From Nitrospinae bacterium bin107 (lineage in GTDB: Bacteria; UBA8248), in contig MPNJ01000012.1 of the NCBI GenBank assembly GCA_002238965.1, positions 52,190 to 116,189 on the forward strand: a stretch of DNA of 64,000 bases. The letters are read 5' to 3'. The translations under genes and the position numbers were made by a program. Within the stretch, counting starts at the first letter, position 1; the number at the start of each line of letters is the position of its first letter. The notes under the pieces were generated by a model. The model did not search any database. It worked only from the letters and a program-made list of their open reading frames with translations, and was not told the DNA's origin. Below are positions 1-64,000 of this stretch, in pieces.

Positions 1-889
1 TATACGCGGCGCGCTCTTCGTCCTTGAAGTCATCCAGAAGATTGTGACCGCCCTCTTTGGCCTGCCGGACGGTGAAGATGGGCGGCGGCACGTCCGGACG
101 CCATTTGGTGGTCTCGGGCGGTTCGGGCCATTCATAGGGCAGGTGCCGATAGGCGTTAGGCGCTTTTGCTTCTTCGAGCAGCGCGGTCATGTCCTCGCAA
201 ATCCTGCGCTGGCCTACGTAATCCCCCACGATGCCCAGTTGCCGCCCGAAGGGGTACTGGACGAACACCGCTCTGGGCACGCAGACGCGCTCGGTGGTCT
301 CGGGTACGTTGGAGATGATGACGGTGGCGATGCCCGCCTTTTCGATTTCGCGCTGAAGCAGTCCGCCGGACCGGTTGCAGAGCGGTCAGACCGGATAGAG
401 AAAGGCCGCGTCCACGCCCTCTGCCTTCATCTTCTCGATCATCAGGGGCGCCGTGCGCTTCACCAGCGGGTTGAAGTTCGGGATGTAGCCCATGATGGAA
501 TAGAGCGTATCGGCCAGCGCGCCGATTTTCCCCTCTCTTTCGAATTCCAGGAAAATATCGACTGGCCAGGACACGTTCCTGTCCTCGGCCAGGAACGAGG
601 TGTCGACGTGCAGATGGGAATATTCCACGTCGTGCTGGCCCGCCGTCTTGGGAATCTCCCGGTGGGTGGGGTCGCCCCACGTGCCCTCGCGGTGCTCTCT
701 TTCGTAATCGAAAGAAACGTCGTCCTTCATGAAGATGCCGGCCGTGGAGACGAGCGTGACCTTGCACTGCGCAAGCGGTTTTTCCAACGGCGTCCAGGGC
801 GTTTTGGCCGGGTCCGCGTGGCGCTGCGCCAGTACGCGATCGCGCGAGGTGGGGTGAAAATAGAACCCATCTACTTTTTCTATCGGCAT
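1..889 (-). CDS. GrdB/PrdB-like selenoprotein (glycine/sarcosine/betaine/proline reductase selenoprotein B family), 3'-truncated by window edge
   Basis: The reading frame opens at ATG 889 with a GAGG Shine-Dalgarno element, runs 167 codons, meets TGA at 386-388, and continues without any stop for another 127 codons to the window edge. Residues after the TGA are coherent protein (LYPV-U-PLCNRSGG, then a stretch containing ISNVPETTERV and QYPFGRQLGIVGDYVG), so I read the TGA as selenocysteine 168 in a U-x-x-C redox motif with Cys171. The family resembles the Sec-containing B subunits of Clostridial glycine and proline reductases, and homologues are known outside Clostridia. The reductase substrate is unknown here. 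It is the last visible gene of a minus-strand operon, 29 bases after an MFS gene. A sequencing error or nonsense mutation is the alternative, but the intact frame downstream argues against it. Confidence 0.82.
359..373 (-). promoter_or_regulatory. Candidate bacterial SECIS hairpin downstream of UGA 386-388
   Basis: On the minus strand a 6-bp stem (CGGTCC/GGACTG, one G-U pair) closes a GGC triloop. The stem begins 12 nt after the UGA and the loop lies 18 nt after it, within the distance range reported for bacterial SECIS elements. The loop lacks the U often found in SelB-binding loops, so assignment rests mainly on position and the UGA context. Confidence 0.5.
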
Positions 890-918
890 GCGTATCCTCG
901 AATTCGGGGTTCCATGAT

Positions 919-2187
919 TCAGGCTGGAGACGCCCCTCTCTTATCTCTTTTCACCCAGCCGAGCAACACGACAAAGAAGCCGCAGAGGAAAAACATGAGC
1001 GCGAAGGTCGAAAGTCCCCAAAGGTAGGAGCCGTGCAGGTCGAAGAGGAAACCCGTGGTCCATGGCCCTGCCGAACCCCAGAGGGCGAAGCCCATCATCG
1101 CTACGCCGTTCACGCGCCCGAAGCCCGGGCCTTCGAAATAATCCGCCAGGATGGCCGAGCCGGTGGGCCGCATGAGCCCCAGGGCGAGACCATTGGCGAT
1201 CGTGCCCAGGTAGAAGCGGATTTGGGGGTCGCCCTGCTCGAAGTTGGCTAGAACCAGGACGGAGGCGATCCCGAGAACCACGCCGATGAGGAACGTCGGC
1301 ACTCGGCCAAGGCGGTCCGAGACCGGGCTGATGAGGTTCGCTCCCACCTGGCATAAGCCCCAGATGGCGAACAGAACGCTCGCGGTTTCGAGCGAGAAGC
1401 CCTGATCCGTGGCGTGTGGCACCAGATGGACGAGCATCCCCGCAAAGGTGTACGCCATGGGCAGAAACGAACCCATGAAGAAGAAAAACGGCAGGTTGTA
1501 CATGGAGACCGGCGGCTCATCGGCGGATGGAGGCGTTGGTTGCGGCGCTTCTTCATCCAGCAGGTTCTGAACGAAAGGAGCGTCGGCGATGGTGCCTTTG
1601 TCCGATGGGTGGTCCCTGTGAAAAATGATGCAGACGGGGAGCACGATGAGCAGGGTTACACCCGCCAGCGCTAAATAGCTCATCCGCCAGCCCAGGGCCG
1701 TGATGAGGTAGGGAGTCGCGATGTTCAGGCAGAAGGCCCCTCCCTGGCAGGTGTTGGAAATGCCCAGGGCAAGTCCTCTTTTTTTCACGAACCAGTTCGA
1801 GAGCGTGGGCACCTGGGCAATCCACGTGCTCGCGGCGAAGCCCGCGCACAGGCCGATGTACATCAGATAAAAATGCCAGAGCGAGGAGATTTGGCTCCCG
1901 ATGAGAAGCGAGAGGCCGAATACCACGACCCCCGCCGACATCGACGCCCGTATGCTCCAGCGGTCGGAAAAGATGCCCGCCAGCGGCGAGATGATCGCCT
2001 GGGCCAGCATGCCGATGGAAAAAGCAGCCGCCGTCGCCCCCCGGCTCCAGCCCAGCTCACCCGAGATTTCCTTGAAGAAGGGCCCGATGGTGGCGCGAAT
2101 GGCGATGAGCGAAATCATGACGAGAAAGACCACGGCCAGAACCACCCAGCCGTACCAGAGGCGCGATTCGTCCCGCATGACGTTCAT
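919..2187 (-). CDS. MFS transporter (oxalate/formate antiporter-like, monocarboxylate-type)
   Basis: This 422-residue protein has about 12 hydrophobic segments and starts RLWYGWVVLAVVFLVM, the typical opening of OFA/monocarboxylate-type MFS carriers, with an MFS loop after TM2 (GIFSDRWSIR, around residues 70-80). A hydrophilic loop of about 40 residues separates the two six-helix halves. It is a paralogue of the next gene upstream (both start RLWYGWV and share the VHLIPHATDQGF-type segment), suggesting a tandem duplication. Start ATG 2187 lies 4 bases after that gene's stop, so the two are co-translated. Substrate is unknown; the operon context of amidohydrolase and selenoprotein reductase suggests a small organic acid or amide. 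Confidence 0.85.
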   Translation of the reverse strand: MNVMRDESRLWYGWVVLAVVFLVMISLIAIRATIGPFFKEISGELGWSRGATAAAFSIGMLAQAIISPLAGIFSDRWSIRASMSAGVVVFGLSLLIGSQISSLWHFYLMYIGLCAGFAASTWIAQVPTLSNWFVKKRGLALGISNTCQGGAFCLNIATPYLITALGWRMSYLALAGVTLLIVLPVCIIFHRDHPSDKGTIADAPFVQNLLDEEAPQPTPPSADEPPVSMYNLPFFFFMGSFLPMAYTFAGMLVHLVPHATDQGFSLETASVLFAIWGLCQVGANLISPVSDRLGRVPTFLIGVVLGIASVLVLANFEQGDPQIRFYLGTIANGLALGLMRPTGSAILADYFEGPGFGRVNGVAMMGFALWGSAGPWTTGFLFDLHGSYLWGLSTFALMFFLCGFFVVLLGWVKRDKRGASPA

Positions 2188-2191
2188 GGTC

Positions 2192-3481
2192 CTAAGCGCG
2201 CTCTTCGCGCGGCATACGCGAGAGGCTCACGACGAAAATCGCGCCAACGATGAACATGCCGCCCACGAGGAGAAAACCCGAATAATAGTTTCCGCTGGCG
2301 TCGAAAAGCATCCCCGTCACGAGGGGGCCGAGTGCGCCAATGAGCGAGAAGACCATCATTGCGCACCCGTTCACGAGACCGAATCCCGGCCCCGCGAAAT
2401 GATCCGCCAACAGAGAGGACGCCGTGGGGCGGACGAAACCCAGGGCGAAACCCACCCCCATCGCGCCCGCGTATATCAGCCATTCGTGCGATGCGCGCGT
2501 GAAGGCGGCCAGGAGATAACTCGCGGCCACGCCGCACACCACGCCCACCATGTAGGTGGGGAGCCTCCCGATGCGATCCGAAACCGCGCTCAGCCCGTTT
2601 CCCACGACGAGGGCCGCCCCGTAAAGGGCGAAGAGCGCGGCGCCCCCCGAGGGAGAGAAGCCCTGGTCCGTCGCGTGGGGGATCAAATGCACCAGAACGG
2701 CGGTGAAGACATACGCGATGCTGCCGTATATTCCTCCGATCAGCATGAACCTGCGGGTGAAGAAAAAAGTAAAGGATACAGTTTCCGTTTCTTTATCCGC
2801 AGGAATGATAACGGCGGCCCTGGCGCGGGCGCGGGAGAACTCCTCAGACGTGAGAAAAGGCGCGTCGGGAGCGGTTCGCTTCTCTCTGGGGTGGTCGCGC
2901 AGCGTCGTCACGGCGAAGGGCAGCACGAGGAGGAGCACGATTCCCGCAAGCGCCAGGTAGCTCCCCCGCCAGCCGAGTGCCGCGATGAGCAGGGGAGTGA
3001 AGATGTTCACGATGGGCGCGAAGCCCTGGGCTGCGTGCGAAAACCCCATGGCGAGGCCGCGCTTCAAGACGAACCAGTTCGAGAGCAGTTGCACCTGCGG
3101 CAGGTTGGCCGTGAAGGCGAAGCCGACCGATAGCAGGAAATACATGGCGTAGAATTGCCAGAGGGCGCCGATATAGGCTCCGATGATGAGCGCCGCTCCG
3201 TTCACGAGGATGCCTGCGCCGATCACCCAGCGCATGTTGAAACGCTCGAGCACCCAGCCCGCGAAGGGGGCGACCATCGCCTGGCCGAGCATGCCCATGG
3301 TGAAGGCGGCGGCTGTCTCCGCGCGGTTCCAGCCGAACTCGCCAGAGATGTCCTTGAAGAAAACGCCGATGGAGTTTCTGATGCCGATGGTCACCGTCAG
3401 GATCATGAAGACACTGAGGAGGATCACCCACCCGTACCACAGGCGCAGTTCTTTGCTCATCTGGTAGCGCGATGCGATCAA
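2192..3481 (-). CDS. MFS transporter (paralogue of the adjacent gene)
   Basis: This is a 429-residue, 12-segment major facilitator with the same architecture as its downstream neighbour, including RLWYGWVILLSVFMI at the N-terminus, the loop VLERFNMRWV after TM2, and a central hydrophilic loop around residues 195-230. The start ATG at 3481 overlaps the NifU-like stop (ATGA-type overlap), so it sits inside the translationally coupled minus-strand operon. Two diverged copies side by side could transport related substrates or substrate and product. I cannot assign a substrate from sequence. Confidence 0.85.
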   Translation of the reverse strand: MIASRYQMSKELRLWYGWVILLSVFMILTVTIGIRNSIGVFFKDISGEFGWNRAETAAAFTMGMLGQAMVAPFAGWVLERFNMRWVIGAGILVNGAALIIGAYIGALWQFYAMYFLLSVGFAFTANLPQVQLLSNWFVLKRGLAMGFSHAAQGFAPIVNIFTPLLIAALGWRGSYLALAGIVLLLVLPFAVTTLRDHPREKRTAPDAPFLTSEEFSRARARAAVIIPADKETETVSFTFFFTRRFMLIGGIYGSIAYVFTAVLVHLIPHATDQGFSPSGGAALFALYGAALVVGNGLSAVSDRIGRLPTYMVGVVCGVAASYLLAAFTRASHEWLIYAGAMGVGFALGFVRPTASSLLADHFAGPGFGLVNGCAMMVFSLIGALGPLVTGMLFDASGNYYSGFLLVGGMFIVGAIFVVSLSRMPREERA

Positions 3482-3816
3482 GACGATGATTGGTCTTTAA
3501 GCGGTTGCCCCACCCAAAACGAATAGCCGGAGTAGAATTTCTCGACACGTCTGATGGCGTGATCCGAAATGCGGACACCCTCGACCGCGACGTCCGTGAC
3601 GCCGGGGTGCTGCATGAGCTTCTGGCGCACGCCCAGGGCGTAGGTGACGCTCTTGAGCATGCAGCCGCGGCACGCGCCCTCGAACCGCAGCGATACTTCG
3701 CCTTTTTCGCTCACTTTATCGAGCGTGATTCCGCCGCCGTGAATCTTGAGAAGCGGGCGAATCTGCGTCTCGATGATGTCCTGGACGTCGGTGACGAGGG
3801 CTTCGTGGTCGCTCAT
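3478..3816 (-). CDS. NifU-like C-terminal-domain Fe-S scaffold protein
   Basis: This 112-residue protein matches the NifU/NfuA C-terminal scaffold fold: RPLLKIHGGGITL (about 20-32) followed by GACRGCMLKS with the cluster-binding C49-x2-C52 pair, then a VEGVRISDHAI tail. Such domains carry a labile 4Fe-4S cluster for transfer to apo-proteins. It overlaps the amidohydrolase stop by 4 bases and the following MFS start by 4 bases, so all three are translationally coupled. An Fe-S scaffold embedded in a catabolic-looking operon is unusual. It may supply the selenoprotein's partner or another Fe-S protein, but that is inference. Confidence 0.85.
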   Translation of the reverse strand: MSDHEALVTDVQDIIETQIRPLLKIHGGGITLDKVSEKGEVSLRFEGACRGCMLKSVTYALGVRQKLMQHPGVTDVAVEGVRISDHAIRRVEKFYSGYSFWVGQPLKDQSSS

Positions 3817-4841
3817 CGGGCTGCTCCGCTCCAGAGTTCCTGTTTCTTGGCCTCCACGTCCACGCCGAAGATGCGCGCCTGGTTCAGGCCCAGAATGTTG
3901 CGCTTGTCCTCTTCGGTGATCTGCGGATAGCCGTAGTCATCCTGCATGGATTCTGGGATTTCCATCTCCCATATCCACTCGATAACGGGCTTCGCGTTTC
4001 CGAGAAGCGCCATCTCGGAACCCCAGAGCACTCTCTCGGAGCCCACGTCGCGCAACAATCTGCCCATCCACTCGGTGAAGGTTCGGGGCGCGACCATGGG
4101 CGTATGGCCGATGCCCGAGAGCACGAGGAAGACGTTCTCGTAGCGGTTCGCCATCCAGACGACTTCCTCGAAGTAGGGCACCGCCAGGTGGTGGATGCCG
4201 AAGAGAAGATCCGGAAAATCAAGGGCCGCGCCCTCGATGTCGAGTGGTGAGAGGTCGCGCAGCTTCGCCCGCGTGATGGGGTTTCCCTTGTGGAACTGGA
4301 ATACCTCGATGCCCAGTTCGCGCCCTTTCTCATAGAGGGGGTAGGCGATTTCGGGGTCGTCGCACGCCCAGGATTTTCCGTCCACGTGGGCGTTGTAGAT
4401 TTTCATGGATTTCGCCCCCCACTCCTTCACCTGGCGTTCCATCTCCTCGCACGCTGCGGCGACGCTCGGGTACATCGGGTCCACGGCCCCGCAGAACAGG
4501 CAGCGCTCGGGAAACGCCTGCGCGAAGGCGTACTGCGCCTTCACGGGCGCGAAGCCGTCCTTGTAGAGGTCGAACAGGGGTACGGCCTGGGCCATCGCCA
4601 TGTCGGTGCCCGAATCCTCGAAAACGAGGCGGCCCATGTCCTCCACGCTCCAGCGGCGCTTGAAGCCCTCCACCGGGTGCCAGTTCGCGTAGACGTCCGT
4701 GGGCGCGGTTCGCCTACGGCGCAGCACCTTGCTCACGTGATAGTGGCGGTCGTATTCGCTTTGCTCCGAGACGAGGTTCTCATCCGAGTAGTCGTACATG
4801 TGCACCACGTTGTCGAATACGAATACGTCGTCGCGGATCAT
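3813..4841 (-). CDS. Amidohydrolase family 2 (TIM-barrel metal-dependent hydrolase/decarboxylase)
   Basis: The 342-residue protein belongs to the Amidohydro_2 (PF04909-type) superfamily: N-terminal FDNVVHMYDYS, central SMKIYNAHVDGKSW and VFQFHKGNPITRAKLRD, then GIHHLAVPYFEEVVWM and a C-terminal LWGSEMALL. These match the barrel layout of aminocarboxymuconate-semialdehyde decarboxylase-like enzymes, which use one metal ion to hydrolyse or decarboxylate. It is the first gene of the minus-strand operon, with about 200 bases of divergent intergenic DNA upstream shared with the EamA gene. Substrate is not determinable. Start ATG 4841 follows a GGAAAGGAGTTTTTTC Shine-Dalgarno region. Confidence 0.82.
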   Translation of the reverse strand: MIRDDVFVFDNVVHMYDYSDENLVSEQSEYDRHYHVSKVLRRRRTAPTDVYANWHPVEGFKRRWSVEDMGRLVFEDSGTDMAMAQAVPLFDLYKDGFAPVKAQYAFAQAFPERCLFCGAVDPMYPSVAAACEEMERQVKEWGAKSMKIYNAHVDGKSWACDDPEIAYPLYEKGRELGIEVFQFHKGNPITRAKLRDLSPLDIEGAALDFPDLLFGIHHLAVPYFEEVVWMANRYENVFLVLSGIGHTPMVAPRTFTEWMGRLLRDVGSERVLWGSEMALLGNAKPVIEWIWEMEIPESMQDDYGYPQITEEDKRNILGLNQARIFGVDVEAKKQELWSGAAR

Positions 4842-4976
4842 GAGAAAAAACTCCTTTCCGGGGATAGAATCAGCATCGCCAGATTAGCACACCGCGCGAG
4901 GCCGTGTCAGACGGGAGAGGGATTTCACTTCGCATTGGGACGGCGTCTTTCGTAAGAGCCTGGAAACCCCTCGTTG

Positions 4977-5006
4977 TTGGACTTAAGCCTAAAGTGCGCG
5001 TAGAAA
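4977..5006 (+). promoter_or_regulatory. Possible sigma70-type promoter for the EamA gene
   Basis: TTGGAC (4977-4982) and TAGAAA (5001-5006) are separated by 18 bases, about 42 bases before ATG 5048. Both boxes deviate from consensus, so this is a weak call in a divergent intergenic region. Confidence 0.3.
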
Positions 5007-5047
5007 TGGCGCTGGTTTCACGTGGCAAGGGAGTATAGGAGAATGAC

Positions 5048-5917
5048 ATGGACTGGGTGACGCTCGCCGTCATTGCGGCTCTCGCGCAGGTGCTCAGAAA
5101 CGCGGCGATGAAATCCATCGGCCACAAGCTCGATGAGTACATCAACGTGCTGGGGCGGTTCGCGTTCCTGCTCCCCTTCGCGGCCGTGGCGGTGTGGATG
5201 CGGGGCGTGCCCGAGTTACAGCCCGGCTTCTGGTGGTTTTGCGTCCTCTTCGGCTTCCTGCAGACCTCGGCCACGCTCGCGCTCTCGAAGGCGCTCCTTT
5301 ACGGCTCGATGGGCGTGGTGACCTCGCTGTGGAAGCTCGCAACCATCTGGCTGGTGGTGCTCGCTTTCATCACGCTGGGCGAGACGCCCTCGGCCTGGGG
5401 GCTCGTGGGTATTTTAGTCACCCTCGCAGGCGTCTACGGGCTGAACGTCTCGCGCGCGCGAATCGGTTGGTTCGAGCCCGTCCGCGCTATATTTACCGAC
5501 AAGGGGATGCGCTACACCGTGCTCGCCTCGCTGCTGTACGCGCCCTCGGTGATCACCTTCAAGCAGGCGGCGGTGCTCTCAGACGCCACCTTCGGCACGT
5601 TCGCCACCTATGCGGCGGCATCGCTCGTCGTGCTGCCGCTGACCTTGTGGAAATCCGCCGAGCACTTTAAGCACGCGCCCAGGCTCTGGAAGGGCTTCGT
5701 ATCCCTGGGGCTGTTCGCCTTCATCACGAGCCTCGCCCAGGCGGAGGCCTACCGCCTCACGCTCACCTCCTACGTGGAATCGGTGAAACAGATCGAGATA
5801 CTCCTGGCCATCGGTATCGGCTACGTCTTCTTCAAGGAGCGTGACCGCGTCCGCGAAACGATGCTGGGAGGCGTGGTGATCCTGGCGGGAATCGTTCTTC
5901 TGATCCTGGCGGGGTGA
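5048..5917 (+). CDS. EamA/DMT-superfamily permease
   Basis: The protein has 289 residues with about ten hydrophobic segments in two five-helix halves, the usual drug/metabolite transporter layout. The first half ends near LVGILVTLAGVYGLNV and the second near LGGVVILAGIVLLILAG, both typical EamA repeat endings. Start ATG 5048 has AGGAGAATGAC before it, a good Shine-Dalgarno. It is a single gene, divergent from the amidohydrolase operon and convergent with the ACT/histidine decarboxylase pair. The family exports amino acids and related metabolites; the specific cargo is unknown. Confidence 0.85.
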   Translation: MDWVTLAVIAALAQVLRNAAMKSIGHKLDEYINVLGRFAFLLPFAAVAVWMRGVPELQPGFWWFCVLFGFLQTSATLALSKALLYGSMGVVTSLWKLATIWLVVLAFITLGETPSAWGLVGILVTLAGVYGLNVSRARIGWFEPVRAIFTDKGMRYTVLASLLYAPSVITFKQAAVLSDATFGTFATYAAASLVVLPLTLWKSAEHFKHAPRLWKGFVSLGLFAFITSLAQAEAYRLTLTSYVESVKQIEILLAIGIGYVFFKERDRVRETMLGGVVILAGIVLLILAG

Positions 5918-5931
5918 TGGAGATTCAGGGT

Positions 5932-5955
5932 AGGGACAGGTCGCGACCTGTCCCT
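5932..5955. repeat. Perfect 24-bp palindrome between convergent genes
   Basis: The sequence AGGGACAGGTCG is followed directly by its exact reverse complement. In RNA it would fold as a hairpin of up to 10 bp with a 4-nt loop from either strand. It lies 15 bases after the EamA stop and about 100 bases from the convergent ACT gene stop, so it could act as a bidirectional terminator. It could equally be one copy of a dispersed intergenic palindrome family. There is no clear U-tract. Confidence 0.75.
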
Positions 5956-6052
5956 TCAGAACCATCGCAAATTCCTCTCATCGGGGAAGATCGGCCTTCA
6001 TTGGGGAGGGATTCCGGGTCCTCGTTACGGGTATTCCCCTTTGCGGAAATTT

Positions 6053-6445
6053 TCAGAGAACGTCCTCGCTTTCGAGCAGCACCTTGGCCTTCGCGTCGTC
6101 ATCCGCTGTGAGGGCGACGTTCGCGTAACCGGCGTGGCGGTTCAGGATGTGCATGCTCTGGATGTTCACGCCGGCGACCTTGAATTTCTCCGCCACCTTG
6201 GCGAGAGCGCCCGGCTCGTCGCGCAGCCTGATGACCGTCGCCTCGTCCGAGATCGCGCGGAAGCCCGCGTTCATGAGCACGCGCAGGGCGCGATCGGGCT
6301 CGTTCGTGGTGAGGATGACGACGCCTTTCTCGCCGGCAACCTCGGTGTTGATCGCCTCGATGTTGATGGATTCATCAGCCAGCGCCTTGCTGATATCCGC
6401 GATGACGCCGACCTCGTCGCGCACCGTGATGATGATTCGATTCAT
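6053..6445 (-). CDS. Tandem ACT-domain protein
   Basis: The 130-residue protein consists of two ACT ligand-binding folds. The first (about 3-68) begins IIITVRDEVGVIADISKAL and the second (about 72-128) contains RDEPGALAKVAEKFKVAGV, both with the characteristic D/E-x-x-G-x-L/I turn that binds amino acids. There is no catalytic domain. It starts 12 bases after the histidine decarboxylase stop on the same strand, so the two are probably co-transcribed. A role in sensing histidine or another amino acid for that enzyme is inference. The frame starts at ATG 6445 after GAGGATTCTGG. Confidence 0.85.
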   Translation of the reverse strand: MNRIIITVRDEVGVIADISKALADESINIEAINTEVAGEKGVVILTTNEPDRALRVLMNAGFRAISDEATVIRLRDEPGALAKVAEKFKVAGVNIQSMHILNRHAGYANVALTADDDAKAKVLLESEDVL

Positions 6446-6457
6446 CCAGAATCCTCC

Positions 6458-7588
6458 TCAGGCCGTTTGCCTGTGTTTATGCTTCACGCAGTCGTCGACG
6501 AACTCGTTCACCATCTCGCGCGTGACGTGCGGCATGGTGATGATGTGGGCGATGTCTCCCAGCGGCGCGATCTGCCACTTGCGCATCACCTCGGCCGGGG
6601 GTCTCGGAAAAACGACCGTCACCGAGTTCTTGTGACGCCAGGCAGGGATGCCGAACTCGCCAAAGCGCTCGACTGCGTACGCGGCGACAGCCAGCATCTC
6701 CTTCACGAGTTCCCGGAACCCGTCCATCCCCAGGCGCTCGAAGGCGTACCACAGCATGAGCGGCGTAAGCCCGCTGCGCGAGCCGGGTAGCGTCGTGTCG
6801 AGCACGCCGACGTATTCTATCGAGCGCGCGATGCGCGCCACGTAATCGCGCTTCGTCAGCACGACGCCGCAGGGCAGCGGACAGCCGATGAGCTTGTGGC
6901 CGCTGATGGAGACGCTGTCGAAACCGGCGTCGAAGCCGTAGGGCTGCGGGTCGTCGACGAAGGGCAGGATCATGCCGCTCAGGGCGGCGTCGGCGTGGAT
7001 GTAGGCGTTCGTGACCGCCAGGTCGTCCAGGATGCCGCGCACCCTGCTCACGTCGTCCACGGCGCCTTTCATCGTGGAGCCGATGTTCGCCATGAAGATG
7101 ACGGGAGAATCGCGGTGGATGCGGATGGTCTCGCGGAGGTCCTCGTAGTCGATTTCTCCGTTTTCCTGACTTTTGATCATGATGTTGCGCACGTTCAGCA
7201 CGCGCAGAATCTTGAGGACGCTGTAGTGCGTGTCCTGGGAGAAATAGACCACCCCGTCCGGGAACAGTTCGCGCCCCATGTAGATGCCGTACATGTTGCC
7301 CTCGGTTCCGCCGGAGGTGACGTAGCCCCAGGCGTGTTCCTGCTCCAGGCGCATCAACGAGGCGAACCGGGCGATGACCTCGCGCTCGATCTCATGGGTA
7401 TTGCTGCGGAAATTGCTGTCGTGAAAGGGGTCGCCCACGTTGTTGAGGCTGTATTCCATGAAGGGCAGTAAATCCGAGTAATCGAAATTCTGGTTGCAGG
7501 GATAACCCACCTGGAGCCTGCTCAGTTCCTCGAATTCGCTTCTCAAGGCGTCGAGATGCGCCCTGGTGAGTGGATTCGGTTCGTTCAT
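6458..7588 (-). CDS. hdc: Histidine decarboxylase, PLP-dependent
   Basis: The 376-residue protein closely matches the Gram-negative PLP-dependent histidine decarboxylases, which convert L-histidine to histamine and CO2, in length and motifs: NQNFDYSDL (32-40), GYVTSGGTEGNMYG (88-101) for phosphate binding, H121 in DTHYSV stacking on the cofactor, D200 in IHADAALSG, and the Schiff-base lysine K232 in SISGHKLIG. The start at ATG 7588 fits the family N-terminus. It is followed by an ACT-domain gene and is divergent from the nuo operon. Related serine or glutamate decarboxylases are possible, but the whole-length resemblance to Hdc is strong. Histamine could feed a siderophore or signalling route, but none is visible here. 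Confidence 0.9.
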   Translation of the reverse strand: MNEPNPLTRAHLDALRSEFEELSRLQVGYPCNQNFDYSDLLPFMEYSLNNVGDPFHDSNFRSNTHEIEREVIARFASLMRLEQEHAWGYVTSGGTEGNMYGIYMGRELFPDGVVYFSQDTHYSVLKILRVLNVRNIMIKSQENGEIDYEDLRETIRIHRDSPVIFMANIGSTMKGAVDDVSRVRGILDDLAVTNAYIHADAALSGMILPFVDDPQPYGFDAGFDSVSISGHKLIGCPLPCGVVLTKRDYVARIARSIEYVGVLDTTLPGSRSGLTPLMLWYAFERLGMDGFRELVKEMLAVAAYAVERFGEFGIPAWRHKNSVTVVFPRPPAEVMRKWQIAPLGDIAHIITMPHVTREMVNEFVDDCVKHKHRQTA

Positions 7589-7799
7589 GGCTCAAACCCT
7601 CATGCCCGCGCGCGGAAGGACGCCCCGGGATTTCGTTCAGTTGCGCCATTCTCCCGGGCGATAGATGGCGGCAAGAACAAAATACCTTATTTTCAGGGGC
7701 AAGAAAACGACAAATTCCCGCGATTGAGACATGATGTGGAATGAGAGACCTGTGGAGCCGGGACGGTTTTCCGTTTGTGGCGTATGGAGCGGCGAATTG

Positions 7800-7828
7800 T
7801 TGACACCACGGGATGCCAGCCGTAAGAT
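7800..7828 (+). promoter_or_regulatory. Sigma70-type promoter of the first nuo operon
   Basis: A perfect -35 box TTGACA (7800-7805), a 17-base spacer and TAAGAT (7823-7828) as -10 lie 68 bases before the nuoA ATG. The 7589-7895 interval is the divergent intergenic space with hdc. Apart from this promoter I see nothing else defined in it. Confidence 0.6.
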
Positions 7829-7895
7829 GCGCTCGATTTGATATCCCAAGTGGCATAAGTAAAAAGTGCGTGTTAGAGCGCCGTGGGGGCGGGAA

Positions 7896-8252
7896 ATGCC
7901 GGAAGAATATATACCCATATTGATTCTGATAGCGCTGGCGGTCGGGTTCGCCGTCGTGAACCTGGGCGTGACGTTCCTGCTGGGCAGGCGCAAGTCCACG
8001 GTGGAGAAGGATTCCGCCTACGAGTGCGGCATCGTGCCCGAATCGAACGCGCGGGGACGTTTCAGCGTGAAATTCTTTCTGGTGGCGATATTGTTCATCG
8101 TTTTCGACGTGGAGACCATCTTCCTGTTTCCATGGGCGGTGAACCTGAAAAGCCTGGGCGTATACGGGTTTATCGCGATTCTGCCTTTCATGGCTTTGCT
8201 GGTGGCCAGTCTGATATACGAGTGGCGCCGGGGAGCGCTCGAATGGGACTAG
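7896..8252 (+). CDS. nuoA: NADH-quinone oxidoreductase subunit A (cluster 1)
   Basis: This is a 118-residue, three-helix membrane subunit of the complex I quinone-site region. Diagnostic segments are [13 protein letters not shown] (around 41-53) and the TM2 motif [19 protein letters not shown], where acidic residues lie in the membrane. The ATG at 7896 is preferred over a GTG 30 bases upstream, because the family begins just before the first helix and GGGGGCGGG precedes the ATG. The 3' end overlaps nuoB by 10 bases, which indicates translational coupling in a nuoA-N operon. Confidence 0.93.
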
Positions 8253-8740
8253 AACAGCAACTCGAAGGCCAGGTGGTGCTGGGCCGCGCGACCGACGTCA
8301 TCAAATGGGCGCGTAAGAACAGCCTGTGGCCGGCGCTTTTCGGGCTGGCTTGCTGCGCCATCGAGATGATGTCGACTTCGGCTGCGAAATACGACATCTC
8401 GCGCTTCGGCGCCGAGGTGTTCCGCGCCTCGCCTCGACAGGCGGATTTGATGATCGTGGCGGGCCGGGTATCGCGGAAGATGGCGCCCGTGCTCCGGCAG
8501 ATATACGATCAGATGCCCGAGCCGAAATGGGTGATCTCCATGGGCGCGTGCGCGTCCACGGGCGGGATATTCAACAACTACGCGCTCGTGCAGGGCGTGG
8601 ACGAGGTCGTGCCCGTCGATATCTACGTGCCGGGCTGTCCGCCGCGCCCCGAAACGCTCATCGACGGGATCATGAAGCTGCAGGCGAAAATTGCGGACGA
8701 AACGCTCTACCGAGAGGATTCCGGCGTCACCTCGCTTTAG
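8243..8740 (+). CDS. nuoB: NADH-quinone oxidoreductase subunit B (cluster 1)
   Basis: The 165-residue peripheral subunit carries the terminal N2 4Fe-4S cluster that reduces quinone. The expected ligands are present: C37-C38 in [11 protein letters not shown]103 in MGACASTGG and C132 in PGCPPRPE. The start at ATG 8243 lies inside nuoA, giving the standard N-terminus before the amphipathic helix [10 protein letters not shown]. About 110 bases separate it from nuoC, the largest gap in this operon. Confidence 0.94.
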
Positions 8741-8852
8741 ATGATGTGAGAAGGCTCCCCACGCCATGTGAGTTGTGATAGTCGACTCAGGGGCGGGGTG
8801 AGCGCTTTTTCGTGAAGTAAAACAAACCTTTGTGGAATGAGGGGTTGAGCCG

Positions 8853-9425
8853 TTGAGTGAAGAGGAACGGGAGCAGGAGGAGGTCGAAGAACCGGCCGAG
8901 GAGCCGATCGAGAAGAAAGACCCCGACCTCGTTTTGCTTCAGGCGAAAATCGGGGCCGGCTTCCTTGGAGCGACGGACCATCGCGGGCAGATATCCGCAC
9001 AGGTCGCGCCGGACGCCCTGCTCGACGCGGCGCGTTTTCTGCGCGGTGAAAGAGGCTACAAGCTGCTGAGCTTCGTCTGCGGGGTGGATTGTCTGGAGTT
9101 GCCGGTTTCTTACCGGTTCAAAGTGACGTATTCGCTCCTGAATCCCGAGAAATCGCGGCGGCTGCGCCTCGAAGCGCCCTGCGCGGATGATCTCGAACCG
9201 GCGATGCCCAGCGTCTGCGGGATTTGGCCGGGCGCGAGGCTCCATGAGAGTGAGGCGTACGACCTGTTGGGAATCACCTTCGAGGGGCACCCCGACCTCG
9301 AGCGCATTCTCACGCCCGAGGGATTCGAGGGGCACCCCCACCGCAAGGATTTCGACATCTCCGCCGAGCCGGTGGCGTTCACGTTCAGGGATACGCCCGC
9401 CGGCAAGCCCAGGGCGGCGGAATAA
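8853..9425 (+). CDS. nuoC: NADH-quinone oxidoreductase subunit C (cluster 1)
   Basis: The 190-residue hydrophilic subunit of the connecting module has the 30-kDa family signature WPGARLHESEAYDLLGI followed by FEGHPDLERIL and EGHPHRKDF near 125-165. The N-terminus is an acidic, low-complexity extension (EEEREQEEVEEPAEEP). The start codon is TTG 8853, with GAGGGG 9 bases upstream; a closer TTG upstream runs into a stop. It is separate from nuoD, unlike the fused nuoCD of enterobacteria. Confidence 0.92.
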   Translation: MSEEEREQEEVEEPAEEPIEKKDPDLVLLQAKIGAGFLGATDHRGQISAQVAPDALLDAARFLRGERGYKLLSFVCGVDCLELPVSYRFKVTYSLLNPEKSRRLRLEAPCADDLEPAMPSVCGIWPGARLHESEAYDLLGITFEGHPDLERILTPEGFEGHPHRKDFDISAEPVAFTFRDTPAGKPRAAE

Positions 9426-9443
9426 GTATCACGGGAGCCATTG

Positions 9444-10667
9444 ATGGCCACGCAAGCGCAAAGCACGGACCCACTCGACAGCGACATGCTCGGTCCCATC
9501 CAGACCGAGACCATGACGCTCAACATGGGGCCGCAGCACCCGAGCACCCACGGTGTTCTGCGCGTGGTGCTCGAACTCGACGGCGAGACGGTGCTCACGT
9601 GCAAGCCCATCATCGGCTACCTGCATACCGGCATCGAGAAGAACATGGAGGAGCGAACCTACAACAAGGCCCTCCCCATGACCGACCGCATGGATTACCT
9701 GGCGCCCATGTCGAACAACCTCGGCTTCGTGCTGGCCGTGGAGAAGCTCCTGGATATGGAGGTTCCCCGCCGCTGCAAGTATCTGCGCGTTCTGCTCGCC
9801 GAGATGACGCGCCTGAACAGCCACCTCGTCTGGCTGGGCACCCACGCGCTCGATCTGGGCGCGATGACGGTCTTTCTCTATTGCTTCCGGGAGCGCGAAC
9901 AACTCCTGAAGATTTTCGAGAAAGTCGCCGGCGTCCGCATGATGACGAGCTATTTCCGCGTGGGCGGCGTCGCGCGCGAGCCCTACCCGACGTTTTACGA
10001 GGATTGCCGGGCGTTTCTGGAACCCTTCTCTGACCGCGTGGACGAGTATGAAGAACTTCTCACGAACAACCCCATCTACAGACGCCGCGCGGAGGGCGTT
10101 TGCGCCATGACGGCCGATGAGGCCTATGCGCTCGGCATCACGGGGCCGTTGCTCAGAGCCTGCGGCGTTGCGTATGACATCCGGAAGAACGAGCCCTACT
10201 CGGGCTATGAGGAATTCGACTTCGAGGTACCCGTGGGCGAGCGGGGCGATATTCTGGACAGGTATCTGGTGCGGATCGCGGAGATGCGCGAGTCCCGGCG
10301 CATCGCCATGCAGGCGGTCGAAGGAATGCCCGAGGGTCCCCTCATGGCGGACAACCCCAAGGTGGTGCCACCACCCAAGGAGCAGCTGGCCCACGACATG
10401 GAAGCGCTGATCCACCACTTCAAGATATTCACCGAAGGCTACAGCGTGCCCGAGGGCGAGGTGTATCAGGCCATCGAATCCCCCCGGGGAGAGCTTGGCT
10501 ATTACATGATCAGCGATGGCAGTCCCGGTCCTTATAAGGTAAAAGTGCGCGCGCCTAGTTTCGCGAATCTTCACGCGCTCTCTGAGATCACCCGGGGCGG
10601 GCTGATGGGCGACGTCGTGGCCGCCATCGGCAGCATCGACATCGTTTTGGGCGAGATAGATCGCTAG
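9444..10667 (+). CDS. nuoD: NADH-quinone oxidoreductase subunit D (cluster 1)
   Basis: This 407-residue 49-kDa-type subunit forms the quinone cavity with NuoB. Key segments are MGPQHPSTHGVLR (about 29-41, with the loop histidines next to the quinone), IGYLHTGIEKNME, and the C-terminal MGDVVAAIGSIDIVLGEIDR. ATG 9444 is chosen over the in-frame TTG 3 bases before it. It is longer than the cluster 2 copy, mainly through an insertion of roughly 25 residues around 300-330 (PKVVPPPKEQLAHDME). Confidence 0.93.
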   Translation: MATQAQSTDPLDSDMLGPIQTETMTLNMGPQHPSTHGVLRVVLELDGETVLTCKPIIGYLHTGIEKNMEERTYNKALPMTDRMDYLAPMSNNLGFVLAVEKLLDMEVPRRCKYLRVLLAEMTRLNSHLVWLGTHALDLGAMTVFLYCFREREQLLKIFEKVAGVRMMTSYFRVGGVAREPYPTFYEDCRAFLEPFSDRVDEYEELLTNNPIYRRRAEGVCAMTADEAYALGITGPLLRACGVAYDIRKNEPYSGYEEFDFEVPVGERGDILDRYLVRIAEMRESRRIAMQAVEGMPEGPLMADNPKVVPPPKEQLAHDMEALIHHFKIFTEGYSVPEGEVYQAIESPRGELGYYMISDGSPGPYKVKVRAPSFANLHALSEITRGGLMGDVVAAIGSIDIVLGEIDR

Positions 10668-10691
10668 AGTAAAATAGAGGATGGCCTCGTT

Positions 10692-11300
10692 TTGGCGTTG
10701 ATACGGTTTCCCCATTCCGGGCAGGAAGAACGCTTCGAGTTCTCGCCCGAGAACCGCGCGGAATTAGAGCGGATTATCGCCAAGTATCCGGTGAAGCGCT
10801 CGGCCCTCATCCCCGCGCTCCAGTTGGCCCAGGAGCAGGAGGGCTTCATCACCAGCGCGGTGATGCAGCACGTGGCCGAGATTTTCGAGGTCTCCCCCAT
10901 GGAGGTGTGGGGCGTAGTGAGCTTCTACACCATGCTCAAGACCCAGCCTATCGGCGAGTACCACGTACAGGTGTGCAACAACCTCTCGTGCGCCCTCATG
11001 GGAGCGGGTAGATTGCTGCGCGAGATAGAAAACCGCCTGGATTGCCGCACCGGCCACACGCGCGAGGACGGGAAGTTCTCGATCGAGGCGGTCGAGTGTC
11101 TGGGCGCCTGCGGCGGCGCTCCCTGCGTACAGGTTAACGAAGACTACTTCGAGCGCGTAACACCCGAGATTATGAACGATATCCTGAGCGCGCTGGAAAA
11201 TGGCGAGTCCGTCTCGCCCATCGGGGCGGACGAAGTCGCGTCGCCCGCCCTGGCAGGCGCCGAAGAAACAAACGGCGAAGGCCAGGGCCGAGGAGTCTGA
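10692..11300 (+). CDS. nuoE: NADH-quinone oxidoreductase subunit E (cluster 1)
   Basis: The 202-residue thioredoxin-like subunit binds the N1a 2Fe-2S cluster through C95, C100, C136 and C140 (CNNLSC and CLGACGGAP). The N-terminal helical domain contains YPVKRSALIPALQLAQEQEG. The start codon is TTG 10692; an ATG at 10681 opens a frame that stops after six codons. A C-terminal tail of about 35 residues rich in Gly, Ala and Glu extends beyond the usual family end. The gene ends 2 bases before nuoF. Confidence 0.93.
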   Translation: MALIRFPHSGQEERFEFSPENRAELERIIAKYPVKRSALIPALQLAQEQEGFITSAVMQHVAEIFEVSPMEVWGVVSFYTMLKTQPIGEYHVQVCNNLSCALMGAGRLLREIENRLDCRTGHTREDGKFSIEAVECLGACGGAPCVQVNEDYFERVTPEIMNDILSALENGESVSPIGADEVASPALAGAEETNGEGQGRGV

Positions 11301-11302
11301 AG

Positions 11303-12607
11303 ATGGCGTTGGTGCTAGAGAAAATCGTGACGGGCCGGTTCGACAACCCCGACGCGCCCCATATCGCTGGCTATGAAGCCACGGGCGGTTATGAGGCGAT
11401 TCGCAAGCTCCTGGGCGGCGTCGAACCCGCCGACGCCATCGAACTCGTGAAGTCCTCGGGCCTGCGTGGGCGCGGCGGCGCGGGGTTCCCGTGCGGCCTC
11501 AAGTGGAGCTTCGTGCCCCAGGTGGACGGGCCGAAATATCTGGCCGTCAACGCGGACGAGGGAGAACCCGGCACGTTCAAGGACCGCGAACTCATGCTGC
11601 GCGACCCGCACCAGCTTATCGAGGGCATCCTCATCGCTTGTTACGCCGTGGGCATCGAGAAGGCCTACATCTACATTCGCGGCGAGTTCGTCGCTCCCTG
11701 GCGCGCGGTGGAGAAGGCCCTGGCAGAGGCATACGAGAAGGGATACGTGGGCCGGAACATCATGGGCAGCGGTTTTTCGTGCGATATCTACACCCACCGC
11801 GGCGCGGGCGCCTACATCTGCGGCGAGGAGACGGGTCTTCTGGAGTCGCTCGAGGGCAAGCGAGGGCACCCGCGCTTGAAGCCGCCATTTCCCGCGGTGA
11901 TCGGTCTCTATGCGCGGCCCACGGTCATCAACAACGTGGAGACCCTCGCGAATCTCCCCCACATCGTGAACAAGGGGGCGGAGTGGTTCGCCGGCATCGG
12001 AATCGATGAGAAAAACTCGGGCACCCGCATGTACTGCGTCTCGGGCCACGTGGCGAAGCCGGGCCTGTATGAACTCCCGCTCGGCCTCACGTGCGAGGAG
12101 ATGATTCACGAGCACTGCGGCGGCATGCGGAACGGAGCGGCCCTAAAAGCGGTGATACCCGGCGGCGCGAGCGCGCCCGCCCTCACCGCGAAGGAAGTAT
12201 ATGAGAACAAGGTGACGATGGATTTCGACTCCCTGGCCAAGGCGGGCAGCATGGGCGGCAGCGGGGGGGTCATCGTCATGGACGAAACGACGTGCATGGT
12301 GCAGGCAGCGGGCAGGCTCGCCGCCTTTTTCGAGCACGAATCCTGCGGGCAGTGCTCGGTATGCCGGGAGGGGACCGGCTGGGTGTCCGAGATTCTGGCG
12401 CGCATGGAACGGGGCGAAGGTGTACCCGACGATCTGGATACGCTCGCCTCGATAGACCCCAACATGCGCGGCAACACCATCTGTGTGTTGTCTGATGCAT
12501 GCGCCATGATGTTCGGCGCGTTCCTGACGAAATTTCATGATGAATTCGAGGCGCACATCTCTCTGGGCCGCTGTCCGCTGGGCAGCCCGTATCCCGCCGC
12601 GATGTGA
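11303..12607 (+). CDS. nuoF: NADH-quinone oxidoreductase subunit F (cluster 1)
   Basis: The 434-residue subunit oxidises NADH through FMN and passes electrons to the N3 4Fe-4S cluster. Visible are the nucleotide/FMN loops GRGGAGFP (56-63) and NADEGEPGTFKDR (83-95), CGEETGLLESLEG, and the cluster ligands in SCGQCSVCREGTGW (about 347-360) plus a later cysteine in GNTICVLSDA (about 394). ATG 11303 follows GAGGAGTCTGAAG. It is the only NADH-binding subunit in the window, so cluster 2 has none of its own. Confidence 0.95.
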   Translation: MALVLEKIVTGRFDNPDAPHIAGYEATGGYEAIRKLLGGVEPADAIELVKSSGLRGRGGAGFPCGLKWSFVPQVDGPKYLAVNADEGEPGTFKDRELMLRDPHQLIEGILIACYAVGIEKAYIYIRGEFVAPWRAVEKALAEAYEKGYVGRNIMGSGFSCDIYTHRGAGAYICGEETGLLESLEGKRGHPRLKPPFPAVIGLYARPTVINNVETLANLPHIVNKGAEWFAGIGIDEKNSGTRMYCVSGHVAKPGLYELPLGLTCEEMIHEHCGGMRNGAALKAVIPGGASAPALTAKEVYENKVTMDFDSLAKAGSMGGSGGVIVMDETTCMVQAAGRLAAFFEHESCGQCSVCREGTGWVSEILARMERGEGVPDDLDTLASIDPNMRGNTICVLSDACAMMFGAFLTKFHDEFEAHISLGRCPLGSPYPAAM

Positions 12608-12624
12608 TGGGGGAGAGGCGATAG

Positions 12625-15222
12625 ATGTCGAATGAGCAGGTAACATTCGTATTCAACGATCAGAGCATCACGATGGACAAGGGCCTGCCCGTCCTGGAGG
12701 CTGCGCTCCGCATCGGCGCGCACGTTCCGCATTTTTGCTACCACAAGAACCTCTCCATCGTGGGCCAGTGCCGGGCCTGTCTCGTGGAAGTGCTCGACGC
12801 CGGAAACGGCCGGCCGATACCCAAACTCCAAGCCTCCTGCGCCACGCCGGCGGCCGAGGGCATGGTGGTTAGTTCCGTGACCCCGCGCGTCATCGAGGCG
12901 CAGGAAGGGGTCTTCGAGTTCCTGCTCAAGAACCACCCGCTCGATTGTCCGGTGTGCGATCAGGGCGGCGAGTGCCCCTTGCAGGATCAGACCATGGCTT
13001 ACGGCAAGGCGATCAGCAGGACGCACGAGTTCAGGCGTATTTATCCACAAAAGGAGATCAGCGCCTTCATCAAGCCCGAGATGAACCGCTGCGTGCACTG
13101 CACCCGGTGCATCCGCTTCACCGAGGAGATCGACGGCGGAGCGGAATTCGGCTGGGCGCAGCGCGGCGACCGCACCGAGGTGGGGGTCTATGAGGACCTG
13201 CCCATGACGAGCGTCGTCTCGGGCAACGTCATCGACATCTGCCCCGTGGGCGCGCTCACGGACAACAAATACCGCTTCACCGCGCGCGTGTGGGAGATGG
13301 GGGAAACCCAGGGTCCCTGCACCCTCTGCAGCGTGGGCTGCCGCCAGGGCGTCTGGACGAAGGACGGCGAGATCAAGCGCGTCACGGCGGCTGAGAACGA
13401 AAGAATCAACGACACATGGATTTGCGACGTCGCGCGCTACGGCTGGAGCGGGGCGCACGGCGAGGGGCGCATCACCCAGCCGATGATCAGAAAAGACGGC
13501 GAACTGACGCCCGTCGGCTGGGCGGAGGCGGTCGGCGAAGTGGCGAGAGGCTTGGGCGCGCTCATCGAGGGAGCGGGCGGCGGCGCAATCGCCGGTCTGG
13601 GCGGGGCCTCTTCCACGAACGAGACGGCGTATCAGTTCGGCGCCTTCATGCGCTCGGTCCTGGGAACCAACCACCTGGACAGCCGGATTCATCCGCGCGA
13701 CATCGTGCAGACGGACTTGCAAAGCGCCGCCCTGGGCGGCGTGGGCGGCGCGGGCTCCATCGAGGAGCTGGGGCGCTCGAAGGCCGTCATCATCGTGGGG
13801 AGCGACCCGTTCACGCAGCACCCCATACTCGCGCTTCAGATCAGAAAGGCGCACCGGGCGGGCGCCGTTATCATCAACGTGAACCAAAGGCGCATCGACT
13901 TGCGCGTTCAGGGCAGGGTGCATCATCTGGTGCCAATGCTGGGAGGCATCTCGCGCACGCTGCGCGCGCTGGCGACTTACCTCGTGGACGGCGGAGTGAA
14001 GCCCGAGGGAGAGAACGCGGAAGAATACGCCGCGCTCATCGGTTCCGTGGAGCTGAGCCGCCTGTGCGAAGAGGCGGACGTACCGCCTGATGACCTCATG
14101 GCCGCCGCCCGGGCGATTCAGGTGGCGGACGGCCCCGTGAGCATCCTTTCAGGGCCCGGGGAGACGGGGAAGGTAGCAGTTTCGGAGGCGATCAATCTGG
14201 GGCTGTTGCTCCGCGCCAACATCCTCTTCGCGGCCGGCGCGCCGAACTTACAGGGCGCAATCGACATGGGCCTGCTCCCAGAAGCCCTGCCAGGCGGCGG
14301 TTTGTCGGATGAAGCGGCGCGCGCCGCCTGCGAGGAAGCGTGGGGCAGGTTGCCCGGCGCGCAAGCCGGCAAGGACGCGAACGGTATACTCGACGGACTC
14401 GGGAGCGGTGAACTGAAGGGGCTTTACATCCTGGGCTGCGACCCCGTAGCCGAGCATCCTGATGGCGCACGGGCGAGAGAAGCGCTGGAAAAGGCCGATT
14501 TCGTCGTCGTGCAGGCATCCCACTTGAACGCCAGTACGGAATACGCGGACGTCGTGATCCCCGCACCCACGCTGTATGAGGAAACGGGCAGCGTCACGAA
14601 CCTGGAGCGCAGGGCGCAGGCTCTCCCGCGCGCGCTCAAGCCGATGATCGACAAGATGGTCCCCGACGCCTGGCGGGCCTTCGCCGATATCGCCAAAGCG
14701 ATGGAGCGGCCCTTGCGGGCGAATTCGCTGGACAAGATACGGATTCAGGCGCGCTCGCTCATCAGTGATTACGCGGACGCCTTCGGCCGGGTTCCCGATG
14801 AGGGTCTGCATTTAAGACGAGAGGGGCGGCGCGCCTACCAGATCGTACAGATACCCGAGAAAGAGGCGCAGGAGCCGGGCTTGAGGATGCTGCTGACGCC
14901 CGTCTTGTGGCTCTCGGGCGCTTATGCGGCCTCGGCCTATCATCTGGCCGACATGCCGGAACCCGCCCTCGACCTGTCGCCGAGCGATGCGGAGAGCCTG
15001 GGCCTCGCGGAAGGTGAACTCGTGGAATTCGAAGTGGGCGGCGAGGCCGTTCGGCTTCCCGCGCACGTCGACAAGAACGCGCCCGTGGGCGTCGCCTTCG
15101 CGCCGGAGGGTTTTTTGCGCGCGCACGGGGGCTCGGCCCTCAACGCTGTCGGCGCGACAGGCCGCCAGGGGGTGGAGATTCAGGTGCGCAAGACGGAGAA
15201 ACCCCAAGAGGTGGGCGCATAG
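12625..15222 (+). CDS. nuoG: NADH-quinone oxidoreductase subunit G (cluster 1)
   Basis: The 865-residue Fe-S subunit belongs to the molybdopterin-oxidoreductase superfamily. All cluster ligands are visible: 2Fe-2S C38, C49, C52, C72; 4Fe-4S H104, C108, C111, C117; 4Fe-4S C156, C159, C162, C206; and the extra off-path N7 site C232, C235, C239, C267. The catalytic-like domain follows, and a C-terminal domain (about 760-865) resembles the molybdopterin-dinucleotide binding fold. N7 is absent from mitochondrial enzymes but found in several bacteria. The stop abuts the nuoH ATG directly. Confidence 0.95.
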   Translation: MSNEQVTFVFNDQSITMDKGLPVLEAALRIGAHVPHFCYHKNLSIVGQCRACLVEVLDAGNGRPIPKLQASCATPAAEGMVVSSVTPRVIEAQEGVFEFLLKNHPLDCPVCDQGGECPLQDQTMAYGKAISRTHEFRRIYPQKEISAFIKPEMNRCVHCTRCIRFTEEIDGGAEFGWAQRGDRTEVGVYEDLPMTSVVSGNVIDICPVGALTDNKYRFTARVWEMGETQGPCTLCSVGCRQGVWTKDGEIKRVTAAENERINDTWICDVARYGWSGAHGEGRITQPMIRKDGELTPVGWAEAVGEVARGLGALIEGAGGGAIAGLGGASSTNETAYQFGAFMRSVLGTNHLDSRIHPRDIVQTDLQSAALGGVGGAGSIEELGRSKAVIIVGSDPFTQHPILALQIRKAHRAGAVIINVNQRRIDLRVQGRVHHLVPMLGGISRTLRALATYLVDGGVKPEGENAEEYAALIGSVELSRLCEEADVPPDDLMAAARAIQVADGPVSILSGPGETGKVAVSEAINLGLLLRANILFAAGAPNLQGAIDMGLLPEALPGGGLSDEAARAACEEAWGRLPGAQAGKDANGILDGLGSGELKGLYILGCDPVAEHPDGARAREALEKADFVVVQASHLNASTEYADVVIPAPTLYEETGSVTNLERRAQALPRALKPMIDKMVPDAWRAFADIAKAMERPLRANSLDKIRIQARSLISDYADAFGRVPDEGLHLRREGRRAYQIVQIPEKEAQEPGLRMLLTPVLWLSGAYAASAYHLADMPEPALDLSPSDAESLGLAEGELVEFEVGGEAVRLPAHVDKNAPVGVAFAPEGFLRAHGGSALNAVGATGRQGVEIQVRKTEKPQEVGA

Positions 15223-16203
15223 ATGATTTGGCTGCTCATCATTCTCGGGAAAGTGCTCGTGGGCTTCGGCGGGCTTTTGCTGCTCGCCGCCTACATGACC
15301 TGGATGGAGCGGCGCGTGTTCGCGCTCATACAGGTGCGCGTGGGTCCCAACCGCGTGGGACCGTCGGGGCTTCTGCAGCCCATCGCCGACGGGATCAAGC
15401 TCATGTTCAAGGAAACCATCATTCCCGCTCAGGCGGACAAGGTGATTTACGTCCTGGCGCCGGCCGTCACGCTCATTCCGGCGCTTGCCGCATTCGCCGT
15501 GGTTCCCTTCGGCGATTCCGTGACCGTGTTCGGCCAGAAGGTGGACCTGGTGGTGGCCGACGTGAACGTCGGCATCCTGTACATCTTCGCCATGGCGGGC
15601 ATCGGCGTGTACGGCATCGTGCTCGGCTCATGGGCGTCGAACAGCAAGTATCCGCTCATCGGCGGTCTTCGCTCCGCCGCCCAGTTGATCAGCTACGAAC
15701 TCTCGCTCGGCATGTCGCTTCTGGGCGTGGTGATGATCTCGGGCACCCTGAGCTTGAAGGGAATCGTCGAGGCCCAGGCCGGTATGCCCTACATCGTATT
15801 ACAGCCCCTGGGCTTTCTGCTCTTCGTCATCTGCATGCTGGCGGAGACGAACCGGGCGCCGTTCGATTTGCCCGAGGCCGAGAGCGAACTCACGGGCGGC
15901 TTTCATACCGAATACAGCAGCATGCACTTTGCGGTTTATTCCATCGCCGAGTACTGCAGCATGATCACGCTCTCGGCGGTGGGGGCGACGTTTTTCCTCG
16001 GCGGATGGCGCGGACCGCTGCTGCCGCCCGTCCTCTGGTTCCTGATCAAGGTGCTGGCGTTCATGTTCTTCTTCATGTGGCTGCGCGCCTCCACGCCGCG
16101 CCTGCGCTATGACCAACTGATGGGTTTCGGATGGAAGGTGCTTCTGCCGCTGTCCATCCTGAACGTGATGCTTACGGCCGCCGCCGTCGTTTTCCTGGGC
16201 TAG
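15223..16203 (+). CDS. nuoH: NADH-quinone oxidoreductase subunit H (cluster 1)
   Basis: The 326-residue subunit has about eight membrane helices and forms the quinone entry channel together with B and D. Diagnostic segments are [20 protein letters not shown] (25-44), [28 protein letters not shown], and [20 protein letters not shown] with the conserved acidic loop. The ATG is immediately adjacent to the nuoG stop with GAGGTGGGCG upstream. Confidence 0.95.
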
Positions 16204-16230
16204 CGGGCCGATCGAAAGGGGGGAGGATTC

Positions 16231-16710
16231 ATGTTAGGCGAGATTTGCAGGGGATTGTGGCTGACGCTCAAGCATTCCTTCAAAAACCGCGTGACCGTGC
16301 AGTACCCCGACGTCAAAGAGGAGATGCCCGTGGGCTACCGCGGCCTCCACAAGCTGCTGCGCTGGGAGGACGGCCTGGAGCGCTGCGTGGGGTGCAAGCT
16401 CTGCTCGGCAGCGTGTCCGGTGGATTGCATATATGTGGAATCGGAAGAGAACGACCCCGAGGCGCCGACTTCGAAGGGCGAGCGCTACGCCAGCATTTAC
16501 GAGATCAACGAGCTTCGCTGCATCTTTTGCGGATACTGCGAAGAAGCCTGCCCGGTCGGCGCGGTCGTGCTGGGCAACGAGTATGAATTCTGTCAGGACG
16601 ACCGGGGCAAGTTCCTCTACGAGAAGGGCGATTTGATCGTGGAGCGGACCGAGGATTATCCGGAGCTTCATGCCCGCTATGACGAGAAAAACCTGCTCAC
16701 GTATGTCTAG
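16231..16710 (+). CDS. nuoI: NADH-quinone oxidoreductase subunit I (cluster 1)
   Basis: The 159-residue subunit holds two 4Fe-4S clusters, N6a and N6b, bridging NuoG and NuoB: C52-x2-C55-x2-C58-x3-C62 and C97-x2-C100-x2-C103-x3-C107. It is preceded by a strong GGGGGGAGGATTC ribosome site. This is the only nuoI in the window, which matters because cluster 2 lacks one. Confidence 0.95.
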   Translation: MLGEICRGLWLTLKHSFKNRVTVQYPDVKEEMPVGYRGLHKLLRWEDGLERCVGCKLCSAACPVDCIYVESEENDPEAPTSKGERYASIYEINELRCIFCGYCEEACPVGAVVLGNEYEFCQDDRGKFLYEKGDLIVERTEDYPELHARYDEKNLLTYV

Positions 16711-16755
16711 GATTCGAATTGGAGCGGGCGCCCGCCCGCTGGAGGAAGGGCGGTA

Positions 16756-17274
16756 GTGGCCAGTTCCCTGTTCTTTTATTTCCTGGCGGTGGTGACGACG
16801 GTGGGCGCGATAGCCGTCGTCGCGTTTCCCAGCCCGCTCTACAGCGTGCTCGCCCTGATCCTGACCTTCCTGGGCCTCGCCGGGCTGTATCTCTCGCTAC
16901 ACGCGCAGTTCGTCGCCATCGTTCAGGTGATCATCTACGCCAGCGCGATCATGATGCTCTTCCTGTTCGTGGTGATGCTGATCAACCTGGGCCGGGAGGA
17001 GCAAAAAGAGCTGCGCCTGCCCGGGCAGAAGATGCTGGGCGCCATCGCGGGGCTCGCCTTATTCAGCGTGCTCCTCAAGATATTCCTCTCCACCTCCCTC
17101 ATGACGGGCAAAAAGGGGAGTTTTCCCCCGGAGCGCGTGAGTGAACTGGGCAACACGCAGATTATCGGAAACCTTTTGTTGACGGATTACGTCCTGCCGT
17201 TCCAGGCGATGGGCGTATTGTTGTTCGTGGGCATCGTCGGCGCCGTGGTGCTGGCGAGCAGGCGAAGCCGCTAG
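16756..17274 (+). CDS. nuoJ: NADH-quinone oxidoreductase subunit J (cluster 1)
   Basis: A 172-residue, five-helix membrane subunit. TM3 carries the conserved VQVIIYASAIMMLFLFVVML segment whose pi-bulge region couples quinone chemistry to pumping. The start codon is GTG 16756 with GGAGGAAGGGCGGTA upstream. It ends 12 bases before nuoK. Confidence 0.92.
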   Translation: MASSLFFYFLAVVTTVGAIAVVAFPSPLYSVLALILTFLGLAGLYLSLHAQFVAIVQVIIYASAIMMLFLFVVMLINLGREEQKELRLPGQKMLGAIAGLALFSVLLKIFLSTSLMTGKKGSFPPERVSELGNTQIIGNLLLTDYVLPFQAMGVLLFVGIVGAVVLASRRSR

Positions 17275-17286
17275 GAGGAGTGGGAC

Positions 17287-17589
17287 GTGGCGCCGCTTGA
17301 GCATTACCTGATTCTGAGCGCGGTTCTCTTCTCTTTAGGAGTCGTGGGCGTCGTGGTGCGCAGAAACGCCATCGTCGTCATCTTGTGCATCGAGTTGATG
17401 ATGAACGGGGCGAATCTGGCGTTCGTGGCCTATGGTCACTTCCTGGACTCGATGGCGGGCCAGATGATCGTGTTTTTCGTGATGGCGGTGGCCGCGGCGG
17501 AAGCCGCCATCGGGCTGGCCATCGTGGTGCTGATATACAGAAACCGTGAATCCACCGACCTGGACGAGATCAATCTACTGAAGCTATAG
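17287..17589 (+). CDS. nuoK: NADH-quinone oxidoreductase subunit K (cluster 1)
   Basis: A 100-residue MrpC-like subunit with three helices and buried glutamates in [13 protein letters not shown] (about 35-47) and [13 protein letters not shown] (about 69-81), which are part of the central hydrophilic axis. It ends [11 protein letters not shown], nearly the same tail as the cluster 2 copy. Start GTG 17287 follows AGGAGGAGTGGGAC. Confidence 0.93.
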
Positions 17590-17601
17590 AGCTAAGAAAT
17601 C

Positions 17602-19506
17602 ATGGATAGTCTGACCCTCATATTGGCGTTTCCTCTCATCGGCGTGCTGGTGAACCTGCTCTTCGGCTGGAAGCGCGGGGAGAAGTTCGCCGGCTGGGTC
17701 GCGACTTTGGCGCTGGCGCTCGCGTTCGCGGCCTCGCTCGTGAGCTGGCTCCGCCTTCTAGCGATGCCCGAGAAGGGACGGCTCATCCGCGCCGTCCTGT
17801 TCGAGTGGATTCCCGTGGGCGCTTTCGAAATCCAGGCGAGCTTCTCGCTGGATCCGCTCTCGGCCGTGATGGCGCTCGTGGTCACCGGCGTCGGGACTTT
17901 GATCCATCTCTACTCGATGGGCTATATGCACAATGATCGCGGCGTGGTGCGCTATTTCATCTACCTGAACCTCTTCTCGCTCTCCATGCTGACGCTCGTG
18001 CTGGGCGACAACTTCGTGGTCATGTTCGTGGGCTGGGAGGCGGTGGGTCTTTGCAGCTACCTGCTCATCGGCTTCTGGTACGAGCGCAAGGCGGCGGCCG
18101 AGGCCGGCAAGAAGGCGTTCATCGTGAACCGGGTGGGTGATTTCTGCTTCCTGATCGCGCTTTTCTACATCTACAGCGTCGTAGGCTCGCTGGATTTCGC
18201 GGAGGTGTTCTCGAAGGCTCCGGGCTTGCTCGGCCCCGAGAGCGCGGCGGCGACGATAATCTGCCTGCTGCTTTTTGCGGGCGCCACGGGCAAGAGCGCG
18301 CAGATTCCGCTTTACGTCTGGCTGCCCGACGCGATGGAAGGCCCCACCCCGGTCAGCGCCCTGATACACGCGGCAACGATGGTGACGGCGGGCGTCTACA
18401 TGGTGGCGAGAGCGCACGTGCTCTTCGAACTCTCATCGACGGCGATGCTGGTGGTGGCGATCATCGGAGCGCTCACGCTGTTGATGGCGGCGTCCATCGC
18501 CCTGGTTCAGACCGACATCAAGAAGGTGCTCGCCTACAGCACAGTGAGCCAACTGGGCTATATGTTCCTGGCATGCGGCGTGGGCGCGTTTTCCGCGGCG
18601 ATCTTCCATCTGATGACTCATGCGTTTTTCAAGGCGCTCCTGTTCCTGGGCGCGGGGAGCGTGATTCACGCGCTTGACGGAGAGCAGGACCTTCGCCGGA
18701 TGGGCGGACTCCACGCGGCCCTCCCGCGAACGAGCAACACCTTCCTCATAGGCGCACTGGCCATCGCAGGCGTATTCCCCTTCGCCGGCTTTTTCAGCAA
18801 GGACGCCATTCTCTATTCGGCCATGACGGCCGAGCGCGGCGGGGTGCTCCTGTGGCTCGCAGGCGCGGCCGGCGCTCTGATGACGGCGTTCTACATGTTC
18901 AGGCTCTTGTTCCGCGTATTCTTCGGCACCTGCAGCCTGAGCCTGGAGGAGCAGCAGAAAGTCCATGAATCTCCGACCAATATGACGCTTCCGCTTCAGG
19001 CGCTGGCGGCGCTCTCCATCGTCGGCGGCTGGGTGGGGATTCCCATCATCACGGGGGCGAACGTATTCGGCGATTTCCTCGCTCCTGTTTTCGGCGGTCA
19101 CGGCGAGGCGCACCATGAGGTGGTGTTCGAGATACTGATGATGGTCTTTTCGCTCGCGGTCGCCTTCATCGGAATCTACGCGGCCTACAATCTCTATGTG
19201 CTCAAAAACGACGGCGGCAGCGCGTACGCGGAACTCTGGCCGAGAATCCACCGTCTTCTGGTGAACAAGTATTACGTGGACGAGATATACGACGCTTTGA
19301 TCATTCAACCGGTAAAGCGGGCGTCGATCTGGTGCTGGAGAGCGTTCGAAGACGGTCTGGTGGACGCGGCCGTGAACGGCGCGGGTTTTTTCGTGCAATC
19401 CCTGGGCGGCGTCCTGAGGCGTCTCCAGACGGGCTACGTGAAGAGCTACGCCGTATCGATGCTGGTCGGCGCGCTCGTGATTCTGCTGTACCTCACGGCC
19501 CGGTAA
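17602..19506 (+). CDS. nuoL: NADH-quinone oxidoreductase subunit L (cluster 1)
   Basis: The 634-residue antiporter-like subunit is at the distal end of the membrane arm. It shows FVGWEAVGLCSYLLIGFWYE with the channel glutamate, GKSAQIPLYVWLPDAMEGPTP with a membrane lysine, and VSALIHAATMVTAGVYM. The C-terminal part should form the long lateral helix and last anchor; LVDAAVNGAG lies near 595. ATG 17602 has only a weak ribosome site (AAGAA) and may be coupled to nuoK. Confidence 0.94.
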   Translation: MDSLTLILAFPLIGVLVNLLFGWKRGEKFAGWVATLALALAFAASLVSWLRLLAMPEKGRLIRAVLFEWIPVGAFEIQASFSLDPLSAVMALVVTGVGTLIHLYSMGYMHNDRGVVRYFIYLNLFSLSMLTLVLGDNFVVMFVGWEAVGLCSYLLIGFWYERKAAAEAGKKAFIVNRVGDFCFLIALFYIYSVVGSLDFAEVFSKAPGLLGPESAAATIICLLLFAGATGKSAQIPLYVWLPDAMEGPTPVSALIHAATMVTAGVYMVARAHVLFELSSTAMLVVAIIGALTLLMAASIALVQTDIKKVLAYSTVSQLGYMFLACGVGAFSAAIFHLMTHAFFKALLFLGAGSVIHALDGEQDLRRMGGLHAALPRTSNTFLIGALAIAGVFPFAGFFSKDAILYSAMTAERGGVLLWLAGAAGALMTAFYMFRLLFRVFFGTCSLSLEEQQKVHESPTNMTLPLQALAALSIVGGWVGIPIITGANVFGDFLAPVFGGHGEAHHEVVFEILMMVFSLAVAFIGIYAAYNLYVLKNDGGSAYAELWPRIHRLLVNKYYVDEIYDALIIQPVKRASIWCWRAFEDGLVDAAVNGAGFFVQSLGGVLRRLQTGYVKSYAVSMLVGALVILLYLTAR

Positions 19507-19541
19507 TGATTTTTCGATTCTTTGAGGAGCGTTAGGGGCGA

Positions 19542-21098
19542 GTGCCTGGAATAATCACTTCGATACTGTTCCTGCCCATGCTGGGCGGTCTGCTGCTCCT
19601 GTTCGCGCGAGAGGGTGAGCGCAAGGGGAGCGGAGGCGTTCGCGCGTTCGCGCTGGCGGTGTCGCTGGTCACGTTCGCTCTTTCGGCCGTGATGTACATG
19701 GGCTTCCGGCCCGGTTTCGCGGATATGCAGTTCGTCGAGGAAGCGGCGTGGATCCCGAGATTCGGGATTTCCTACAAGGTGGGCGTTGACGGCATCAGCC
19801 TGCTGCTCGTGATGCTGACCACCATCCTGACGCCCGTCGCGATTCTTTTCTCCTTCGAGGACGTGCGGAAAAAGACCAGACTCTACTACATGTCCCTGCT
19901 GTTCCTGGAGACGGGGATGCTCGGCGTGTTCTTCGCGCTCGATTTCTTCCTGTTCTACGTCTTCTGGGAAGGGATGCTGATTCCGATGTACCTCATCATC
20001 GGGGTCTGGGGCGGGGGACGCCGGATTTACGCGGCCGTCAAGTTCTTCCTGTACACCATGGCCGGAAGCGTACTGATGCTCGTGGCGATCATCTGGCTGT
20101 ATTTCACGAGCGGGGTCGGCACGTTCGACATCCTGGCGCATTTCAGAGAACCGGTGGACGCCGCCCTCCAGCCGTGGCTGTTCGCCGCGTTCGCGATCTC
20201 CTTCGCCATCAAGGTGCCGATTTTCCCGTTTCACACCTGGCTGCCCGACGCCCACGTGGAAGCGCCCACGGCGGGAAGCGTCATCCTCGCCGGCGTCCTC
20301 CTGAAGATGGGCACGTACGGCTTCATGCGGCTGGCGATGCCGCTGTTCCCGACGGCGGCGCGCGAGTTCGCGTTCCTCATCATATGCCTGGCGCTGGTGG
20401 GGATCATCTACGGGGCGCTCATGGCCATGGTGCAGACCGACGTGAAAAAGCTCGTCGCCTACTCCTCGGTGAGCCATCTGGGCTTCGTGATGCTGGGGCT
20501 TTTCTCCTTCAACCTCCTGGGCGCCTCGGGGAGCGTTATCCAGATGGTGAACCACGGCATCAGCAGCGGGGCGCTCTTCCTGATCGTGGGCTTCATCTAT
20601 TCGAGGAGGCACACGCGGCAAATCGAGGAATTCGGAGGGCTCCTTCGGGTGATGCCCGTGTTCTCGACGTTTTTCATCATCACGGCGCTGAGCAGCATCG
20701 GCCTCCCGGGGCTGAACGGGTTCGTGGGCGAGTTCACGATTCTGCTGGGCGCGTTCGAGCGCAACGCCTGGTTCGCCGTAATCGCGGCCACCGGCGTGGT
20801 TCTCTCGGCGGTCTACATGCTCTGGATGCTCCAGCGCGTGCTGTTCGGAGAGGTGAGCGTGCGGGCGAACCTGGGGCTCGCCGACATGAACAGGCGCGAG
20901 TGGCTCGTCATGCTGCCCATGGTGGCGTTGATGTTCTGGATCGGGCTTTACCCCAAACCGTTGTTCAACCGCATCGAGCCGTCGGCCAAGGCCTGGCTCA
21001 CGCAGGTGAACCGCCGGGTGCTGCGCGTGGAGAAGGCGCCTGAGCGGAAATTGCAAAAGAGCGCGCTCGCTTTTGAGCAAAGAGTCGAGGTGAAATAG
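19542..21098 (+). CDS. nuoM: NADH-quinone oxidoreductase subunit M (cluster 1)
   Basis: The 518-residue antiporter-like proton channel has WEGMLIPMYLIIGVWGG with the conserved glutamate, HTWLPDAHVEAPTAGSVILA and LLKMGTYGFMR with a membrane lysine, and VKKLVAYSSVSHLGFVMLG. Start GTG 19542 follows GAGGAGCGTTAGGGGCGA. The C-terminal 40 residues are hydrophilic (RRVLRVEKAPERKLQK), longer than in enterobacterial NuoM and shared in style with the cluster 2 copy. Confidence 0.94.
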   Translation: MPGIITSILFLPMLGGLLLLFAREGERKGSGGVRAFALAVSLVTFALSAVMYMGFRPGFADMQFVEEAAWIPRFGISYKVGVDGISLLLVMLTTILTPVAILFSFEDVRKKTRLYYMSLLFLETGMLGVFFALDFFLFYVFWEGMLIPMYLIIGVWGGGRRIYAAVKFFLYTMAGSVLMLVAIIWLYFTSGVGTFDILAHFREPVDAALQPWLFAAFAISFAIKVPIFPFHTWLPDAHVEAPTAGSVILAGVLLKMGTYGFMRLAMPLFPTAAREFAFLIICLALVGIIYGALMAMVQTDVKKLVAYSSVSHLGFVMLGLFSFNLLGASGSVIQMVNHGISSGALFLIVGFIYSRRHTRQIEEFGGLLRVMPVFSTFFIITALSSIGLPGLNGFVGEFTILLGAFERNAWFAVIAATGVVLSAVYMLWMLQRVLFGEVSVRANLGLADMNRREWLVMLPMVALMFWIGLYPKPLFNRIEPSAKAWLTQVNRRVLRVEKAPERKLQKSALAFEQRVEVK

Positions 21099-21100
21099 CT

Positions 21101-22579
21101 TTGGAAATCGTTCATCCCACCATCCATTGGGGATACCTGCTGCCGGTGATCCTGCCGGTGTTCGGGGCGGTGCTGGTTCTGATGTGGGACGCTTTTCTCG
21201 CAAAAGGGGAGCGCTCCGTCATCATCATCATTACGCTGATGACGCTGGCCGCCGCCCTGGGGGTGACGCTCGGCGCGCGCGCGCTGCCGGGCCTGGCCGC
21301 GTCGTTCGGCGGCATGTACCTCTTCGACGGGTTCACGCAGTTTCTCTACGTCGTCATCCTGTTCGCGAGCATTTTCTCGGTGCTCATCGCCGCGGCCCAG
21401 CGGGAGCTGGACGATACGCCGGCGGGCGAGTATTTCGGCCTCATCCTCTTCGCTACCTCCGGCATGATGCTCATGGCGGCGACGCGGAACCTACTGATGA
21501 TCTTCGTGGGTCTGGAAGTGTTCTCCCTGTCGCTCTACGTCCTGGCGGGTTATCTACGCGCGCGTCCCGAGGGCAACGAGGCGTCGCTCAAATACTTTCT
21601 GCTCGGTTCGTTCGCATCGGGTTTCCTGCTCTACGGCATGGCGCTCGTCTACGGCGCGACGGGGTCGGTCGACCTGATAGAAATCGCCACGCGGCTTCAC
21701 GAGAATCCCGCCTCGCGAGGGGCAGCCTTCCTGATGGGCCTGGGCTTCATGGTGGTTGGGCTGGGATTCAAGGTGGCCGCGGCGCCTTTTTACATGTGGA
21801 CGCCGGACGTATACGAGGGCGCGCCCACCGCGGTGACGGCGTTCATGTCCGTGGGTCCGAAGGCGGCGGCTTTCGCCGCGTTTTTCCGGGTTTTTCTCTC
21901 CGCGGGCGACGCCGGCGGAAGCTTCGATACGGTTTTTTGGGTGATGGCCGTGCTCACGATGAGCCTGGCGAACCTCGTCGCCATCTGGCAGTCCTGCGTG
22001 AAGCGGATGCTCGCCTATTCGAGCATCGCCCACGCCGGCTATCTCATGGTCGCGCTCGTGGCGTCGCGCTCGAGCGCCGAGTTGGCCACGAGCGGGTTTC
22101 TGTATTACATGCTCGTCTACGTTTTCATGAACATGGGCGCTTTCTGCGTGCTCACCCTCATCTCGAACATGCGCGAGGACGGCGGCACGAAGCTGGATAA
22201 CCTCGCGGGTCTGGCCTCTTTCCGGCCCGGGCTGGCGGCGGCGATGGCCGTGTTCATGGTCTCGCTCTCCGGCCTTCCGCCCACCGGGGGTTTCGTGGCG
22301 AAATTTCACGTGTTCAGCGCAGCGCTGAACGGCGGCTACGTCTGGCTGACCGTGATAGCGGTGCTCAACAGCGTGGTGGCCGTGTATTATTACCTGAGGC
22401 TCGTCGTGGTGATGTACATGCGCGAACCGCAAGGCGGCGTGGTGAAGCGCGCGCCGCATCCGGGCTGGTCCTACGCGGTCGCGGCGCTCGTGCTCGCCGT
22501 AGCGAGCACCCTGCAATTGGGGATTTTCCCCTCCTCGGTGCTGGATTTCGCCCATCGATCCACGGTCTTTTTTAATTGA
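21101..22579 (+). CDS. nuoN: NADH-quinone oxidoreductase subunit N (cluster 1)
   Basis: The 492-residue antiporter-like subunit ends the first operon. Segments include VGLEVFSLSLYVLAGYLR, ASLKYFLLGSFASGFLLYG and FKVAAAPFYMWTPDVYEGAPT, and the TM12 segment FVAKFHVFSAALNGGY with its lysine. The start codon is TTG 21101, two bases after the nuoM stop, with GAGGTGAAATAG upstream. A hairpin follows 24 bases after the stop. Confidence 0.93.
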   Translation: MEIVHPTIHWGYLLPVILPVFGAVLVLMWDAFLAKGERSVIIIITLMTLAAALGVTLGARALPGLAASFGGMYLFDGFTQFLYVVILFASIFSVLIAAAQRELDDTPAGEYFGLILFATSGMMLMAATRNLLMIFVGLEVFSLSLYVLAGYLRARPEGNEASLKYFLLGSFASGFLLYGMALVYGATGSVDLIEIATRLHENPASRGAAFLMGLGFMVVGLGFKVAAAPFYMWTPDVYEGAPTAVTAFMSVGPKAAAFAAFFRVFLSAGDAGGSFDTVFWVMAVLTMSLANLVAIWQSCVKRMLAYSSIAHAGYLMVALVASRSSAELATSGFLYYMLVYVFMNMGAFCVLTLISNMREDGGTKLDNLAGLASFRPGLAAAMAVFMVSLSGLPPTGGFVAKFHVFSAALNGGYVWLTVIAVLNSVVAVYYYLRLVVVMYMREPQGGVVKRAPHPGWSYAVAALVLAVASTLQLGIFPSSVLDFAHRSTVFFN

Positions 22580-22603
22580 CCTCAGGGGTTGGTTTTTCGA
22601 TTG

Positions 22604-22627
22604 CCGCCATGATATAAATCATGGCGG
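22604..22627 (+). terminator. Hairpin after the first nuo operon
   Basis: A perfect 10-bp stem (CCGCCATGAT/ATCATGGCGG) closes an ATAA loop. The downstream side is only moderately T-rich (TTCGTTCGATTTC) and the upstream side has GGTTTTTCG. It separates the two nuo clusters and probably ends or attenuates transcription of the first; some readthrough into the second is possible. Confidence 0.6.
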
Positions 22628-22749
22628 TTCGTTCGATTTCATGCTTTTGATCCGGGGGTTTTCGAGGGGAATGACCGCCTTGCGGCAACGATGATGGCGG
22701 CGCATTCTCATGACCCTTGGGGTATGCTGCATTTTGTGAGGGACCACGC

Positions 22750-23151
22750 ATGGATGCCATGGAGGTTGTAGGCGCGTTTTTCAGGGATTATCAGGTCATC
22801 AATCCCTACGTCCCCATCTTCCTGATCACGCTCATGGCGGCCGCCCTCGCGGCGAGCATTCTGATCTTCGCGCTGCTCGTCCGCCCGAACAACCCCGACT
22901 CCGAGAAGAACTCCCCCTATGAGTGCGGCATGCCCCCGCTGATGGAGGCGCACGAGCGCTTCTCCATCCGGTTCTACCTGCTGGGCATACTGTTCCTGCT
23001 CTTCGACGTGGAGGCCTTGTTCCTCTTCCCCTGGGCGGTGCGCTACGACGCACTCGGGCTGTTCGGATTCATCGAGATGATGCTGTTCATCGCCATCCTG
23101 TTGGTGGGTTATTTCTACGCTTGGCGAAAAGGAGCGTTGGAGTGGGCATAG
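22750..23151 (+). CDS. nuoA: NADH-quinone oxidoreductase subunit A (cluster 2)
   Basis: The second nuoA has 133 residues with the same three-helix plan: [20 protein letters not shown] in the first loop and [20 protein letters not shown] in TM2. ATG 22750 with GAGGGACCACGC upstream is chosen over an in-frame TTG 33 bases earlier. Compared with cluster 1 it has about 15 extra N-terminal residues. It overlaps nuoB2 by 10 bases. No strong promoter is evident in the 170 bases before it. Confidence 0.92.
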
Positions 23152-23618
23152 TCGAGGGCAAGTTCAGCGATAATTTCGTCACGTCGAAAGTCGACAGCCT
23201 GGTCGCCTGGGCGAGGAAGAGCGCGCTTTGGCCGATGACCTTCGGCCTGGCGTGCTGCGCCATCGAGATGATGGCCTCGGGCGCTGCGCGCTACGATTTC
23301 GACCGTTTCGGCGTGATCTTCCGCGCCACCCCGCGCCAGTCCGACGTGATCATCGTGGCGGGCACCGTCACCCACAAGATGGGGGATGCGATTCGCAAGG
23401 TCTACGACCAGATGCCCGAGCCGCGCTGGGTGATCGCGATGGGCAACTGCGCCACCTGCGGCGGCCCGTACGCGAACTATGCGGTGATGCAGGGAGTGGA
23501 TGAAATCATCCCGGTGGACGTCTACATTCCGGGTTGCCCGCCCAGGCCCGAATCCTTGATGTGGGGCGTCATGCAGCTTCAGAAAAAAATTGAACAGGAA
23601 AAATACATCCGCCGGTAA
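23142..23618 (+). CDS. nuoB: NADH-quinone oxidoreductase subunit B (cluster 2)
   Basis: The 158-residue N2-cluster subunit has C38-C39 in [11 protein letters not shown]103 in MGNCATCGG and C132 in PGCPPRPE. It also carries a fifth cysteine, C106, where cluster 1 has threonine within ASTGG, giving a local C-x2-C. The start is GTG 23142 inside the nuoA2 3' end. Retention of all N2 ligands suggests the product still transfers electrons, although no nuoI accompanies this cluster. Confidence 0.93.
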
Positions 23619-23644
23619 CAACCTGCGGCGCACAAGGGAAGAAG

Positions 23645-24235
23645 ATGCCGGACGAGGTAGAGGAAAACAGCGAACAGACGAACGACGCTCCGGATGCCGA
23701 TGAGCCCGCCGAGGCCGTGAAGACTCCGCCCGGCGAGGATTTGAAGGAAGTGGTGGAATCGGCGTTTCCGGGCGCAGTTCTGGAGCAGAGCGCCTATCAG
23801 GACGATGAGGACGAGGCGACGTTCGTCGTGGGACTCGACTCCATCGTCGACGTGTCCACGCATCTGCGCGACCACGGCGATACGCTCTTCAAACTCCTCA
23901 CCGACTTGACGGCGGTGCACTACCCGGAGGCCGAAAATCCCTTCGAGGTGCTGTATCAGCTCTACAGCATCGAACATAACCGCAGGCTTCGCCTGAAAGT
24001 GCGGATCAAGGAAGGCCAGGCCATGCCTACGGTTTCGAGCGTATGGAGCAGCGCGGACTGGATGGAGCGCGAAATCTACGATTTGTTCGGTATCGAATTC
24101 GAGGGTCATCCGGATCTCAGGCGGATACTTCTGCCCGACAACTGGGGCAGCCATCCGATGCGGAAGGACTATCCGCTCGAGGGTCGGGGAGAGCGGATTT
24201 ACACCAAGCCGAAGCGCAAGGAAATCGGCGATTAG
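23645..24235 (+). CDS. nuoC: NADH-quinone oxidoreductase subunit C (cluster 2)
   Basis: The 196-residue 30-kDa-type subunit starts with an acidic extension of about 35 residues (EEVEENSEQT-like composition) and has the conserved core SADWMEREIYDLFGIEFEGH and RRILLPDNWGSHPMRKDYPL. The core is closer to the family consensus than the cluster 1 copy. ATG 23645 follows GGGAAGAAG. Confidence 0.93.
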   Translation: MPDEVEENSEQTNDAPDADEPAEAVKTPPGEDLKEVVESAFPGAVLEQSAYQDDEDEATFVVGLDSIVDVSTHLRDHGDTLFKLLTDLTAVHYPEAENPFEVLYQLYSIEHNRRLRLKVRIKEGQAMPTVSSVWSSADWMEREIYDLFGIEFEGHPDLRRILLPDNWGSHPMRKDYPLEGRGERIYTKPKRKEIGD

Positions 24236-24264
24236 AGCAACGCACTTTTTGAGGAAATGAGGGA

Positions 24265-25407
24265 ATGGTCGGCGTAGCGAACACGTCTCGCATCGAGCAG
24301 CAGAGCACCCTGCACGGGACCGAAGAACTCGTCATCAACATGGGTCCCCAGCACCCGAGCACGCACGGGGTGCTCCGGGTGATCCTGAAACTCGACGGCG
24401 AGACGGTGAACGACCTCGACTGCGACATCGGCTACCTGCACCGCGGCACGGAGAAGATCGGCGAGAACATCACCTACACGATGTTCATCCCCTATACGGA
24501 CCGCCTCGACTACATCGCGGCGCCCTCGAACAATCTCGCGTGGGTCACGGCGGTGGAGAAATTCTTCGACTGGGAGATCCCCATGCGGGCGCAGTACATC
24601 CGCTCGATGGTGGGGGAACTCTCCCGCATCGCCAGCCACCTGCTCTGGCTCGCCACGCACGCCCTGGACATCGGGGCGATGACGGTGTTCCTGTGGTGCT
24701 TCCGAGAGCGCGAGATGGTGCTCGATCTCTTCGAGACGGCGTTCGGCGGCCGACTGACGGTGAATGCCTTCCGCCTGGGCGGTCTGCACGAGGACGTACC
24801 GGACAAGTTCCTGCAACTCACGCAGGAGTTCATCGATATTTTCCCGAGCCGGATCGATGATTACGAGACGCTGCTCACGAACAACCGCATCTGGCTGCAG
24901 AGGACGCGTGACGTGGGCATCATCTCCGCCGAGGACGCGATGGACTTAGGATTGACGGGCCCGATTATCCGGGGCAGCGGCGTGCGTTGGGACTTAAGGC
25001 GCGCCAAGCCATACGCGGCGTATCCCTATCTCGATTTCGTCGTTCCCGTCGGCGAGAACGGCGACATATACGACCGCTATCTGGTGCGCATCGAGGAGTT
25101 GCGCCAGAGTACCCGCATCATCCAGCAGTGCCTGGACCAGCTTCCCGGCGGGCCGGTGACCTGCAAGACGCCGCGAACCATCAAGCCCCCGGAGGGCGAG
25201 ATATACCACAGCATCGAAAACCCCAAGGGCGAGTTCGGCTTCTACATCGTGAGCGATGGGACGACGACGCCCTATCGCGTCCGCATCCGCCCGCCCTCGT
25301 TCATCAACCTGGGGGGGCTCAAGAAGCTGTGCATCGGGCAGTTGGTCGCGGACGTGGTGGCCATCATCGGAAGCATCGACATCGTGTTGGGCGAGTGTGA
25401 TCGGTAA
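24265..25407 (+). CDS. nuoD: NADH-quinone oxidoreductase subunit D (cluster 2)
   Basis: This is a 380-residue 49-kDa subunit with NMGPQHPSTHGVLRVI, IGYLHRGTEKIGEN, and the C-terminal VVAIIGSIDIVLGECDR. The arginine in LHRG, where cluster 1 has threonine, matches most complex I sequences, so cluster 2 looks the more canonical of the two here. ATG 24265 follows GAGGAAATGAGGGA. Confidence 0.93.
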   Translation: MVGVANTSRIEQQSTLHGTEELVINMGPQHPSTHGVLRVILKLDGETVNDLDCDIGYLHRGTEKIGENITYTMFIPYTDRLDYIAAPSNNLAWVTAVEKFFDWEIPMRAQYIRSMVGELSRIASHLLWLATHALDIGAMTVFLWCFREREMVLDLFETAFGGRLTVNAFRLGGLHEDVPDKFLQLTQEFIDIFPSRIDDYETLLTNNRIWLQRTRDVGIISAEDAMDLGLTGPIIRGSGVRWDLRRAKPYAAYPYLDFVVPVGENGDIYDRYLVRIEELRQSTRIIQQCLDQLPGGPVTCKTPRTIKPPEGEIYHSIENPKGEFGFYIVSDGTTTPYRVRIRPPSFINLGGLKKLCIGQLVADVVAIIGSIDIVLGECDR

Positions 25408-25419
25408 GGAGTCGTTTCG

Positions 25420-26391
25420 TTGGACATGGCGCTAGAAGTCGCGGTCGCCGCGATAAAGATATTCATCGTGGTCAACGTGGTGCAACTCGTGGTGGCGTAT
25501 ATGATCTACGTCGAGCGAAAAGTGATCGCCCACGCACAGTTGCGCCTGGGGCCAATGCGCGTGGGCTGGCACGGGCTCCTCCAGCCGATAGCGGACGGGC
25601 TCAAGCTGTTTTTCAAAGAAGACATCATCCCCGACAAGGCGGACCGCGTTGTTTTCGTCCTGGCGCCCGTGATGGTGCTGGTGCCCGCACTGGTCGTCTA
25701 TGCGGTGCTGCCCTTCAGCGCGACGTTCTATATCACGCAAATCAACATCGGGCTGTTTTTCGTTCTGGCGATCAGCTCACTCGGCGTGTTCGGCGTGGTG
25801 ATGGCGGGCTGGGCCTCGAACAGCAAATACTCGCTTCTGGGCGCGCTCAGGAGCGCGGCGCAGATGCTGAGCTACGAGATATTCCTGGGCTTCTCCGTCA
25901 TCGGGCCGCTGATGCTCGCCGGTTCCCTGAACCTGCAGGAGATCGTACACGCGCAGCGCGACGTATGGTTCGTGTTCTATCAGCCGTTGGCCTTTATCGT
26001 CTTCTTCGTCGCGGCGCTTGCGGAGACGAACCGGGTGCCCTTCGACCTGCCCGAGGCGGAAACCGAACTCGTGGCCGGCTTTCACACCGAATACAGCGGG
26101 ATGAAGTTCGCGTTCTTCTTCCTGGCGGAGTACGCCAGCATGATGGTCATATCGACGATTGGCATCGTGCTGTTTTTCGGCGGATGGGAAGGGCCGGATT
26201 TCATTCCGCTCCCCGGCTTCGTCTGGTACTGCCTCAAGCTGGGCGCCTTCATGTTCGTGTTCATATGGCTGCGGGCGACGCTGCCGCGCTACCGTTACGA
26301 TCAGCTGATGCGCGTGGGATGGAAGTTCATGTTCCCGCTCGTGATGCTCAACATTTTCCTGACCGGATTCCTGAAGTACCTGTTCTTGTAA
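25420..26391 (+). CDS. nuoH: NADH-quinone oxidoreductase subunit H (cluster 2)
   Basis: The 323-residue membrane subunit follows nuoD2 directly; E, F and G are missing at this point. Segments are [53 protein letters not shown], and [23 protein letters not shown] 25420 fits the AAGGAG site 9 bases upstream better than ATG 25426. The next gene, 20 bases on, is nuoJ rather than nuoI. Confidence 0.93.
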
Positions 26392-26410
26392 CCAGCGGGA
26401 GAGACGCAGG

Positions 26411-26920
26411 GTGGAAATCTATTTCTTCTATATGTTCGCGGGCGGGATGATCCTGACCTCCCTGCTGATGATCACGCGCGCGAACGTGATTCACGCGGCC
26501 CTGCTGCTGGTGCTGACGTTCTTCTTCCTGGCGGGCGTCTTCGTGCTGGCGGGAGCGGAGTTTCTGGCGGCGGTGCAGATACTGCTCTACGCGGGCGGCA
26601 TCATGGTGCTCTACCTGTTCTCGATCATGCTGATGAACGTGGAGGTGGCCGTGCGGATGCGGCAGTGGCACCGCCAGGGCGTCGTGGTGCTCGTGGCGGC
26701 CGTGCTTCTTGGACTGGAAATATGGGCCGTGCTGGGGGAGGTGGAGTTCGGGGCGCCCAAGCAGTGGGAGTGGTCGCTGGGAGCCACGCCGGGCAACGTC
26801 GAAGCCCTGGGCGCGGTCTTGTACACGAAATTCCTGTTTCCCTTCGAGGTGGCCTCCATCCTCCTGCTGGCCTCGATGATCGGCGCCATCGTCCTTGCGA
26901 AGCGCACGATAGAGCGATAG
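26411..26920 (+). CDS. nuoJ: NADH-quinone oxidoreductase subunit J (cluster 2)
   Basis: A 169-residue membrane subunit with AVQILLYAGGIMVLYLFSIM as the conserved TM3 and SILLLASMIGAIVLAKRT at the C-terminus, the usual NuoJ ending. Start GTG 26411 has GGGAGAGACGCAGG upstream. It replaces the expected nuoI position after nuoH. Confidence 0.92.
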   Translation: MEIYFFYMFAGGMILTSLLMITRANVIHAALLLVLTFFFLAGVFVLAGAEFLAAVQILLYAGGIMVLYLFSIMLMNVEVAVRMRQWHRQGVVVLVAAVLLGLEIWAVLGEVEFGAPKQWEWSLGATPGNVEALGAVLYTKFLFPFEVASILLLASMIGAIVLAKRTIER

Positions 26921-26938
26921 AGGGAGAGAGAACCCGCA

Positions 26939-27241
26939 ATGATACCGATGACTCATTTTCTCGTCCTGGGCGCCGTCCTGTTCCTCATCGGCGCGATGGG
27001 CGTTCTGATGCGCCGCAACGCCATCATCATCCTGTTGTCCATCGAGTTGATGCTCAACGCCGTGAACGTGACCTTCGTGGGCTTCTCGCGCCACCTGGCG
27101 GACATGACGGGTCAGGTGTTCGCCATCTTCGTCATCACCGTGGCGGCGTGCGAGGCGGCCGTGGGGCTTGCGATACTCATTGCGCTCAACCGCGACCGCA
27201 CGATGGTCAACGTGGACGAAATCAACCTTTTGAAGTGGTAG
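26939..27241 (+). CDS. nuoK: NADH-quinone oxidoreductase subunit K (cluster 2)
   Basis: A 100-residue subunit with [19 protein letters not shown] and [18 protein letters not shown], carrying the two buried glutamates, and ending DEINLLKW. It has the same length and tail as NuoK of cluster 1, consistent with paralogy. An ATG preceded by GGGAGAGAGAACCCGCA. Confidence 0.92.
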
Positions 27242-27248
27242 GGGAATC

Positions 27249-29270
27249 ATGATCGAACTGGCTTGGCTCATTCCCGTTTTTCCGGTGATCGGGGTACTGA
27301 TCAACGGATTGTTCGGAAAGCACGTGGGCGAGAATGCGGGCCCCATCGCCTCCGGCATGGCGGGCCTGTCGTTTCTCGTGGTGCTGGGCATCGCCGGGCA
27401 GATGATATTCGGCGCGGGCGGCAGCCACACCATACCGCTCTGGACGTGGGTGGAAGCGGGAAGCCTGAGCGTTTCCATGAGCTTCCTCATCGACCCGCTG
27501 AGCACCATCATGCTGCTCGTGGTGTCGGGCGTGGGCTTTCTGGTGCACGTCTACGCCGTGGGCTACATGCACGGCGACCCGGGCTATCCGCGCTTTTTCA
27601 CCTATCTCAACCTGTTCATGCTCTCGATGTTCCTGCTGGTGCTGGGGGACAACTATCTCGTCATGTTCGTCGGCTGGGAGGGCGTGGGCCTTTGCAGCTA
27701 CCTGCTCATCGGCTTCTGGTACGAGAAGCAGTCCGCATCAGACGCCGGCAAGAAGGCGTTCATCGTCAACCGAATCGGCGACGCGGGCTTCCTGCTCGGC
27801 ATGTTCCTCATCTGGACGCTGACCGGCAGCCTCACCTACACGGAAGTCTTCCAGGCGGCTCCCGAGATGAGCGCGGCGATGGCGTCGGCCGTCGGCCTTC
27901 TGCTGTTCGTCGGCGCCGTCGGCAAGAGCGCGCAGATTCCGCTCTACGTCTGGCTGCCCGACGCCATGGAAGGCCCGACTCCCGTCAGCGCCCTCATCCA
28001 CGCCGCCACCATGGTGACGGCGGGCGTCTACATGGTCGCGCGCACGAGCCCCATCTACGTCATGGGGCCGGACGCGATGAGCGTCATCGCCGTCGTCGGC
28101 GCGCTCACGGGGCTTTTCGCCGCGAGCATCGGCCTGGTGCAGAACGACATCAAGCGCGTGCTCGCCTACAGCACGGTGAGCCAGCTCGGCTTCATGTTCA
28201 TGGCGCTGGGCGTGGGCGCCTTCACGGCCGCCATCTTCCACCTGATGACGCACGCCTTCTTCAAGGGCCTGCTCTTTCTGGGCAGCGGCAGCGTGATCCA
28301 CGCGCTTCACCATGCGCCCGAGGAACAGCAGCAGGACATGCGCTACATGGGCGGCTTGAAGGACAAGATGCCCATCACGTACTGGACGTTCCTGATCGGC
28401 GCGATCGCCATCGCGGGCGTTCCGCCTCTGGCGGGCTTCTGGAGCAAGGACGAGATTCTGGCGAACGCCTTCTTCACGGGACACTACACGGTCTGGATCA
28501 TGGGCACCGTCGCGGCCTTCATGACGGCCTTCTACATGTTCCGGCTCATATTCATGACGTTTCACGGCGAGATGCGCGTCGACCATCACGCCCGCGAGCA
28601 TATTCACGAATCACCCCCCACGATGACGGTTCCGCTCGTCATCCTGGCGGTCCTGAGCGTCATCGGCGGCGTGATTCCCGGCTTCCCGCCCGAGGGCGGC
28701 TGGATACACCGCTTCCTCGCGCCCTCGCTGGCGAAGATGCCGGCGGGCGGCCACGCCATGGACCAGGGCGTGCACCTGATGAACGCCGCGGCCGGCGGCG
28801 GACACAGCGGCCCGGCGGTGGTGCTCCTGATAGTGCTGGCCATCGCGGTCGCCGTGGGCGGCATCGCCCTGGCGTGGTACATGTACGTCAAGGACACCGG
28901 TGCGCCGAGGCGCCTGTACAGGAGCATACCGGGCATCTATTACCTGCTCCTCGGCAAATACTATGTTGACGAGATTTACCAGGCCTGCATCGTCGAGCCG
29001 ACCTACAAGCTCATGCGCGGCCTGTGGACCTTCGATGCGAAGGTGGTGGACGGCGCGGTGAACGGCAGTTCGCTCATCACTATGGTGTCGAGCCGCTTCT
29101 CGGGCATTTTCGACCTGCGGACGGTGGACGGCGCGGTGAACGGCACGGCGAGCTTCATCCGCTTCTTCTCCCAGGTATTCAAATACCTGCAATCCGGCAT
29201 GGTTCAGAATTATCTTTTCGTGATGCTGTTGGGCATCTTCGTGATGCTGAGCGCGTACCTTTTCCGCTGA
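27249..29270 (+). CDS. nuoL: NADH-quinone oxidoreductase subunit L (cluster 2), extended C-terminus
   Basis: The 673-residue antiporter-like subunit contains VGWEGVGLCSYLLIGFWYEK, GKSAQIPLYVWLPDAMEGPT and MVTAGVYMVARTSP. It is about 40 residues longer than the cluster 1 copy. Part of the difference is a repeat near the C-terminus, where VDGAVNG occurs twice about 26 residues apart (around 600 and 626), doubling a segment present once as VDAAVNG in cluster 1. A His/Gly-rich loop (around 498-520) precedes the lateral helix region. Confidence 0.93.
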   Translation: MIELAWLIPVFPVIGVLINGLFGKHVGENAGPIASGMAGLSFLVVLGIAGQMIFGAGGSHTIPLWTWVEAGSLSVSMSFLIDPLSTIMLLVVSGVGFLVHVYAVGYMHGDPGYPRFFTYLNLFMLSMFLLVLGDNYLVMFVGWEGVGLCSYLLIGFWYEKQSASDAGKKAFIVNRIGDAGFLLGMFLIWTLTGSLTYTEVFQAAPEMSAAMASAVGLLLFVGAVGKSAQIPLYVWLPDAMEGPTPVSALIHAATMVTAGVYMVARTSPIYVMGPDAMSVIAVVGALTGLFAASIGLVQNDIKRVLAYSTVSQLGFMFMALGVGAFTAAIFHLMTHAFFKGLLFLGSGSVIHALHHAPEEQQQDMRYMGGLKDKMPITYWTFLIGAIAIAGVPPLAGFWSKDEILANAFFTGHYTVWIMGTVAAFMTAFYMFRLIFMTFHGEMRVDHHAREHIHESPPTMTVPLVILAVLSVIGGVIPGFPPEGGWIHRFLAPSLAKMPAGGHAMDQGVHLMNAAAGGGHSGPAVVLLIVLAIAVAVGGIALAWYMYVKDTGAPRRLYRSIPGIYYLLLGKYYVDEIYQACIVEPTYKLMRGLWTFDAKVVDGAVNGSSLITMVSSRFSGIFDLRTVDGAVNGTASFIRFFSQVFKYLQSGMVQNYLFVMLLGIFVMLSAYLFR

Positions 29271-29293
29271 TGCGATGAGGTTTTGGAGGAACT

Positions 29294-30844
29294 ATGAGTA
29301 ACATGCCGCTTCTTACGATGATCACCTTCCTGCCCGCGGCGGGCGCGGTGATTATTATGCTCTTCATGAAAAAAGAGCAGACGAAAGCCATCAAGGGTTT
29401 CGCCACGGCGGTGGCGGTCTTGGACTTCCTGATTTCGCTTCCCCTCTGGTTCAGGTTCGATCAGTCCGAAGCCGGCTTTCAGTTCGTGGAGAAGGTGAGC
29501 TGGATACCCACAATCGGGGTGAGCTATTTCGTCGGCATCGACGGGATCAGCGTGCTGCTCGTTCTTCTCACCACGCTCACGATGATCATAGGGGTCGTAT
29601 GCTCGTTCACCGCCATCGAGGAGCGCGAGAAAGAATACTACGTCTGCCTCCTTTTGCTGGCGACCGGCATGCTGGGCACCTTCATCGCGCTCGATATCTT
29701 CCTCTTCTACGTGTTCTTCGAGATTACCCTGGTGCCGATGTATTTCCTCATCGGCGTGTGGGGCGGGCCGAGGAAGCTCTACGCGGCGATCAAGTTCTTC
29801 CTCTATACGCTGTTCGGCAGCGTGTTGATGCTGCTGGGAATTCTGGCGTTCTACTTCGCCAACTTGAAAATGGGCACCGGGACCCTCACGTTCGACCTGG
29901 TCGAGTTGTACGGCGTGGGGCCGAAGATACCGCTTTCGCTCCAGATATGGATATTCCTGGCGTTCTTCATCGGATTCGCCATCAAGGTCCCCATGTTCCC
30001 CTTCCACACCTGGCTGCCGGACGCGCACGTGGAAGCGCCCACTGCGGGCAGCGTGATTCTGGCGGGCATCCTCCTGAAAATGGGAACCTACGGTTTCGTG
30101 CGCTTCGCCCTGCCGCTGCTCCCCCAGGCGAGCCATGTTTTCGTGCCCTTCATGATGCTTCTCTCCATCATCGGCATCATCTACGGGGCGCTGGTGGCCA
30201 TGGCGCAGACCGATATCAAGAAACTGGTGGCCTATTCCTCCGTGAGCCACCTGGGATTCGTGATGCTGGGCGTGTTCGCCCTAAACGAGCAGGGCGTGCT
30301 TGGCGGGCAGCTACAGATGATCAACCACGGGATCAGCACGGGCGCCTTGTTCCTTCTGGTGGGCGTCGTTTACGAGAGGCGTCATACGCGCCTCATCTCC
30401 GATTATGGCGGCCTCTCGAAGGTCGTGCCGGTCTTTACGGTGATCTTCGCCATCACGATGCTGAGCAGCATCGGTCTGCCGGGGCTCAACGGGTTCGTGG
30501 GCGAGTTCTTGATCCTCATCGGCGCGTTCAAGAAGAGCTACGTGTACGCGGCGTTCGCCGTCATCGGCATCGTCCTGGGGGCGGCCTACATGCTCTGGCT
30601 CTTCCAGCGGGTATTCTTCGGTACGCTGGATAATCCGGAGAATGAGAAACTCACCGACTGCAACGCGCGCGAGGTCCTCTACCTTCTGCCGCTGGTCATC
30701 CTGATGTTCTGGATCGGTCTGTATCCCAAACCGTTCCTCGGAAGGATGGAGGCGAGCGTGAAGAAGGTCGTGAAGATGGTGAACGCGGCGGAGGTCCCGC
30801 AAAAGGCCGCGCTCGGTAAACTGACGAAGCTCGAGAAAAAATGA
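29294..30844 (+). CDS. nuoM: NADH-quinone oxidoreductase subunit M (cluster 2)
   Basis: The 516-residue proton-channel subunit has FEITLVPMYFLIGVWGG (channel glutamate), HTWLPDAHVEAPTAGSVILA, ILLKMGTYGFVRFALPL and IKKLVAYSSVSHLGFVMLG. The hydrophilic C-terminal tail is Lys-rich (KKVVKMVNAAEVPQKAALGK). ATG 29294 follows TTTTGGAGGAACT, the strongest ribosome site of the cluster. Confidence 0.93.
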   Translation: MSNMPLLTMITFLPAAGAVIIMLFMKKEQTKAIKGFATAVAVLDFLISLPLWFRFDQSEAGFQFVEKVSWIPTIGVSYFVGIDGISVLLVLLTTLTMIIGVVCSFTAIEEREKEYYVCLLLLATGMLGTFIALDIFLFYVFFEITLVPMYFLIGVWGGPRKLYAAIKFFLYTLFGSVLMLLGILAFYFANLKMGTGTLTFDLVELYGVGPKIPLSLQIWIFLAFFIGFAIKVPMFPFHTWLPDAHVEAPTAGSVILAGILLKMGTYGFVRFALPLLPQASHVFVPFMMLLSIIGIIYGALVAMAQTDIKKLVAYSSVSHLGFVMLGVFALNEQGVLGGQLQMINHGISTGALFLLVGVVYERRHTRLISDYGGLSKVVPVFTVIFAITMLSSIGLPGLNGFVGEFLILIGAFKKSYVYAAFAVIGIVLGAAYMLWLFQRVFFGTLDNPENEKLTDCNAREVLYLLPLVILMFWIGLYPKPFLGRMEASVKKVVKMVNAAEVPQKAALGKLTKLEKK

Positions 30845-30878
30845 ACGAGATTTCGCTTGATTTGATGGAGTCTTTCCG

Positions 30879-32381
30879 ATGCAAGTGGTGATTCCCGACA
30901 TCGCCTTGTCCCTGGCCCTTCCCGAGATAGGGCTGGCCATACTCGTATGCGCCGTTCTGATCCTCGACCTGTTCGTGTCGCTCGAGAACAAGTCGCGCGT
31001 GGGCGTCGTGGCGTTCGTGGGGGTCGTGATTCTCGCGCTCGTCGCCTTCGGGCAATGGGGCGAGGGCGCGAGAACGACGTTCAGCGGCTTCTACGTGGTC
31101 GACAACCTGAGCGTGTTCGTGAAGGTGAGCGTGCTGCTCTGTACGGCCATCTCCATCCTGCTGCTGCTTCAGTACGCCAAGGTGGAGAAGATCAACTTCG
31201 GCGAATTGTACGCCATGCTGCTCTTCTCGGTGTTCGGCATGCTGGTGATGGCGTCGGGCAACGATCTGATTTCGATCTATCTGGGACTCGAGACCATGAG
31301 CATCAGCATCTACGTGCTCGTGGCGTTCATGCGGCACGACCCCTTGAGCCGGGAGGCGGGCCTCAAGTATTTCCTCATGGGCGCTTTCGCCTCGGGCGTC
31401 CTCCTCTACGGCATGGCACTGACGTACGGGTTCACCGGAACGACCTCGATTCGCGGAATCGCGGCGGCGTTCGCAGGATCAGGCGGCCCCGCCATCGCGC
31501 AGAACCCGATGATGATTTTCGGCCTCATTCTCCTGGTCGCGGGCTTCGGCTTCAAGCTGGCGCTGTCGCCGTTCCACATGTGGCTGCCCGACGCCTACAC
31601 GGGCGCGCCGACGCCGATTACGGGCTTCATGTCCGTGGCCGTCAAGTTCGCGACAGTCGCCGCCCTGATGCGGATTTTCTTCGTGGCGTTACCGGCCATG
31701 GCCGACAGGTGGAACACCCTGTTGTGGGCGCTCACGGCGTTCACGCTGGTGTGGGGGAACGTGGCGGCCATCGCCCAGACGAGCCTGAAGCGCATGCTGG
31801 CGTATTCGAGCATCGGGCACGCGGGCTACGTGCTGATGGGCGTGGTGGCCACCATGAGCGTGGTGGACGGCAAGGTGACGTTCACCGACATCGGCATCAG
31901 CGCGGTGGCGTTCTACCTGCTCGCCTATCTGTTCACGAACCTCGGCGCCTTCGGGATGCTGATTCTCGTGTGCCGCGACGGCTACCGGGGGGACAACATC
32001 GAGGACTGGAAGGGAATCGGGCAGGCGCACCCCTGGGCGGGGATGGCCTTCGTGGTGTTCCTGCTCTCGCTCGGCGGTATCCCGCCGACGGCCGGCTTCG
32101 TCGGCAAGCTCTACCTCTTCGCCGCGGCGGTGCAGAACGAGTACTACTGGCTGGCCGTCATCGGGCTCGTGATGAGCGCGGTATCGATGTACTACTACGG
32201 GCGCATCATCATGGTGATGTACATGGAGAACCGGGGCGAGGGCCAGGAGGTGATGAGCCTGTCGAGCGCGCCCTCTCTTTTCTTCGCGCTGGTGGTGCTG
32301 GTGGTGGCGACGCTGCTGCTCGGCATCTTCCCGGGCAGCTTCCTCGACGCGGCGAAGGGCACCGTCGCCGGGTTCATCTAG
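30879..32381 (+). CDS. nuoN: NADH-quinone oxidoreductase subunit N (cluster 2)
   Basis: The 500-residue antiporter-like subunit has LGLETMSISIYVLVAFMR, AGLKYFLMGAFASGVLLYG, KLALSPFHMWLPDAYTGAPT, and TAGFVGKLYLFAAAVQNEYY with the TM12 lysine. It closes a cluster of A, B, C, D, H, J, K, L, M and N. No nuoE, F, G or I, and no obvious replacement electron-input gene, follows it. Confidence 0.93.
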   Translation: MQVVIPDIALSLALPEIGLAILVCAVLILDLFVSLENKSRVGVVAFVGVVILALVAFGQWGEGARTTFSGFYVVDNLSVFVKVSVLLCTAISILLLLQYAKVEKINFGELYAMLLFSVFGMLVMASGNDLISIYLGLETMSISIYVLVAFMRHDPLSREAGLKYFLMGAFASGVLLYGMALTYGFTGTTSIRGIAAAFAGSGGPAIAQNPMMIFGLILLVAGFGFKLALSPFHMWLPDAYTGAPTPITGFMSVAVKFATVAALMRIFFVALPAMADRWNTLLWALTAFTLVWGNVAAIAQTSLKRMLAYSSIGHAGYVLMGVVATMSVVDGKVTFTDIGISAVAFYLLAYLFTNLGAFGMLILVCRDGYRGDNIEDWKGIGQAHPWAGMAFVVFLLSLGGIPPTAGFVGKLYLFAAAVQNEYYWLAVIGLVMSAVSMYYYGRIIMVMYMENRGEGQEVMSLSSAPSLFFALVVLVVATLLLGIFPGSFLDAAKGTVAGFI

Positions 32382-32813
32382 AAACCACACGCAAAACCTG
32401 AAGCAGCACGACCGCCTCTCGCTCCTGAGGGGAAGTGAATGCGCGCTGTTTGGGATATTAAACGGCTGGTCTGCTTCTCTCCGCTCATCCCGACCCTGAC
32501 CGGCGTAAGCCCGAACTTTTCCGACGGACTGGCGGTCCGTATATTTCCTGCGCCTTCCGGCGAGTCCCAGTCGAAACATTGCATAATCCTTCTCCAAAGT
32601 CCGACACGGAAGGACTTGCTTACAGTCGCGCCCCGCTGCCCCGCGGGACCGGGATGAGTACCCAGAAAACCGCTTCCGGATTTTGCTCGTAGACACTTGC
32701 ATACTCATCTGATACATTAAAGACAATCATTTCCATCAAATCATTCCTGCCATCATATAGAAATACGAAGGTTTCATACGCGCTAGTCAATCTCTTTTCA
32801 AAGGAGGTTCAAG
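32382..32813. other. Intergenic region before the LIV transporter
   Basis: 432 bases without a supported gene. It holds one small inverted repeat (ACGGAC/GTCCGT, 32524-32540) and becomes AT-richer toward the 3' end, where the promoter of the next operon must lie, but no convincing -35/-10 pair is visible. A strong ribosome site AAAGGAGGTTCAAG precedes ATG 32814. The composition change marks the start of the accessory region. Confidence 0.6.
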
Positions 32814-33998
32814 ATGCGCTACACAATCTCTATCCAGCGTCAGATTCAAATTTCTGCAACAGTTCTAGTGTTCACTCTGGCAGTCTTGGTTTTCACGCCC
32901 TTCGGCGGTCGCGCCGAGGCTGCGAAAGTATTGCGGCTGGGCGTGCTCGGCCCTCTTACCGGCGATCTTGCGTTCGGTGGTCAATTCCAGCTAAAGGGGG
33001 CTCAACTGAAGGCCGAAGAACTGAACAAGATGCAGGACAAGGTCAAGATCGAGATCATCGCCGAGGATGACGAATCCAAATGCGACGTCTCAGTCTCGGC
33101 TGCACGCAAGCTGATCGCGCGCGACAAGATTCATGCGCTTCTCGGCGCATGGCAAAGCACCTGTACGCTCGCCATCGTTCCGATCACCGCAGCGGCGAAA
33201 ATTCCGCAATACACAACGAGTGTTGCAGGGCCAATCACCCAGCAGGGTTCCAAGTGGATCTTCCGGGTTGCCATTCCGACCAAGGGTCTGAATATCGCAA
33301 CCGTCAATTACGCCGTTAAGAATCTTGGTCTGAAAAAGATCGCCATCCTCTCTTCCAATGAGGAGGTCGGTAAATCCTTTTCCGCCAGTACCGTCGCCGT
33401 ATTGAAATCGCTTGGGCTCAAGCCCGCGGCGAAACAGGAATATGCGCGCGGCGACAAGGACTTCACGGGCCAACTCGGCCGCATCAAGGCCGCGGGCGCG
33501 GATGCGGTCATCATGGCGACGGGGTTCCAGGAGCAGGCCATCATTGCCCGCCAGGTGAAAGAACTCGGCATGAAGGTTCGGCTTCTCGGTGGCGATACCA
33601 TTGGCGGGAATCCGAAGTTCGTGGAACTCGGCGGCAAGCACGTAGAGGGTATGGTGTTCGCCACGACCTTCATCCCCGTAAGCGCCGACAAGCGTCTGGC
33701 GCCCTTCATGAAGGCATACATCGTGAAATTCAAAGAACGTCCCGACCCCTGGGCCGGCGAGTTCTATGATGCGGTGGGCATCGTTTTCGAGGCTGTCAAG
33801 GCCAACGGCTACGTTCCCGACAGCAAACAGATAGGCGCGTTCACGCGCAATCTCACCAGCGCGAAGAACAGCTACAGCGGCATCCTGGGCAACGTCTATT
33901 TTTCTAAAAACGGAGACGGTGACTGGGCTCCGATCATCGGGGAAATTGTGGATAGCAGCAATGCCGATGGAGAGTTTTGGCGTTCTCTCGGTCGATAG
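32814..33998 (+). CDS. Branched-chain amino acid-type ABC transporter substrate-binding protein
   Basis: The 394-residue protein has a signal peptide (hydrophobic 13-30, likely cleavage after about residue 36 in GRAEA). It then has the type I periplasmic-binding fold of the LivJ/HAAT family: LRLGVLGPLTGDLAFGGQF (about 39-58) and the hinge-adjacent KKIAILSSNEEVGKS segment. It captures the ligand outside the membrane for the permease and ATPases that follow after a terminator-like hairpin. The ligand could be an amino acid, amide or urea; the adjacent RidA gene hints at a nitrogen compound. Confidence 0.9.
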   Translation: MRYTISIQRQIQISATVLVFTLAVLVFTPFGGRAEAAKVLRLGVLGPLTGDLAFGGQFQLKGAQLKAEELNKMQDKVKIEIIAEDDESKCDVSVSAARKLIARDKIHALLGAWQSTCTLAIVPITAAAKIPQYTTSVAGPITQQGSKWIFRVAIPTKGLNIATVNYAVKNLGLKKIAILSSNEEVGKSFSASTVAVLKSLGLKPAAKQEYARGDKDFTGQLGRIKAAGADAVIMATGFQEQAIIARQVKELGMKVRLLGGDTIGGNPKFVELGGKHVEGMVFATTFIPVSADKRLAPFMKAYIVKFKERPDPWAGEFYDAVGIVFEAVKANGYVPDSKQIGAFTRNLTSAKNSYSGILGNVYFSKNGDGDWAPIIGEIVDSSNADGEFWRSLGR

Positions 33999-34011
33999 CG
34001 TCTATTTCCAG

Positions 34012-34051
34012 CTCACGGCAGTCCCGTTGCAGGCAACCGGACTGCCGTGAG
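34012..34051 (+). terminator. Hairpin between binding-protein and permease genes
   Basis: A 13-bp perfect stem (CTCACGGCAGTCC with its complement) encloses an inner GTTGC/GCAAC pair across a single C-C mismatch, followed by TGGTTTTCGG. Such intra-operon hairpins after a binding-protein gene commonly lower expression of downstream transporter genes. The 34052-34330 stretch after it has no gene. Confidence 0.7.
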
Positions 34052-34330
34052 TGGTTTTCGGGCCGGCGACTCGAGGGTTGATGGCCCCATCGCTTGAAGA
34101 GCGGCGCGGAGGTAGTCAGTCACGGGTGATGCATTGCGTTCCAAATGGCCTGGGTTGCAGCGCCGAGCAACCTGTTCCCCAAAAATCTCCGCCTTGACAG
34201 ATGGCCTGCAATGAAAACCCGCCGCGGCGGAAACCCCATCCCGGCGGTTGTAAAATTCGGATATGGTTACTAAGGAACTGAAGGTTGCCCGGGCGATGCG
34301 GGGTCAATACGAACGACGCGGAACGGTGAA

Positions 34331-36289
34331 ATGGGGATAGATTTACATATCGTCACGCAGCAGGTTGTCGGCGGGCTGGCGGTCGGCTGCGTTTATGCCC
34401 TGATCGCTCTTGGCTTCACGATGATGTTGCGGGCCACCGAGCTCGTCAACTTCGCACAGGGCGAACTCGTGATGTCAGGCGCCTTCATCGGATATACCCT
34501 CCTGGTGGTAACACCGCTGCCTTATCTGGCCGTATTCATCGTAGCGAGCATCCTGACGGGCATTCTGGGCATGCTGATCGAGCGCGTAGCCCTGCGCCCG
34601 ATTCGAATGCGGCAATCGCCGCTATTGAATTTGATAATCGCAACAATCGGGATTGGGATATGCCTTCGGCTGGTCTCGCAGCTGATATGGGGGGCCGCGC
34701 CGCTGCGTTACCCGGTATCCGTCGGCCAGGTAGGCCATCTTGTCGTGGCCGGGCTGCCGATGAGCATTCAGCATATCTGGATTATCGCCCTTGCCATCCT
34801 TTCAATGCTCGGTCTGCATTACTTCTTTGAGCGAACGCTTCCCGGCATCGCGTGGCGGGCGTCGGCGTATGACTCATACACGGCGGAAATTCTGGGTGTA
34901 AGTTTCGATCGCGTCGTCACGATGACTTTCGGCATCAGTTCCATGTTGGCAGGCGCCGCCGGCGTCCTCATCGCACCATTGTTTTTTGTCGCGCAGGACC
35001 TTTGGCTGCAGGGACCTCGATCATTCGCCGGTGCGGCGCTGGGGCAGTTTCACATACTCGGTACGATGATTGGCGGTCCCATTCTCGGCCTGCTGGAGAC
35101 TTTCGCAGCGGGTTATATTTCATCCGCTTACAAGAACGGGATTGCTTTTGGGGTCACCATCATCGTGCTGATGCTCGTGGCGATTCCTCGTATGCCGCGT
35201 GGCGGGAGCCTGGTGTTCCGGTACGGACGACAATCCATAGCGGACTTGTTCGAGTTGAACGACAAGCAAGCCGCCCGTCTCAGGTACGCCATGAGCGCCG
35301 CGCTCGGTGTCCTCGCCTTTCTGTTGCCGTTGCTCCTCGATACATATGAGGTCTACCTCGTTACCCTCATCCTGATCTATGCCACGGGCGCCCTCGGATT
35401 GCAGCTCGTGATCGGATACGCTGGTGCGATTATCGTCGGTCATGCGGCGTTCCTGGGAATTGGCGCCTACACTTCGGCGATTTTGACCGTATACTTAGGC
35501 GTTCCGTTCCTCCCCGCAATGATTGCGGCTGCGATTGTCGCCGCAGCATTCGCCTTGCTGTTCGGACCGATTTTGAGGCTGCCGACTCATTTCTGCGCCA
35601 TCGCAACCCTGGGTTTTGGCGAGATTATGCATCTCGTGTTCATCAACTGGAAGGCCGTAACAAACGGGATGTCGGGCATCAGCGGCATTCGAAAGCCGTC
35701 CATCGGCTCCTTTGTGTTCGGGGAAGGCGCACCTTTCTATTTTCTGACGATAGCCGTCCTGGTGGTCGTCTTCGTGGCGCTGCAGCGCCTGATAAAGTCA
35801 CGCTATGGCCGTGGTTTGATCGCGGCCCGTGAGAATGAACTGGCTGCTATCTCCATGGGAGTGAATGTTGCCTGGTACCGGACGCTCTCCTTCTGTATCG
35901 CCGCCGGTTGCGCCGGGATTGCAGGTTCTCTGTATGCTCACTTCTTCTCCTATATCAGTCCGGATTCCTTCACTATACTGCAGTCGATCGCATTCCTTAC
36001 GATGGTCGTGATTGGCGGTCTTGGCAGTTTCGCCGGAGCCGTTATCGGGGCGTTCTTCGTCCTTGGGGTTCCGGAAATGCTGCGTACGCTTGCGGAGTAC
36101 CGAATCCTGATCTTCGGGCTGCTTCTGGTCGCGTTCATGATGTTCTTGCCGGGGGGACTGGCGGACCTGGTCCACCGGTTGCTGTCCGCATTCAGACGGA
36201 AGGAAGGAACTCCTGACGTCTCGGCCGCCAGCTCGGAGCAGAACGAAATCCTGGCCGCCAATCCGGTGAAAAACAATGTCAGTTCTTAA
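34331..36289 (+). CDS. Fused LivH-LivM branched-chain amino acid-type ABC permease
   Basis: The 652-residue membrane protein joins two permeases normally encoded separately. Residues 1-290 match LivH (GGLAVGCVYALIALGFTMML, then ATELVNFAQGELVMSGAF) and about 330-630 match LivM (ATGALGLQLVIGYAGAIIVGHAAFLGIGAY, then IARENELAA-type EAA loop and VVIGGLGSFAGAVIGA). A linker with MPRGGSLVFRYGRQSIADLF joins them. Both halves keep the EAA-type coupling loop. The 3' end overlaps the ATPase gene by 14 bases. Fused LivHM permeases are known in several bacteria. Confidence 0.9.
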   Translation: MGIDLHIVTQQVVGGLAVGCVYALIALGFTMMLRATELVNFAQGELVMSGAFIGYTLLVVTPLPYLAVFIVASILTGILGMLIERVALRPIRMRQSPLLNLIIATIGIGICLRLVSQLIWGAAPLRYPVSVGQVGHLVVAGLPMSIQHIWIIALAILSMLGLHYFFERTLPGIAWRASAYDSYTAEILGVSFDRVVTMTFGISSMLAGAAGVLIAPLFFVAQDLWLQGPRSFAGAALGQFHILGTMIGGPILGLLETFAAGYISSAYKNGIAFGVTIIVLMLVAIPRMPRGGSLVFRYGRQSIADLFELNDKQAARLRYAMSAALGVLAFLLPLLLDTYEVYLVTLILIYATGALGLQLVIGYAGAIIVGHAAFLGIGAYTSAILTVYLGVPFLPAMIAAAIVAAAFALLFGPILRLPTHFCAIATLGFGEIMHLVFINWKAVTNGMSGISGIRKPSIGSFVFGEGAPFYFLTIAVLVVVFVALQRLIKSRYGRGLIAARENELAAISMGVNVAWYRTLSFCIAAGCAGIAGSLYAHFFSYISPDSFTILQSIAFLTMVVIGGLGSFAGAVIGAFFVLGVPEMLRTLAEYRILIFGLLLVAFMMFLPGGLADLVHRLLSAFRRKEGTPDVSAASSEQNEILAANPVKNNVSS

Positions 36290-37055
36290 GATAGATGACC
36301 TGACCGTGAATTATGGGGCGCTTACGGCTCTATCGAACGTATCGCTCGAGATTGGCAATGGTGAAATACATGGACTGATTGGTCCGAACGGATCGGGAAA
36401 GACGACTCTTTGCAACGCGATCACGGGGTTTTTGCGCCAGAAGTCGGGTGAGGTCGTCTTTAACGGCCAGAAGATCAGTTCGACCAGGGCATACAACATG
36501 GCAAGCCTGGGAATTTCGCGCACCTTTCAGGACCTCCAGGTGTTTTCGGAAATGACGGGGCTCGAGAACGTCATGGTCGGCTATCACGGCAAGAGCCGAA
36601 GCGGTGTTATCGGCGGGATCTTTCGTCCGCCTCGGGTCGTACGGGAAGATTCGGAGATCAGGGACAGGGCGTATGAGGCGCTTGAATCCGTGCGTCTCGC
36701 TCATCTCGCCAACCGGCCGGCAAACCGGATGTCGTTTGGCCAACAACGCATGCTGGAACTCGCGCGCGCGCTGGTTTCCGATCCGCTGCTTATCCTGCTG
36801 GACGAACCCGCCGCGGGTTTAAGTCCGGTGATGTACGAGCGGCTCACCGAAATTCTGGGTAACCTGCGATCTCACGGGAAGACGAGTATATTGCTGATTG
36901 AGCACGTCATCCGCCTGGTGATGAGTATTTCCGACCGTATCACTGTTCTCGATCACGGCGAGAAGATCGCCGAGGGGACACCCGAGGTGGTTCGCAAGGA
37001 TCCGAATGTAATCGAGGCCTATCTGGGCAAGGCGATGAAGTATGTTGACGCTTGA
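36276..37055 (+). CDS. Branched-chain amino acid-type ABC transporter ATPase (LivG-like)
   Basis: The 259-residue ATPase has Walker A GPNGSGKT (36-43), Q-loop Q85, signature MSFGQQ (152-157), Walker B LLILLDEP (171-178) and switch H210. The insert between Q-loop and signature (HGKSRSGVIGGIFRPP) and the C-terminal extension VIEAYLGKAMKYV are typical of LivG. The overlaps on both sides (14 bases each) show tight coupling with the permease and the second ATPase. Confidence 0.92.
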   Translation: MSVLKIDDLTVNYGALTALSNVSLEIGNGEIHGLIGPNGSGKTTLCNAITGFLRQKSGEVVFNGQKISSTRAYNMASLGISRTFQDLQVFSEMTGLENVMVGYHGKSRSGVIGGIFRPPRVVREDSEIRDRAYEALESVRLAHLANRPANRMSFGQQRMLELARALVSDPLLILLDEPAAGLSPVMYERLTEILGNLRSHGKTSILLIEHVIRLVMSISDRITVLDHGEKIAEGTPEVVRKDPNVIEAYLGKAMKYVDA

Positions 37056-37746
37056 GAATATCTGGGCCTCGTATGGCCCCGTACAGGTTCTGAGCGGGGT
37101 ATCGCTCGAAGTTCCCGCCGGCAAGGTCATTACCCTGCTTGGCGGCAATGGCTCGGGAAAATCGACAACGCTGAAAACGATCGTCGGCGCCGTTAAGGCG
37201 AGCGCCGGAAGCATTCGATTCGAGGACAAGGAAATCTGTGGCATGGAACCTCGTGAAATCGTTCCAATGGGCATTTCTCTTGTGCCGCAGGGCCGCCGCA
37301 TCTTCGCGCCTCTGACAGTTATGGAGAACCTGAGGCTTGGCGCTTACGCGCGGCGTCGCCAAGAGAAATCGAAGGACGACTTCGAGGCTATCTACGAATG
37401 GTTTCCGGAGGTTCGCCAATGGCTGAGGCGCAAGGGTAATGCGCTCAGTGTCGGGCAACAGCAGCTCGTCGCATTCGGACGCGGTCTGATCTCGCGGCCG
37501 AAGCTTCTGCTGCTCGATGAACCTTCCTCAGGGCTTGCGCCGATCCTCGTCGAGCGCCTGGGCGAAATCATCATGAAACTGAAGGAGAGCGGGATGACGA
37601 TTCTTCTGGTCGAGCAAAATGTCCATCTGGCGCTCTCGGTCGCCGACTACGGGTACATATTGCGCGACGGCAAGATCTCCATGGCCGGGCCCACCGCCAA
37701 TCTTGTCGGGGACGGCGACCTGATACGCCACTACCTCGGGGGGTAA
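37042..37746 (+). CDS. Branched-chain amino acid-type ABC transporter ATPase (LivF-like)
   Basis: The 234-residue ATPase has Walker A GGNGSGKST (34-42), LSVGQQQL signature, Walker B LLLLDEPSSGL and the LivF-type ending LIRHYLGG. It pairs with the LivG-like subunit to form the asymmetric ATPase dimer. It starts at ATG 37042 inside the preceding gene. The next gene, a RidA-family protein, begins 117 bases later, probably in the same transcript. Confidence 0.92.
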   Translation: MLTLENIWASYGPVQVLSGVSLEVPAGKVITLLGGNGSGKSTTLKTIVGAVKASAGSIRFEDKEICGMEPREIVPMGISLVPQGRRIFAPLTVMENLRLGAYARRRQEKSKDDFEAIYEWFPEVRQWLRRKGNALSVGQQQLVAFGRGLISRPKLLLLDEPSSGLAPILVERLGEIIMKLKESGMTILLVEQNVHLALSVADYGYILRDGKISMAGPTANLVGDGDLIRHYLGG

Positions 37747-37863
37747 CATTTTGAAGTCGTGTGTTGCGACCAATGCGAGACGACGAAGACGCCAACCAAA
37801 AGCGATATGCGTGTGAACTGTGACAAGCGGTCATCACGAGTCTCAAGATAGGAGAATCCGAGT

Positions 37864-39105
37864 ATGCCCAGGACAATACAAGATCCGAGACTGCCTCCGC
37901 CATCTGGACCTTACTGTTACGCGTTCCGGGCAGGGGGTTACATCTTTCTTGGCGGGATGCCGGGTATCACGACGGAAGCGTTGATTGTTGATGGCGTCCC
38001 GAATGGCCGAATGGCCGGAGAAACGCCCGGTCGGGCCGACATGGAAGCCCAGACGCGCCAGGCCATCGAGTCTCTGAAACTCTCCGTTGAGATTGCCGGT
38101 GGCAAGTGGCGTGATGTTCTTCGTCTGAATCATTTCCTCGAGGGCTGGAAAGAGATCGGGCCATTTGTCAAAGCGTACGAGAAGCACCGCGGCCCGGCCG
38201 AACCGGCTGACACGCTCGTCGGCTACGGTCTCTATATGCCGTCGATGATCATGGAAATCGAGGGGATTGCCGGCGCCGTAGAAACCACACCACTCCTGCC
38301 GGCGGTGAAGCAGGCGCATGAGTATGCGCCTTCCTGCGCCGGGAGGAGGATGGGCGACCTGTTGTGCCTGAGCGCGCGGCTGCCGATCGACGCCGAAGGT
38401 CAAGTCGTCTCGCCGGGGAATTCAAAGGCGCAGGCCGAAGCTATTCTCGAGGGAATTGGAGACATATTGGCCGAAAACGGCGGATCCCACGGGGACATCA
38501 TTCGTCTGCGGGTGTTCGTCCGTGACATGAGAGACGTGGAGGATGTAGATGCGGCCATCGCCGACGCATTTGGGGAGCCGATACCAATCACGACGACCGT
38601 GACGGCGCCTTTGCCGATTCTCGAAGCCGACGTAATGATAGAGCCGACCGCATACCTTGGGGAGAAGGAATATCGGACGGGGCCCGGAAACGCCCGAGGC
38701 GTCCTGGCCGGTGAGATGATGATTTCCAACGGAATCCTCAGCGTGGATGACGAAGGCGGCGTGCGCGATCCAGGGGACATCCAGAAGCAGACGCGAAACG
38801 TCCTTGCCAATGTGGAACATCTTCTGAAAGAGTTCGACATGGAGGTGTTGGACGTCGCGCAATCGCAGGTGACGCTGACCGATTTCCGTGACTATGATGC
38901 CTACAACGCCCTTTACAGGAACTTCTTCGCTTTCCCGTTTCCCGCCAGGAATTCCGTCGAAGCCGGATTGGGGAAAATTTCGCATTACGGCTTGAAGTAC
39001 CAGATCGAGGTTACGGCGATCCGCAATGCCTCGACGGAGGGGCTGGTCGTGACGGCCGAAGACAGCTACTACTTCAAGCGCATCGAATTGGAAGGCAAAG
39101 CGTAA
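37864..39105 (+). CDS. Triple-domain RidA/YjgF/UK114-like protein
   Basis: The 413-residue protein appears to contain three RidA-type folds in tandem, about 8-135, 145-270 and 280-398. Evidence is the repeated pattern of a strand GYIFLGGMPG / GDLLCLSARLPI / GEMMISNGILS followed by a helix (TRQAIESLKLSVEIAGG / AEAILEGIGDILAENGG / TRNVLANVEHLLKEFD) and a DVLRLNHFL / DIIRLRVFV / DVAQSQVTL strand. Single-domain RidA proteins (about 130 residues) form trimers that hydrolyse reactive enamines or imines. A covalent pseudo-trimer is unusual. It follows the LIV transporter with ribosome site AGGAGAATCCGAGT. Which of the three sites is active is not clear. Confidence 0.72.
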   Translation: MPRTIQDPRLPPPSGPYCYAFRAGGYIFLGGMPGITTEALIVDGVPNGRMAGETPGRADMEAQTRQAIESLKLSVEIAGGKWRDVLRLNHFLEGWKEIGPFVKAYEKHRGPAEPADTLVGYGLYMPSMIMEIEGIAGAVETTPLLPAVKQAHEYAPSCAGRRMGDLLCLSARLPIDAEGQVVSPGNSKAQAEAILEGIGDILAENGGSHGDIIRLRVFVRDMRDVEDVDAAIADAFGEPIPITTTVTAPLPILEADVMIEPTAYLGEKEYRTGPGNARGVLAGEMMISNGILSVDDEGGVRDPGDIQKQTRNVLANVEHLLKEFDMEVLDVAQSQVTLTDFRDYDAYNALYRNFFAFPFPARNSVEAGLGKISHYGLKYQIEVTAIRNASTEGLVVTAEDSYYFKRIELEGKA

Positions 39106-39793
39106 ACCGCCGGTCCAACTCTACTTCGCAAGGGACTTATCCTTGGGTGAACCTAGCGGGTGCAAATTTGATTTCCGGCGAAAATCTAAGGAATAAAATT
39201 GTGAGAGCGCCCTGCGCGTGTTTTCAAGCAGTGAGGGGTTTCTTGCGGGGGTGGAATCTTTGTAGTTTGCTGAAAGTATTGTAGGTATTTGTTTTTGAGG
39301 AGTTTTGTTGGGATTTGCTTATCTGCAATACGTAATCAAATAGAATGCGGATGAATTATAACTCCCGCGTATCTTAGAGAGTCCGTGTCAGTAAGCGTTC
39401 TCTGGTGGGGTGATGGGGGGCAAGAAAGCACCAGCCCAAGCCGGCTACACCGCGCAATTCCTACAAATGCCTCCGGCATCGACTAGGTTATCACCCCACG
39501 ACTGAACCGTTACCCGTGTCACGAACATATGAATGACGCCCCCGAAGAAAAACCACTAATCAAGAAACATGGTCAGGCTTTCCTCCCCTGCAATCCACAA
39601 GCATAGCCGGGTTAGTAGACACAAAAGGCCATCTCGAGCCTGAATCAAAAAGAAATGATGGCTGTACCGCCACCCCATGCCTCCATGACGAAGTTCCAGG
39701 AATACCGGAAATTCGGCTGTAGGTGCATAATTTAGGTGCTGGACCTCCCCGGTCGAGCAATGGTGTCTGCCAGCAGTTGGAGAATACGAAATA
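39106..39793. other. Long AT-rich intergenic region, no gene recognised
   Basis: Nearly 690 bases with many stops in all frames and a lower G+C than the flanks. I see no terminator, RNA gene or clear gene remnant. Short frames such as the minus-strand one at 39560-39760 have no recognisable content. It is probably decayed DNA at the edge of the hipBA insertion. Confidence 0.5.
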
Positions 39794-39835
39794 TTGAAAT
39801 AATGTCTACTTTAATATACATTATAATAGATAATG
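39794..39835 (+). promoter_or_regulatory. Promoter and likely autoregulatory operator of hipBA
   Basis: TTGAAA (39794-39799) with TACATT 17 bases on, or the perfect TATAAT at 39822-39827, supplies promoter elements. An inverted repeat CATTAT-N5-ATAATG (39819-39835) covers the -10 box and lies 17 bases before the hipB ATG. HipB proteins repress their own operon through paired half-sites, so this repeat is a natural operator candidate. Confidence 0.5.
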
Positions 39836-39852
39836 CATTGAGGAGTTGACAT

Positions 39853-40194
39853 ATGCGCAGAAAATTTGAAAACACATTGCCGATTCCAGTTCGCCGCGCT
39901 CTCAGGAAACTCGGTACGGAGATTCGCGATGCGCGACGGCGGCGACGCATTCCGACGACGGTCATGGCGGAACGCGCGCTCATCAGCCGGATGACCTTGA
40001 ACAAAATCGAAAAGGGCGAGCCGGGCGTGTCGCTCGGTTTTTACGCCACTGTCCTTTTCGTGCTCGGGATGAATGAGCGGCTCGCCGACCTCGCAGACCC
40101 GAGGTACGACCCCGTCGGGTTGAGCCTTCAGGATGCACTGCTACCCAAGCGCATCCGATCGCCTCGTTCCGGCAAGCCCGGGGACGGCGTGTAA
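39853..40194 (+). CDS. HipB-like antitoxin / HTH transcriptional repressor
   Basis: The 113-residue, Arg-rich protein has a helix-turn-helix of the XRE type (about 19-75): LGTEIRDARRRRRIPTTVMA, ERALISRMTLNKIEKGEPG, then a helix containing LGFYATVLFVLGM. The C-terminal tail (LQDALLPKRIRSPRSGK) is flexible and basic. It starts after TTGAGGAGTTGACAT and overlaps the hipA start (ATGG after TGTA) by one base. It should neutralise the HipA-like kinase and repress the operon. Confidence 0.85.
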   Translation: MRRKFENTLPIPVRRALRKLGTEIRDARRRRRIPTTVMAERALISRMTLNKIEKGEPGVSLGFYATVLFVLGMNERLADLADPRYDPVGLSLQDALLPKRIRSPRSGKPGDGV

Positions 40195-41450
40195 TGGAGC
40201 GGGAGGTTCTAGTCCATATCGACCTACATGGCTCGCCCCTCTTCGTAGGACGACTATGGACCCGCATACGCCGAGGACGCGAAAGCGCCTCCTTCGAGTA
40301 TGACACCGGCTGGCTGGACCATCCCGAACGTTTCGCCCTCGAGCCGGCCCTGACGCTAGCTCCCGGCCCTTTCCACATGCCGCCGGAGAAGGCGCTCTTC
40401 GGCGCTATCGGAGATTCGGCGCCCGATCGGTGGGGTCGCATGCTCATGCGACGCGTAGAGCGCCGACGCGTCGAAAAAGAGGGGCAGACGCCCCGCACCC
40501 TGTTCGAAGTGGACTTCCTGCTGCGCGTGGACGATGAGGCGCGCCAAGGCGCATTGCGCTTCGCCGAAGAACCCGGCGGGCCGTTCCTCGCCCCAGTCTC
40601 AGAAATGCGCATACCACCTCTCGTCCAGCTTCCCCAACTTCTCTCCGCGACCGAAAGGGTGACGGACGAAGAAGACGATGATGATGACCTGAGATTGTTA
40701 CTCGCGCCGGGTTCGTCCCTTGGCGGGGCGAGGCCAAAAGCATCCGTTCGCGATCATGATGGACACTTGGCTCTCGCCAAGTTTCCCCACAGACAGGACG
40801 ATATCGATGTCGTCCTTTGGGAGGCCGTCGCCTTAGCACTAGCTGCCAAGGCCGGTATCCCTATCCCTGAATGGCGGGTTGAGGAAGTCGACGGCAAGGC
40901 GGTGCTCCTCATCCGTCGATTCGACCGCGAGGTGGGACGGCGTACTCCGTTCCTCTCGGCCATGAGCATGTTGGGGGCTAACGACCGAGAGACGCGCTCC
41001 TACCTGGAGATCGCCGATGCGCTCCGGCGGTACGGAGCAGCGGCGAAAGAGGATCTCGCGCAGCTTTGGCGACGCATCGTGTTCAATGTGCTTGTTTCAA
41101 ACACGGACGACCATTTGCGGAACCATGGTTTCCTGTACGAGGGTCACGGAGGCTGGCGTCTTTCACCTGCTTATGACCTGAATCCCGTTCCCATTGATAT
41201 AAGTCCGCGTGTGCTCTCTTCGGCCATTGACCTCGACGACCCTACGGCCTCCATCGAACTGGCCCTGAGCACGGCCGGGTATTACGGTCTGCAGGCGGCG
41301 GAGGCGTCGTCTATTGCAGGGCAAGTGGCGCGCGCCATATCCGGTTGGCGCGCGGAGGCGGCCGGCCTGGGGGTTCATACCCGCGAGATAGATCGCATGT
41401 CGTCGGCTTTTGAACACGCGGATCTGGGAAAAGCCCTCAAGTTCACATAA
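40194..41450 (+). CDS. HipA-like serine/threonine kinase toxin
   Basis: The 418-residue protein has the HipA fold. An N-terminal subdomain (1-110) is followed by the P-loop-like SSLGGARPK (174-182), ATP-contacting K196 in LAKFPHR, the catalytic segment NTDDHLRNHGF (303-313, with D306 and N310), and the metal-binding D328 in SPAYDLNP. All catalytic positions are intact. An unusual acidic run DEEDDDDD (158-165) precedes the P-loop. HipA of E. coli phosphorylates glutamyl-tRNA synthetase; the target here is unknown. It forms a toxin-antitoxin pair with the upstream gene. Confidence 0.88.
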   Translation: MEREVLVHIDLHGSPLFVGRLWTRIRRGRESASFEYDTGWLDHPERFALEPALTLAPGPFHMPPEKALFGAIGDSAPDRWGRMLMRRVERRRVEKEGQTPRTLFEVDFLLRVDDEARQGALRFAEEPGGPFLAPVSEMRIPPLVQLPQLLSATERVTDEEDDDDDLRLLLAPGSSLGGARPKASVRDHDGHLALAKFPHRQDDIDVVLWEAVALALAAKAGIPIPEWRVEEVDGKAVLLIRRFDREVGRRTPFLSAMSMLGANDRETRSYLEIADALRRYGAAAKEDLAQLWRRIVFNVLVSNTDDHLRNHGFLYEGHGGWRLSPAYDLNPVPIDISPRVLSSAIDLDDPTASIELALSTAGYYGLQAAEASSIAGQVARAISGWRAEAAGLGVHTREIDRMSSAFEHADLGKALKFT

Positions 41451-41866
41451 TCTCCAAATCTGTTGCCCGTCATATGACTCTATTCAAGAACACTGTCTAC
41501 CATTTCAGCCGATCCTAGGAGACGGACGCAGCTTCTTGACATACGCCGAGTGGTATTGCTGAGTGGAACAATACGCAGCCAAATCACGTCGACACTTCGA
41601 GGTAGAAGATTTAGATACCCCAGCTTCCATATCCTATGACCCGTTCGTCATCCAGATATGGAACCTAGAGCATCTGAGGTAAGAGGGGTTTCGTTGATTT
41701 TGCTTGATGATTCTCAACCGTTGCCTAAACTTTGCAAACTTGTCATCTTTCTCAAAACCCCGCTTTTGCGTTGATAGACAGGCTGGATTTACAAAGGCTC
41801 ATCCCCTTCAGGTATTGGAGGTGTTTTACTCTGTTTCAAGAAAATTGTGTAAACGGCTGAAAAAGC
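41451..41866. other. Intergenic debris, nothing recognised
   Basis: About 415 bases between hipA and a minus-strand gene remnant. The sequence is of mixed composition with short frames only. I could not match any segment to a family. Confidence 0.45.
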
Positions 41867-42171
41867 TCATTGCATCTGCCTCAGACGCTCCTGGAACTCC
41901 CGTCTCTTGTCCGCCAACCGATAACTTGCTGCTACGAGGTTTGTCCAGGATGGTCATCACGATTAGGCCAGCGTCAAGAGCCGGTTGCACGTATTCTTTG
42001 GCCAGATTCGTCCGATCCTTGAGTCTGAGACTCTGAAGGATTTCCGCTCATGTCCGTTCGCCGTCCAGGGAACGGATGAGATTTCTGACTTGCAGGGTAC
42101 TTGTCGGGTACTTGTGAGGCCGCATGTTCGATCTGCCGCGCGAATGTGGTAGTCACCCAGTTCTCGGAGAT
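41867..42171 (-). pseudogene. C-terminal remnant of an ATP-binding HTH regulator (AlbA/RecG-like or Fic-like tail)
   Basis: Combining minus-strand frames gives pieces of a winged-helix tail: SENWVTTTFARQI, then LIRSLDGERT, AEILQSLRLKDRTNLAKEY, VQPALDAGLIVMTILDKPRS, and RLADKRREFQERLRQMQ ending at TGA 41867-41869. The pieces are broken by at least two frameshifts and an in-frame TGA after GERT. This pattern is common at the C-terminus of AAA_4-type putative transcriptional regulators and some Fic proteins. The remainder of that gene is absent. It abuts the abiEii fragment directly. Confidence 0.55.
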
Positions 42172-42426
42172 GTCGATTCTCGGCCGCTTCTCCAGCATTT
42201 CCTCGCGCTCCAGCGCGCCGATGTAGTTGAGCCACGGACAACCTGGGATGACGAAGGACGAAAAGATTCAGGGCCGTGCCGCCCTTCAGGACCCATCTTT
42301 CCTTGGGCAACGGTGTGAGTTCAGGGCGTTCAGGAGATGCATCAGGCAGAAAACCTTCTCGACCACCTCCGCGTTGAATCCGTTGGCTCGGGCCACGGGC
42401 AGGATTTCCGAGGCGGAATATCTCAC
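42172..42426 (-). pseudogene. AbiEii toxin remnant (nucleotidyltransferase), frameshifted and truncated
   Basis: The frame starts at GTG 42426, overlapping the antitoxin stop, and reads SASEILPVARANGFNAEVVE and KVFCLMHLLNALNSH. It then shifts frame near 42312 into KERWVLKGGTALNLF and LRHPRLSV. At 42231/42232 about 8 bases seem lost, because the expected DID after PRLSV is missing and NYIGALEREEMLEKRPRI resumes in another frame. AbiEii is the nucleotidyltransferase toxin of the type IV AbiE system, and GGT...DxD is its catalytic core, so the product would be dead. The C-terminal two thirds are gone. Confidence 0.75.
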
Positions 42427-43152
42427 GATACCTCTTCCCAGGACCGATTCAGGATTTCGTCCGGAACCATCAGGTTCCAGCCTTTCACCAGCCGGCAACC
42501 CCTGGGCCTGCCTCGCGTCAAATGGTGGGGCTGCTTCGGACGCAGCTTGCGCAGGGAATCGAGGTGGGTCTCCTCCACCATCAAGGGCCCCCTGTACTGT
42601 TCCAGGAAAAACCCGACCTTCGCGGCGGTGGTCGCGTTCTCCAGCAGGCGGGCGTACTCGATAACCTGTTCCAGATCGAAGAACTCCACCGATTCCAGGG
42701 ACCGCCATATCTCCTCCCAGGTTCCGGTCAGGTCCGGGCGCTCCAGCGCATCGACCATGGTTCTTTCGTGGCCGGTCACCCGGAGTTTCACGCCGGAGCG
42801 CTCATGGCGGGCGACGCCGAACATCTACTCTCCTTTCGCCAGCAGCGGCGGCGGCACAGGTGCGCGCCGGAACTCGTGGGATTGAAAGGTAAGCGGAAGC
42901 GACTTGGTCGCCGAGACGTAGACCAGCCTCCAGTGGACCGAGTATGCCCTCCCGTGGAACTCCAGAGCCGTGTGGTAGCCCAGCACCGCGTCTTCGGTCA
43001 TCCTGGCCGCCACTAGGAATGGATCGACCGGCACCGTTTCCGGATCCACGCTCGGACAGGAAGCGATCCAGTTCGCCCACCGTGAACACAGCATGTCGAG
43101 CCAGAAAATCATGGAGTCTCACGGGATTGGTTTTTTGATTCACAGTCGACAT
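42423..43152 (-). pseudogene. AbiEi antitoxin remnant with frameshift/deletion and amber stop
   Basis: The N-terminal winged-helix part starts at ATG 43152 (RLHDFLARHAVFTVGELDRF). It shifts frame near 43050, apparently with loss of a few tens of residues that normally include the wing, then continues as VDPETVPVDPFLVAARMTED and GYHTALEFHGRAYSVHWRLV. It meets TAG at 42825-42827 and resumes in the same frame with FGVARHERSGVKLRVTGHER and GTWEEIWRSLESVEFFDLEQ, an AbiEi hallmark, to 42423. The gene order antitoxin-toxin with overlap is that of intact abiE operons. Both members are broken. Confidence 0.78.
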
Positions 43153-43169
43153 AGTGGCAATAAATCCAG

Positions 43170-43207
43170 CCGTTTATGATATTTATCAATACGCATTTGA
43201 TAAACGG
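43170..43207. promoter_or_regulatory. Inverted repeat upstream of the broken abiEi, likely operator
   Basis: CCGTTTAT (43170-43177) and ATAAACGG (43200-43207) form an 8-bp perfect inverted repeat with a 22-base AT-rich centre, starting 18 bases upstream of the abiEi ATG on the minus strand. AbiEi proteins are known to bind inverted repeats in their promoter, so this is likely the relic operator. The rest of 43153-43527 has no gene. Confidence 0.5.
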
Positions 43208-43527
43208 TCGAAATAAGATGGGTTTTATAGCCACTTGCTCGCCGATTCGTCAAGGCAACGAACCGCCTGATCTTCGCGGTGTCTTGTCACTTGTCCTGTT
43301 CATACGTGGGTTCCAGGGCCTTCCATCGGACTCCCGGCGATCATGGCATCCACCTGCTTACGAGCCACCGCCCGGTGACGACCATCCTGCAACGCCGAAA
43401 GAAGCGAAATCGTTTCCCAAGGTCCGGCTACCCCTTATACTGTCGTTCCCTCTCAATGCGGGCCGTGACCTCGAAGAACGGGGCCGGTATTATAATCGGG
43501 TCTGTGCTTCAAGCATCGTTTCGGTTA

Positions 43528-43619
43528 ATCCGCGTATATAGCGGACTTATAAGAATGAATCTCCTAATATGAAAATACTATGTTGAAATATCCGCGTTTT
43601 TTCGGATAATAAGACATGA
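43528..43619 (+). promoter_or_regulatory. Two tandem operator-like repeats upstream of the second AbiEi gene
   Basis: Copy 1 (43528-43558) and copy 2 (43590-43619) share ATCCGCGT, a T-rich centre, CGGA, TAAGA and ATGA. Each contains its own inverted repeat (TCCGC/GCGGA in copy 1, TATCCG/CGGATA in copy 2). They are 62 bases apart and copy 2 covers the start codon at 43616, a position well suited to repress initiation. This matches the paired-operator layout of AbiEi autoregulation. Confidence 0.55.
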
Positions 43620-44347
43620 TTCGTGAGAGACGCTTGACATTATCGTCCTATGCCTCCGGCTTGCTGTCAGGGGGACGCGTGGTCTTCACGGCAGACGAGG
43701 CGGAGCAAGCGCTGGGAATCGGACGAGGCGCGTTTCTGGACGCCGCCGAAAGGCTTCAGCGACGTGAGCATCTCGTCAGGCTGCGACGCGGTCTCTATGT
43801 CGTGGTTCCCCCTCAGTACGCATCCTGGGGCGCTCCGCCTCCGAGCTGGTATATCGATGACCTGATGCGGCACGAAAGGCGGCCGTATTATGTCGGTCTT
43901 CTCAAGGCGGCCGAACTGCATGGCGCCACACATCAGGCCGTCATGAAGTTTCATGTCGTCACGGACAAACGGCTGCCCGGAATCCACGCCGGGAGAATCC
44001 TGATTGCTTTTCATTACCGAAAGGACGTGAACGCCGTGTCGGATGGCGTGGAAAACCGCAAGACCGATACAGGCACGATGAAAGTGTGGTCCGTCGAACT
44101 CACGGCGCTGGATCTCGTACGCTATTCACATGCCGCCGGAGGCATCAACAACCTCGCCACCGTCCTTGCCGATCTCGGCCCGAAACTCAGATCGTGGGAA
44201 CTGGCGCGGCTTTCATACGCGATGGAGCGATCGGTCGTCCAACGTCTCGGTCATCTGATGGACCGTCTCGGGCACGGGGAGTGTACCGGTACTGGAAGGA
44301 CCGACGGGTCTGCCGATCGGTATCCAGCTTCTGGCGCCGCTCGGTGA
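43616..44347 (+). pseudogene. AbiEi-family antitoxin, truncated at 3' end by a recombination junction
   Basis: Residues 1-220 match type IV AbiEi antitoxins. The N-terminal wHTH spans about 8-65 (YASGLLSGGRVVFTADEAEQ, then RLRRGLYVVVPP); HGATHQAVMKFHVVTDKRLP and VELTALDLVRYSHAAGGINN follow; and ELARLSYAMERSVVQRLGHL ends the homology at about 221. The last 22 codons are out-of-frame sequence of an amidase 3' end, so the reading frame ends by chance. No AbiEii toxin follows. The DNA-binding part is intact, so it may still bind its operator and could act as an orphan regulator. No obvious ribosome site precedes ATG 43616. Confidence 0.75.
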
Positions 44348-44408
44348 GGACGCCCGCGCGCTGACCCACGCCAATTGGGTCCACCAGCAACTTGGTGACT
44401 GGACGTAA
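44283..44408 (+). pseudogene. 3' fragment of an amidase-signature enzyme
   Basis: A 41-codon open frame reads VPVLEGPTGLPIGIQLLAPL then GEDARALTHANWVHQQLGDW to TAA 44406-44408. LPIGIQLLAP is the usual C-terminal segment of amidases. The frame has no beginning: upstream is the AbiEi gene in another frame. It is not a copy of the neighbouring intact amidase, whose matching segment reads GLPLSMQIASRP. The junction at about 44280 is therefore a deletion or insertion scar. Confidence 0.75.
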
Positions 44409-44454
44409 CTAGGAATGTCATGCCCACGAAACAGCGTCCCAAAGGTGCCATAAG

Positions 44455-46089
44455 ATGAAACATATTGATTTGCATTATATGAGTATTGCAGAGGCGGGCA
44501 CTCTTATCCGTGACAAGGAGCTGTCACCTGTCGAGTACGTAAAGGCGTTGATAGAACGGGCGGAAGCAGTCAATCCACTCCTTGACGCATATGTACTTGC
44601 CACGCCGGAAGTAGCCCTTCGTCAGGCGGAAGAAGCAGAAGCGGAAATAACTGCCGGCAATTGGCGTGGGCCGATGCACGGCATCCCTTTCGCGCTCAAG
44701 GATATCTACGACACCGCCGGAATCCGCACGACGGCGCACTCGAAGCAGCTTATCAACAATGTCCCCAAGCATGATGCCGTGACGGTTCGAAATCTCCTCA
44801 ATTCGGGCGCCGTGCTGATGGGCAAATTGGCATCCTATGAATTCGCCCATGGCGGCCCGACCTTTGATCTAATATTCCCCCCCGCGCGCAACCCGTGGAA
44901 CCTAGAATCCATTACCGGAGGATCCTCCAGCGGCTCCGCCGCCGCTGTCGCGGCTGGCCTTGTTCCCGCCGCTCTTGGCTCGGATACCGGTGGTTCCATT
45001 CGAAATCCGGCCGGCCTGTGTGGACTCGTCGGGCTAAAGCCCACCTTCGGCCTTGTCAGTAAACTCGGCGTGATAGCGAACTCTTTCACATTCGATCACG
45101 CCGGTCCGATGACGTGGACAGTAGAGGATTGCGCCATCGTTTTGCAAGCGATTGCCGGGTACGAGCAAAGCGATCCGAGCAGCGTTGACGTGCCGTTGCC
45201 CGATTACCGGTCCGCACTGCGCACAAATCTGAAAGGGCTTCGGATAGGACATGTCGGGCATTTCTATGAGGAAGACACAAAAGCCAGTCCCGAGCAGAAA
45301 GACGCAATGGCGGATGCGCTCGAAGTTCTGCAAAATCTAGGGGCGATCGTGGAGGAAGTTAAGCTGCGCCCGCTTGAGGCATACTACGACGTAAAGATCG
45401 TCATCGCCGAATCGGAACTGCTTAGCGTTCACCATTTCGACTTCGTCAACCGCCCTTATGATTTCAGCAGCGACATTCGACGACGGATTCTACCCGCCTG
45501 TGTTTTCACGGCGCTTGATTACATCAGCGCCATGCGTACGCGGCGACAACTGGTGGATGAAGCGAAGCCGGTATTCGAAAAATATGATGCGCTGATCACC
45601 CTTGGGGACGGCCCCGCCACAAAGATTGCCGATTACCGCCCGGCATCTGCATGGGAATCACCAAAAATCACCACGGCCTTCAACGTCATTGGCGGCGGTG
45701 CGATCTCGATCTGCAATGGTTTCACGGGGACTGGGCTGCCGTTGTCGATGCAGATCGCTAGTCGGCCCTTCGAGGACGCGACAGCGCTCGCCATAGCCCA
45801 TGCGTACGAGAAAGCGACGCAGTGGTGCAACCGGCGCCCAACGCTAGAGGCTGACATGGCGAAGCCGGAAATCGTGCCTAAATACGAGGCGCCGGAGACG
45901 GTCGATCTCGATGCGAAAACCCGAGCAATTGCAGAAATAGTAGCCAAACGGAATGGCTTGGAACTCGACCACACCTTGTTCACTGAAATGTGCGAGGGAG
46001 TGCCCTATGCGCTCGCGATGTCCTGGCGGCTCGAAACGAGCTTCCGCCGCGACGAAGAGCCTGCCAACGTATTCATGATGCCCAATTAA
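44455..46089 (+). CDS. Amidase signature family hydrolase
   Basis: The 544-residue enzyme has the amidase Ser-cisSer-Lys triad: K82 in FALKDIYDT, cis-Ser S157 in ITGGSSSGSAAAVAAG and nucleophile S181 in GSDTGGSIRNPA. It hydrolyses a C-N amide bond to acid and ammonia. It is longer than typical 460-480-residue amidases because of a C-terminal tail (about 490-544, LEADMAKPEIVPKYEAPETV) that resembles the tail of amidases linked to transporter clusters. No ligand can be inferred. It sits between two transporter systems and just before an IS630 remnant. Confidence 0.88.
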   Translation: MKHIDLHYMSIAEAGTLIRDKELSPVEYVKALIERAEAVNPLLDAYVLATPEVALRQAEEAEAEITAGNWRGPMHGIPFALKDIYDTAGIRTTAHSKQLINNVPKHDAVTVRNLLNSGAVLMGKLASYEFAHGGPTFDLIFPPARNPWNLESITGGSSSGSAAAVAAGLVPAALGSDTGGSIRNPAGLCGLVGLKPTFGLVSKLGVIANSFTFDHAGPMTWTVEDCAIVLQAIAGYEQSDPSSVDVPLPDYRSALRTNLKGLRIGHVGHFYEEDTKASPEQKDAMADALEVLQNLGAIVEEVKLRPLEAYYDVKIVIAESELLSVHHFDFVNRPYDFSSDIRRRILPACVFTALDYISAMRTRRQLVDEAKPVFEKYDALITLGDGPATKIADYRPASAWESPKITTAFNVIGGGAISICNGFTGTGLPLSMQIASRPFEDATALAIAHAYEKATQWCNRRPTLEADMAKPEIVPKYEAPETVDLDAKTRAIAEIVAKRNGLELDHTLFTEMCEGVPYALAMSWRLETSFRRDEEPANVFMMPN

Positions 46090-46169
46090 CATAATCGTGC
46101 TACACCCCGAGTCATTGGGCATCCGAATAATTGTTTGACGTTTTGTGGCGGATAGATTCAGGTCTGATC

Positions 46170-47206
46170 ATGATCCGCGCGAACTTTCTGTCCTCTGAAG
46201 AACGAACTGAGCTTGAAGGCTGTATGCGTCGGCACCGCGAAGAGCATGGGATTGCGCGTCGGGCGAATGCAGTCCAACTGTTGGACAAGGGCAAATCCTG
46301 TGCTGCGATTGCGTAGTTTCTGTATCTGGACGACGATACGATCCGCAACTAGAGCTATCAACAGGACGGCTGGGATACTCTTGCTCTGGTGGATGGCTGG
46401 CAAGGCGGGCAGTCGCGCATGACGCCGGCTCAGGAAGCTACACTTTGCTCGTGGCTGGAGGGCTGTTTTTGCCGCGCGGCGGGTGATATCCGAGCGTATA
46501 TCAAGGCGGAATTTGGCTTACACTATTCCCACTCTGGCTGCCTGAAGCTGTTGCGTCGACTGGGGTTTGAATATCCCAAGCCAAAGGCGCTGCCACATGT
46601 GGCGGATGAAGCGAAGTAGGCGGAATTCATCGCGTTTTACGAAAACCTGCTGAATGATCTGCCCGCCGATGAGGCGATTTATTTCGCCGATGCCGTGCAT
46701 CCGAAATATCAGATGAAGCCCGCCTTCGGCTGGGTGCGTAAGGGCTCAAACCCTGCCGTCAAAACCACCTCAGGCCGGGGGCGGGTCAATATCCATGGTG
46801 CGTTGCGCCTAGAAAATTTTGACGCGCCTTTCGTGGAGCCTGTCAGCGTGGACGGCAACAGCGCGGTGCAGCTTTTGGCGAAAATTGAAGCCCGCAACCC
46901 AACCAAATCAACTCTTCACGTCATTTGGGACAACGCGCCTATCATCGGTGCGATACCGTCAAAAAATGGCTCGCACGCCCGGATTGCCGCATACATTTGC
47001 CCCAGTTGCCCACCTACTGCCCACACCTGAGCCCCATTGAGCGCCTCTGGGGCGTCATGCACGCTCAAGTCACCCACAACCGCTTATACCCCACCCAAAA
47101 CGAGTTTGCCGAGGCCATCTTGCGCTTTTTCTGCCAAACCATCCCAAAACAATGGCGCGAGTTCCGAGATCAGGTCTCGGACAACTTTCAAATCGTATCA
47201 CACTAG
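46170..47206 (+). mobile_element. IS630-family transposase remnant (three amber stops, one frameshift)
   Basis: From ATG 46170 the sequence reads IRANFLSSEERTELEGCMRR as in IS630 helix-turn-helix domains. It passes TAG at 46314-46316, TAG in DDDTIRN-*-SYQQ (near 46349) and TAG 46617-46619. It continues with FADAVHPKYQMKPAFGWVRK and HGALRLENFDAPFVEPVS, then shifts frame near 46935 into KKWLARPDCRIHLPQLPTYC and HLSPIERLWGVMHAQVTHNR to 47206. The catalytic DD(E) region is recognisable (VIWDNA, HLSPIERLW). Terminal inverted repeats and target TA duplications could not be found, so the ends are not defined. Confidence 0.85.
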
Positions 47207-47247
47207 AACTTGCGGGTTTTGGAGTGAGATGTATATAGTGAGACGTG

Positions 47248-47253
47248 TATAAT
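47248..47253 (+). promoter_or_regulatory. Possible -10 box of the tctCBA operon
   Basis: A perfect TATAAT lies 36 bases before the tctC ATG, but no good -35 hexamer is found at 16-18 bases. ATAGGGGGAAAAA provides the ribosome site. Confidence 0.35.
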
Positions 47254-47288
47254 AAGGATCAGTGTCCATTAGAAAATAGGGGGAAAAA

Positions 47289-48323
47289 ATGTACCGTAAA
47301 TTGTTGATTTCTTGTATAAGCGCGTTCTTGTTCAGCTTAGGGTTGTGGTTTGCCGCAGCTCAATTTGGCGTGTCGAGTTCGGCTTACGCTCAGGAGTGGC
47401 CTTCTCGTCCCCTTACAATGGTCGTGCCCGCACGCGCGGGCGGCGGTAACGACCGGGCTGCCCGGCTCATGTCGCGGTTCTTGAGTAAAGAACTGGGCCA
47501 GCCTATCAAAGTTATAAACAAGCCGGGAGGGGGCAATCTGCTAGGACATCTTCATTTCCTCAAACAGAAGGACGACGGCTATACGCTCCTTCGCACCACG
47601 ACGATGCCTTTCTTGGCCCTCAATACGATCCTGCAAGGTGCCAAATTTAAGGTTTCTGATTTCGACCCCATCAATCTGCCGGAGCAAGGTTTCTCGTTAA
47701 TAGCCACGTCGAAGGGCTCACCCTACAAGACCATTTACGACGTGATTGACGCAATCCGCGCCAATCCCGGTAAAGTCAGTGTTGGCCTTGAGCCAACCGA
47801 TGCGGCGATGTTCAACTTCCAGACACTGCTGACGGGGCTTGGACTCTCAATCGATAACGTCAGGGTAGTAACCTATGATAGTGGAGGTCCGTTGCGCACC
47901 GGCATCATAGGTGGACAATTTGATATTGGAGTAACAGGGACCCAGGGAAGCGAACATTTGATTAGCGAGTGGCGACCGTTGCTCGTCTTTGCCCCCAAAA
48001 AGATCGAGCCATGGAATGGATGGGGCGTTCCTATGATTGGGGATGTTGCGAAGAAAATTGGTTTTAAATTTGACCGCGTTCTGGGTGGCTCGCTACAGGG
48101 ATATCTCGTCCACGCGACTTTGAAGAATAAGCATCCCGACCGGTATAAAAAGTTGGTCGAGATATTCAAGAAAATCTCCACCGATCCAAAAGCGATCGAA
48201 GCACACAAGGGAGCAAAATTAGCGATTAGTTGGGTGGGACCAGCTAAATCGAAAAAAATAATGATGGGTCAATACGAGATACTTCTCGATCCCAAAGTAC
48301 ACAACGTATTTAGACCGAAATAA
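47289..48323 (+). CDS. tctC: Tripartite tricarboxylate transporter substrate-binding protein (TctC/Bug family)
   Basis: The 344-residue periplasmic binding protein has a signal peptide cleaved at about SAYA-QEW (residue 34), then the Bug-family start WPSRPLTMVVPARAGGGNDR and KVINKPGGGNLLGHLHFLKQ. The family binds citrate, other carboxylates, aromatic acids or amino acids. It is followed by a strong terminator and then tctB and tctA, the usual order, with the binding protein expressed more highly. Codon use and G+C differ visibly from the nuo genes, consistent with transfer. Confidence 0.9.
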   Translation: MYRKLLISCISAFLFSLGLWFAAAQFGVSSSAYAQEWPSRPLTMVVPARAGGGNDRAARLMSRFLSKELGQPIKVINKPGGGNLLGHLHFLKQKDDGYTLLRTTTMPFLALNTILQGAKFKVSDFDPINLPEQGFSLIATSKGSPYKTIYDVIDAIRANPGKVSVGLEPTDAAMFNFQTLLTGLGLSIDNVRVVTYDSGGPLRTGIIGGQFDIGVTGTQGSEHLISEWRPLLVFAPKKIEPWNGWGVPMIGDVAKKIGFKFDRVLGGSLQGYLVHATLKNKHPDRYKKLVEIFKKISTDPKAIEAHKGAKLAISWVGPAKSKKIMMGQYEILLDPKVHNVFRPK

Positions 48324-48330
48324 CGAATCG

Positions 48331-48369
48331 ACCGGGGGCGGCTTCGGCCGCCCCGGTTGCATTTTTTCC
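48331..48369 (+). terminator. Intrinsic terminator after tctC
   Basis: ACCGGGGGCGGC pairs with GCCGCCCCGGT around a TTCG tetraloop (48331-48357, one bulged G), followed by TGCATTTTTTCC. It is a textbook Rho-independent terminator lying within the tct operon, probably reducing tctBA relative to tctC. Confidence 0.88.
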
Positions 48370-48382
48370 GAAAAGTGACGCT

Positions 48383-48871
48383 ATGGTTCTGTTCAGATAT
48401 CGGGTAAGCGCCGAATGGGGTCACATTGCATTTGTCACCGCTATCGCGATTACTTGCTTGATTTATATTTTCGATACGCTGTCCGTATCTCATCACATTA
48501 ATAATATCATACTGGTTGTTCCCTTCGCCGGCCTTACCATGCTGCTCTGTGTCTGGGTAGTAATAAGCGGGATTCGCATCCGCAGAGTCGTTCCGGACGT
48601 CACAAATGGCCAGGATCAAACCATAGGCACGGAGGATAAACAGGCACTTGCCAAGCCCATCGCATTGATGGCGCTTACAGGTGTCTACGTCGTTATCATT
48701 GAATTTGTGGGACTGGACATAGCTTCTTTTGCATTTCTTATAGTTGTTCTGATATTACTTGGGGAGAGGCGGCCTTTTTTCGTTTTGTGTTACGCACTAA
48801 TTTTCACACTTATAGTAGTCGGTGGCACAGGCGCGCTTATTCCCTATCCCATTCCAATGACTCTTCTGTAA
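48383..48871 (+). CDS. tctB: Tripartite tricarboxylate transporter small membrane subunit TctB
   Basis: The 162-residue protein has four predicted helices (about 14-32, 42-62, 93-110, 115-150), matching TctB size and position between tctC and tctA. Sequence conservation of the family is low, so assignment rests on topology and context. ATG 48383 lies just after the tctC terminator and has only a weak ribosome site. Confidence 0.82.
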   Translation: MVLFRYRVSAEWGHIAFVTAIAITCLIYIFDTLSVSHHINNIILVVPFAGLTMLLCVWVVISGIRIRRVVPDVTNGQDQTIGTEDKQALAKPIALMALTGVYVVIIEFVGLDIASFAFLIVVLILLGERRPFFVLCYALIFTLIVVGGTGALIPYPIPMTLL

Positions 48872-48889
48872 TGCGCGGGTACTGACGTC

Positions 48890-50401
48890 GTGATTGATCT
48901 GGAGGCCGCAAATAGCGCTCTCTCAATGATGTTCAGTTCCTGGCAGATTTGGGCGGTCCTCGTGCCTGGTCTGCTCATAGGTTTGACGGCCGGAGCCTTG
49001 ATCGGCGTGCAGAACCCCATGGCAATGGCGATTTGCTTGCCGCTGACCCTGTACATGGATTTTCTGCCGGCAGTCATGCTACTGACAGCCATCTTCACTG
49101 GTGCTGGTTTCGGTGGCGCGATCACCTCCGTTCTGATGGGAATTCCGGGAACCAGCTCGTGTGTGGCCACAACATTCGATGGCTATCCCATGGCGCAGCA
49201 GGGCAAGCACAATGAGGCTCTGGGGATCGCGCTGCTGAGTTCCTCATTCGGCGTGTTATTTGGTTATATGGTTTTATTTCTCTTGATCGTCCCTCTCAGC
49301 CGCTGGGTGTTGAAGCTCGGACCGGTCGAGATGCTGTTCGTTGCGCTCTGGGGCCTGTCTACGCTGGCTGCCCTCGGGGGAAAATTCATGAGTCGCGGTT
49401 TCATTGCCGCACTTTTCGGCGTTCTTTTGGGGACCGTTGGAATGAACACTAGCGGATATATACGCGGCACCGCGGGAATCAGTTTCCTGCTTGAAGGCAT
49501 TCCTTTCGTACCGGCGATGATGGGTATGTTCGCGGCCAGCCAATTGTTCGAGTTGGTCGGAGTAAAATTCTTGGTACAGGACGAGTCGTTACGCCGAGCC
49601 GACTTTGGCAAGATCATGGGTACCGTTCGGTGGCTTAAAAAAATCCCATTCCTGCTGCTGCGGGGCTCCCTCGTTGGCACTTTCATCGGTGCTATCCCAG
49701 GCATCGGTTCATCGCTCGCAAATCTTGTCTCATATGCCGAGACCAAACGGATGGATCGCGATCCTGACAGCTTCGGCAAAGGTAACCCGAAGGGTGTGGC
49801 CGCCTCAGAAAGTGCTAACAGCAGCTCCGAAGGGGGATCAATGGTGATTACCCTTGCTCTTGGGATTCCCGGCGGCGCAGGCACGGCAATGCTGCTGGTA
49901 GCCTTTGGTATGCACAATGTTATCGGTGGACCTCAATTCATTAGCAACAACATGGACATCGTATATGTGATTATTTTCGGCAATTTCGCGCAGGCGGGCA
50001 TTCTCTTGGTTGTCGGGCTTCTGTTTATTTCGGTAGCTGGAAATATTGTGAGGCTTCCACTATCGATCCTTATACCCTCGGTTTTAGTCCTGTCGGTCGT
50101 CGGCGCATATGCAGTTACAGGAGATATAGCGGGGCCGATTACCTTGTTCGCGTTTGCGGTATTTGGTTGGTTGATGAAGCGCTTTGACTATCCTATAGCA
50201 GCGACGGTGGTTGGCTTAGTGCTTGGTCGAATGGTCGAAAGTGAACTGATCCGATCGTATCAGCTGAGTGCTGGCGACATTCTGTTTCTGTTGGAACGCC
50301 CGGTGGCTTTAGTATTTGCGGTGCTGTTAATTCTTTCGTTGTGCCAGCCTCTGATATTCAAGGCATTTCGATTAAAGCGAGATTTCATAGCGGACGATTA
50401 G
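48890..50401 (+). CDS. tctA: Tripartite tricarboxylate transporter large membrane subunit TctA
   Basis: The 503-residue permease has about 12 helices with the family motifs PGLLIGLTAGALIGVQNPMA, FGGAITSVLMGIPGTSSCVA, KMPFLL-like region, IGAIPGIGSSLANLVSYAE and ASESANSSSEGGSMVITLAL. Start GTG 48890 fits the family N-terminus, though the ribosome site is weak. It uses a sodium or proton gradient with TctC delivering the ligand. The gene ends the operon; a nested inverted repeat lies 38 bases downstream. Confidence 0.9.
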   Translation: MIDLEAANSALSMMFSSWQIWAVLVPGLLIGLTAGALIGVQNPMAMAICLPLTLYMDFLPAVMLLTAIFTGAGFGGAITSVLMGIPGTSSCVATTFDGYPMAQQGKHNEALGIALLSSSFGVLFGYMVLFLLIVPLSRWVLKLGPVEMLFVALWGLSTLAALGGKFMSRGFIAALFGVLLGTVGMNTSGYIRGTAGISFLLEGIPFVPAMMGMFAASQLFELVGVKFLVQDESLRRADFGKIMGTVRWLKKIPFLLLRGSLVGTFIGAIPGIGSSLANLVSYAETKRMDRDPDSFGKGNPKGVAASESANSSSEGGSMVITLALGIPGGAGTAMLLVAFGMHNVIGGPQFISNNMDIVYVIIFGNFAQAGILLVVGLLFISVAGNIVRLPLSILIPSVLVLSVVGAYAVTGDIAGPITLFAFAVFGWLMKRFDYPIAATVVGLVLGRMVESELIRSYQLSAGDILFLLERPVALVFAVLLILSLCQPLIFKAFRLKRDFIADD

Positions 50402-50438
50402 GGGCTGCAAAAAGCCAGCAGGGACCTAGGAAAGTGGG

Positions 50439-50509
50439 GATCTGTCGGAATGATTGACAATATCATTGTCTTTGACAAATTTGATGTAGCAAATCATTTC
50501 TGACAGATC
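50439..50509. repeat. Nested inverted repeat (MITE-like or terminator) after tctA
   Basis: An outer imperfect pair of 17/18 bases (GATCTGTCGGAATGATT and AATCATTTCTGACAGATC, 50439-50455 and 50492-50509) encloses an inner perfect hairpin GACAAT-ATC-ATTGTC (50456-50470). The 71-bp element could be a miniature transposable element, a terminator for tctA, or a regulator site. No target duplication is evident. Confidence 0.6.
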
Positions 50510-50554
50510 TGAAATACACGTAACTTATTGAAGTTACCTTATGTTGAGTTACTG

Positions 50555-50900
50555 TCAAATCTGGTGTATGGCGTCCTGAATCCAGCGGCACTCCCGCCCG
50601 TTTCTTTTTCCTTCACCCCATCGGTGAACCTCACGTCGGCGATCACGTCCGCCAGATGACGGAAGCCGCGTAGCCGGCGCCATCGCTTCTGGGCGCTCAT
50701 GGCGAGCTGATGCACGAGGGTCAGCGCCGTCTTCTCGCTCAGGCAGTTCCTGGTCTTCGCCGTTCGCAAGCGAATGGTGGCGAAGATCGACTCGATGGGG
50801 TTCGTCGCCCGAAGGCTCTGCCAGTGCCCCGCCTGGAAGTCGTAGAAGGCGAGCAACTCCTCCCGGTCTCCCGCCAGGCACTCAGCGGCTTTCGGTAAAT
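50555..50900 (-). mobile_element. IS256-family transposase C-terminal remnant
   Basis: On the minus strand the frame reads PKAAECLAGDREELLAFYDF, TNPIESIFATIRLRTAKTRN and RLRGFRHLADVIADVRFTDG, the C-terminal part of IS256/Mutator transposases. It then shifts frame before the terminal IQDAIHQI and TGA at 50555-50557. The upstream 280 residues, including the first two catalytic aspartates, are missing, so it is non-functional. Adjacent terminal repeats are not identifiable. Confidence 0.82.
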
Positions 50901-51386
50901 AAATGATGAGGTTTTCTTCGGAAAAGATGCAGCCGCATCGCGCGGCGCAGGGGAATTCTGCCACGGTCCATGATTCCCACGGTGACGGAAAATGCTGGGA
51001 ATTGCGGGGAGTTGCGGGGGCTTTTTCACGATTGCCATAATTTCCGGCTTCGGCAGAACTCATCCGGGTCCTGGATTGACATATTGTCAGACTGGGGCCT
51101 CCCGTTCCCGAATAATAGTCAAAGTGTGATGCCGCCCGCCGGAACCTGAGGGGCGTATATCCTGAGATTATCGTGCTGCGCAGGGAATGTATCTGACTGA
51201 TAACATTATCGTTATGCGCTTTAATTATTATTAGCCGTAGAATATTCTTCTTTGGCACAATTTGTGCATATTATAAGGGTGTGTACCTTTTGCCCTCTAT
51301 GGGCGCCTTGCAAAAGAGGAGCCTTTTCTCCCCGGTGGTCAGTTGAAGGGTCCCCCGATGCTGATTCACTGACATCTCGCCAAACG
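50901..51386. other. Non-coding stretch upstream of the IS256 remnant
   Basis: About 490 bases without a supported gene. One small palindrome TGACA-TAT-TGTCA (51077-51089) is present and resembles the TTGACA/TGTC elements in the nested repeat downstream of tctA. Otherwise nothing is recognisable. It marks the right edge of the accessory region. Confidence 0.5.
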
Positions 51387-51447
51387 ATTCGCCCGAGTTG
51401 GGCGGATTCCTTCCACCATGGGGCATGTCCCAAAAGGGCGTGCCCCA
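51387..51447 (-). terminator. Two hairpins downstream of the HAD gene
   Basis: Just after the HAD stop on the minus strand lies TGGGGCA...TGCCCCA with an inner CCC/GGG pair around AAAA or TTTT (51419-51447), then ATTCGCCC-GAGTT-GGGCGGAT (51387-51407). U-tracts on the minus strand are poor, while AGTCTTTATTT on the plus side is slightly better. They probably end the AIR-synthase/HAD transcript. Confidence 0.5.
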
Positions 51448-51452
51448 AGTCT

Positions 51453-52037
51453 TTATTTATCAATCAGTTGTTTGAGCAGGGCAGGCGCATCCCGGAGGCT
51501 GCGAAGCGTCAGATCACTGGGAATCGAGGAGCGTTCCGTCAGGTGGACCGACAACATTCCCGCCGCTTTGGCGGCCATCATGTCATATTTCCCGTCGCCG
51601 ATGACGACGCATTTTTCAGGCGATACGCCGATCGCCTCGGCGCCTGCAAGCATGGGTCTCGGGTCCGGCTTCCAGTAGCCGATATCCCGTGTGATCAGGA
51701 CTTCGAAAGAGATGTTTATTTTTTTCACCATTTTCAGAACGTGCCGCTCCGCATTGTTCGTAACGACGCCGAAGGGGATTTTTCTGGTTCGCAGGTACGC
51801 AATCAAAGCATGCGAGCCATCGTTGGCCTCCGCGATGTCGGCGGCTTTAAGCTCATGTTTTTCAAGGATATCCGATATTTCACGCGCTCGCTCGGGAGAG
51901 AGCGTAGGGAGATAATCCAGAATGGATACCTCCTCGTCGAGCAATTCCATCTCCTCTTTCATGGTGGGCCAGTCAAAGGCGGGTTTCGTGAGCGTGCCGT
52001 CAAAATCGAGCAGCACACCCTCCATGGCTCGTTTCAT
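51453..52037 (-). CDS. HAD-superfamily phosphatase (HAD-IA type)
   Basis: The 194-residue protein has the four HAD motifs: LLDFDGTLT with the nucleophilic aspartate near the start, VVTNNAE, K in YWKPDPRPM, and VVIGDGKYDMMAAKAAG. It should hydrolyse a small phosphate ester. ATG 52037 with GGGAGCGAGG is preferred to an ATG 42 bases upstream inside the previous gene. It starts 10 bases after the AIR-synthase-family gene, so the two are an operon and could act on a common phosphorylated metabolite, which is inference. Confidence 0.87.
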   Translation of the reverse strand: MKRAMEGVLLDFDGTLTKPAFDWPTMKEEMELLDEEVSILDYLPTLSPERAREISDILEKHELKAADIAEANDGSHALIAYLRTRKIPFGVVTNNAERHVLKMVKKINISFEVLITRDIGYWKPDPRPMLAGAEAIGVSPEKCVVIGDGKYDMMAAKAAGMLSVHLTERSSIPSDLTLRSLRDAPALLKQLIDK

Positions 52038-52047
52038 CCTCGCTCCC

Positions 52048-53061
52048 TTACAGCACTTTTGAAATTTCGTCGGAATCAAAACGCCTAAGCGGAGAAGTTT
52101 TCCCGTCGCGCCGAATCATCACTCCTGAATCAGGCGCGCATAACCTGCCGATTTGCACACCCATTGCACCCGTCGCCATGAGCGCTTCCCGAACGGTTTC
52201 TTCCCCTTCCGCCGGAACCGCCAGCAAGAGCGCTCCCGATGTAATGACACCTAAAGGGTCCAGATTCAATGCCTTGCAGATCTTCCCCCCTTCAAAGGAA
52301 ATGGGTATGTTGTTCTCCTCAACAATGGCTCCCAGGCCGGCGGCCTCCGCCATTTCATGGATGCCGGTGGCCATCCCTCCTTCGGTCGGGTCGTGCATCG
52401 CGTGCACCTGGCCTGTACCGGCCGCCGCCAAAGCTTGCGCCACCACGCTGATGCCGGGAGATTCCAGGTTTTTTTTCGCATTTTCCAGTATTTCGACATC
52501 CATATGGTTTTTCAGAAAATCGTATTTCGCATCCGCCAGGATAGCCGTTCCCTCCACAGGTATGGGACGCGTAAGCAGAATTAAATCATCTACTTGCGCG
52601 TCTGCGCCGCGTACCAGATTCTCCTTCGATACTTCCCCCAGCATATGGCCCGAAAGAATCGGAAATTCCAGTCCCGAGGTAATCTCCGTATGTCCGCCGC
52701 ATATGGTGATGTCCAAATCGGCGCATGCATCTTCCACCTCTTCCCAAATACGGCTTATCATCGCCTCGTCAGCGCGTCCTTCCGGCAGAAGCAGGGTCAT
52801 CAGGAACCACAAAGGAGTAGCGCCCATGCAGGCGATGTCGTTCGCGTTTACGTGTACGGCATAGCGGCCGATGTGGTTTTCCACAAACGTGATGGGGTCT
52901 GATTTCGCGACGAGATAGCGCTCTCCCATGTCGATGACGGCTGCGTCTTCTCCAATCTTTGGGCCCACTACAAGACGCGGGTGCGAACTTGCGCTCTTGA
53001 GCAGATTATCCAGTACATCTGTCGGAAGTTTACCCACTGGAAATGGAGGCTGTTTTACCAT
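52048..53061 (-). CDS. AIR-synthase-family protein (PurM/HypE/SelD/ThiL superfamily), HypE-like
   Basis: The 337-residue protein shows the superfamily pattern of ATP-dependent enzymes: FPVGKLPTDVLDNLL (7-21), GPKIGEDAAVI (33-43, ATP loop), VHVNANDIACMGATPLWFLM with the metal-binding aspartate, and MHDPTEGGMATGIHEMAEAA. It resembles HypE-like AIR synthases. It lacks the HypE C-terminal carbamoyl-acceptor cysteine (the protein ends DEISKVL) and the N-terminal Cys/Sec-Lys of selenophosphate synthetase, so it is neither typical HypE nor SelD. The reaction is unknown. ATG 53061 has GCAGGAAG upstream. Confidence 0.8.
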   Translation of the reverse strand: MVKQPPFPVGKLPTDVLDNLLKSASSHPRLVVGPKIGEDAAVIDMGERYLVAKSDPITFVENHIGRYAVHVNANDIACMGATPLWFLMTLLLPEGRADEAMISRIWEEVEDACADLDITICGGHTEITSGLEFPILSGHMLGEVSKENLVRGADAQVDDLILLTRPIPVEGTAILADAKYDFLKNHMDVEILENAKKNLESPGISVVAQALAAAGTGQVHAMHDPTEGGMATGIHEMAEAAGLGAIVEENNIPISFEGGKICKALNLDPLGVITSGALLLAVPAEGEETVREALMATGAMGVQIGRLCAPDSGVMIRRDGKTSPLRRFDSDEISKVL

Positions 53062-53115
53062 CTTCCTGCCATAGGGAGGAGGCTTTTCACATCAAGAGCA
53101 CAATGCGTTTTCGTG

Positions 53116-53144
53116 TTGACGCCCGGGTTGGGGCGTTTTAGAAT
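53116..53144 (+). promoter_or_regulatory. Sigma70-type promoter for tRNA-Phe
   Basis: TTGACG (53116-53121), a 17-base spacer and TAGAAT (53139-53144) match consensus at 5 of 6 positions each. Transcription would begin about 90 bases before the tRNA. A leader hairpin AAGGCA/TGCCTT lies between them. Confidence 0.65.
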
Positions 53145-53241
53145 CCCGTCTTTCCCGTAAAGGCATGGAAACTCTTGCCTTTTGGGGCAAATGAGTCGAT
53201 AAGGAACAACCCTTGGTTGTCCGTTGATTGCTCCACATACT

Positions 53242-53317
<76 letters not shown>

Positions 53318-53335
53318 GAAACCCTCTCGTTCGCG

Positions 53336-53899
53336 TCAATTCGTGTCCGTAATTCCTTTCAGTTCAAGGTTTTTTCCGTTTAACTCAACCGTGCTCGTGA
53401 GCGGAACGGCCGTCTGAACCATCTGCTCGGCATAGCAGCCCTGTTTCGCCAATTGAATGATGTTCAGGATTTTATCTTCCGTCTCGTTCGATTCGACTTT
53501 GAAATGCGTGCGCACCCTCCGGCATCCAGAATTCACATCGCCCTTGAGGACGGAACCTTTCAGGAAATAATCGAATTCCACGCGGCAGGTGGCCTTCTCG
53601 AAGGTCGTTTTCGTCATATGGGCGTACCGCCCAAGCTGGGTCAACAGTCAGAAGCCGACTCCCATGGCGATGTAGGTGAGGGGCTGTGGATACCTGTCCT
53701 CTCCTCCGATGCGTGGCGGTTCGTCGCTGAAAACTTCAAAGTGCCGGAATCGCCCGATTTTGAGTTGTCCATCGTCCATCGTTTCCGTCTCTGCGAGCAT
53801 GGTGATCTCATAACCGTCTTTTGGAAGTTCGGGTTTATCGATCGGCCGCTCGCCGGGCACAGAGCTCTCATGCCAGGGATAATTGATGCTTTCGACCAT
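53336..53899 (-). CDS. OsmC-like selenoprotein (in-frame UGA read as Sec84)
   Basis: ATG 53899 (GGAGGA ribosome site) opens 83 codons up to TGA 53648-53650. The same frame then continues 103 codons to TGA 53336-53338. Across the first TGA the protein reads PLTYIAMGVGF-U-LLTQLGRYA, placing Sec84 exactly where OsmC-family proteins have their first redox cysteine. The second, Cys155 in LAKQGCYAEQM, is conserved. Both halves together give 187 residues with an OsmC alpha/beta layout. OsmC/Ohr proteins reduce hydroperoxides or bind thiols; a Sec version has been described from marine metagenome surveys. The DinB-like gene lies 67 bases upstream on the same strand. Confidence 0.85.
53619..53633 (-). 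promoter_or_regulatory. Candidate bacterial SECIS hairpin downstream of UGA 53648-53650
   Basis: A perfect 6-bp stem (TGGGCG/CGCCCA) closes a GTA loop on the minus strand. The stem starts 14 nt after the UGA and the loop lies 20 nt after it. The loop contains GU next to a G-rich stem, as in known bacterial elements recognised by SelB. Confidence 0.65.
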
Positions 53900-53966
53900 C
53901 TTTGAATGTCCTCCAGGGTTTGGATGCGTAAGATGCTATTCCCAAAACTGTTTGTTTATATTGTTT

Positions 53967-54638
53967 TTATTCCCATCTCAGCACACGGATGTAACCCTCT
54001 TGCGGTATCTGGACGAGCGGCTCCACGCCTTCCTCTTTCTTGTGCATCTGGATGGTTTTGAGATGCGCATACGCTTCCCAGAGCATGTGTCGGAACGTGT
54101 ATTCGAGGTTGAAGTGAAACAGCTCCGCATCGTCGGGGTCGATCCAAACGCCGGTGCAGTGGGCCTTGAGTGTGACGTTTTCGCGCCACCTGCGCACGTC
54201 CTCGCCGGTTCCGGGCCGTATCTTACCCACCGGCACTCGCTCTGTGATATGTCTCCCGTCCCGGATGGATTCGGTCGTCTCGCCTCCCAGCACCTCCCAG
54301 GCGAGGGCGAACGAGTCCCGCATGACGCCGATAAGGTCTTGAATCTGCGGGCAATACGCCTCTTTCATCATTCGCCCGTCGAAGCGCTCGAAGAGTTCCT
54401 TATCGCGCGGGAGGTCGTCTCCGAAGAGTATTTCCCCCCAGCGAATCAGCAGCCACCGGTAGGGCAGAGACGCCACGTGGCTCGCCTGATCCCGGATGGA
54501 CCAAAGGCCCCAGCTCTTCTCGTCTCTCGTTCTGCGCAATACCTCCTCGGGGAGGCCGCGCGTTTCTCGCTCATATAAATCAGTGACTTGCGAGATTTCG
54601 GGGAACAGCGCGCGCGCTGGATTTCCTCGTTCCTGCAT
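53967..54638 (-). CDS. DinB-like four-helix-bundle protein
   Basis: The 223-residue protein has helices typical of the DinB/YfiT metal-binding superfamily: SWGLWSIRDQASHVASLPYR in helix 2 with a putative metal-ligand histidine, and FRHMLWEAYAHLKTIQMHK near the C-terminus with two more. Such proteins often act as thiol-dependent transferases or hydrolases, usually uncharacterised. The ATG at 54638 is chosen because GGAGGAATCCAGAAG precedes it, whereas an in-frame ATG at 54716 has no ribosome site. It may be co-transcribed with the OsmC-like selenoprotein. Confidence 0.7.
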   Translation of the reverse strand: MQERGNPARALFPEISQVTDLYERETRGLPEEVLRRTRDEKSWGLWSIRDQASHVASLPYRWLLIRWGEILFGDDLPRDKELFERFDGRMMKEAYCPQIQDLIGVMRDSFALAWEVLGGETTESIRDGRHITERVPVGKIRPGTGEDVRRWRENVTLKAHCTGVWIDPDDAELFHFNLEYTFRHMLWEAYAHLKTIQMHKKEEGVEPLVQIPQEGYIRVLRWE

Positions 54639-55002
54639 CTTCTGGATTCCTCCGGTCGAACGTGCAGTTCCCCGCATTTCCGCGCATTCGCCGTTATCGC
54701 GGGAGCCGCTGTCCATGGCAGAATCCTCATGCGTCGCGGTTCTGCGGCGTCATTTCCCAGGAAAATAAATTTTCAGTTTTTTATCGAATTACCCCGTTAA
54801 TTTATCTGATTTTATCGATATTTACGGAAATTCATTTTTCCTTATCGATTTCATTGCGAAGCGACACCATACCTGAGCCGGAACTTCGCCGCCACGGGCA
54901 GATGCGAGCAAATGCGCCCCGCCTCCTCACGGGAAGGGAGCGGATTCATCGGGTCTCAAGAGCGCCCTTCGCCCCGATTCGCCGGTGAGCAGTCTGCTTC
55001 TT
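54639..55002. other. AT-rich intergenic region
   Basis: About 360 bases, notably AT-rich between 54760 and 54850, between the TSUP stop and the DinB-like start. It should contain the promoter of the DinB/OsmC pair. I do not see a clear -35/-10 on the minus strand or a terminator for the TSUP gene. Confidence 0.45.
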
Positions 55003-55749
55003 TCAGCCCCCGAACGCGCGGGAGGCGAGGTAGGCGCCCAGCGCGAGGAGGGAGAGGAAGAAGATTTTCCGGAACAGCTGCTCGGAGAGCCGGCTCCGGA
55101 TTCGCTGCCCGATGACCATGCCCGCCACCGCCGGCGCAAGCGCCACGGTGGAGAGGACGCCGTGCTCCATCCGCAGCAGGTCGTTGGCCTGAAGCGCGAA
55201 CCCCAGCGCCAGCGTCGATACCGTGAAGAGCATTCCCATCGCCTGGATCAGCGCGTCGCGCGAGAGGCCGAGCGCCTGTAAGTACATCACCCCCGGCACG
55301 ACGAAAGACCCCGTCATGCCCGTCAGCACGCCGTTCACGAGTCCGGCCAGCGGGCCCATCCATTTTTCATGGCGGGCCTGGACTTGGAATCGCAACCCGA
55401 GCAGGTTCGCGGCGGCGTACGCCACGAGCAGCAACCCGAGGAGCGCGGTCAGCAGCGAGAAATCGACGCGCGTCAGCGCGGACGCTCCCAGCCGCACGGT
55501 GACCGCCGCCACCAGCAGAAACAGCCAGATACGGCGCAGAAGCGACCAGCCGTGGCCGCCGACAACCGCCTGCCAGACGTTGGTCACGAACGAAGGCACG
55601 AGGAGCAGGGCCATCGCGTTCGTCAGGTTGAGCGCCACCGCCAATACGGCGAGGCTCACCGTCGGCAGGCCGAGGCCGATGACCCCTTTGACCGCGCCTG
55701 CGAGCAGAAAGGTTCCGGCGATGGCGATGATGGTGGCGGCGTCAAGCAT
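55003..55749 (-). CDS. TSUP/TauE-SafE family membrane permease
   Basis: The 248-residue protein has about eight hydrophobic segments and the paired TSUP motifs LLAGAVKGVIGLGLPTVSLA (around 14-33) and GLVNGVLTGMTGSFVVPGVM (around 133-152), which are the two repeat halves. The family moves sulfite, sulfonates or other organic anions. ATG 55749 with AAAGGAACGACGGG is used; the much longer open frame upstream has no family content. It is divergent from the helicase gene. Confidence 0.87.
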   Translation of the reverse strand: MLDAATIIAIAGTFLLAGAVKGVIGLGLPTVSLAVLAVALNLTNAMALLLVPSFVTNVWQAVVGGHGWSLLRRIWLFLLVAAVTVRLGASALTRVDFSLLTALLGLLLVAYAAANLLGLRFQVQARHEKWMGPLAGLVNGVLTGMTGSFVVPGVMYLQALGLSRDALIQAMGMLFTVSTLALGFALQANDLLRMEHGVLSTVALAPAVAGMVIGQRIRSRLSEQLFRKIFFLSLLALGAYLASRAFGG

Positions 55750-55874
55750 CCCGTCGTTCCTTTGGCGGTGTCCGTCGATGCGTTCGCGAGGAGCCCCTAT
55801 TCCCGTCGGGAGATGGTTCCACCGCCTCAGTATCACACAGCCGGCGCGGCGGCGCTCCTCTTGCGCGGTTACGA

Positions 55875-55920
55875 TTTTCGGGCGTATGATCCGCCTCAAC
55901 ACGAGGAACACGCCCGAAAA
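55875..55920. promoter_or_regulatory. Inverted repeat in the TSUP/helicase divergent intergenic region
   Basis: TTTTCGGGCGT (55875-55885) and ACGCCCGAAAA (55910-55920) form an 11-bp perfect inverted repeat separated by 24 bases, in the 377-base divergent interval 55750-56126. It could be an operator shared by the two divergent genes or a cruciform/terminator element. Apart from it the interval has nothing recognisable. Confidence 0.5.
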
Positions 55921-56126
55921 ACAGGCGGAAACGGAAGGCCCAGCCACCGGCGCGACCGCAGTCGGTGAGACCGTTTTACCCTTCGACTCGTCCATCCGAC
56001 GAACGTTTCCCCAAGATACATTCGAACGCATGTCCTCGTTCACGGCGCGAGCCGATCTGTAGGCTCGGATTCGATGGGGACCAAATACGACATGGCAACT
56101 CTCCGGTCGCACAAGGGCCGTTCGCC

Positions 56127-59100
56127 ATGAGGGTGGACGGCGCGTCGGTTTCAGGAAAGGACAATTCCTTTCGTCCCCGCTGTCTGTCGGTAGACCTGGA
56201 GGTCAGCAGAAATGCTGTTATCCGCGCCTTGGGCGCGGTGCGCGCGGATACCGGCGAAAGCCTGACGCATTCCGGCGGCGGCTTGACGGCCGCGCTGGAA
56301 AAGCTCGACGACCTCGCCGAGGGGGCGTCATTCATTCTGGGTCACAACTTGATCGCCTTTGACCTTCCGCACCTCACGGCAGCGAAACCCGGCCTGCGGC
56401 TGTTGAAGCTGCCCGTGGTGGACACGCTTCGCCTCAGCCCACTCGCCTTTCCCCGCAATCCGTATCATCGCCTGGTCAAGCACTACCAGGACGGCGGTCT
56501 CAGGCGCGGACGAATCAACGACCCGGAGCTCGACTCCCGCCTCGCGCTGGAAGTCTTCGCCGATCAGCGCAAAGAGCTTCGGAAGGCGCAGCCGGACCTG
56601 CTGGCGGCTTGGCACTGGCTGACCACGCCGGAGTATGAAGGCGCGGACCGCGCCCTGGACGATCTGTTCACAGCGCTCCGTAGATCGCGCCGTCCGTCGG
56701 ATGCCGAGGCCCGCGCGGCGATAAACCGTCGCCTGGAGGACGTCGCCTGCGTGACATACGGGCGCGAGATCCTGGCGGAGGCGGACAAGCGGGGCTGGGC
56801 GCTGGCCTACGCCTTGGCGTGGCTTTCGGTGGCCGGTGGCAACTCCGTCATGCCGCCTTGGGTTCGCCACCAGTTCCCGCAAGCGGGAGAGCTGGTGCGC
56901 CGTCTCCGGGATACCGCCTGCGTAGATCCCGCCTGCGGCTGGTGCCGCGAGATGCACGACGCCCGCAAGGAGCTCAAGCGCTGGTTCGGTTTCGACGATT
57001 TCCGCCCGGAACCTGCGGACGATGAAGGGTGCCCCATGCAGCAGGCCGTCGTCGAGGCGGCGATGGGCGGGGAGCACGTCCTCGGCATCCTGCCCACGGG
57101 AACCGGCAAGTCTATCTGCTACCAGGTTCCCGCGCTCTCGCGCTACGAGAAGACAGGCGCCCTCACTGTGGTCATCTCGCCCCTGGTCGCGCTGATGGCC
57201 GATCAGGTGGCCGGTCTGGAAGAGAGCGACGTCGATTGCTGCGTGACCATCAACGGGCTTTTGTCGATGCCCGAACGAGCGGACGCGCTCGACCGGGTGC
57301 GGCTGGGGGACGCGGGCATCCTGATCGTCTCGCCGGAGCAACTCCGCTCCCGTTCCCTTCGCCGGGCGCTCGACCAGCGGGAGATCGGCGCCTGGGTGGT
57401 GGACGAGGCCCACTGCGTGTCGCAATGGGGGCACGACTTCCGGCCCGACTACCGTTACGTGGGCCGCTTCATCCGGAAGAAGGCGGGCGAGGGGCCGGTA
57501 CCCCCCGTGCTGTGCCTGACCGCGACCGCGAGGCCCGGTGTCGTCGAGGACGTTGCGCGGCACTTCCGTGAGAAGGTCGGGGTCGAGTTGAAGGTGTTTG
57601 ACGGCGGCGCGGAAAGACCCAATCTGACGTTCGAGGTCATCCCGACTTCGGGGGGCGAGAAGTTCGCCCACGTCCACCAGATGCTGGAATCGCACCTGCC
57701 GTCTGATAAGCCCGGCGGCGCCATCGTCTACTGCGCGACGCGGCAGGGCAGCGAGGATATCGCCGAGTACCTGAAACAGAAGGGCGTGGAGGCGGAGCAT
57801 TTTCACGCGGGCCTCTCGCCGGAGATCAAGAAGGACGTGCAGCGCCGCTTCATCAAGGGTGAGTTGCGCGCCATCGCGGCGACCAACGCCTTCGGTATGG
57901 GGATCGACAAGCCGGACGTGCGCCTGGTCGTCCACGCCGACATTCCGGGGTCGCTGGAGCACTATTTCCAGGAGGCGGGCCGCGCTGGGCGGGATCGGGA
58001 ATCGGCGCGGTGCGTGCTGCTCTACACGGAGGACGACGTGGAGCGCCGGTTCGGCATGTCGGCCCGCTCGCGTCTCACCCGGCGGGAGATACACGGCATT
58101 CTCCGGGCCTTGCGCAGCCTGGACCGCAAGAAACACGCCGGCGGCGAGGTGGTGGCCACGGAGGGCGAGATACTGGGGGAGGACGAGGAAAACGCGTTCG
58201 AGCGGGATTCGGCCACCGACGATACCCGGGTGCGAACCGCCGTCGCCTGGCTGGAGGAATCCGAACTGCTGACCCGCGAAGAGAACGTGGTGCATGTATT
58301 CCCCTCCTCGCTCCAGGTGCGTTCGGTCGAAGAGGCCAAGGAACGGCTCGGGAGGGCGGACATTACCCAGGACTATCGCCGCCGGTTGCTGCGCATCGTC
58401 GAAACACTCATCGACGCCCCCCCGGACGATGGCGTCAGTACCGATGAACTGATGACGGTCTCGGGGCTGAGTCCCGAGGGCGTGCGTGGCGCATTGCACG
58501 ATCTGGAGCGGCTGCGCATCTCCAGCAACGATACCGCGCTGACTGCGTTCATCCACGCCGGCGTGGAGCGCAGCTCCCGAAAGCGCCTCGAAGAAGCGGT
58601 GGCCTTGGAGACCGCCCTGATCGCGCACATGCGCGAGGCGGCACCGGGTATGGGCAAGGGAGATGCGTCGCCGCTTCACCTGCGCATCGCCTCTCAGAAA
58701 CTCAGGGATGACGAATTGCCCGACCCGCTGCCGGAACGCCTGTGGCGCATCGTCCGCGGCATTGCCCGGGATGGCCGAGGCGAGGACGGTGCAGGCGGAA
58801 GCCTGACGGTGCGGAAACGGGACGCGGAGACGGCGCATGTGACGCTGCGCCGGGAGTGGGGAGACTTGGAGGAGACCGCCGAACGCCGGCGCGAGGCTGC
58901 CTCACGGCTGCTGGAACACCTACTCGACTGCCTGCCTACCGGGAGTCGAGGCGTGGATCTGCTGGCGGAAACCACGCTCGGGAAACTGCTGGCGGCGATC
59001 GAATCCGACCTGATCCTGAAGAGCAGGGTCCGACACCCCGAGAAACTCCTCGACCGCGCCCTGCTGTGGCTGCACGAGATGGAGGTCATCCGCCTGAACA

Positions 59101-61265
59101 AGGGCCTCGCCGTGTTCCGCCGCGCCATGACCATTCGCCTGGAACGCCGGGAGCGGCGCGGCTTCGCGAATGCGGACTTCGAACCCCTCGCGCTTCATTA
59201 CAAGGGACAGGTGTTGCACGTACATGTCATGGCGGAGTTCGCCGAGCGCGGCCGCGACGCCATGAGCGAAGCGCTTCGCCTCGCCATGGATTACTTCACC
59301 ATGCATGAGGAGGCGTTTCTCGCGCGCTGGCTACCGGGCCGGGACAGGGAGATCGGACGCCAGACCACGCCTGCATCATGGCAAGCCATCGTCCGAAGCC
59401 TGAACAACCCCGTCCAGCAGCGCATCGTCGCCGATGCCCGCGAGCAGACGAATGTGCTGGTGCTCGCGGGTCCCGGCTCGGGCAAGACGCGGGTCCTTGT
59501 GCACCGCATTGCCTGGCTGATCCGCGTGAGGCGGGAGAACGCCCGCAGCATCCTGGCCCTGGCCTACAACCGCCACGCGGCAGTCGACGTCCGCCGCCGC
59601 CTCGGGGAGTTGCTCGGAGACGACGCCAGAGGCGTGACCGTTCTCACCTGTCACGCCCTGGCGATGCGCTTGGCCGGGTTCAGCTTCATGAGTCGGGCGG
59701 AGCGCCCGGATGACGATGTGTTCTCTGAGATCATCACACGCGCAGTGGATTTGTTGCGCGGAGAGGGCTTGCCGCCGGAGGAGGCGGATGAGCAACGCGA
59801 GCGCCTGCTGGCGGGTTTCCGGTGGATACTGGTGGACGAATACCAGGACATCGCAACCGATCAGTACGAGTTGATATCAGCCTTGGCCGGCCGGACGCTC
59901 GATGACGAGGACGGCAAGCTCACCCTGTTCGCGGTAGGAGACGACGACCAGAACATCTACGCATTCAACGGCGCCTCGGTGGAGTTCATCCGCCGCTTCG
60001 AAGCGGACTACGGACCCAAACCCGTCTATCTCACGGCGAACTACCGCTCCACTGCCCACGTCGTGGCGGCTGCCAACGCGGTGATCGAACCGTCACGGGA
60101 GAGGATGAAGGTAGACCATCCCATCCACGTCAACCGGGCGCGCGAAAAGGACCCGCCGGGCGGCGCGTGGGAAGAACTGGACCCGGTCTCGCGAGGGCGG
60201 GTGCAAATACTGCCGGCGGGCCGCGACCCGATCCATCAGGCGCAGGCCGTCATGGCGGAACTACGGCGCCTCGCGTCGGTTGCGCGGGAGGATTGGGACT
60301 GGTCCCGTTGCGCGGTGCTCGCGCGCGAGCGGAAGTATTTGGCGCCGCTTCGCGCATTCTGTGAAGCGCACGGTGTTCCGGTTCAGATGGGGGACGAGGA
60401 GATTCCGGGTTTCTGGCATCTGCGGGAGATCCGCGCATTCCTCGAATGGCTGCGCGCGCGCAAGCCCCGCGTCGTCGACGGGGCGGCTCTCAAGAACCGG
60501 GTGGAAAGATACCCGTCCGGTCCCTGGTACGATCTGCTGCGCCAGGCCGTCGAGGAACACGCGTTGGAAACCGGCGGAGCGGAGACGCCGGTGGATCACT
60601 TGATCGAATGGCTGGCGGAATGGGGTAGGGGCATAAGGAAGCGGCAGCGTGGCCTCCTGTTGTCGACTGCTCATGGCGCCAAGGGATTGGAATTCGACCA
60701 CGTGGCCGTGCTGGACGGCGGGTGGGAACGCGTTGGGTGCGGTGAGGATGAGGACGCGCCGCGCCGTCTGTACTACGTGGCCATGACGCGCGCCCGGCAG
60801 ACCCTGACGCTCGCGCGGTTCGACGAGACCCACGGGTTCGCGGACGAATTGACCGGCCATCCCTCCGTGATACACCGCGAACCGATCGAGCTTCCGCCCG
60901 GCCCTGAGTCGCTCGGGTATCACTACGTCCGGCCCGCTCTCCGGGATGTGGACCTGGGTTTCGCCGGACGCCGGAGCGTCCGCGATCCGGTTCACCATGC
61001 CATCGCCGGTCTGTCGCCGGGCGACCCGCTCGATACGGGCATCACGACTCGGGGACGGTGGGAATTGATGGACAGGAAGGGCGCGGTGGTGGGGCGTCTC
61101 GCCGCTGGTTTCCAGCCCCCGCCCGGAACCCGTTGCCGCTCCGCCGAAGTGTGGGCCGTCACCGGGTGGAGCCGTGAGGCTTCCAAGCCTGAGTATTACG
61201 ACTCCATAAAATGCGACGCCTGGGAGGTGATCGTGCCGGAACTCGTATTCGAGCCGGTTTCGTGA
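56127..61265 (+). CDS. Exonuclease-RecQ-UvrD fusion helicase
   Basis: The 1712-residue protein has three parts. Residues about 15-150 are a DEDD-type 3'-5' exonuclease: SVDLEV (D22, E24), [14 protein letters not shown] (N and D near 73-78) and [11 protein letters not shown] (131-141). Residues about 280-650 are a RecQ helicase: [14 protein letters not shown] (about 322-335), [19 protein letters not shown] (about 424) and [12 protein letters not shown]. About 1090-1590 form a UvrD/Rep-type helicase: [10 protein letters not shown] (about 1113), VDEYQD (about 1236), [12 protein letters not shown] (about 1271), [14 protein letters not shown] and [10 protein letters not shown] (about 1548). The RecQ zinc-binding cysteines are missing. 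ATG 56127 gives the first domain cleanly. A DNA repair or anti-element role is inference. Confidence 0.88.
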
Positions 61266-61305
61266 GAAGCGATTGCTTGCGGATAAGTAACGCACCGGCT
61301 TGCAA

Positions 61306-61334
61306 TTCCTCCCTCCTCGCTCGGAATTGACCCC
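61306..61334. repeat. 29-bp direct repeat, copy 1 (left of the molybdopterin gene)
   Basis: TTCCTCCCTCCTCGCTCGGA plus ATTGACCCC recurs at 63761-63789 with two mismatches in the same orientation. The two copies bracket the 61430-63724 gene. Confidence 0.75.
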
Positions 61335-61429
61335 CTCGATTTCATGGACAAACGACGCCCGAGCATGTAGATTGACGGCTCATTCAGCGACTTATCATTT
61401 CTTGGTTCTCTTCTCATTGGGAGCATGCC

Positions 61430-63724
61430 ATGGCGGAAGCCAAAGACATGGGCGGCGCCGTAGTCGGCGAGTCCCTTCCCTTTCTGGACGACCCCGAAAA
61501 GGCGGCGGGCACAGCGGATTATCTCGACGATCTCCAGCTTCCGGGGATGCTGGTCGGCAAGGCGCTTCGCAGCGAACACGCGCACGCCGGGATTGTTTCG
61601 GTCGATGCGAGCGAGGCGCTGCGCGTCCCCGGCGTCGTCACCGTTCTCACGGGAGACGATCTGGCCGACCATCCCTGCATCACCGCCCATAATCGGGCCA
61701 TGCCCGTCATCGCCCACGACAGGGTGCGCTACATGGGCGAGGTGGTCGCCCTCGTTGCGGCGGAGACGCCAGAGGCGGCCGAGGCGGCGACGCGGCTGAT
61801 ACAGGTCGAATACCGGCCCCTGCCCGTCGTCTCCTGTCCGCGCGCGGCGATGGAAGCAGGCGCGGAAGTCATCTTCCCCGGCGGCAACGTGCTCAACCAG
61901 GCGAAGATACGGAAAGGGGACGTCGACGAGGGCTTCGGGAAGGCCGACGTCATCGTCGAGAACGAGTACTCCACACCCTCCATCGATCATCTCTATCTCG
62001 AGGTGGAGGCGGCGTGCGCGAGTCCGAACCCCGGCGGCGGGGTTCAAATCTGGGGTTCGACCCAGCAGCCCTTCCTGGTGCGGCAGAACGTCGCACGGAT
62101 TCTGGGCCTCAAGGGCGAGAGCTCGGTTCGTTTCGTCCAGACGACCACCGGCGGGGCTTTCGGCGGAAAGAGCGAGGCGAGCCTCGACGTTTGCCTGCGC
62201 GCCGCCGTCCTCGCCCGCGCCGCGGGCAGGCCCGTGAAGCTCGTCTATTCGCGCGAGGAGAGCATGATCGCCTCCACCAAGCGCCACGCCTCTTTCATCC
62301 GCTCGAAAACGGGAGCGACGAAGGACGGTCGTCTCGTGGCCGTTCAGGTGGAAGTCTGGCTGGACAAGGGGGCGTACGTGGCCAACGGGGGGGATAACCC
62401 GCCTGCGTTCAAGCGCGCGACCTACCATGCCGCGGGCCCCTACCAGGCGCCCCACGTGAAGGTGGACGTCCACTGCGTGCACACGAACCACCCCTACGGG
62501 GGCCAGATGCGCGGGCCGGGTTGCCCCCAGGTCCACTTCGCGGGCGAGCAGCAGATGGACGAACTCGCCAGGATTTTGGGAATGGACCCCATCGAGATCA
62601 GGCGCGTGAACGGGCTGCGCGTCGGCGCCCGGACGGCCTGGAATCAGCATCTGCCCGAGAGCGTGGGCTTTCTCGATACGCTGAAGGAAGTGGAGCAGGC
62701 CTCATCCTGGGGAAGCGGGGGAAACGGAAGAGCCGCGGACGGCCGCTTGCGCGGTCGCGGGGTGGCGAGTTGCCTCTACGGCACGGGCAACGCGTATTCC
62801 CCGGCGGAGGCGCACGTCTTCCTCACGGCGGAGGGCAAGGTGCAGGTGGCCGCTGGCGTGGTGGATTTCGGCCAGGGCAGCAAGACGGTGCTTTGCCAGA
62901 TCGCCGCCGAGACGCTGGACATTCCCTATTCCGAGTTCCTGATGGAGAGCGTGGACACTGCCATCGACCCCTTCGGCGGCACGAGTTCGAGTTCGCGCAT
63001 CACCATGCAGGGCGGCAAGGCGGTCTACAACGCCGCCATCAAGGCGCGCGAGGAGTTGCTGCGCCTGGGCGGGATTCTGCTGGAGGCGGACCCTGCGGAT
63101 CTGGAACTTCGCGGCGGCGTGGTTCGCTCACGCTCGCATGCGGAAACCCGGATCACGCTTGCCGAAATAGCGAAGGCGTATGTCGCCGATGAACTCAAGC
63201 AGATCGGCGCCGCGGACAGCATTCCGCCGCCCGCGAAAACCGACAAGGAGACGGGCCTAGGCGAGCCGTATGAGATCTACGGGTTCGGCAGCCAGGTGGC
63301 CGAGGTGCTCGTGGACGAGGAGACGGGCGAGGTGGAGGTCACCGGCGTCTGGGCCGCTCACGACGTGGGCCGGGCCATCAGCCCCATGGGCGTGGAGCAG
63401 CAGATCGAGGGCGGCGTATACATGGGGGTCGGCTTCTGCATGATGGAGGAGGTCGTTCAGCGCGAGGGCCTGATGCAGAATCCCGACATGCACGGCTACC
63501 TCGCTCCCACGGCGGAGGACGTGCCGGACCGGATGGCGTCCATCATCGTGGAGGATGGCTATTCGAACGGCCCTTACGGGGCCAAGGGCGTCGGGGAGCA
63601 GGTGACCGTACCCACGGCGGCGGCCATCGCCAATGCGATTCATGACGCCACGGGCGTCCGGTTCCACGACCTGCCCCTGACGCCGGACCGGGTCGCGATG
63701 GCGCTCCTGAAGAAGAGGTCGTGA
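61430..63724 (+). CDS. Xanthine dehydrogenase-family molybdopterin-binding subunit (large subunit)
   Basis: The 764-residue protein matches the large subunit of molybdenum hydroxylases. The N-terminal a/b hammerhead domain has FLDDPEKAAGTADYLDDLQL and KALRSEHAHAGIVSVD. Cofactor-binding segments include TTTGGAFGGKSEASLD, GQMRGPGCPQVHFAGEQQ and DFGQGSKTVLCQIAAE, and the catalytic glutamate is about E722 in GAKGVGEQ. The family hydroxylates N-heterocycles, aldehydes or CO. The usual FAD (medium) and 2Fe-2S (small) subunits are not upstream and may lie beyond the window edge. RGPGCPQ replaces the common R-A-F/Y-G-x-P-Q motif. Start ATG follows a weak site (GGGAGCATGCC). Confidence 0.88.
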   Translation: MAEAKDMGGAVVGESLPFLDDPEKAAGTADYLDDLQLPGMLVGKALRSEHAHAGIVSVDASEALRVPGVVTVLTGDDLADHPCITAHNRAMPVIAHDRVRYMGEVVALVAAETPEAAEAATRLIQVEYRPLPVVSCPRAAMEAGAEVIFPGGNVLNQAKIRKGDVDEGFGKADVIVENEYSTPSIDHLYLEVEAACASPNPGGGVQIWGSTQQPFLVRQNVARILGLKGESSVRFVQTTTGGAFGGKSEASLDVCLRAAVLARAAGRPVKLVYSREESMIASTKRHASFIRSKTGATKDGRLVAVQVEVWLDKGAYVANGGDNPPAFKRATYHAAGPYQAPHVKVDVHCVHTNHPYGGQMRGPGCPQVHFAGEQQMDELARILGMDPIEIRRVNGLRVGARTAWNQHLPESVGFLDTLKEVEQASSWGSGGNGRAADGRLRGRGVASCLYGTGNAYSPAEAHVFLTAEGKVQVAAGVVDFGQGSKTVLCQIAAETLDIPYSEFLMESVDTAIDPFGGTSSSSRITMQGGKAVYNAAIKAREELLRLGGILLEADPADLELRGGVVRSRSHAETRITLAEIAKAYVADELKQIGAADSIPPPAKTDKETGLGEPYEIYGFGSQVAEVLVDEETGEVEVTGVWAAHDVGRAISPMGVEQQIEGGVYMGVGFCMMEEVVQREGLMQNPDMHGYLAPTAEDVPDRMASIIVEDGYSNGPYGAKGVGEQVTVPTAAAIANAIHDATGVRFHDLPLTPDRVAMALLKKRS

Positions 63725-63760
63725 TTCATCGCTCCAAAACTACTCCCTCAAGCCTGGTTT

Positions 63761-63789
63761 TTCCTCCCTCCTCAGTCGGAATTGACCCC
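63761..63789. repeat. 29-bp direct repeat, copy 2 (right of the molybdopterin gene)
   Basis: Same element as 61306-61334 with AG in place of GC at the centre. It is followed by G-run-rich DNA (63796-63810) that looks repetitive. Confidence 0.75.
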
Positions 63790-63831
63790 TGACAAGGGGG
63801 GGTAGGGGGGGTGACTTTACCCACTAAAGGA

Positions 63832-63868
63832 CTTTTTCAACACCCCCCTCAAGGGCCTGTTGAAAAAG
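63832..63868. terminator. Inverted repeat after the molybdopterin gene
   Basis: CTTTTTCAACA and TGTTGAAAAAG form an 11-bp perfect stem with a 15-nt loop. The T-rich arms make it a plausible bidirectional terminator, or the end of a mobile element. Confidence 0.5.
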
Positions 63869-63921
63869 CCCTTACGGATCGCGCCAAAACATTCTCCCCT
63901 TGCAGAGCCCCCCAACAACCA

Positions 63922-63939
63922 CTCCCCCCTTGAGGGGGA
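63922..63939. repeat. Short perfect palindrome near the right edge
   Basis: CTCCCCC-TTGA-GGGGGAG is a 7-bp stem with a tetraloop, extendable by one A-T pair. The surrounding 63890-64000 sequence has the look of a dispersed intergenic repeat. Confidence 0.5.
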
Positions 63940-64000
63940 GTCGAAGAGGCCGAGCGGTTTATGCGAAGGCCGATTCGGTGGGGGGTGAATCGCGTTTTAT

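Follow-up and report, generated by a model that had tools for sequence, protein, structure and literature searches.

Introduction

OsmC-like selenoproteins have been known since 2005, when a study of the Sargasso Sea by Zhang, Fomenko and Gladyshev described a set of three such sequences, gave for them the motif U-x-x-T (where U is selenocysteine, Sec), and reported the Sec forms as sporadic beside widespread cysteine homologues (PMC1088965). The same motif appears in an ocean survey of 2008, whose table holds five OsmC-like selenoproteins in its first count column (PMC2398784), and in reviews of 2022 (PMC9312934) and 2026 (PMC13188914), in which OsmC is mentioned once each, as a UxxT family. 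An NCBIfam model, NF041052.1, also exists under the name 'OsmC-related (seleno)protein'. The Ohr proteins, which share the OsmC domain, employ a two-Cys chemistry with lipoyl reduction (PMC4486171).

The gene considered here lies on the minus strand of the window, a stretch of 64,000 nucleotides from the draft genome of Nitrospinae bacterium bin107, and is interrupted by an in-frame TGA. The find is sound, but since the gene matches NF041052 and carries a motif that had already been published, its kind was known before and it is not a discovery. Our reading, to which we assign a probability of about 0.8, is that the gene is a member of NF041052 in which UGA84 is predicted to be read as Sec, likely directed by the hairpin that follows it, and that its product would employ a peroxidase mechanism involving Sec84 and Cys155.

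The gene and its reading frame

The gene (53336..53899, minus strand) comprises 187 codons and a TGA stop, running from an ATG at 53899-53897 to the terminal TGA at 53338-53336, and is preceded by GGAGG (53910..53914), a likely Shine-Dalgarno sequence 10 nt ahead of the ATG that is found in all seven genus members with printed sequence. The interrupting TGA (53650-53648) is codon 84, the predicted Sec84 and first residue of the U-x-x-T motif; the frame remains open for 103 further codons, and when TGA is translated as U the protein runs ...AMGVGF-U-LLTQLGR... The preliminary description had placed this TGA at the cysteine position of the OsmC core, with 103 codons to follow and a second cysteine retained, all of which was reproduced: the codon for Cys155, the predicted resolving cysteine, lies at 53435..53437 (minus strand), and the residue is present in all 72 Sec members and all ten Cys forms collected, being invariant in our alignment A2 (58 of the 72 Sec members and the ten Cys forms). 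It had further predicted that gene callers would split the gene, and the list of open reading frames (ORFs) indeed shows two entries in its place, of 83 and 102 aa, which makes this a clean example of a genuine gene divided by gene callers. An antisense ORF of 150 aa (53453-53905, plus strand) overlaps most of the gene and could be a trap for such programs. On the strand of the gene, neither a promoter nor a terminator was predicted, and the scans for them returned nothing above shuffled sequences.

A lone TGA within a frame is not in itself beyond chance, since 156 frames with a TGA between open stretches occur in the window. Among ten others, chosen by eye from the 40 longest of the 156, Pfam matches were obtained in three, with no single domain spanning the TGA. 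One frame (6056-7588, minus strand) carries a PLP-decarboxylase domain before its TGA and an ACT domain after it, for which the simplest reading is that of two adjacent genes sharing one frame. What lifts the TGA of the OsmC-like gene above chance is homology, namely a Cys/Sec column held in 72 of 72 members and the covariation of the hairpin, both described below.

The gene belongs to the known NF041052 family: the read-through protein scores 161.7 bits with this model (cut-off 95), its sole NCBIfam match, and residues U84-L-L-T87 fit the family motif [U/C]-x-x-T, in which T87 is invariant in A2. The OsmC domain model PF02566 recognizes the read-through protein with 46.7 bits, the downstream half alone with 27.7 bits (cut-off 27.5), and the upstream half not at all. 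An AlphaFold2 model of the protein (pLDDT 92.6) displays the OsmC fold. Among solved structures the best sequence match is 3cje, a Jannaschia OsmC-like protein (E 9.7e-19 with profile A2), which also has Cys-x-x-Thr-Gln and a second cysteine within KKGCF.

Conservation of the TGA among relatives

NF041052 matches above the cut-off were found in 20 of 98 genomes, including that of the window, and all 74 such matches listed carry exactly one TGA each. Seventy-two of them were fetched, the fragments G012:C92 and G017:C212 being left out and eight rows from overlapping loci being removed as repeats, and in these 72 distinct members the TGA occupies the same column without exception. A wider search of 386 genomes, in which up to ten candidates per genome were scored, yielded 75 matches at E<=1e-27 spread over 22 carriers, each match with one TGA; the phylum searches around G065 and G048 covered one genome each. 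On contigs of named genomes, the best 80 of 117 relatives all showed at least one frame with U at the site, and of the 85 frames that these loci provided, 81 show U within the standard motif and three (identified by eye) within a variant of it, the last one being a fragment that lacks the Sec site. The same best 80 of 117 belong to Nitrospinota and Candidatus Tectomicrobia metagenome-assembled genomes (MAGs), to many Betaproteobacteria MAGs, to a few SAR202/Dehalococcoidia, and to some others. The Sec form thus extends to many uncultured Betaproteobacteria MAGs and to some SAR202 genomes (loci L139-L193).

In protein-database homologues, alignment at the first redox cysteine places Cys in the Sec column in ten of 12 cases, so that the cysteine-containing relatives proposed as a check on the Sec assignment do exist; the other two carry Trp (P0012) and Ser (P0013), of which the Trp may represent a TGA rendered as such by the annotator. 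The preliminary description had named orthologues with a residue other than Cys or Sec at position 84 as evidence against its reading, and these two of the 12 homologues count on that side.

A hairpin downstream of the UGA

Published limits for bSECIS hairpins are a loop of 3-9 nt with a G within its first two positions, a stem of 4-16 bp, a distance of 16-37 nt from the UGA, and a minimum free energy at or below -7.5 kcal/mol (PMC13188914). The predicted hairpin of this gene (53619..53633, minus strand), with pairs from U18-A32 to G23-C27 as numbered from the U of UGA, falls within all of them, having a GUA loop of 3 nt (53627-53625) that begins with G, a stem of 6 bp, 20 nt between UGA and loop, and a folding energy of -11.2 kcal/mol over 50 nt. 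The 6-bp hairpin with a GTA loop that had been described at the expected distance is therefore present and, as shown by the comparisons that follow, covaries. The stability of this single gene's hairpin is z -1.23, with 23 of 200 shuffled sequences folding equally well. An Rfam search of 53000-54300 returned a tRNA and sub-threshold chance matches only, with no bSECIS family matched.

Among the 72 members (69 distinct rows), four of the six pairs are altered on both sides; cells in hairpin columns are paired in 92.8% of cases versus 82.3% in shuffled alignments, cells altered on both sides number 30 versus 6.2 in shuffles, and the covariation score is 0.234 versus 0.057 in shuffles and at most 0.056 when the hairpin is slid along the alignment. 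Of the 69 rows, 21 lack the outermost pair and eight the one next to it. Codon usage points in the same direction. When 107 distinct sequences from both fetches were counted, one had Gly in place of the Ala at U+9, and the third base of the Ala codon was able to pair in 105 of the remaining 106, as against a mean of 77.7 and a maximum of 88 in 10,000 shuffles. The choice of Ala codon follows the codon at U+6: GCG at U+6 is accompanied by GCG at U+9 in 78 of 79 cases, GGG by GCC or GCT in 12 of 12, GAG or AAG by GCT in four of four, and TCG or ACG by GCG in 11 of 11. In addition, CGG encodes the Arg at U+7 in 71 of 71 cases but only 197 of 625 in the remainder of these genes, and for Tyr at U+8 the codon is TAC in 70 of 71 versus 172 of 302. 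Since this pairing bias falls on silent codon positions, it is strong evidence that the RNA stem is under selection. Twelve Cys-type OsmC genes, which are distant relatives rather than close Cys forms and in which Cys was placed by a crude pattern, retain between one and five of the six pairs at the same offset.

Selenocysteine machinery and alternative readings of the TGA

The absence of Sec machinery from the genome had been named as an observation that would count against the Sec reading, and all four components were found: tRNA-Sec (75.9 bits, anticodon TCA), SelA (576 bits), SelB (385.7 bits) and SelD (333.9 bits). The Rfam tRNA-Sec model also matched below its cut-off at nine other places in the genome and recognized all 14 controls, five of them above the cut-off; because the controls matched too, only the single genomic match above the cut-off was used. 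SelB exceeds its cut-off in 16 of the 20 carrier genomes, and the four others are 79, 91, 70 and 67% complete, with one SelB cut at a contig start. The SelD gene (G000:C32:206681-207643) is itself a predicted selenoprotein gene, with an in-frame TGA at GG-U-GSK. Taken with the Cys column and the covarying hairpin, these genes provide strong evidence for Sec at codon 84, and support the earlier assignment at the level of a prediction of Sec insertion.

Two other explanations of the TGA deserve consideration, and both are very improbable. The gene could be a pseudogene in which a nonsense mutation converted a Cys codon (TGC or TGT) into TGA, as the two ORFs seen by a gene caller and the unexceptional stability of the single hairpin (z -1.23) would allow. 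Comparison of the window gene with six genus orthologues gives dN 0-0.014 and dS 0.69-0.93 for the 60 codons before the TGA, and dN 0.03-0.06 and dS 0.36-0.62 after it, so that dN/dS is 0-0.02 before and approximately 0.07-0.14 after; constraint is evident on either side of the TGA, and is weaker downstream. This somewhat weaker constraint after the TGA is what decay might produce, but both ratios are far below 1, and a nonsense mutation does not account for a TGA shared by 72 of 72 distinct relatives, for hairpin covariation, or for the Sec genes of the genome. UGA could instead be an ordinary sense codon throughout the genome, read as Trp or Gly, a notion to which the Trp at the site in P0012 lends some colour and which has hardly any chance of being correct, given that a tRNA-Sec is present, that the UGA falls on the Cys column, and that the gene itself ends in TGA. 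Past the UGA, the first stop is TAA in 27 family members, TGA in 22 and TAG in 22, with one unreadable, and since 22 of the 71 readable stops are TGA, this codon very likely still acts as a terminator. The reading of codon 84 as Sec is thus the one retained below.

Genomic context

Upstream of the gene, at a distance of 67 bp, lies a gene for a weakly DinB_2-like protein (53967..54716, minus strand; PF12867 E 0.21, below the cut-off), and downstream a gene for an AIR-synthase-related protein (52048..53061, minus strand), whose nearest families are HypE, SelD and ThiL, all below their cut-offs. The latter is not SelD, whose gene is located in another part of the genome. An HAD hydrolase gene (51453-52079) lies beside it. 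Between the OsmC-like and AIR-synthase-related genes is a tRNA gene (53242..53314, plus strand; RF00005, 71.8 bits), hence called tRNA-Phe from its anticodon GAA, read by sight. Seven genus loci share the upstream DinB_2-like gene and the downstream AIR-synthase-related and HAD genes.

No recurrent neighbour family that might hint at a substrate was found across 29 representatives: the commonest, TctC, accounts for three of 81 ORFs (E<=1e-8) among the first 25 of 74 families listed, and the others for two or one. For this analysis 86 ORFs were picked, one of more than 900 aa was left off the list of 85, and 81 were analysed, those left out comprising two repeats and two more, one of which is likely part of an OsmC gene. 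Clustering of all neighbouring ORFs was swamped by antisense ORFs and was kept for the genus context only. Elsewhere in the window, three genes at 47289-50401 (plus strand) resemble by eye a tripartite tricarboxylate transporter set (TctC, TctB, TctA), and a frame of 1766 aa at 55965-61265 (plus strand) appears by eye to combine RecQ-like and UvrD-like helicases with an exonuclease-like start.

Paralogues and a second OsmC branch

The three NF041052 paralogues of the genome do not group together in the tree, and each is accompanied by orthologues from the genus; the duplications are therefore likely to be older than the genus. Copy numbers reach ten and a fragment in genome G012 and six in G008, G010 and G017, and some copies, all with TGA, lie close together on one contig (G013:C69, G015:C177, G010:C4, G012:C120). 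In a midpoint-rooted tree of 111 Sec, ten Cys and four outside rows, from which P0012 and P0013 were left out, nine of the Cys forms branch apart from the Sec rows and the tenth (P0004) among them, with partial support and a long-branch warning.

A fourth OsmC gene of the same genome, unannotated (L015:1501-1893; G000:C31:59656-60048), has its TGA at HAG-U-GLYTLLG. The TGA and a predicted hairpin occur in seven of seven loci (L015, L095-L100), which were selected because of their TGA and whose hairpins are folds of single sequences. When 98 genomes were searched separately, these seven loci came back as the close matches (69-99% identity, one TGA in each), together with five distant matches (27-32%), of which none has a TGA and one has a TAG. 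The HAG-U protein scores 59.2 bits with NF041052, below the cut-off, and a protein-database search yielded two proteins only, both of them fragments that start after the TGA. In the literature searched that joins OsmC with selenoprotein or selenocysteine, no second OsmC selenoprotein branch was found, and the deep-Sep paper (PMC12013277) does not name OsmC in its main text; the HAG-U genes may represent an undescribed selenoprotein branch. Searches for OsmC selenoproteins or the selenoproteome of this lineage (Nitrospinota/Tectomicrobia, sponge) returned no literature, and PMC13188914 does not mention the lineage.

Proposed function

Hydroperoxide reduction by the protein is plausible. In the scheme proposed, the hairpin would be bound by SelB together with Sec-tRNA, and Sec84 inserted. 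An organic or related hydroperoxide would oxidise the selenolate of Sec84, placed on the central OsmC helix. A selenenylsulfide between the oxidised residue and the invariant Cys155 would follow, and this bond would be reduced by a cellular dithiol, either a lipoyl protein or thioredoxin, as for Ohr. As in selenoenzymes generally, Sec at the position of Cys would likely accelerate the reaction and confer resistance to over-oxidation. The three paralogues of this genome, and the ten or more of one relative, might serve as parallel detoxification enzymes in a genome that yielded no Ohr: the Ohr model TIGR03561 matched neither the window protein at E<=0.001 nor the draft genome, which is 95.9% complete.

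The peroxidatic role stays conditional because the NPE and CP motifs of Ohr are absent by sequence, and this same absence favours an alternative that has a real, if minority, chance of being correct, in which the product contains Sec yet is no peroxidase, and would work instead as a selenol reductase or transferase whose targets are disulfides, persulfides or electrophiles of catabolic pathways. The connection to catabolism is drawn because the paralogues sit among varied catabolic genes: TctC receptors, amidases, TPP enzymes and a CoA-transferase are found beside them, and no shared partner emerges. Many paralogues per genome, and nearest solved relatives (3cje and 2opl) that bear generic names only, are likewise compatible with such a role, but the OsmC fold, the position of the catalytic cysteine and the second cysteine are all shared with the hydroperoxide resistance proteins, and 3cje is titled an OsmC-like hydroperoxide resistance protein, which is a title only. 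The Sec84-Cys155 peroxidase is thus the function we prefer.

A broader proposal, which we consider unlikely, is that this uncultured lineage of Nitrospinota/Tectomicrobia type has exchanged Ohr for a Sec-only OsmC system, with at least ten NF041052 selenoenzymes in some members and the HAG-U-GL branch in seven genomes, each serving for the hydroperoxides of a different catabolic pathway. If OsmC-like selenoproteins did replace Ohr, selenium supply would set the peroxide tolerance of these bacteria.

Comparison with known OsmC systems

In comparison with the Ohr/OsmC hydroperoxide resistance proteins of PF02566, in which the first redox residue is Cys, the window protein carries Sec at this position, and approximately 30 extra residues at its N-terminus (alignments begin at model residues 26-34 in most rows). 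The first Cys of Ohr is preceded by NPEQL and the second lies in VCP (PMC4486171), whereas the corresponding sequences here are YPQPL and GCY. With this gene, a predicted selenoprotein family gains a well-supported member; the literature searched yielded no experiment on the family, including on Sec in an OsmC protein. With the OsmC-like selenoproteins of the Sargasso Sea and NF041052.1 the gene shares Sec in U-x-x-T at the Cys column, and with the former also a bSECIS-like hairpin 3' of the UGA (PMC1088965). Unlike that set of 2005, the gene comes from a lineage that has Nitrospinota and Candidatus Tectomicrobia MAGs as its named relatives, and from a genome with three paralogues; and while Sec forms were reported there as sporadic, in this lineage all members above the cut-off carry the TGA, in multiple copies.
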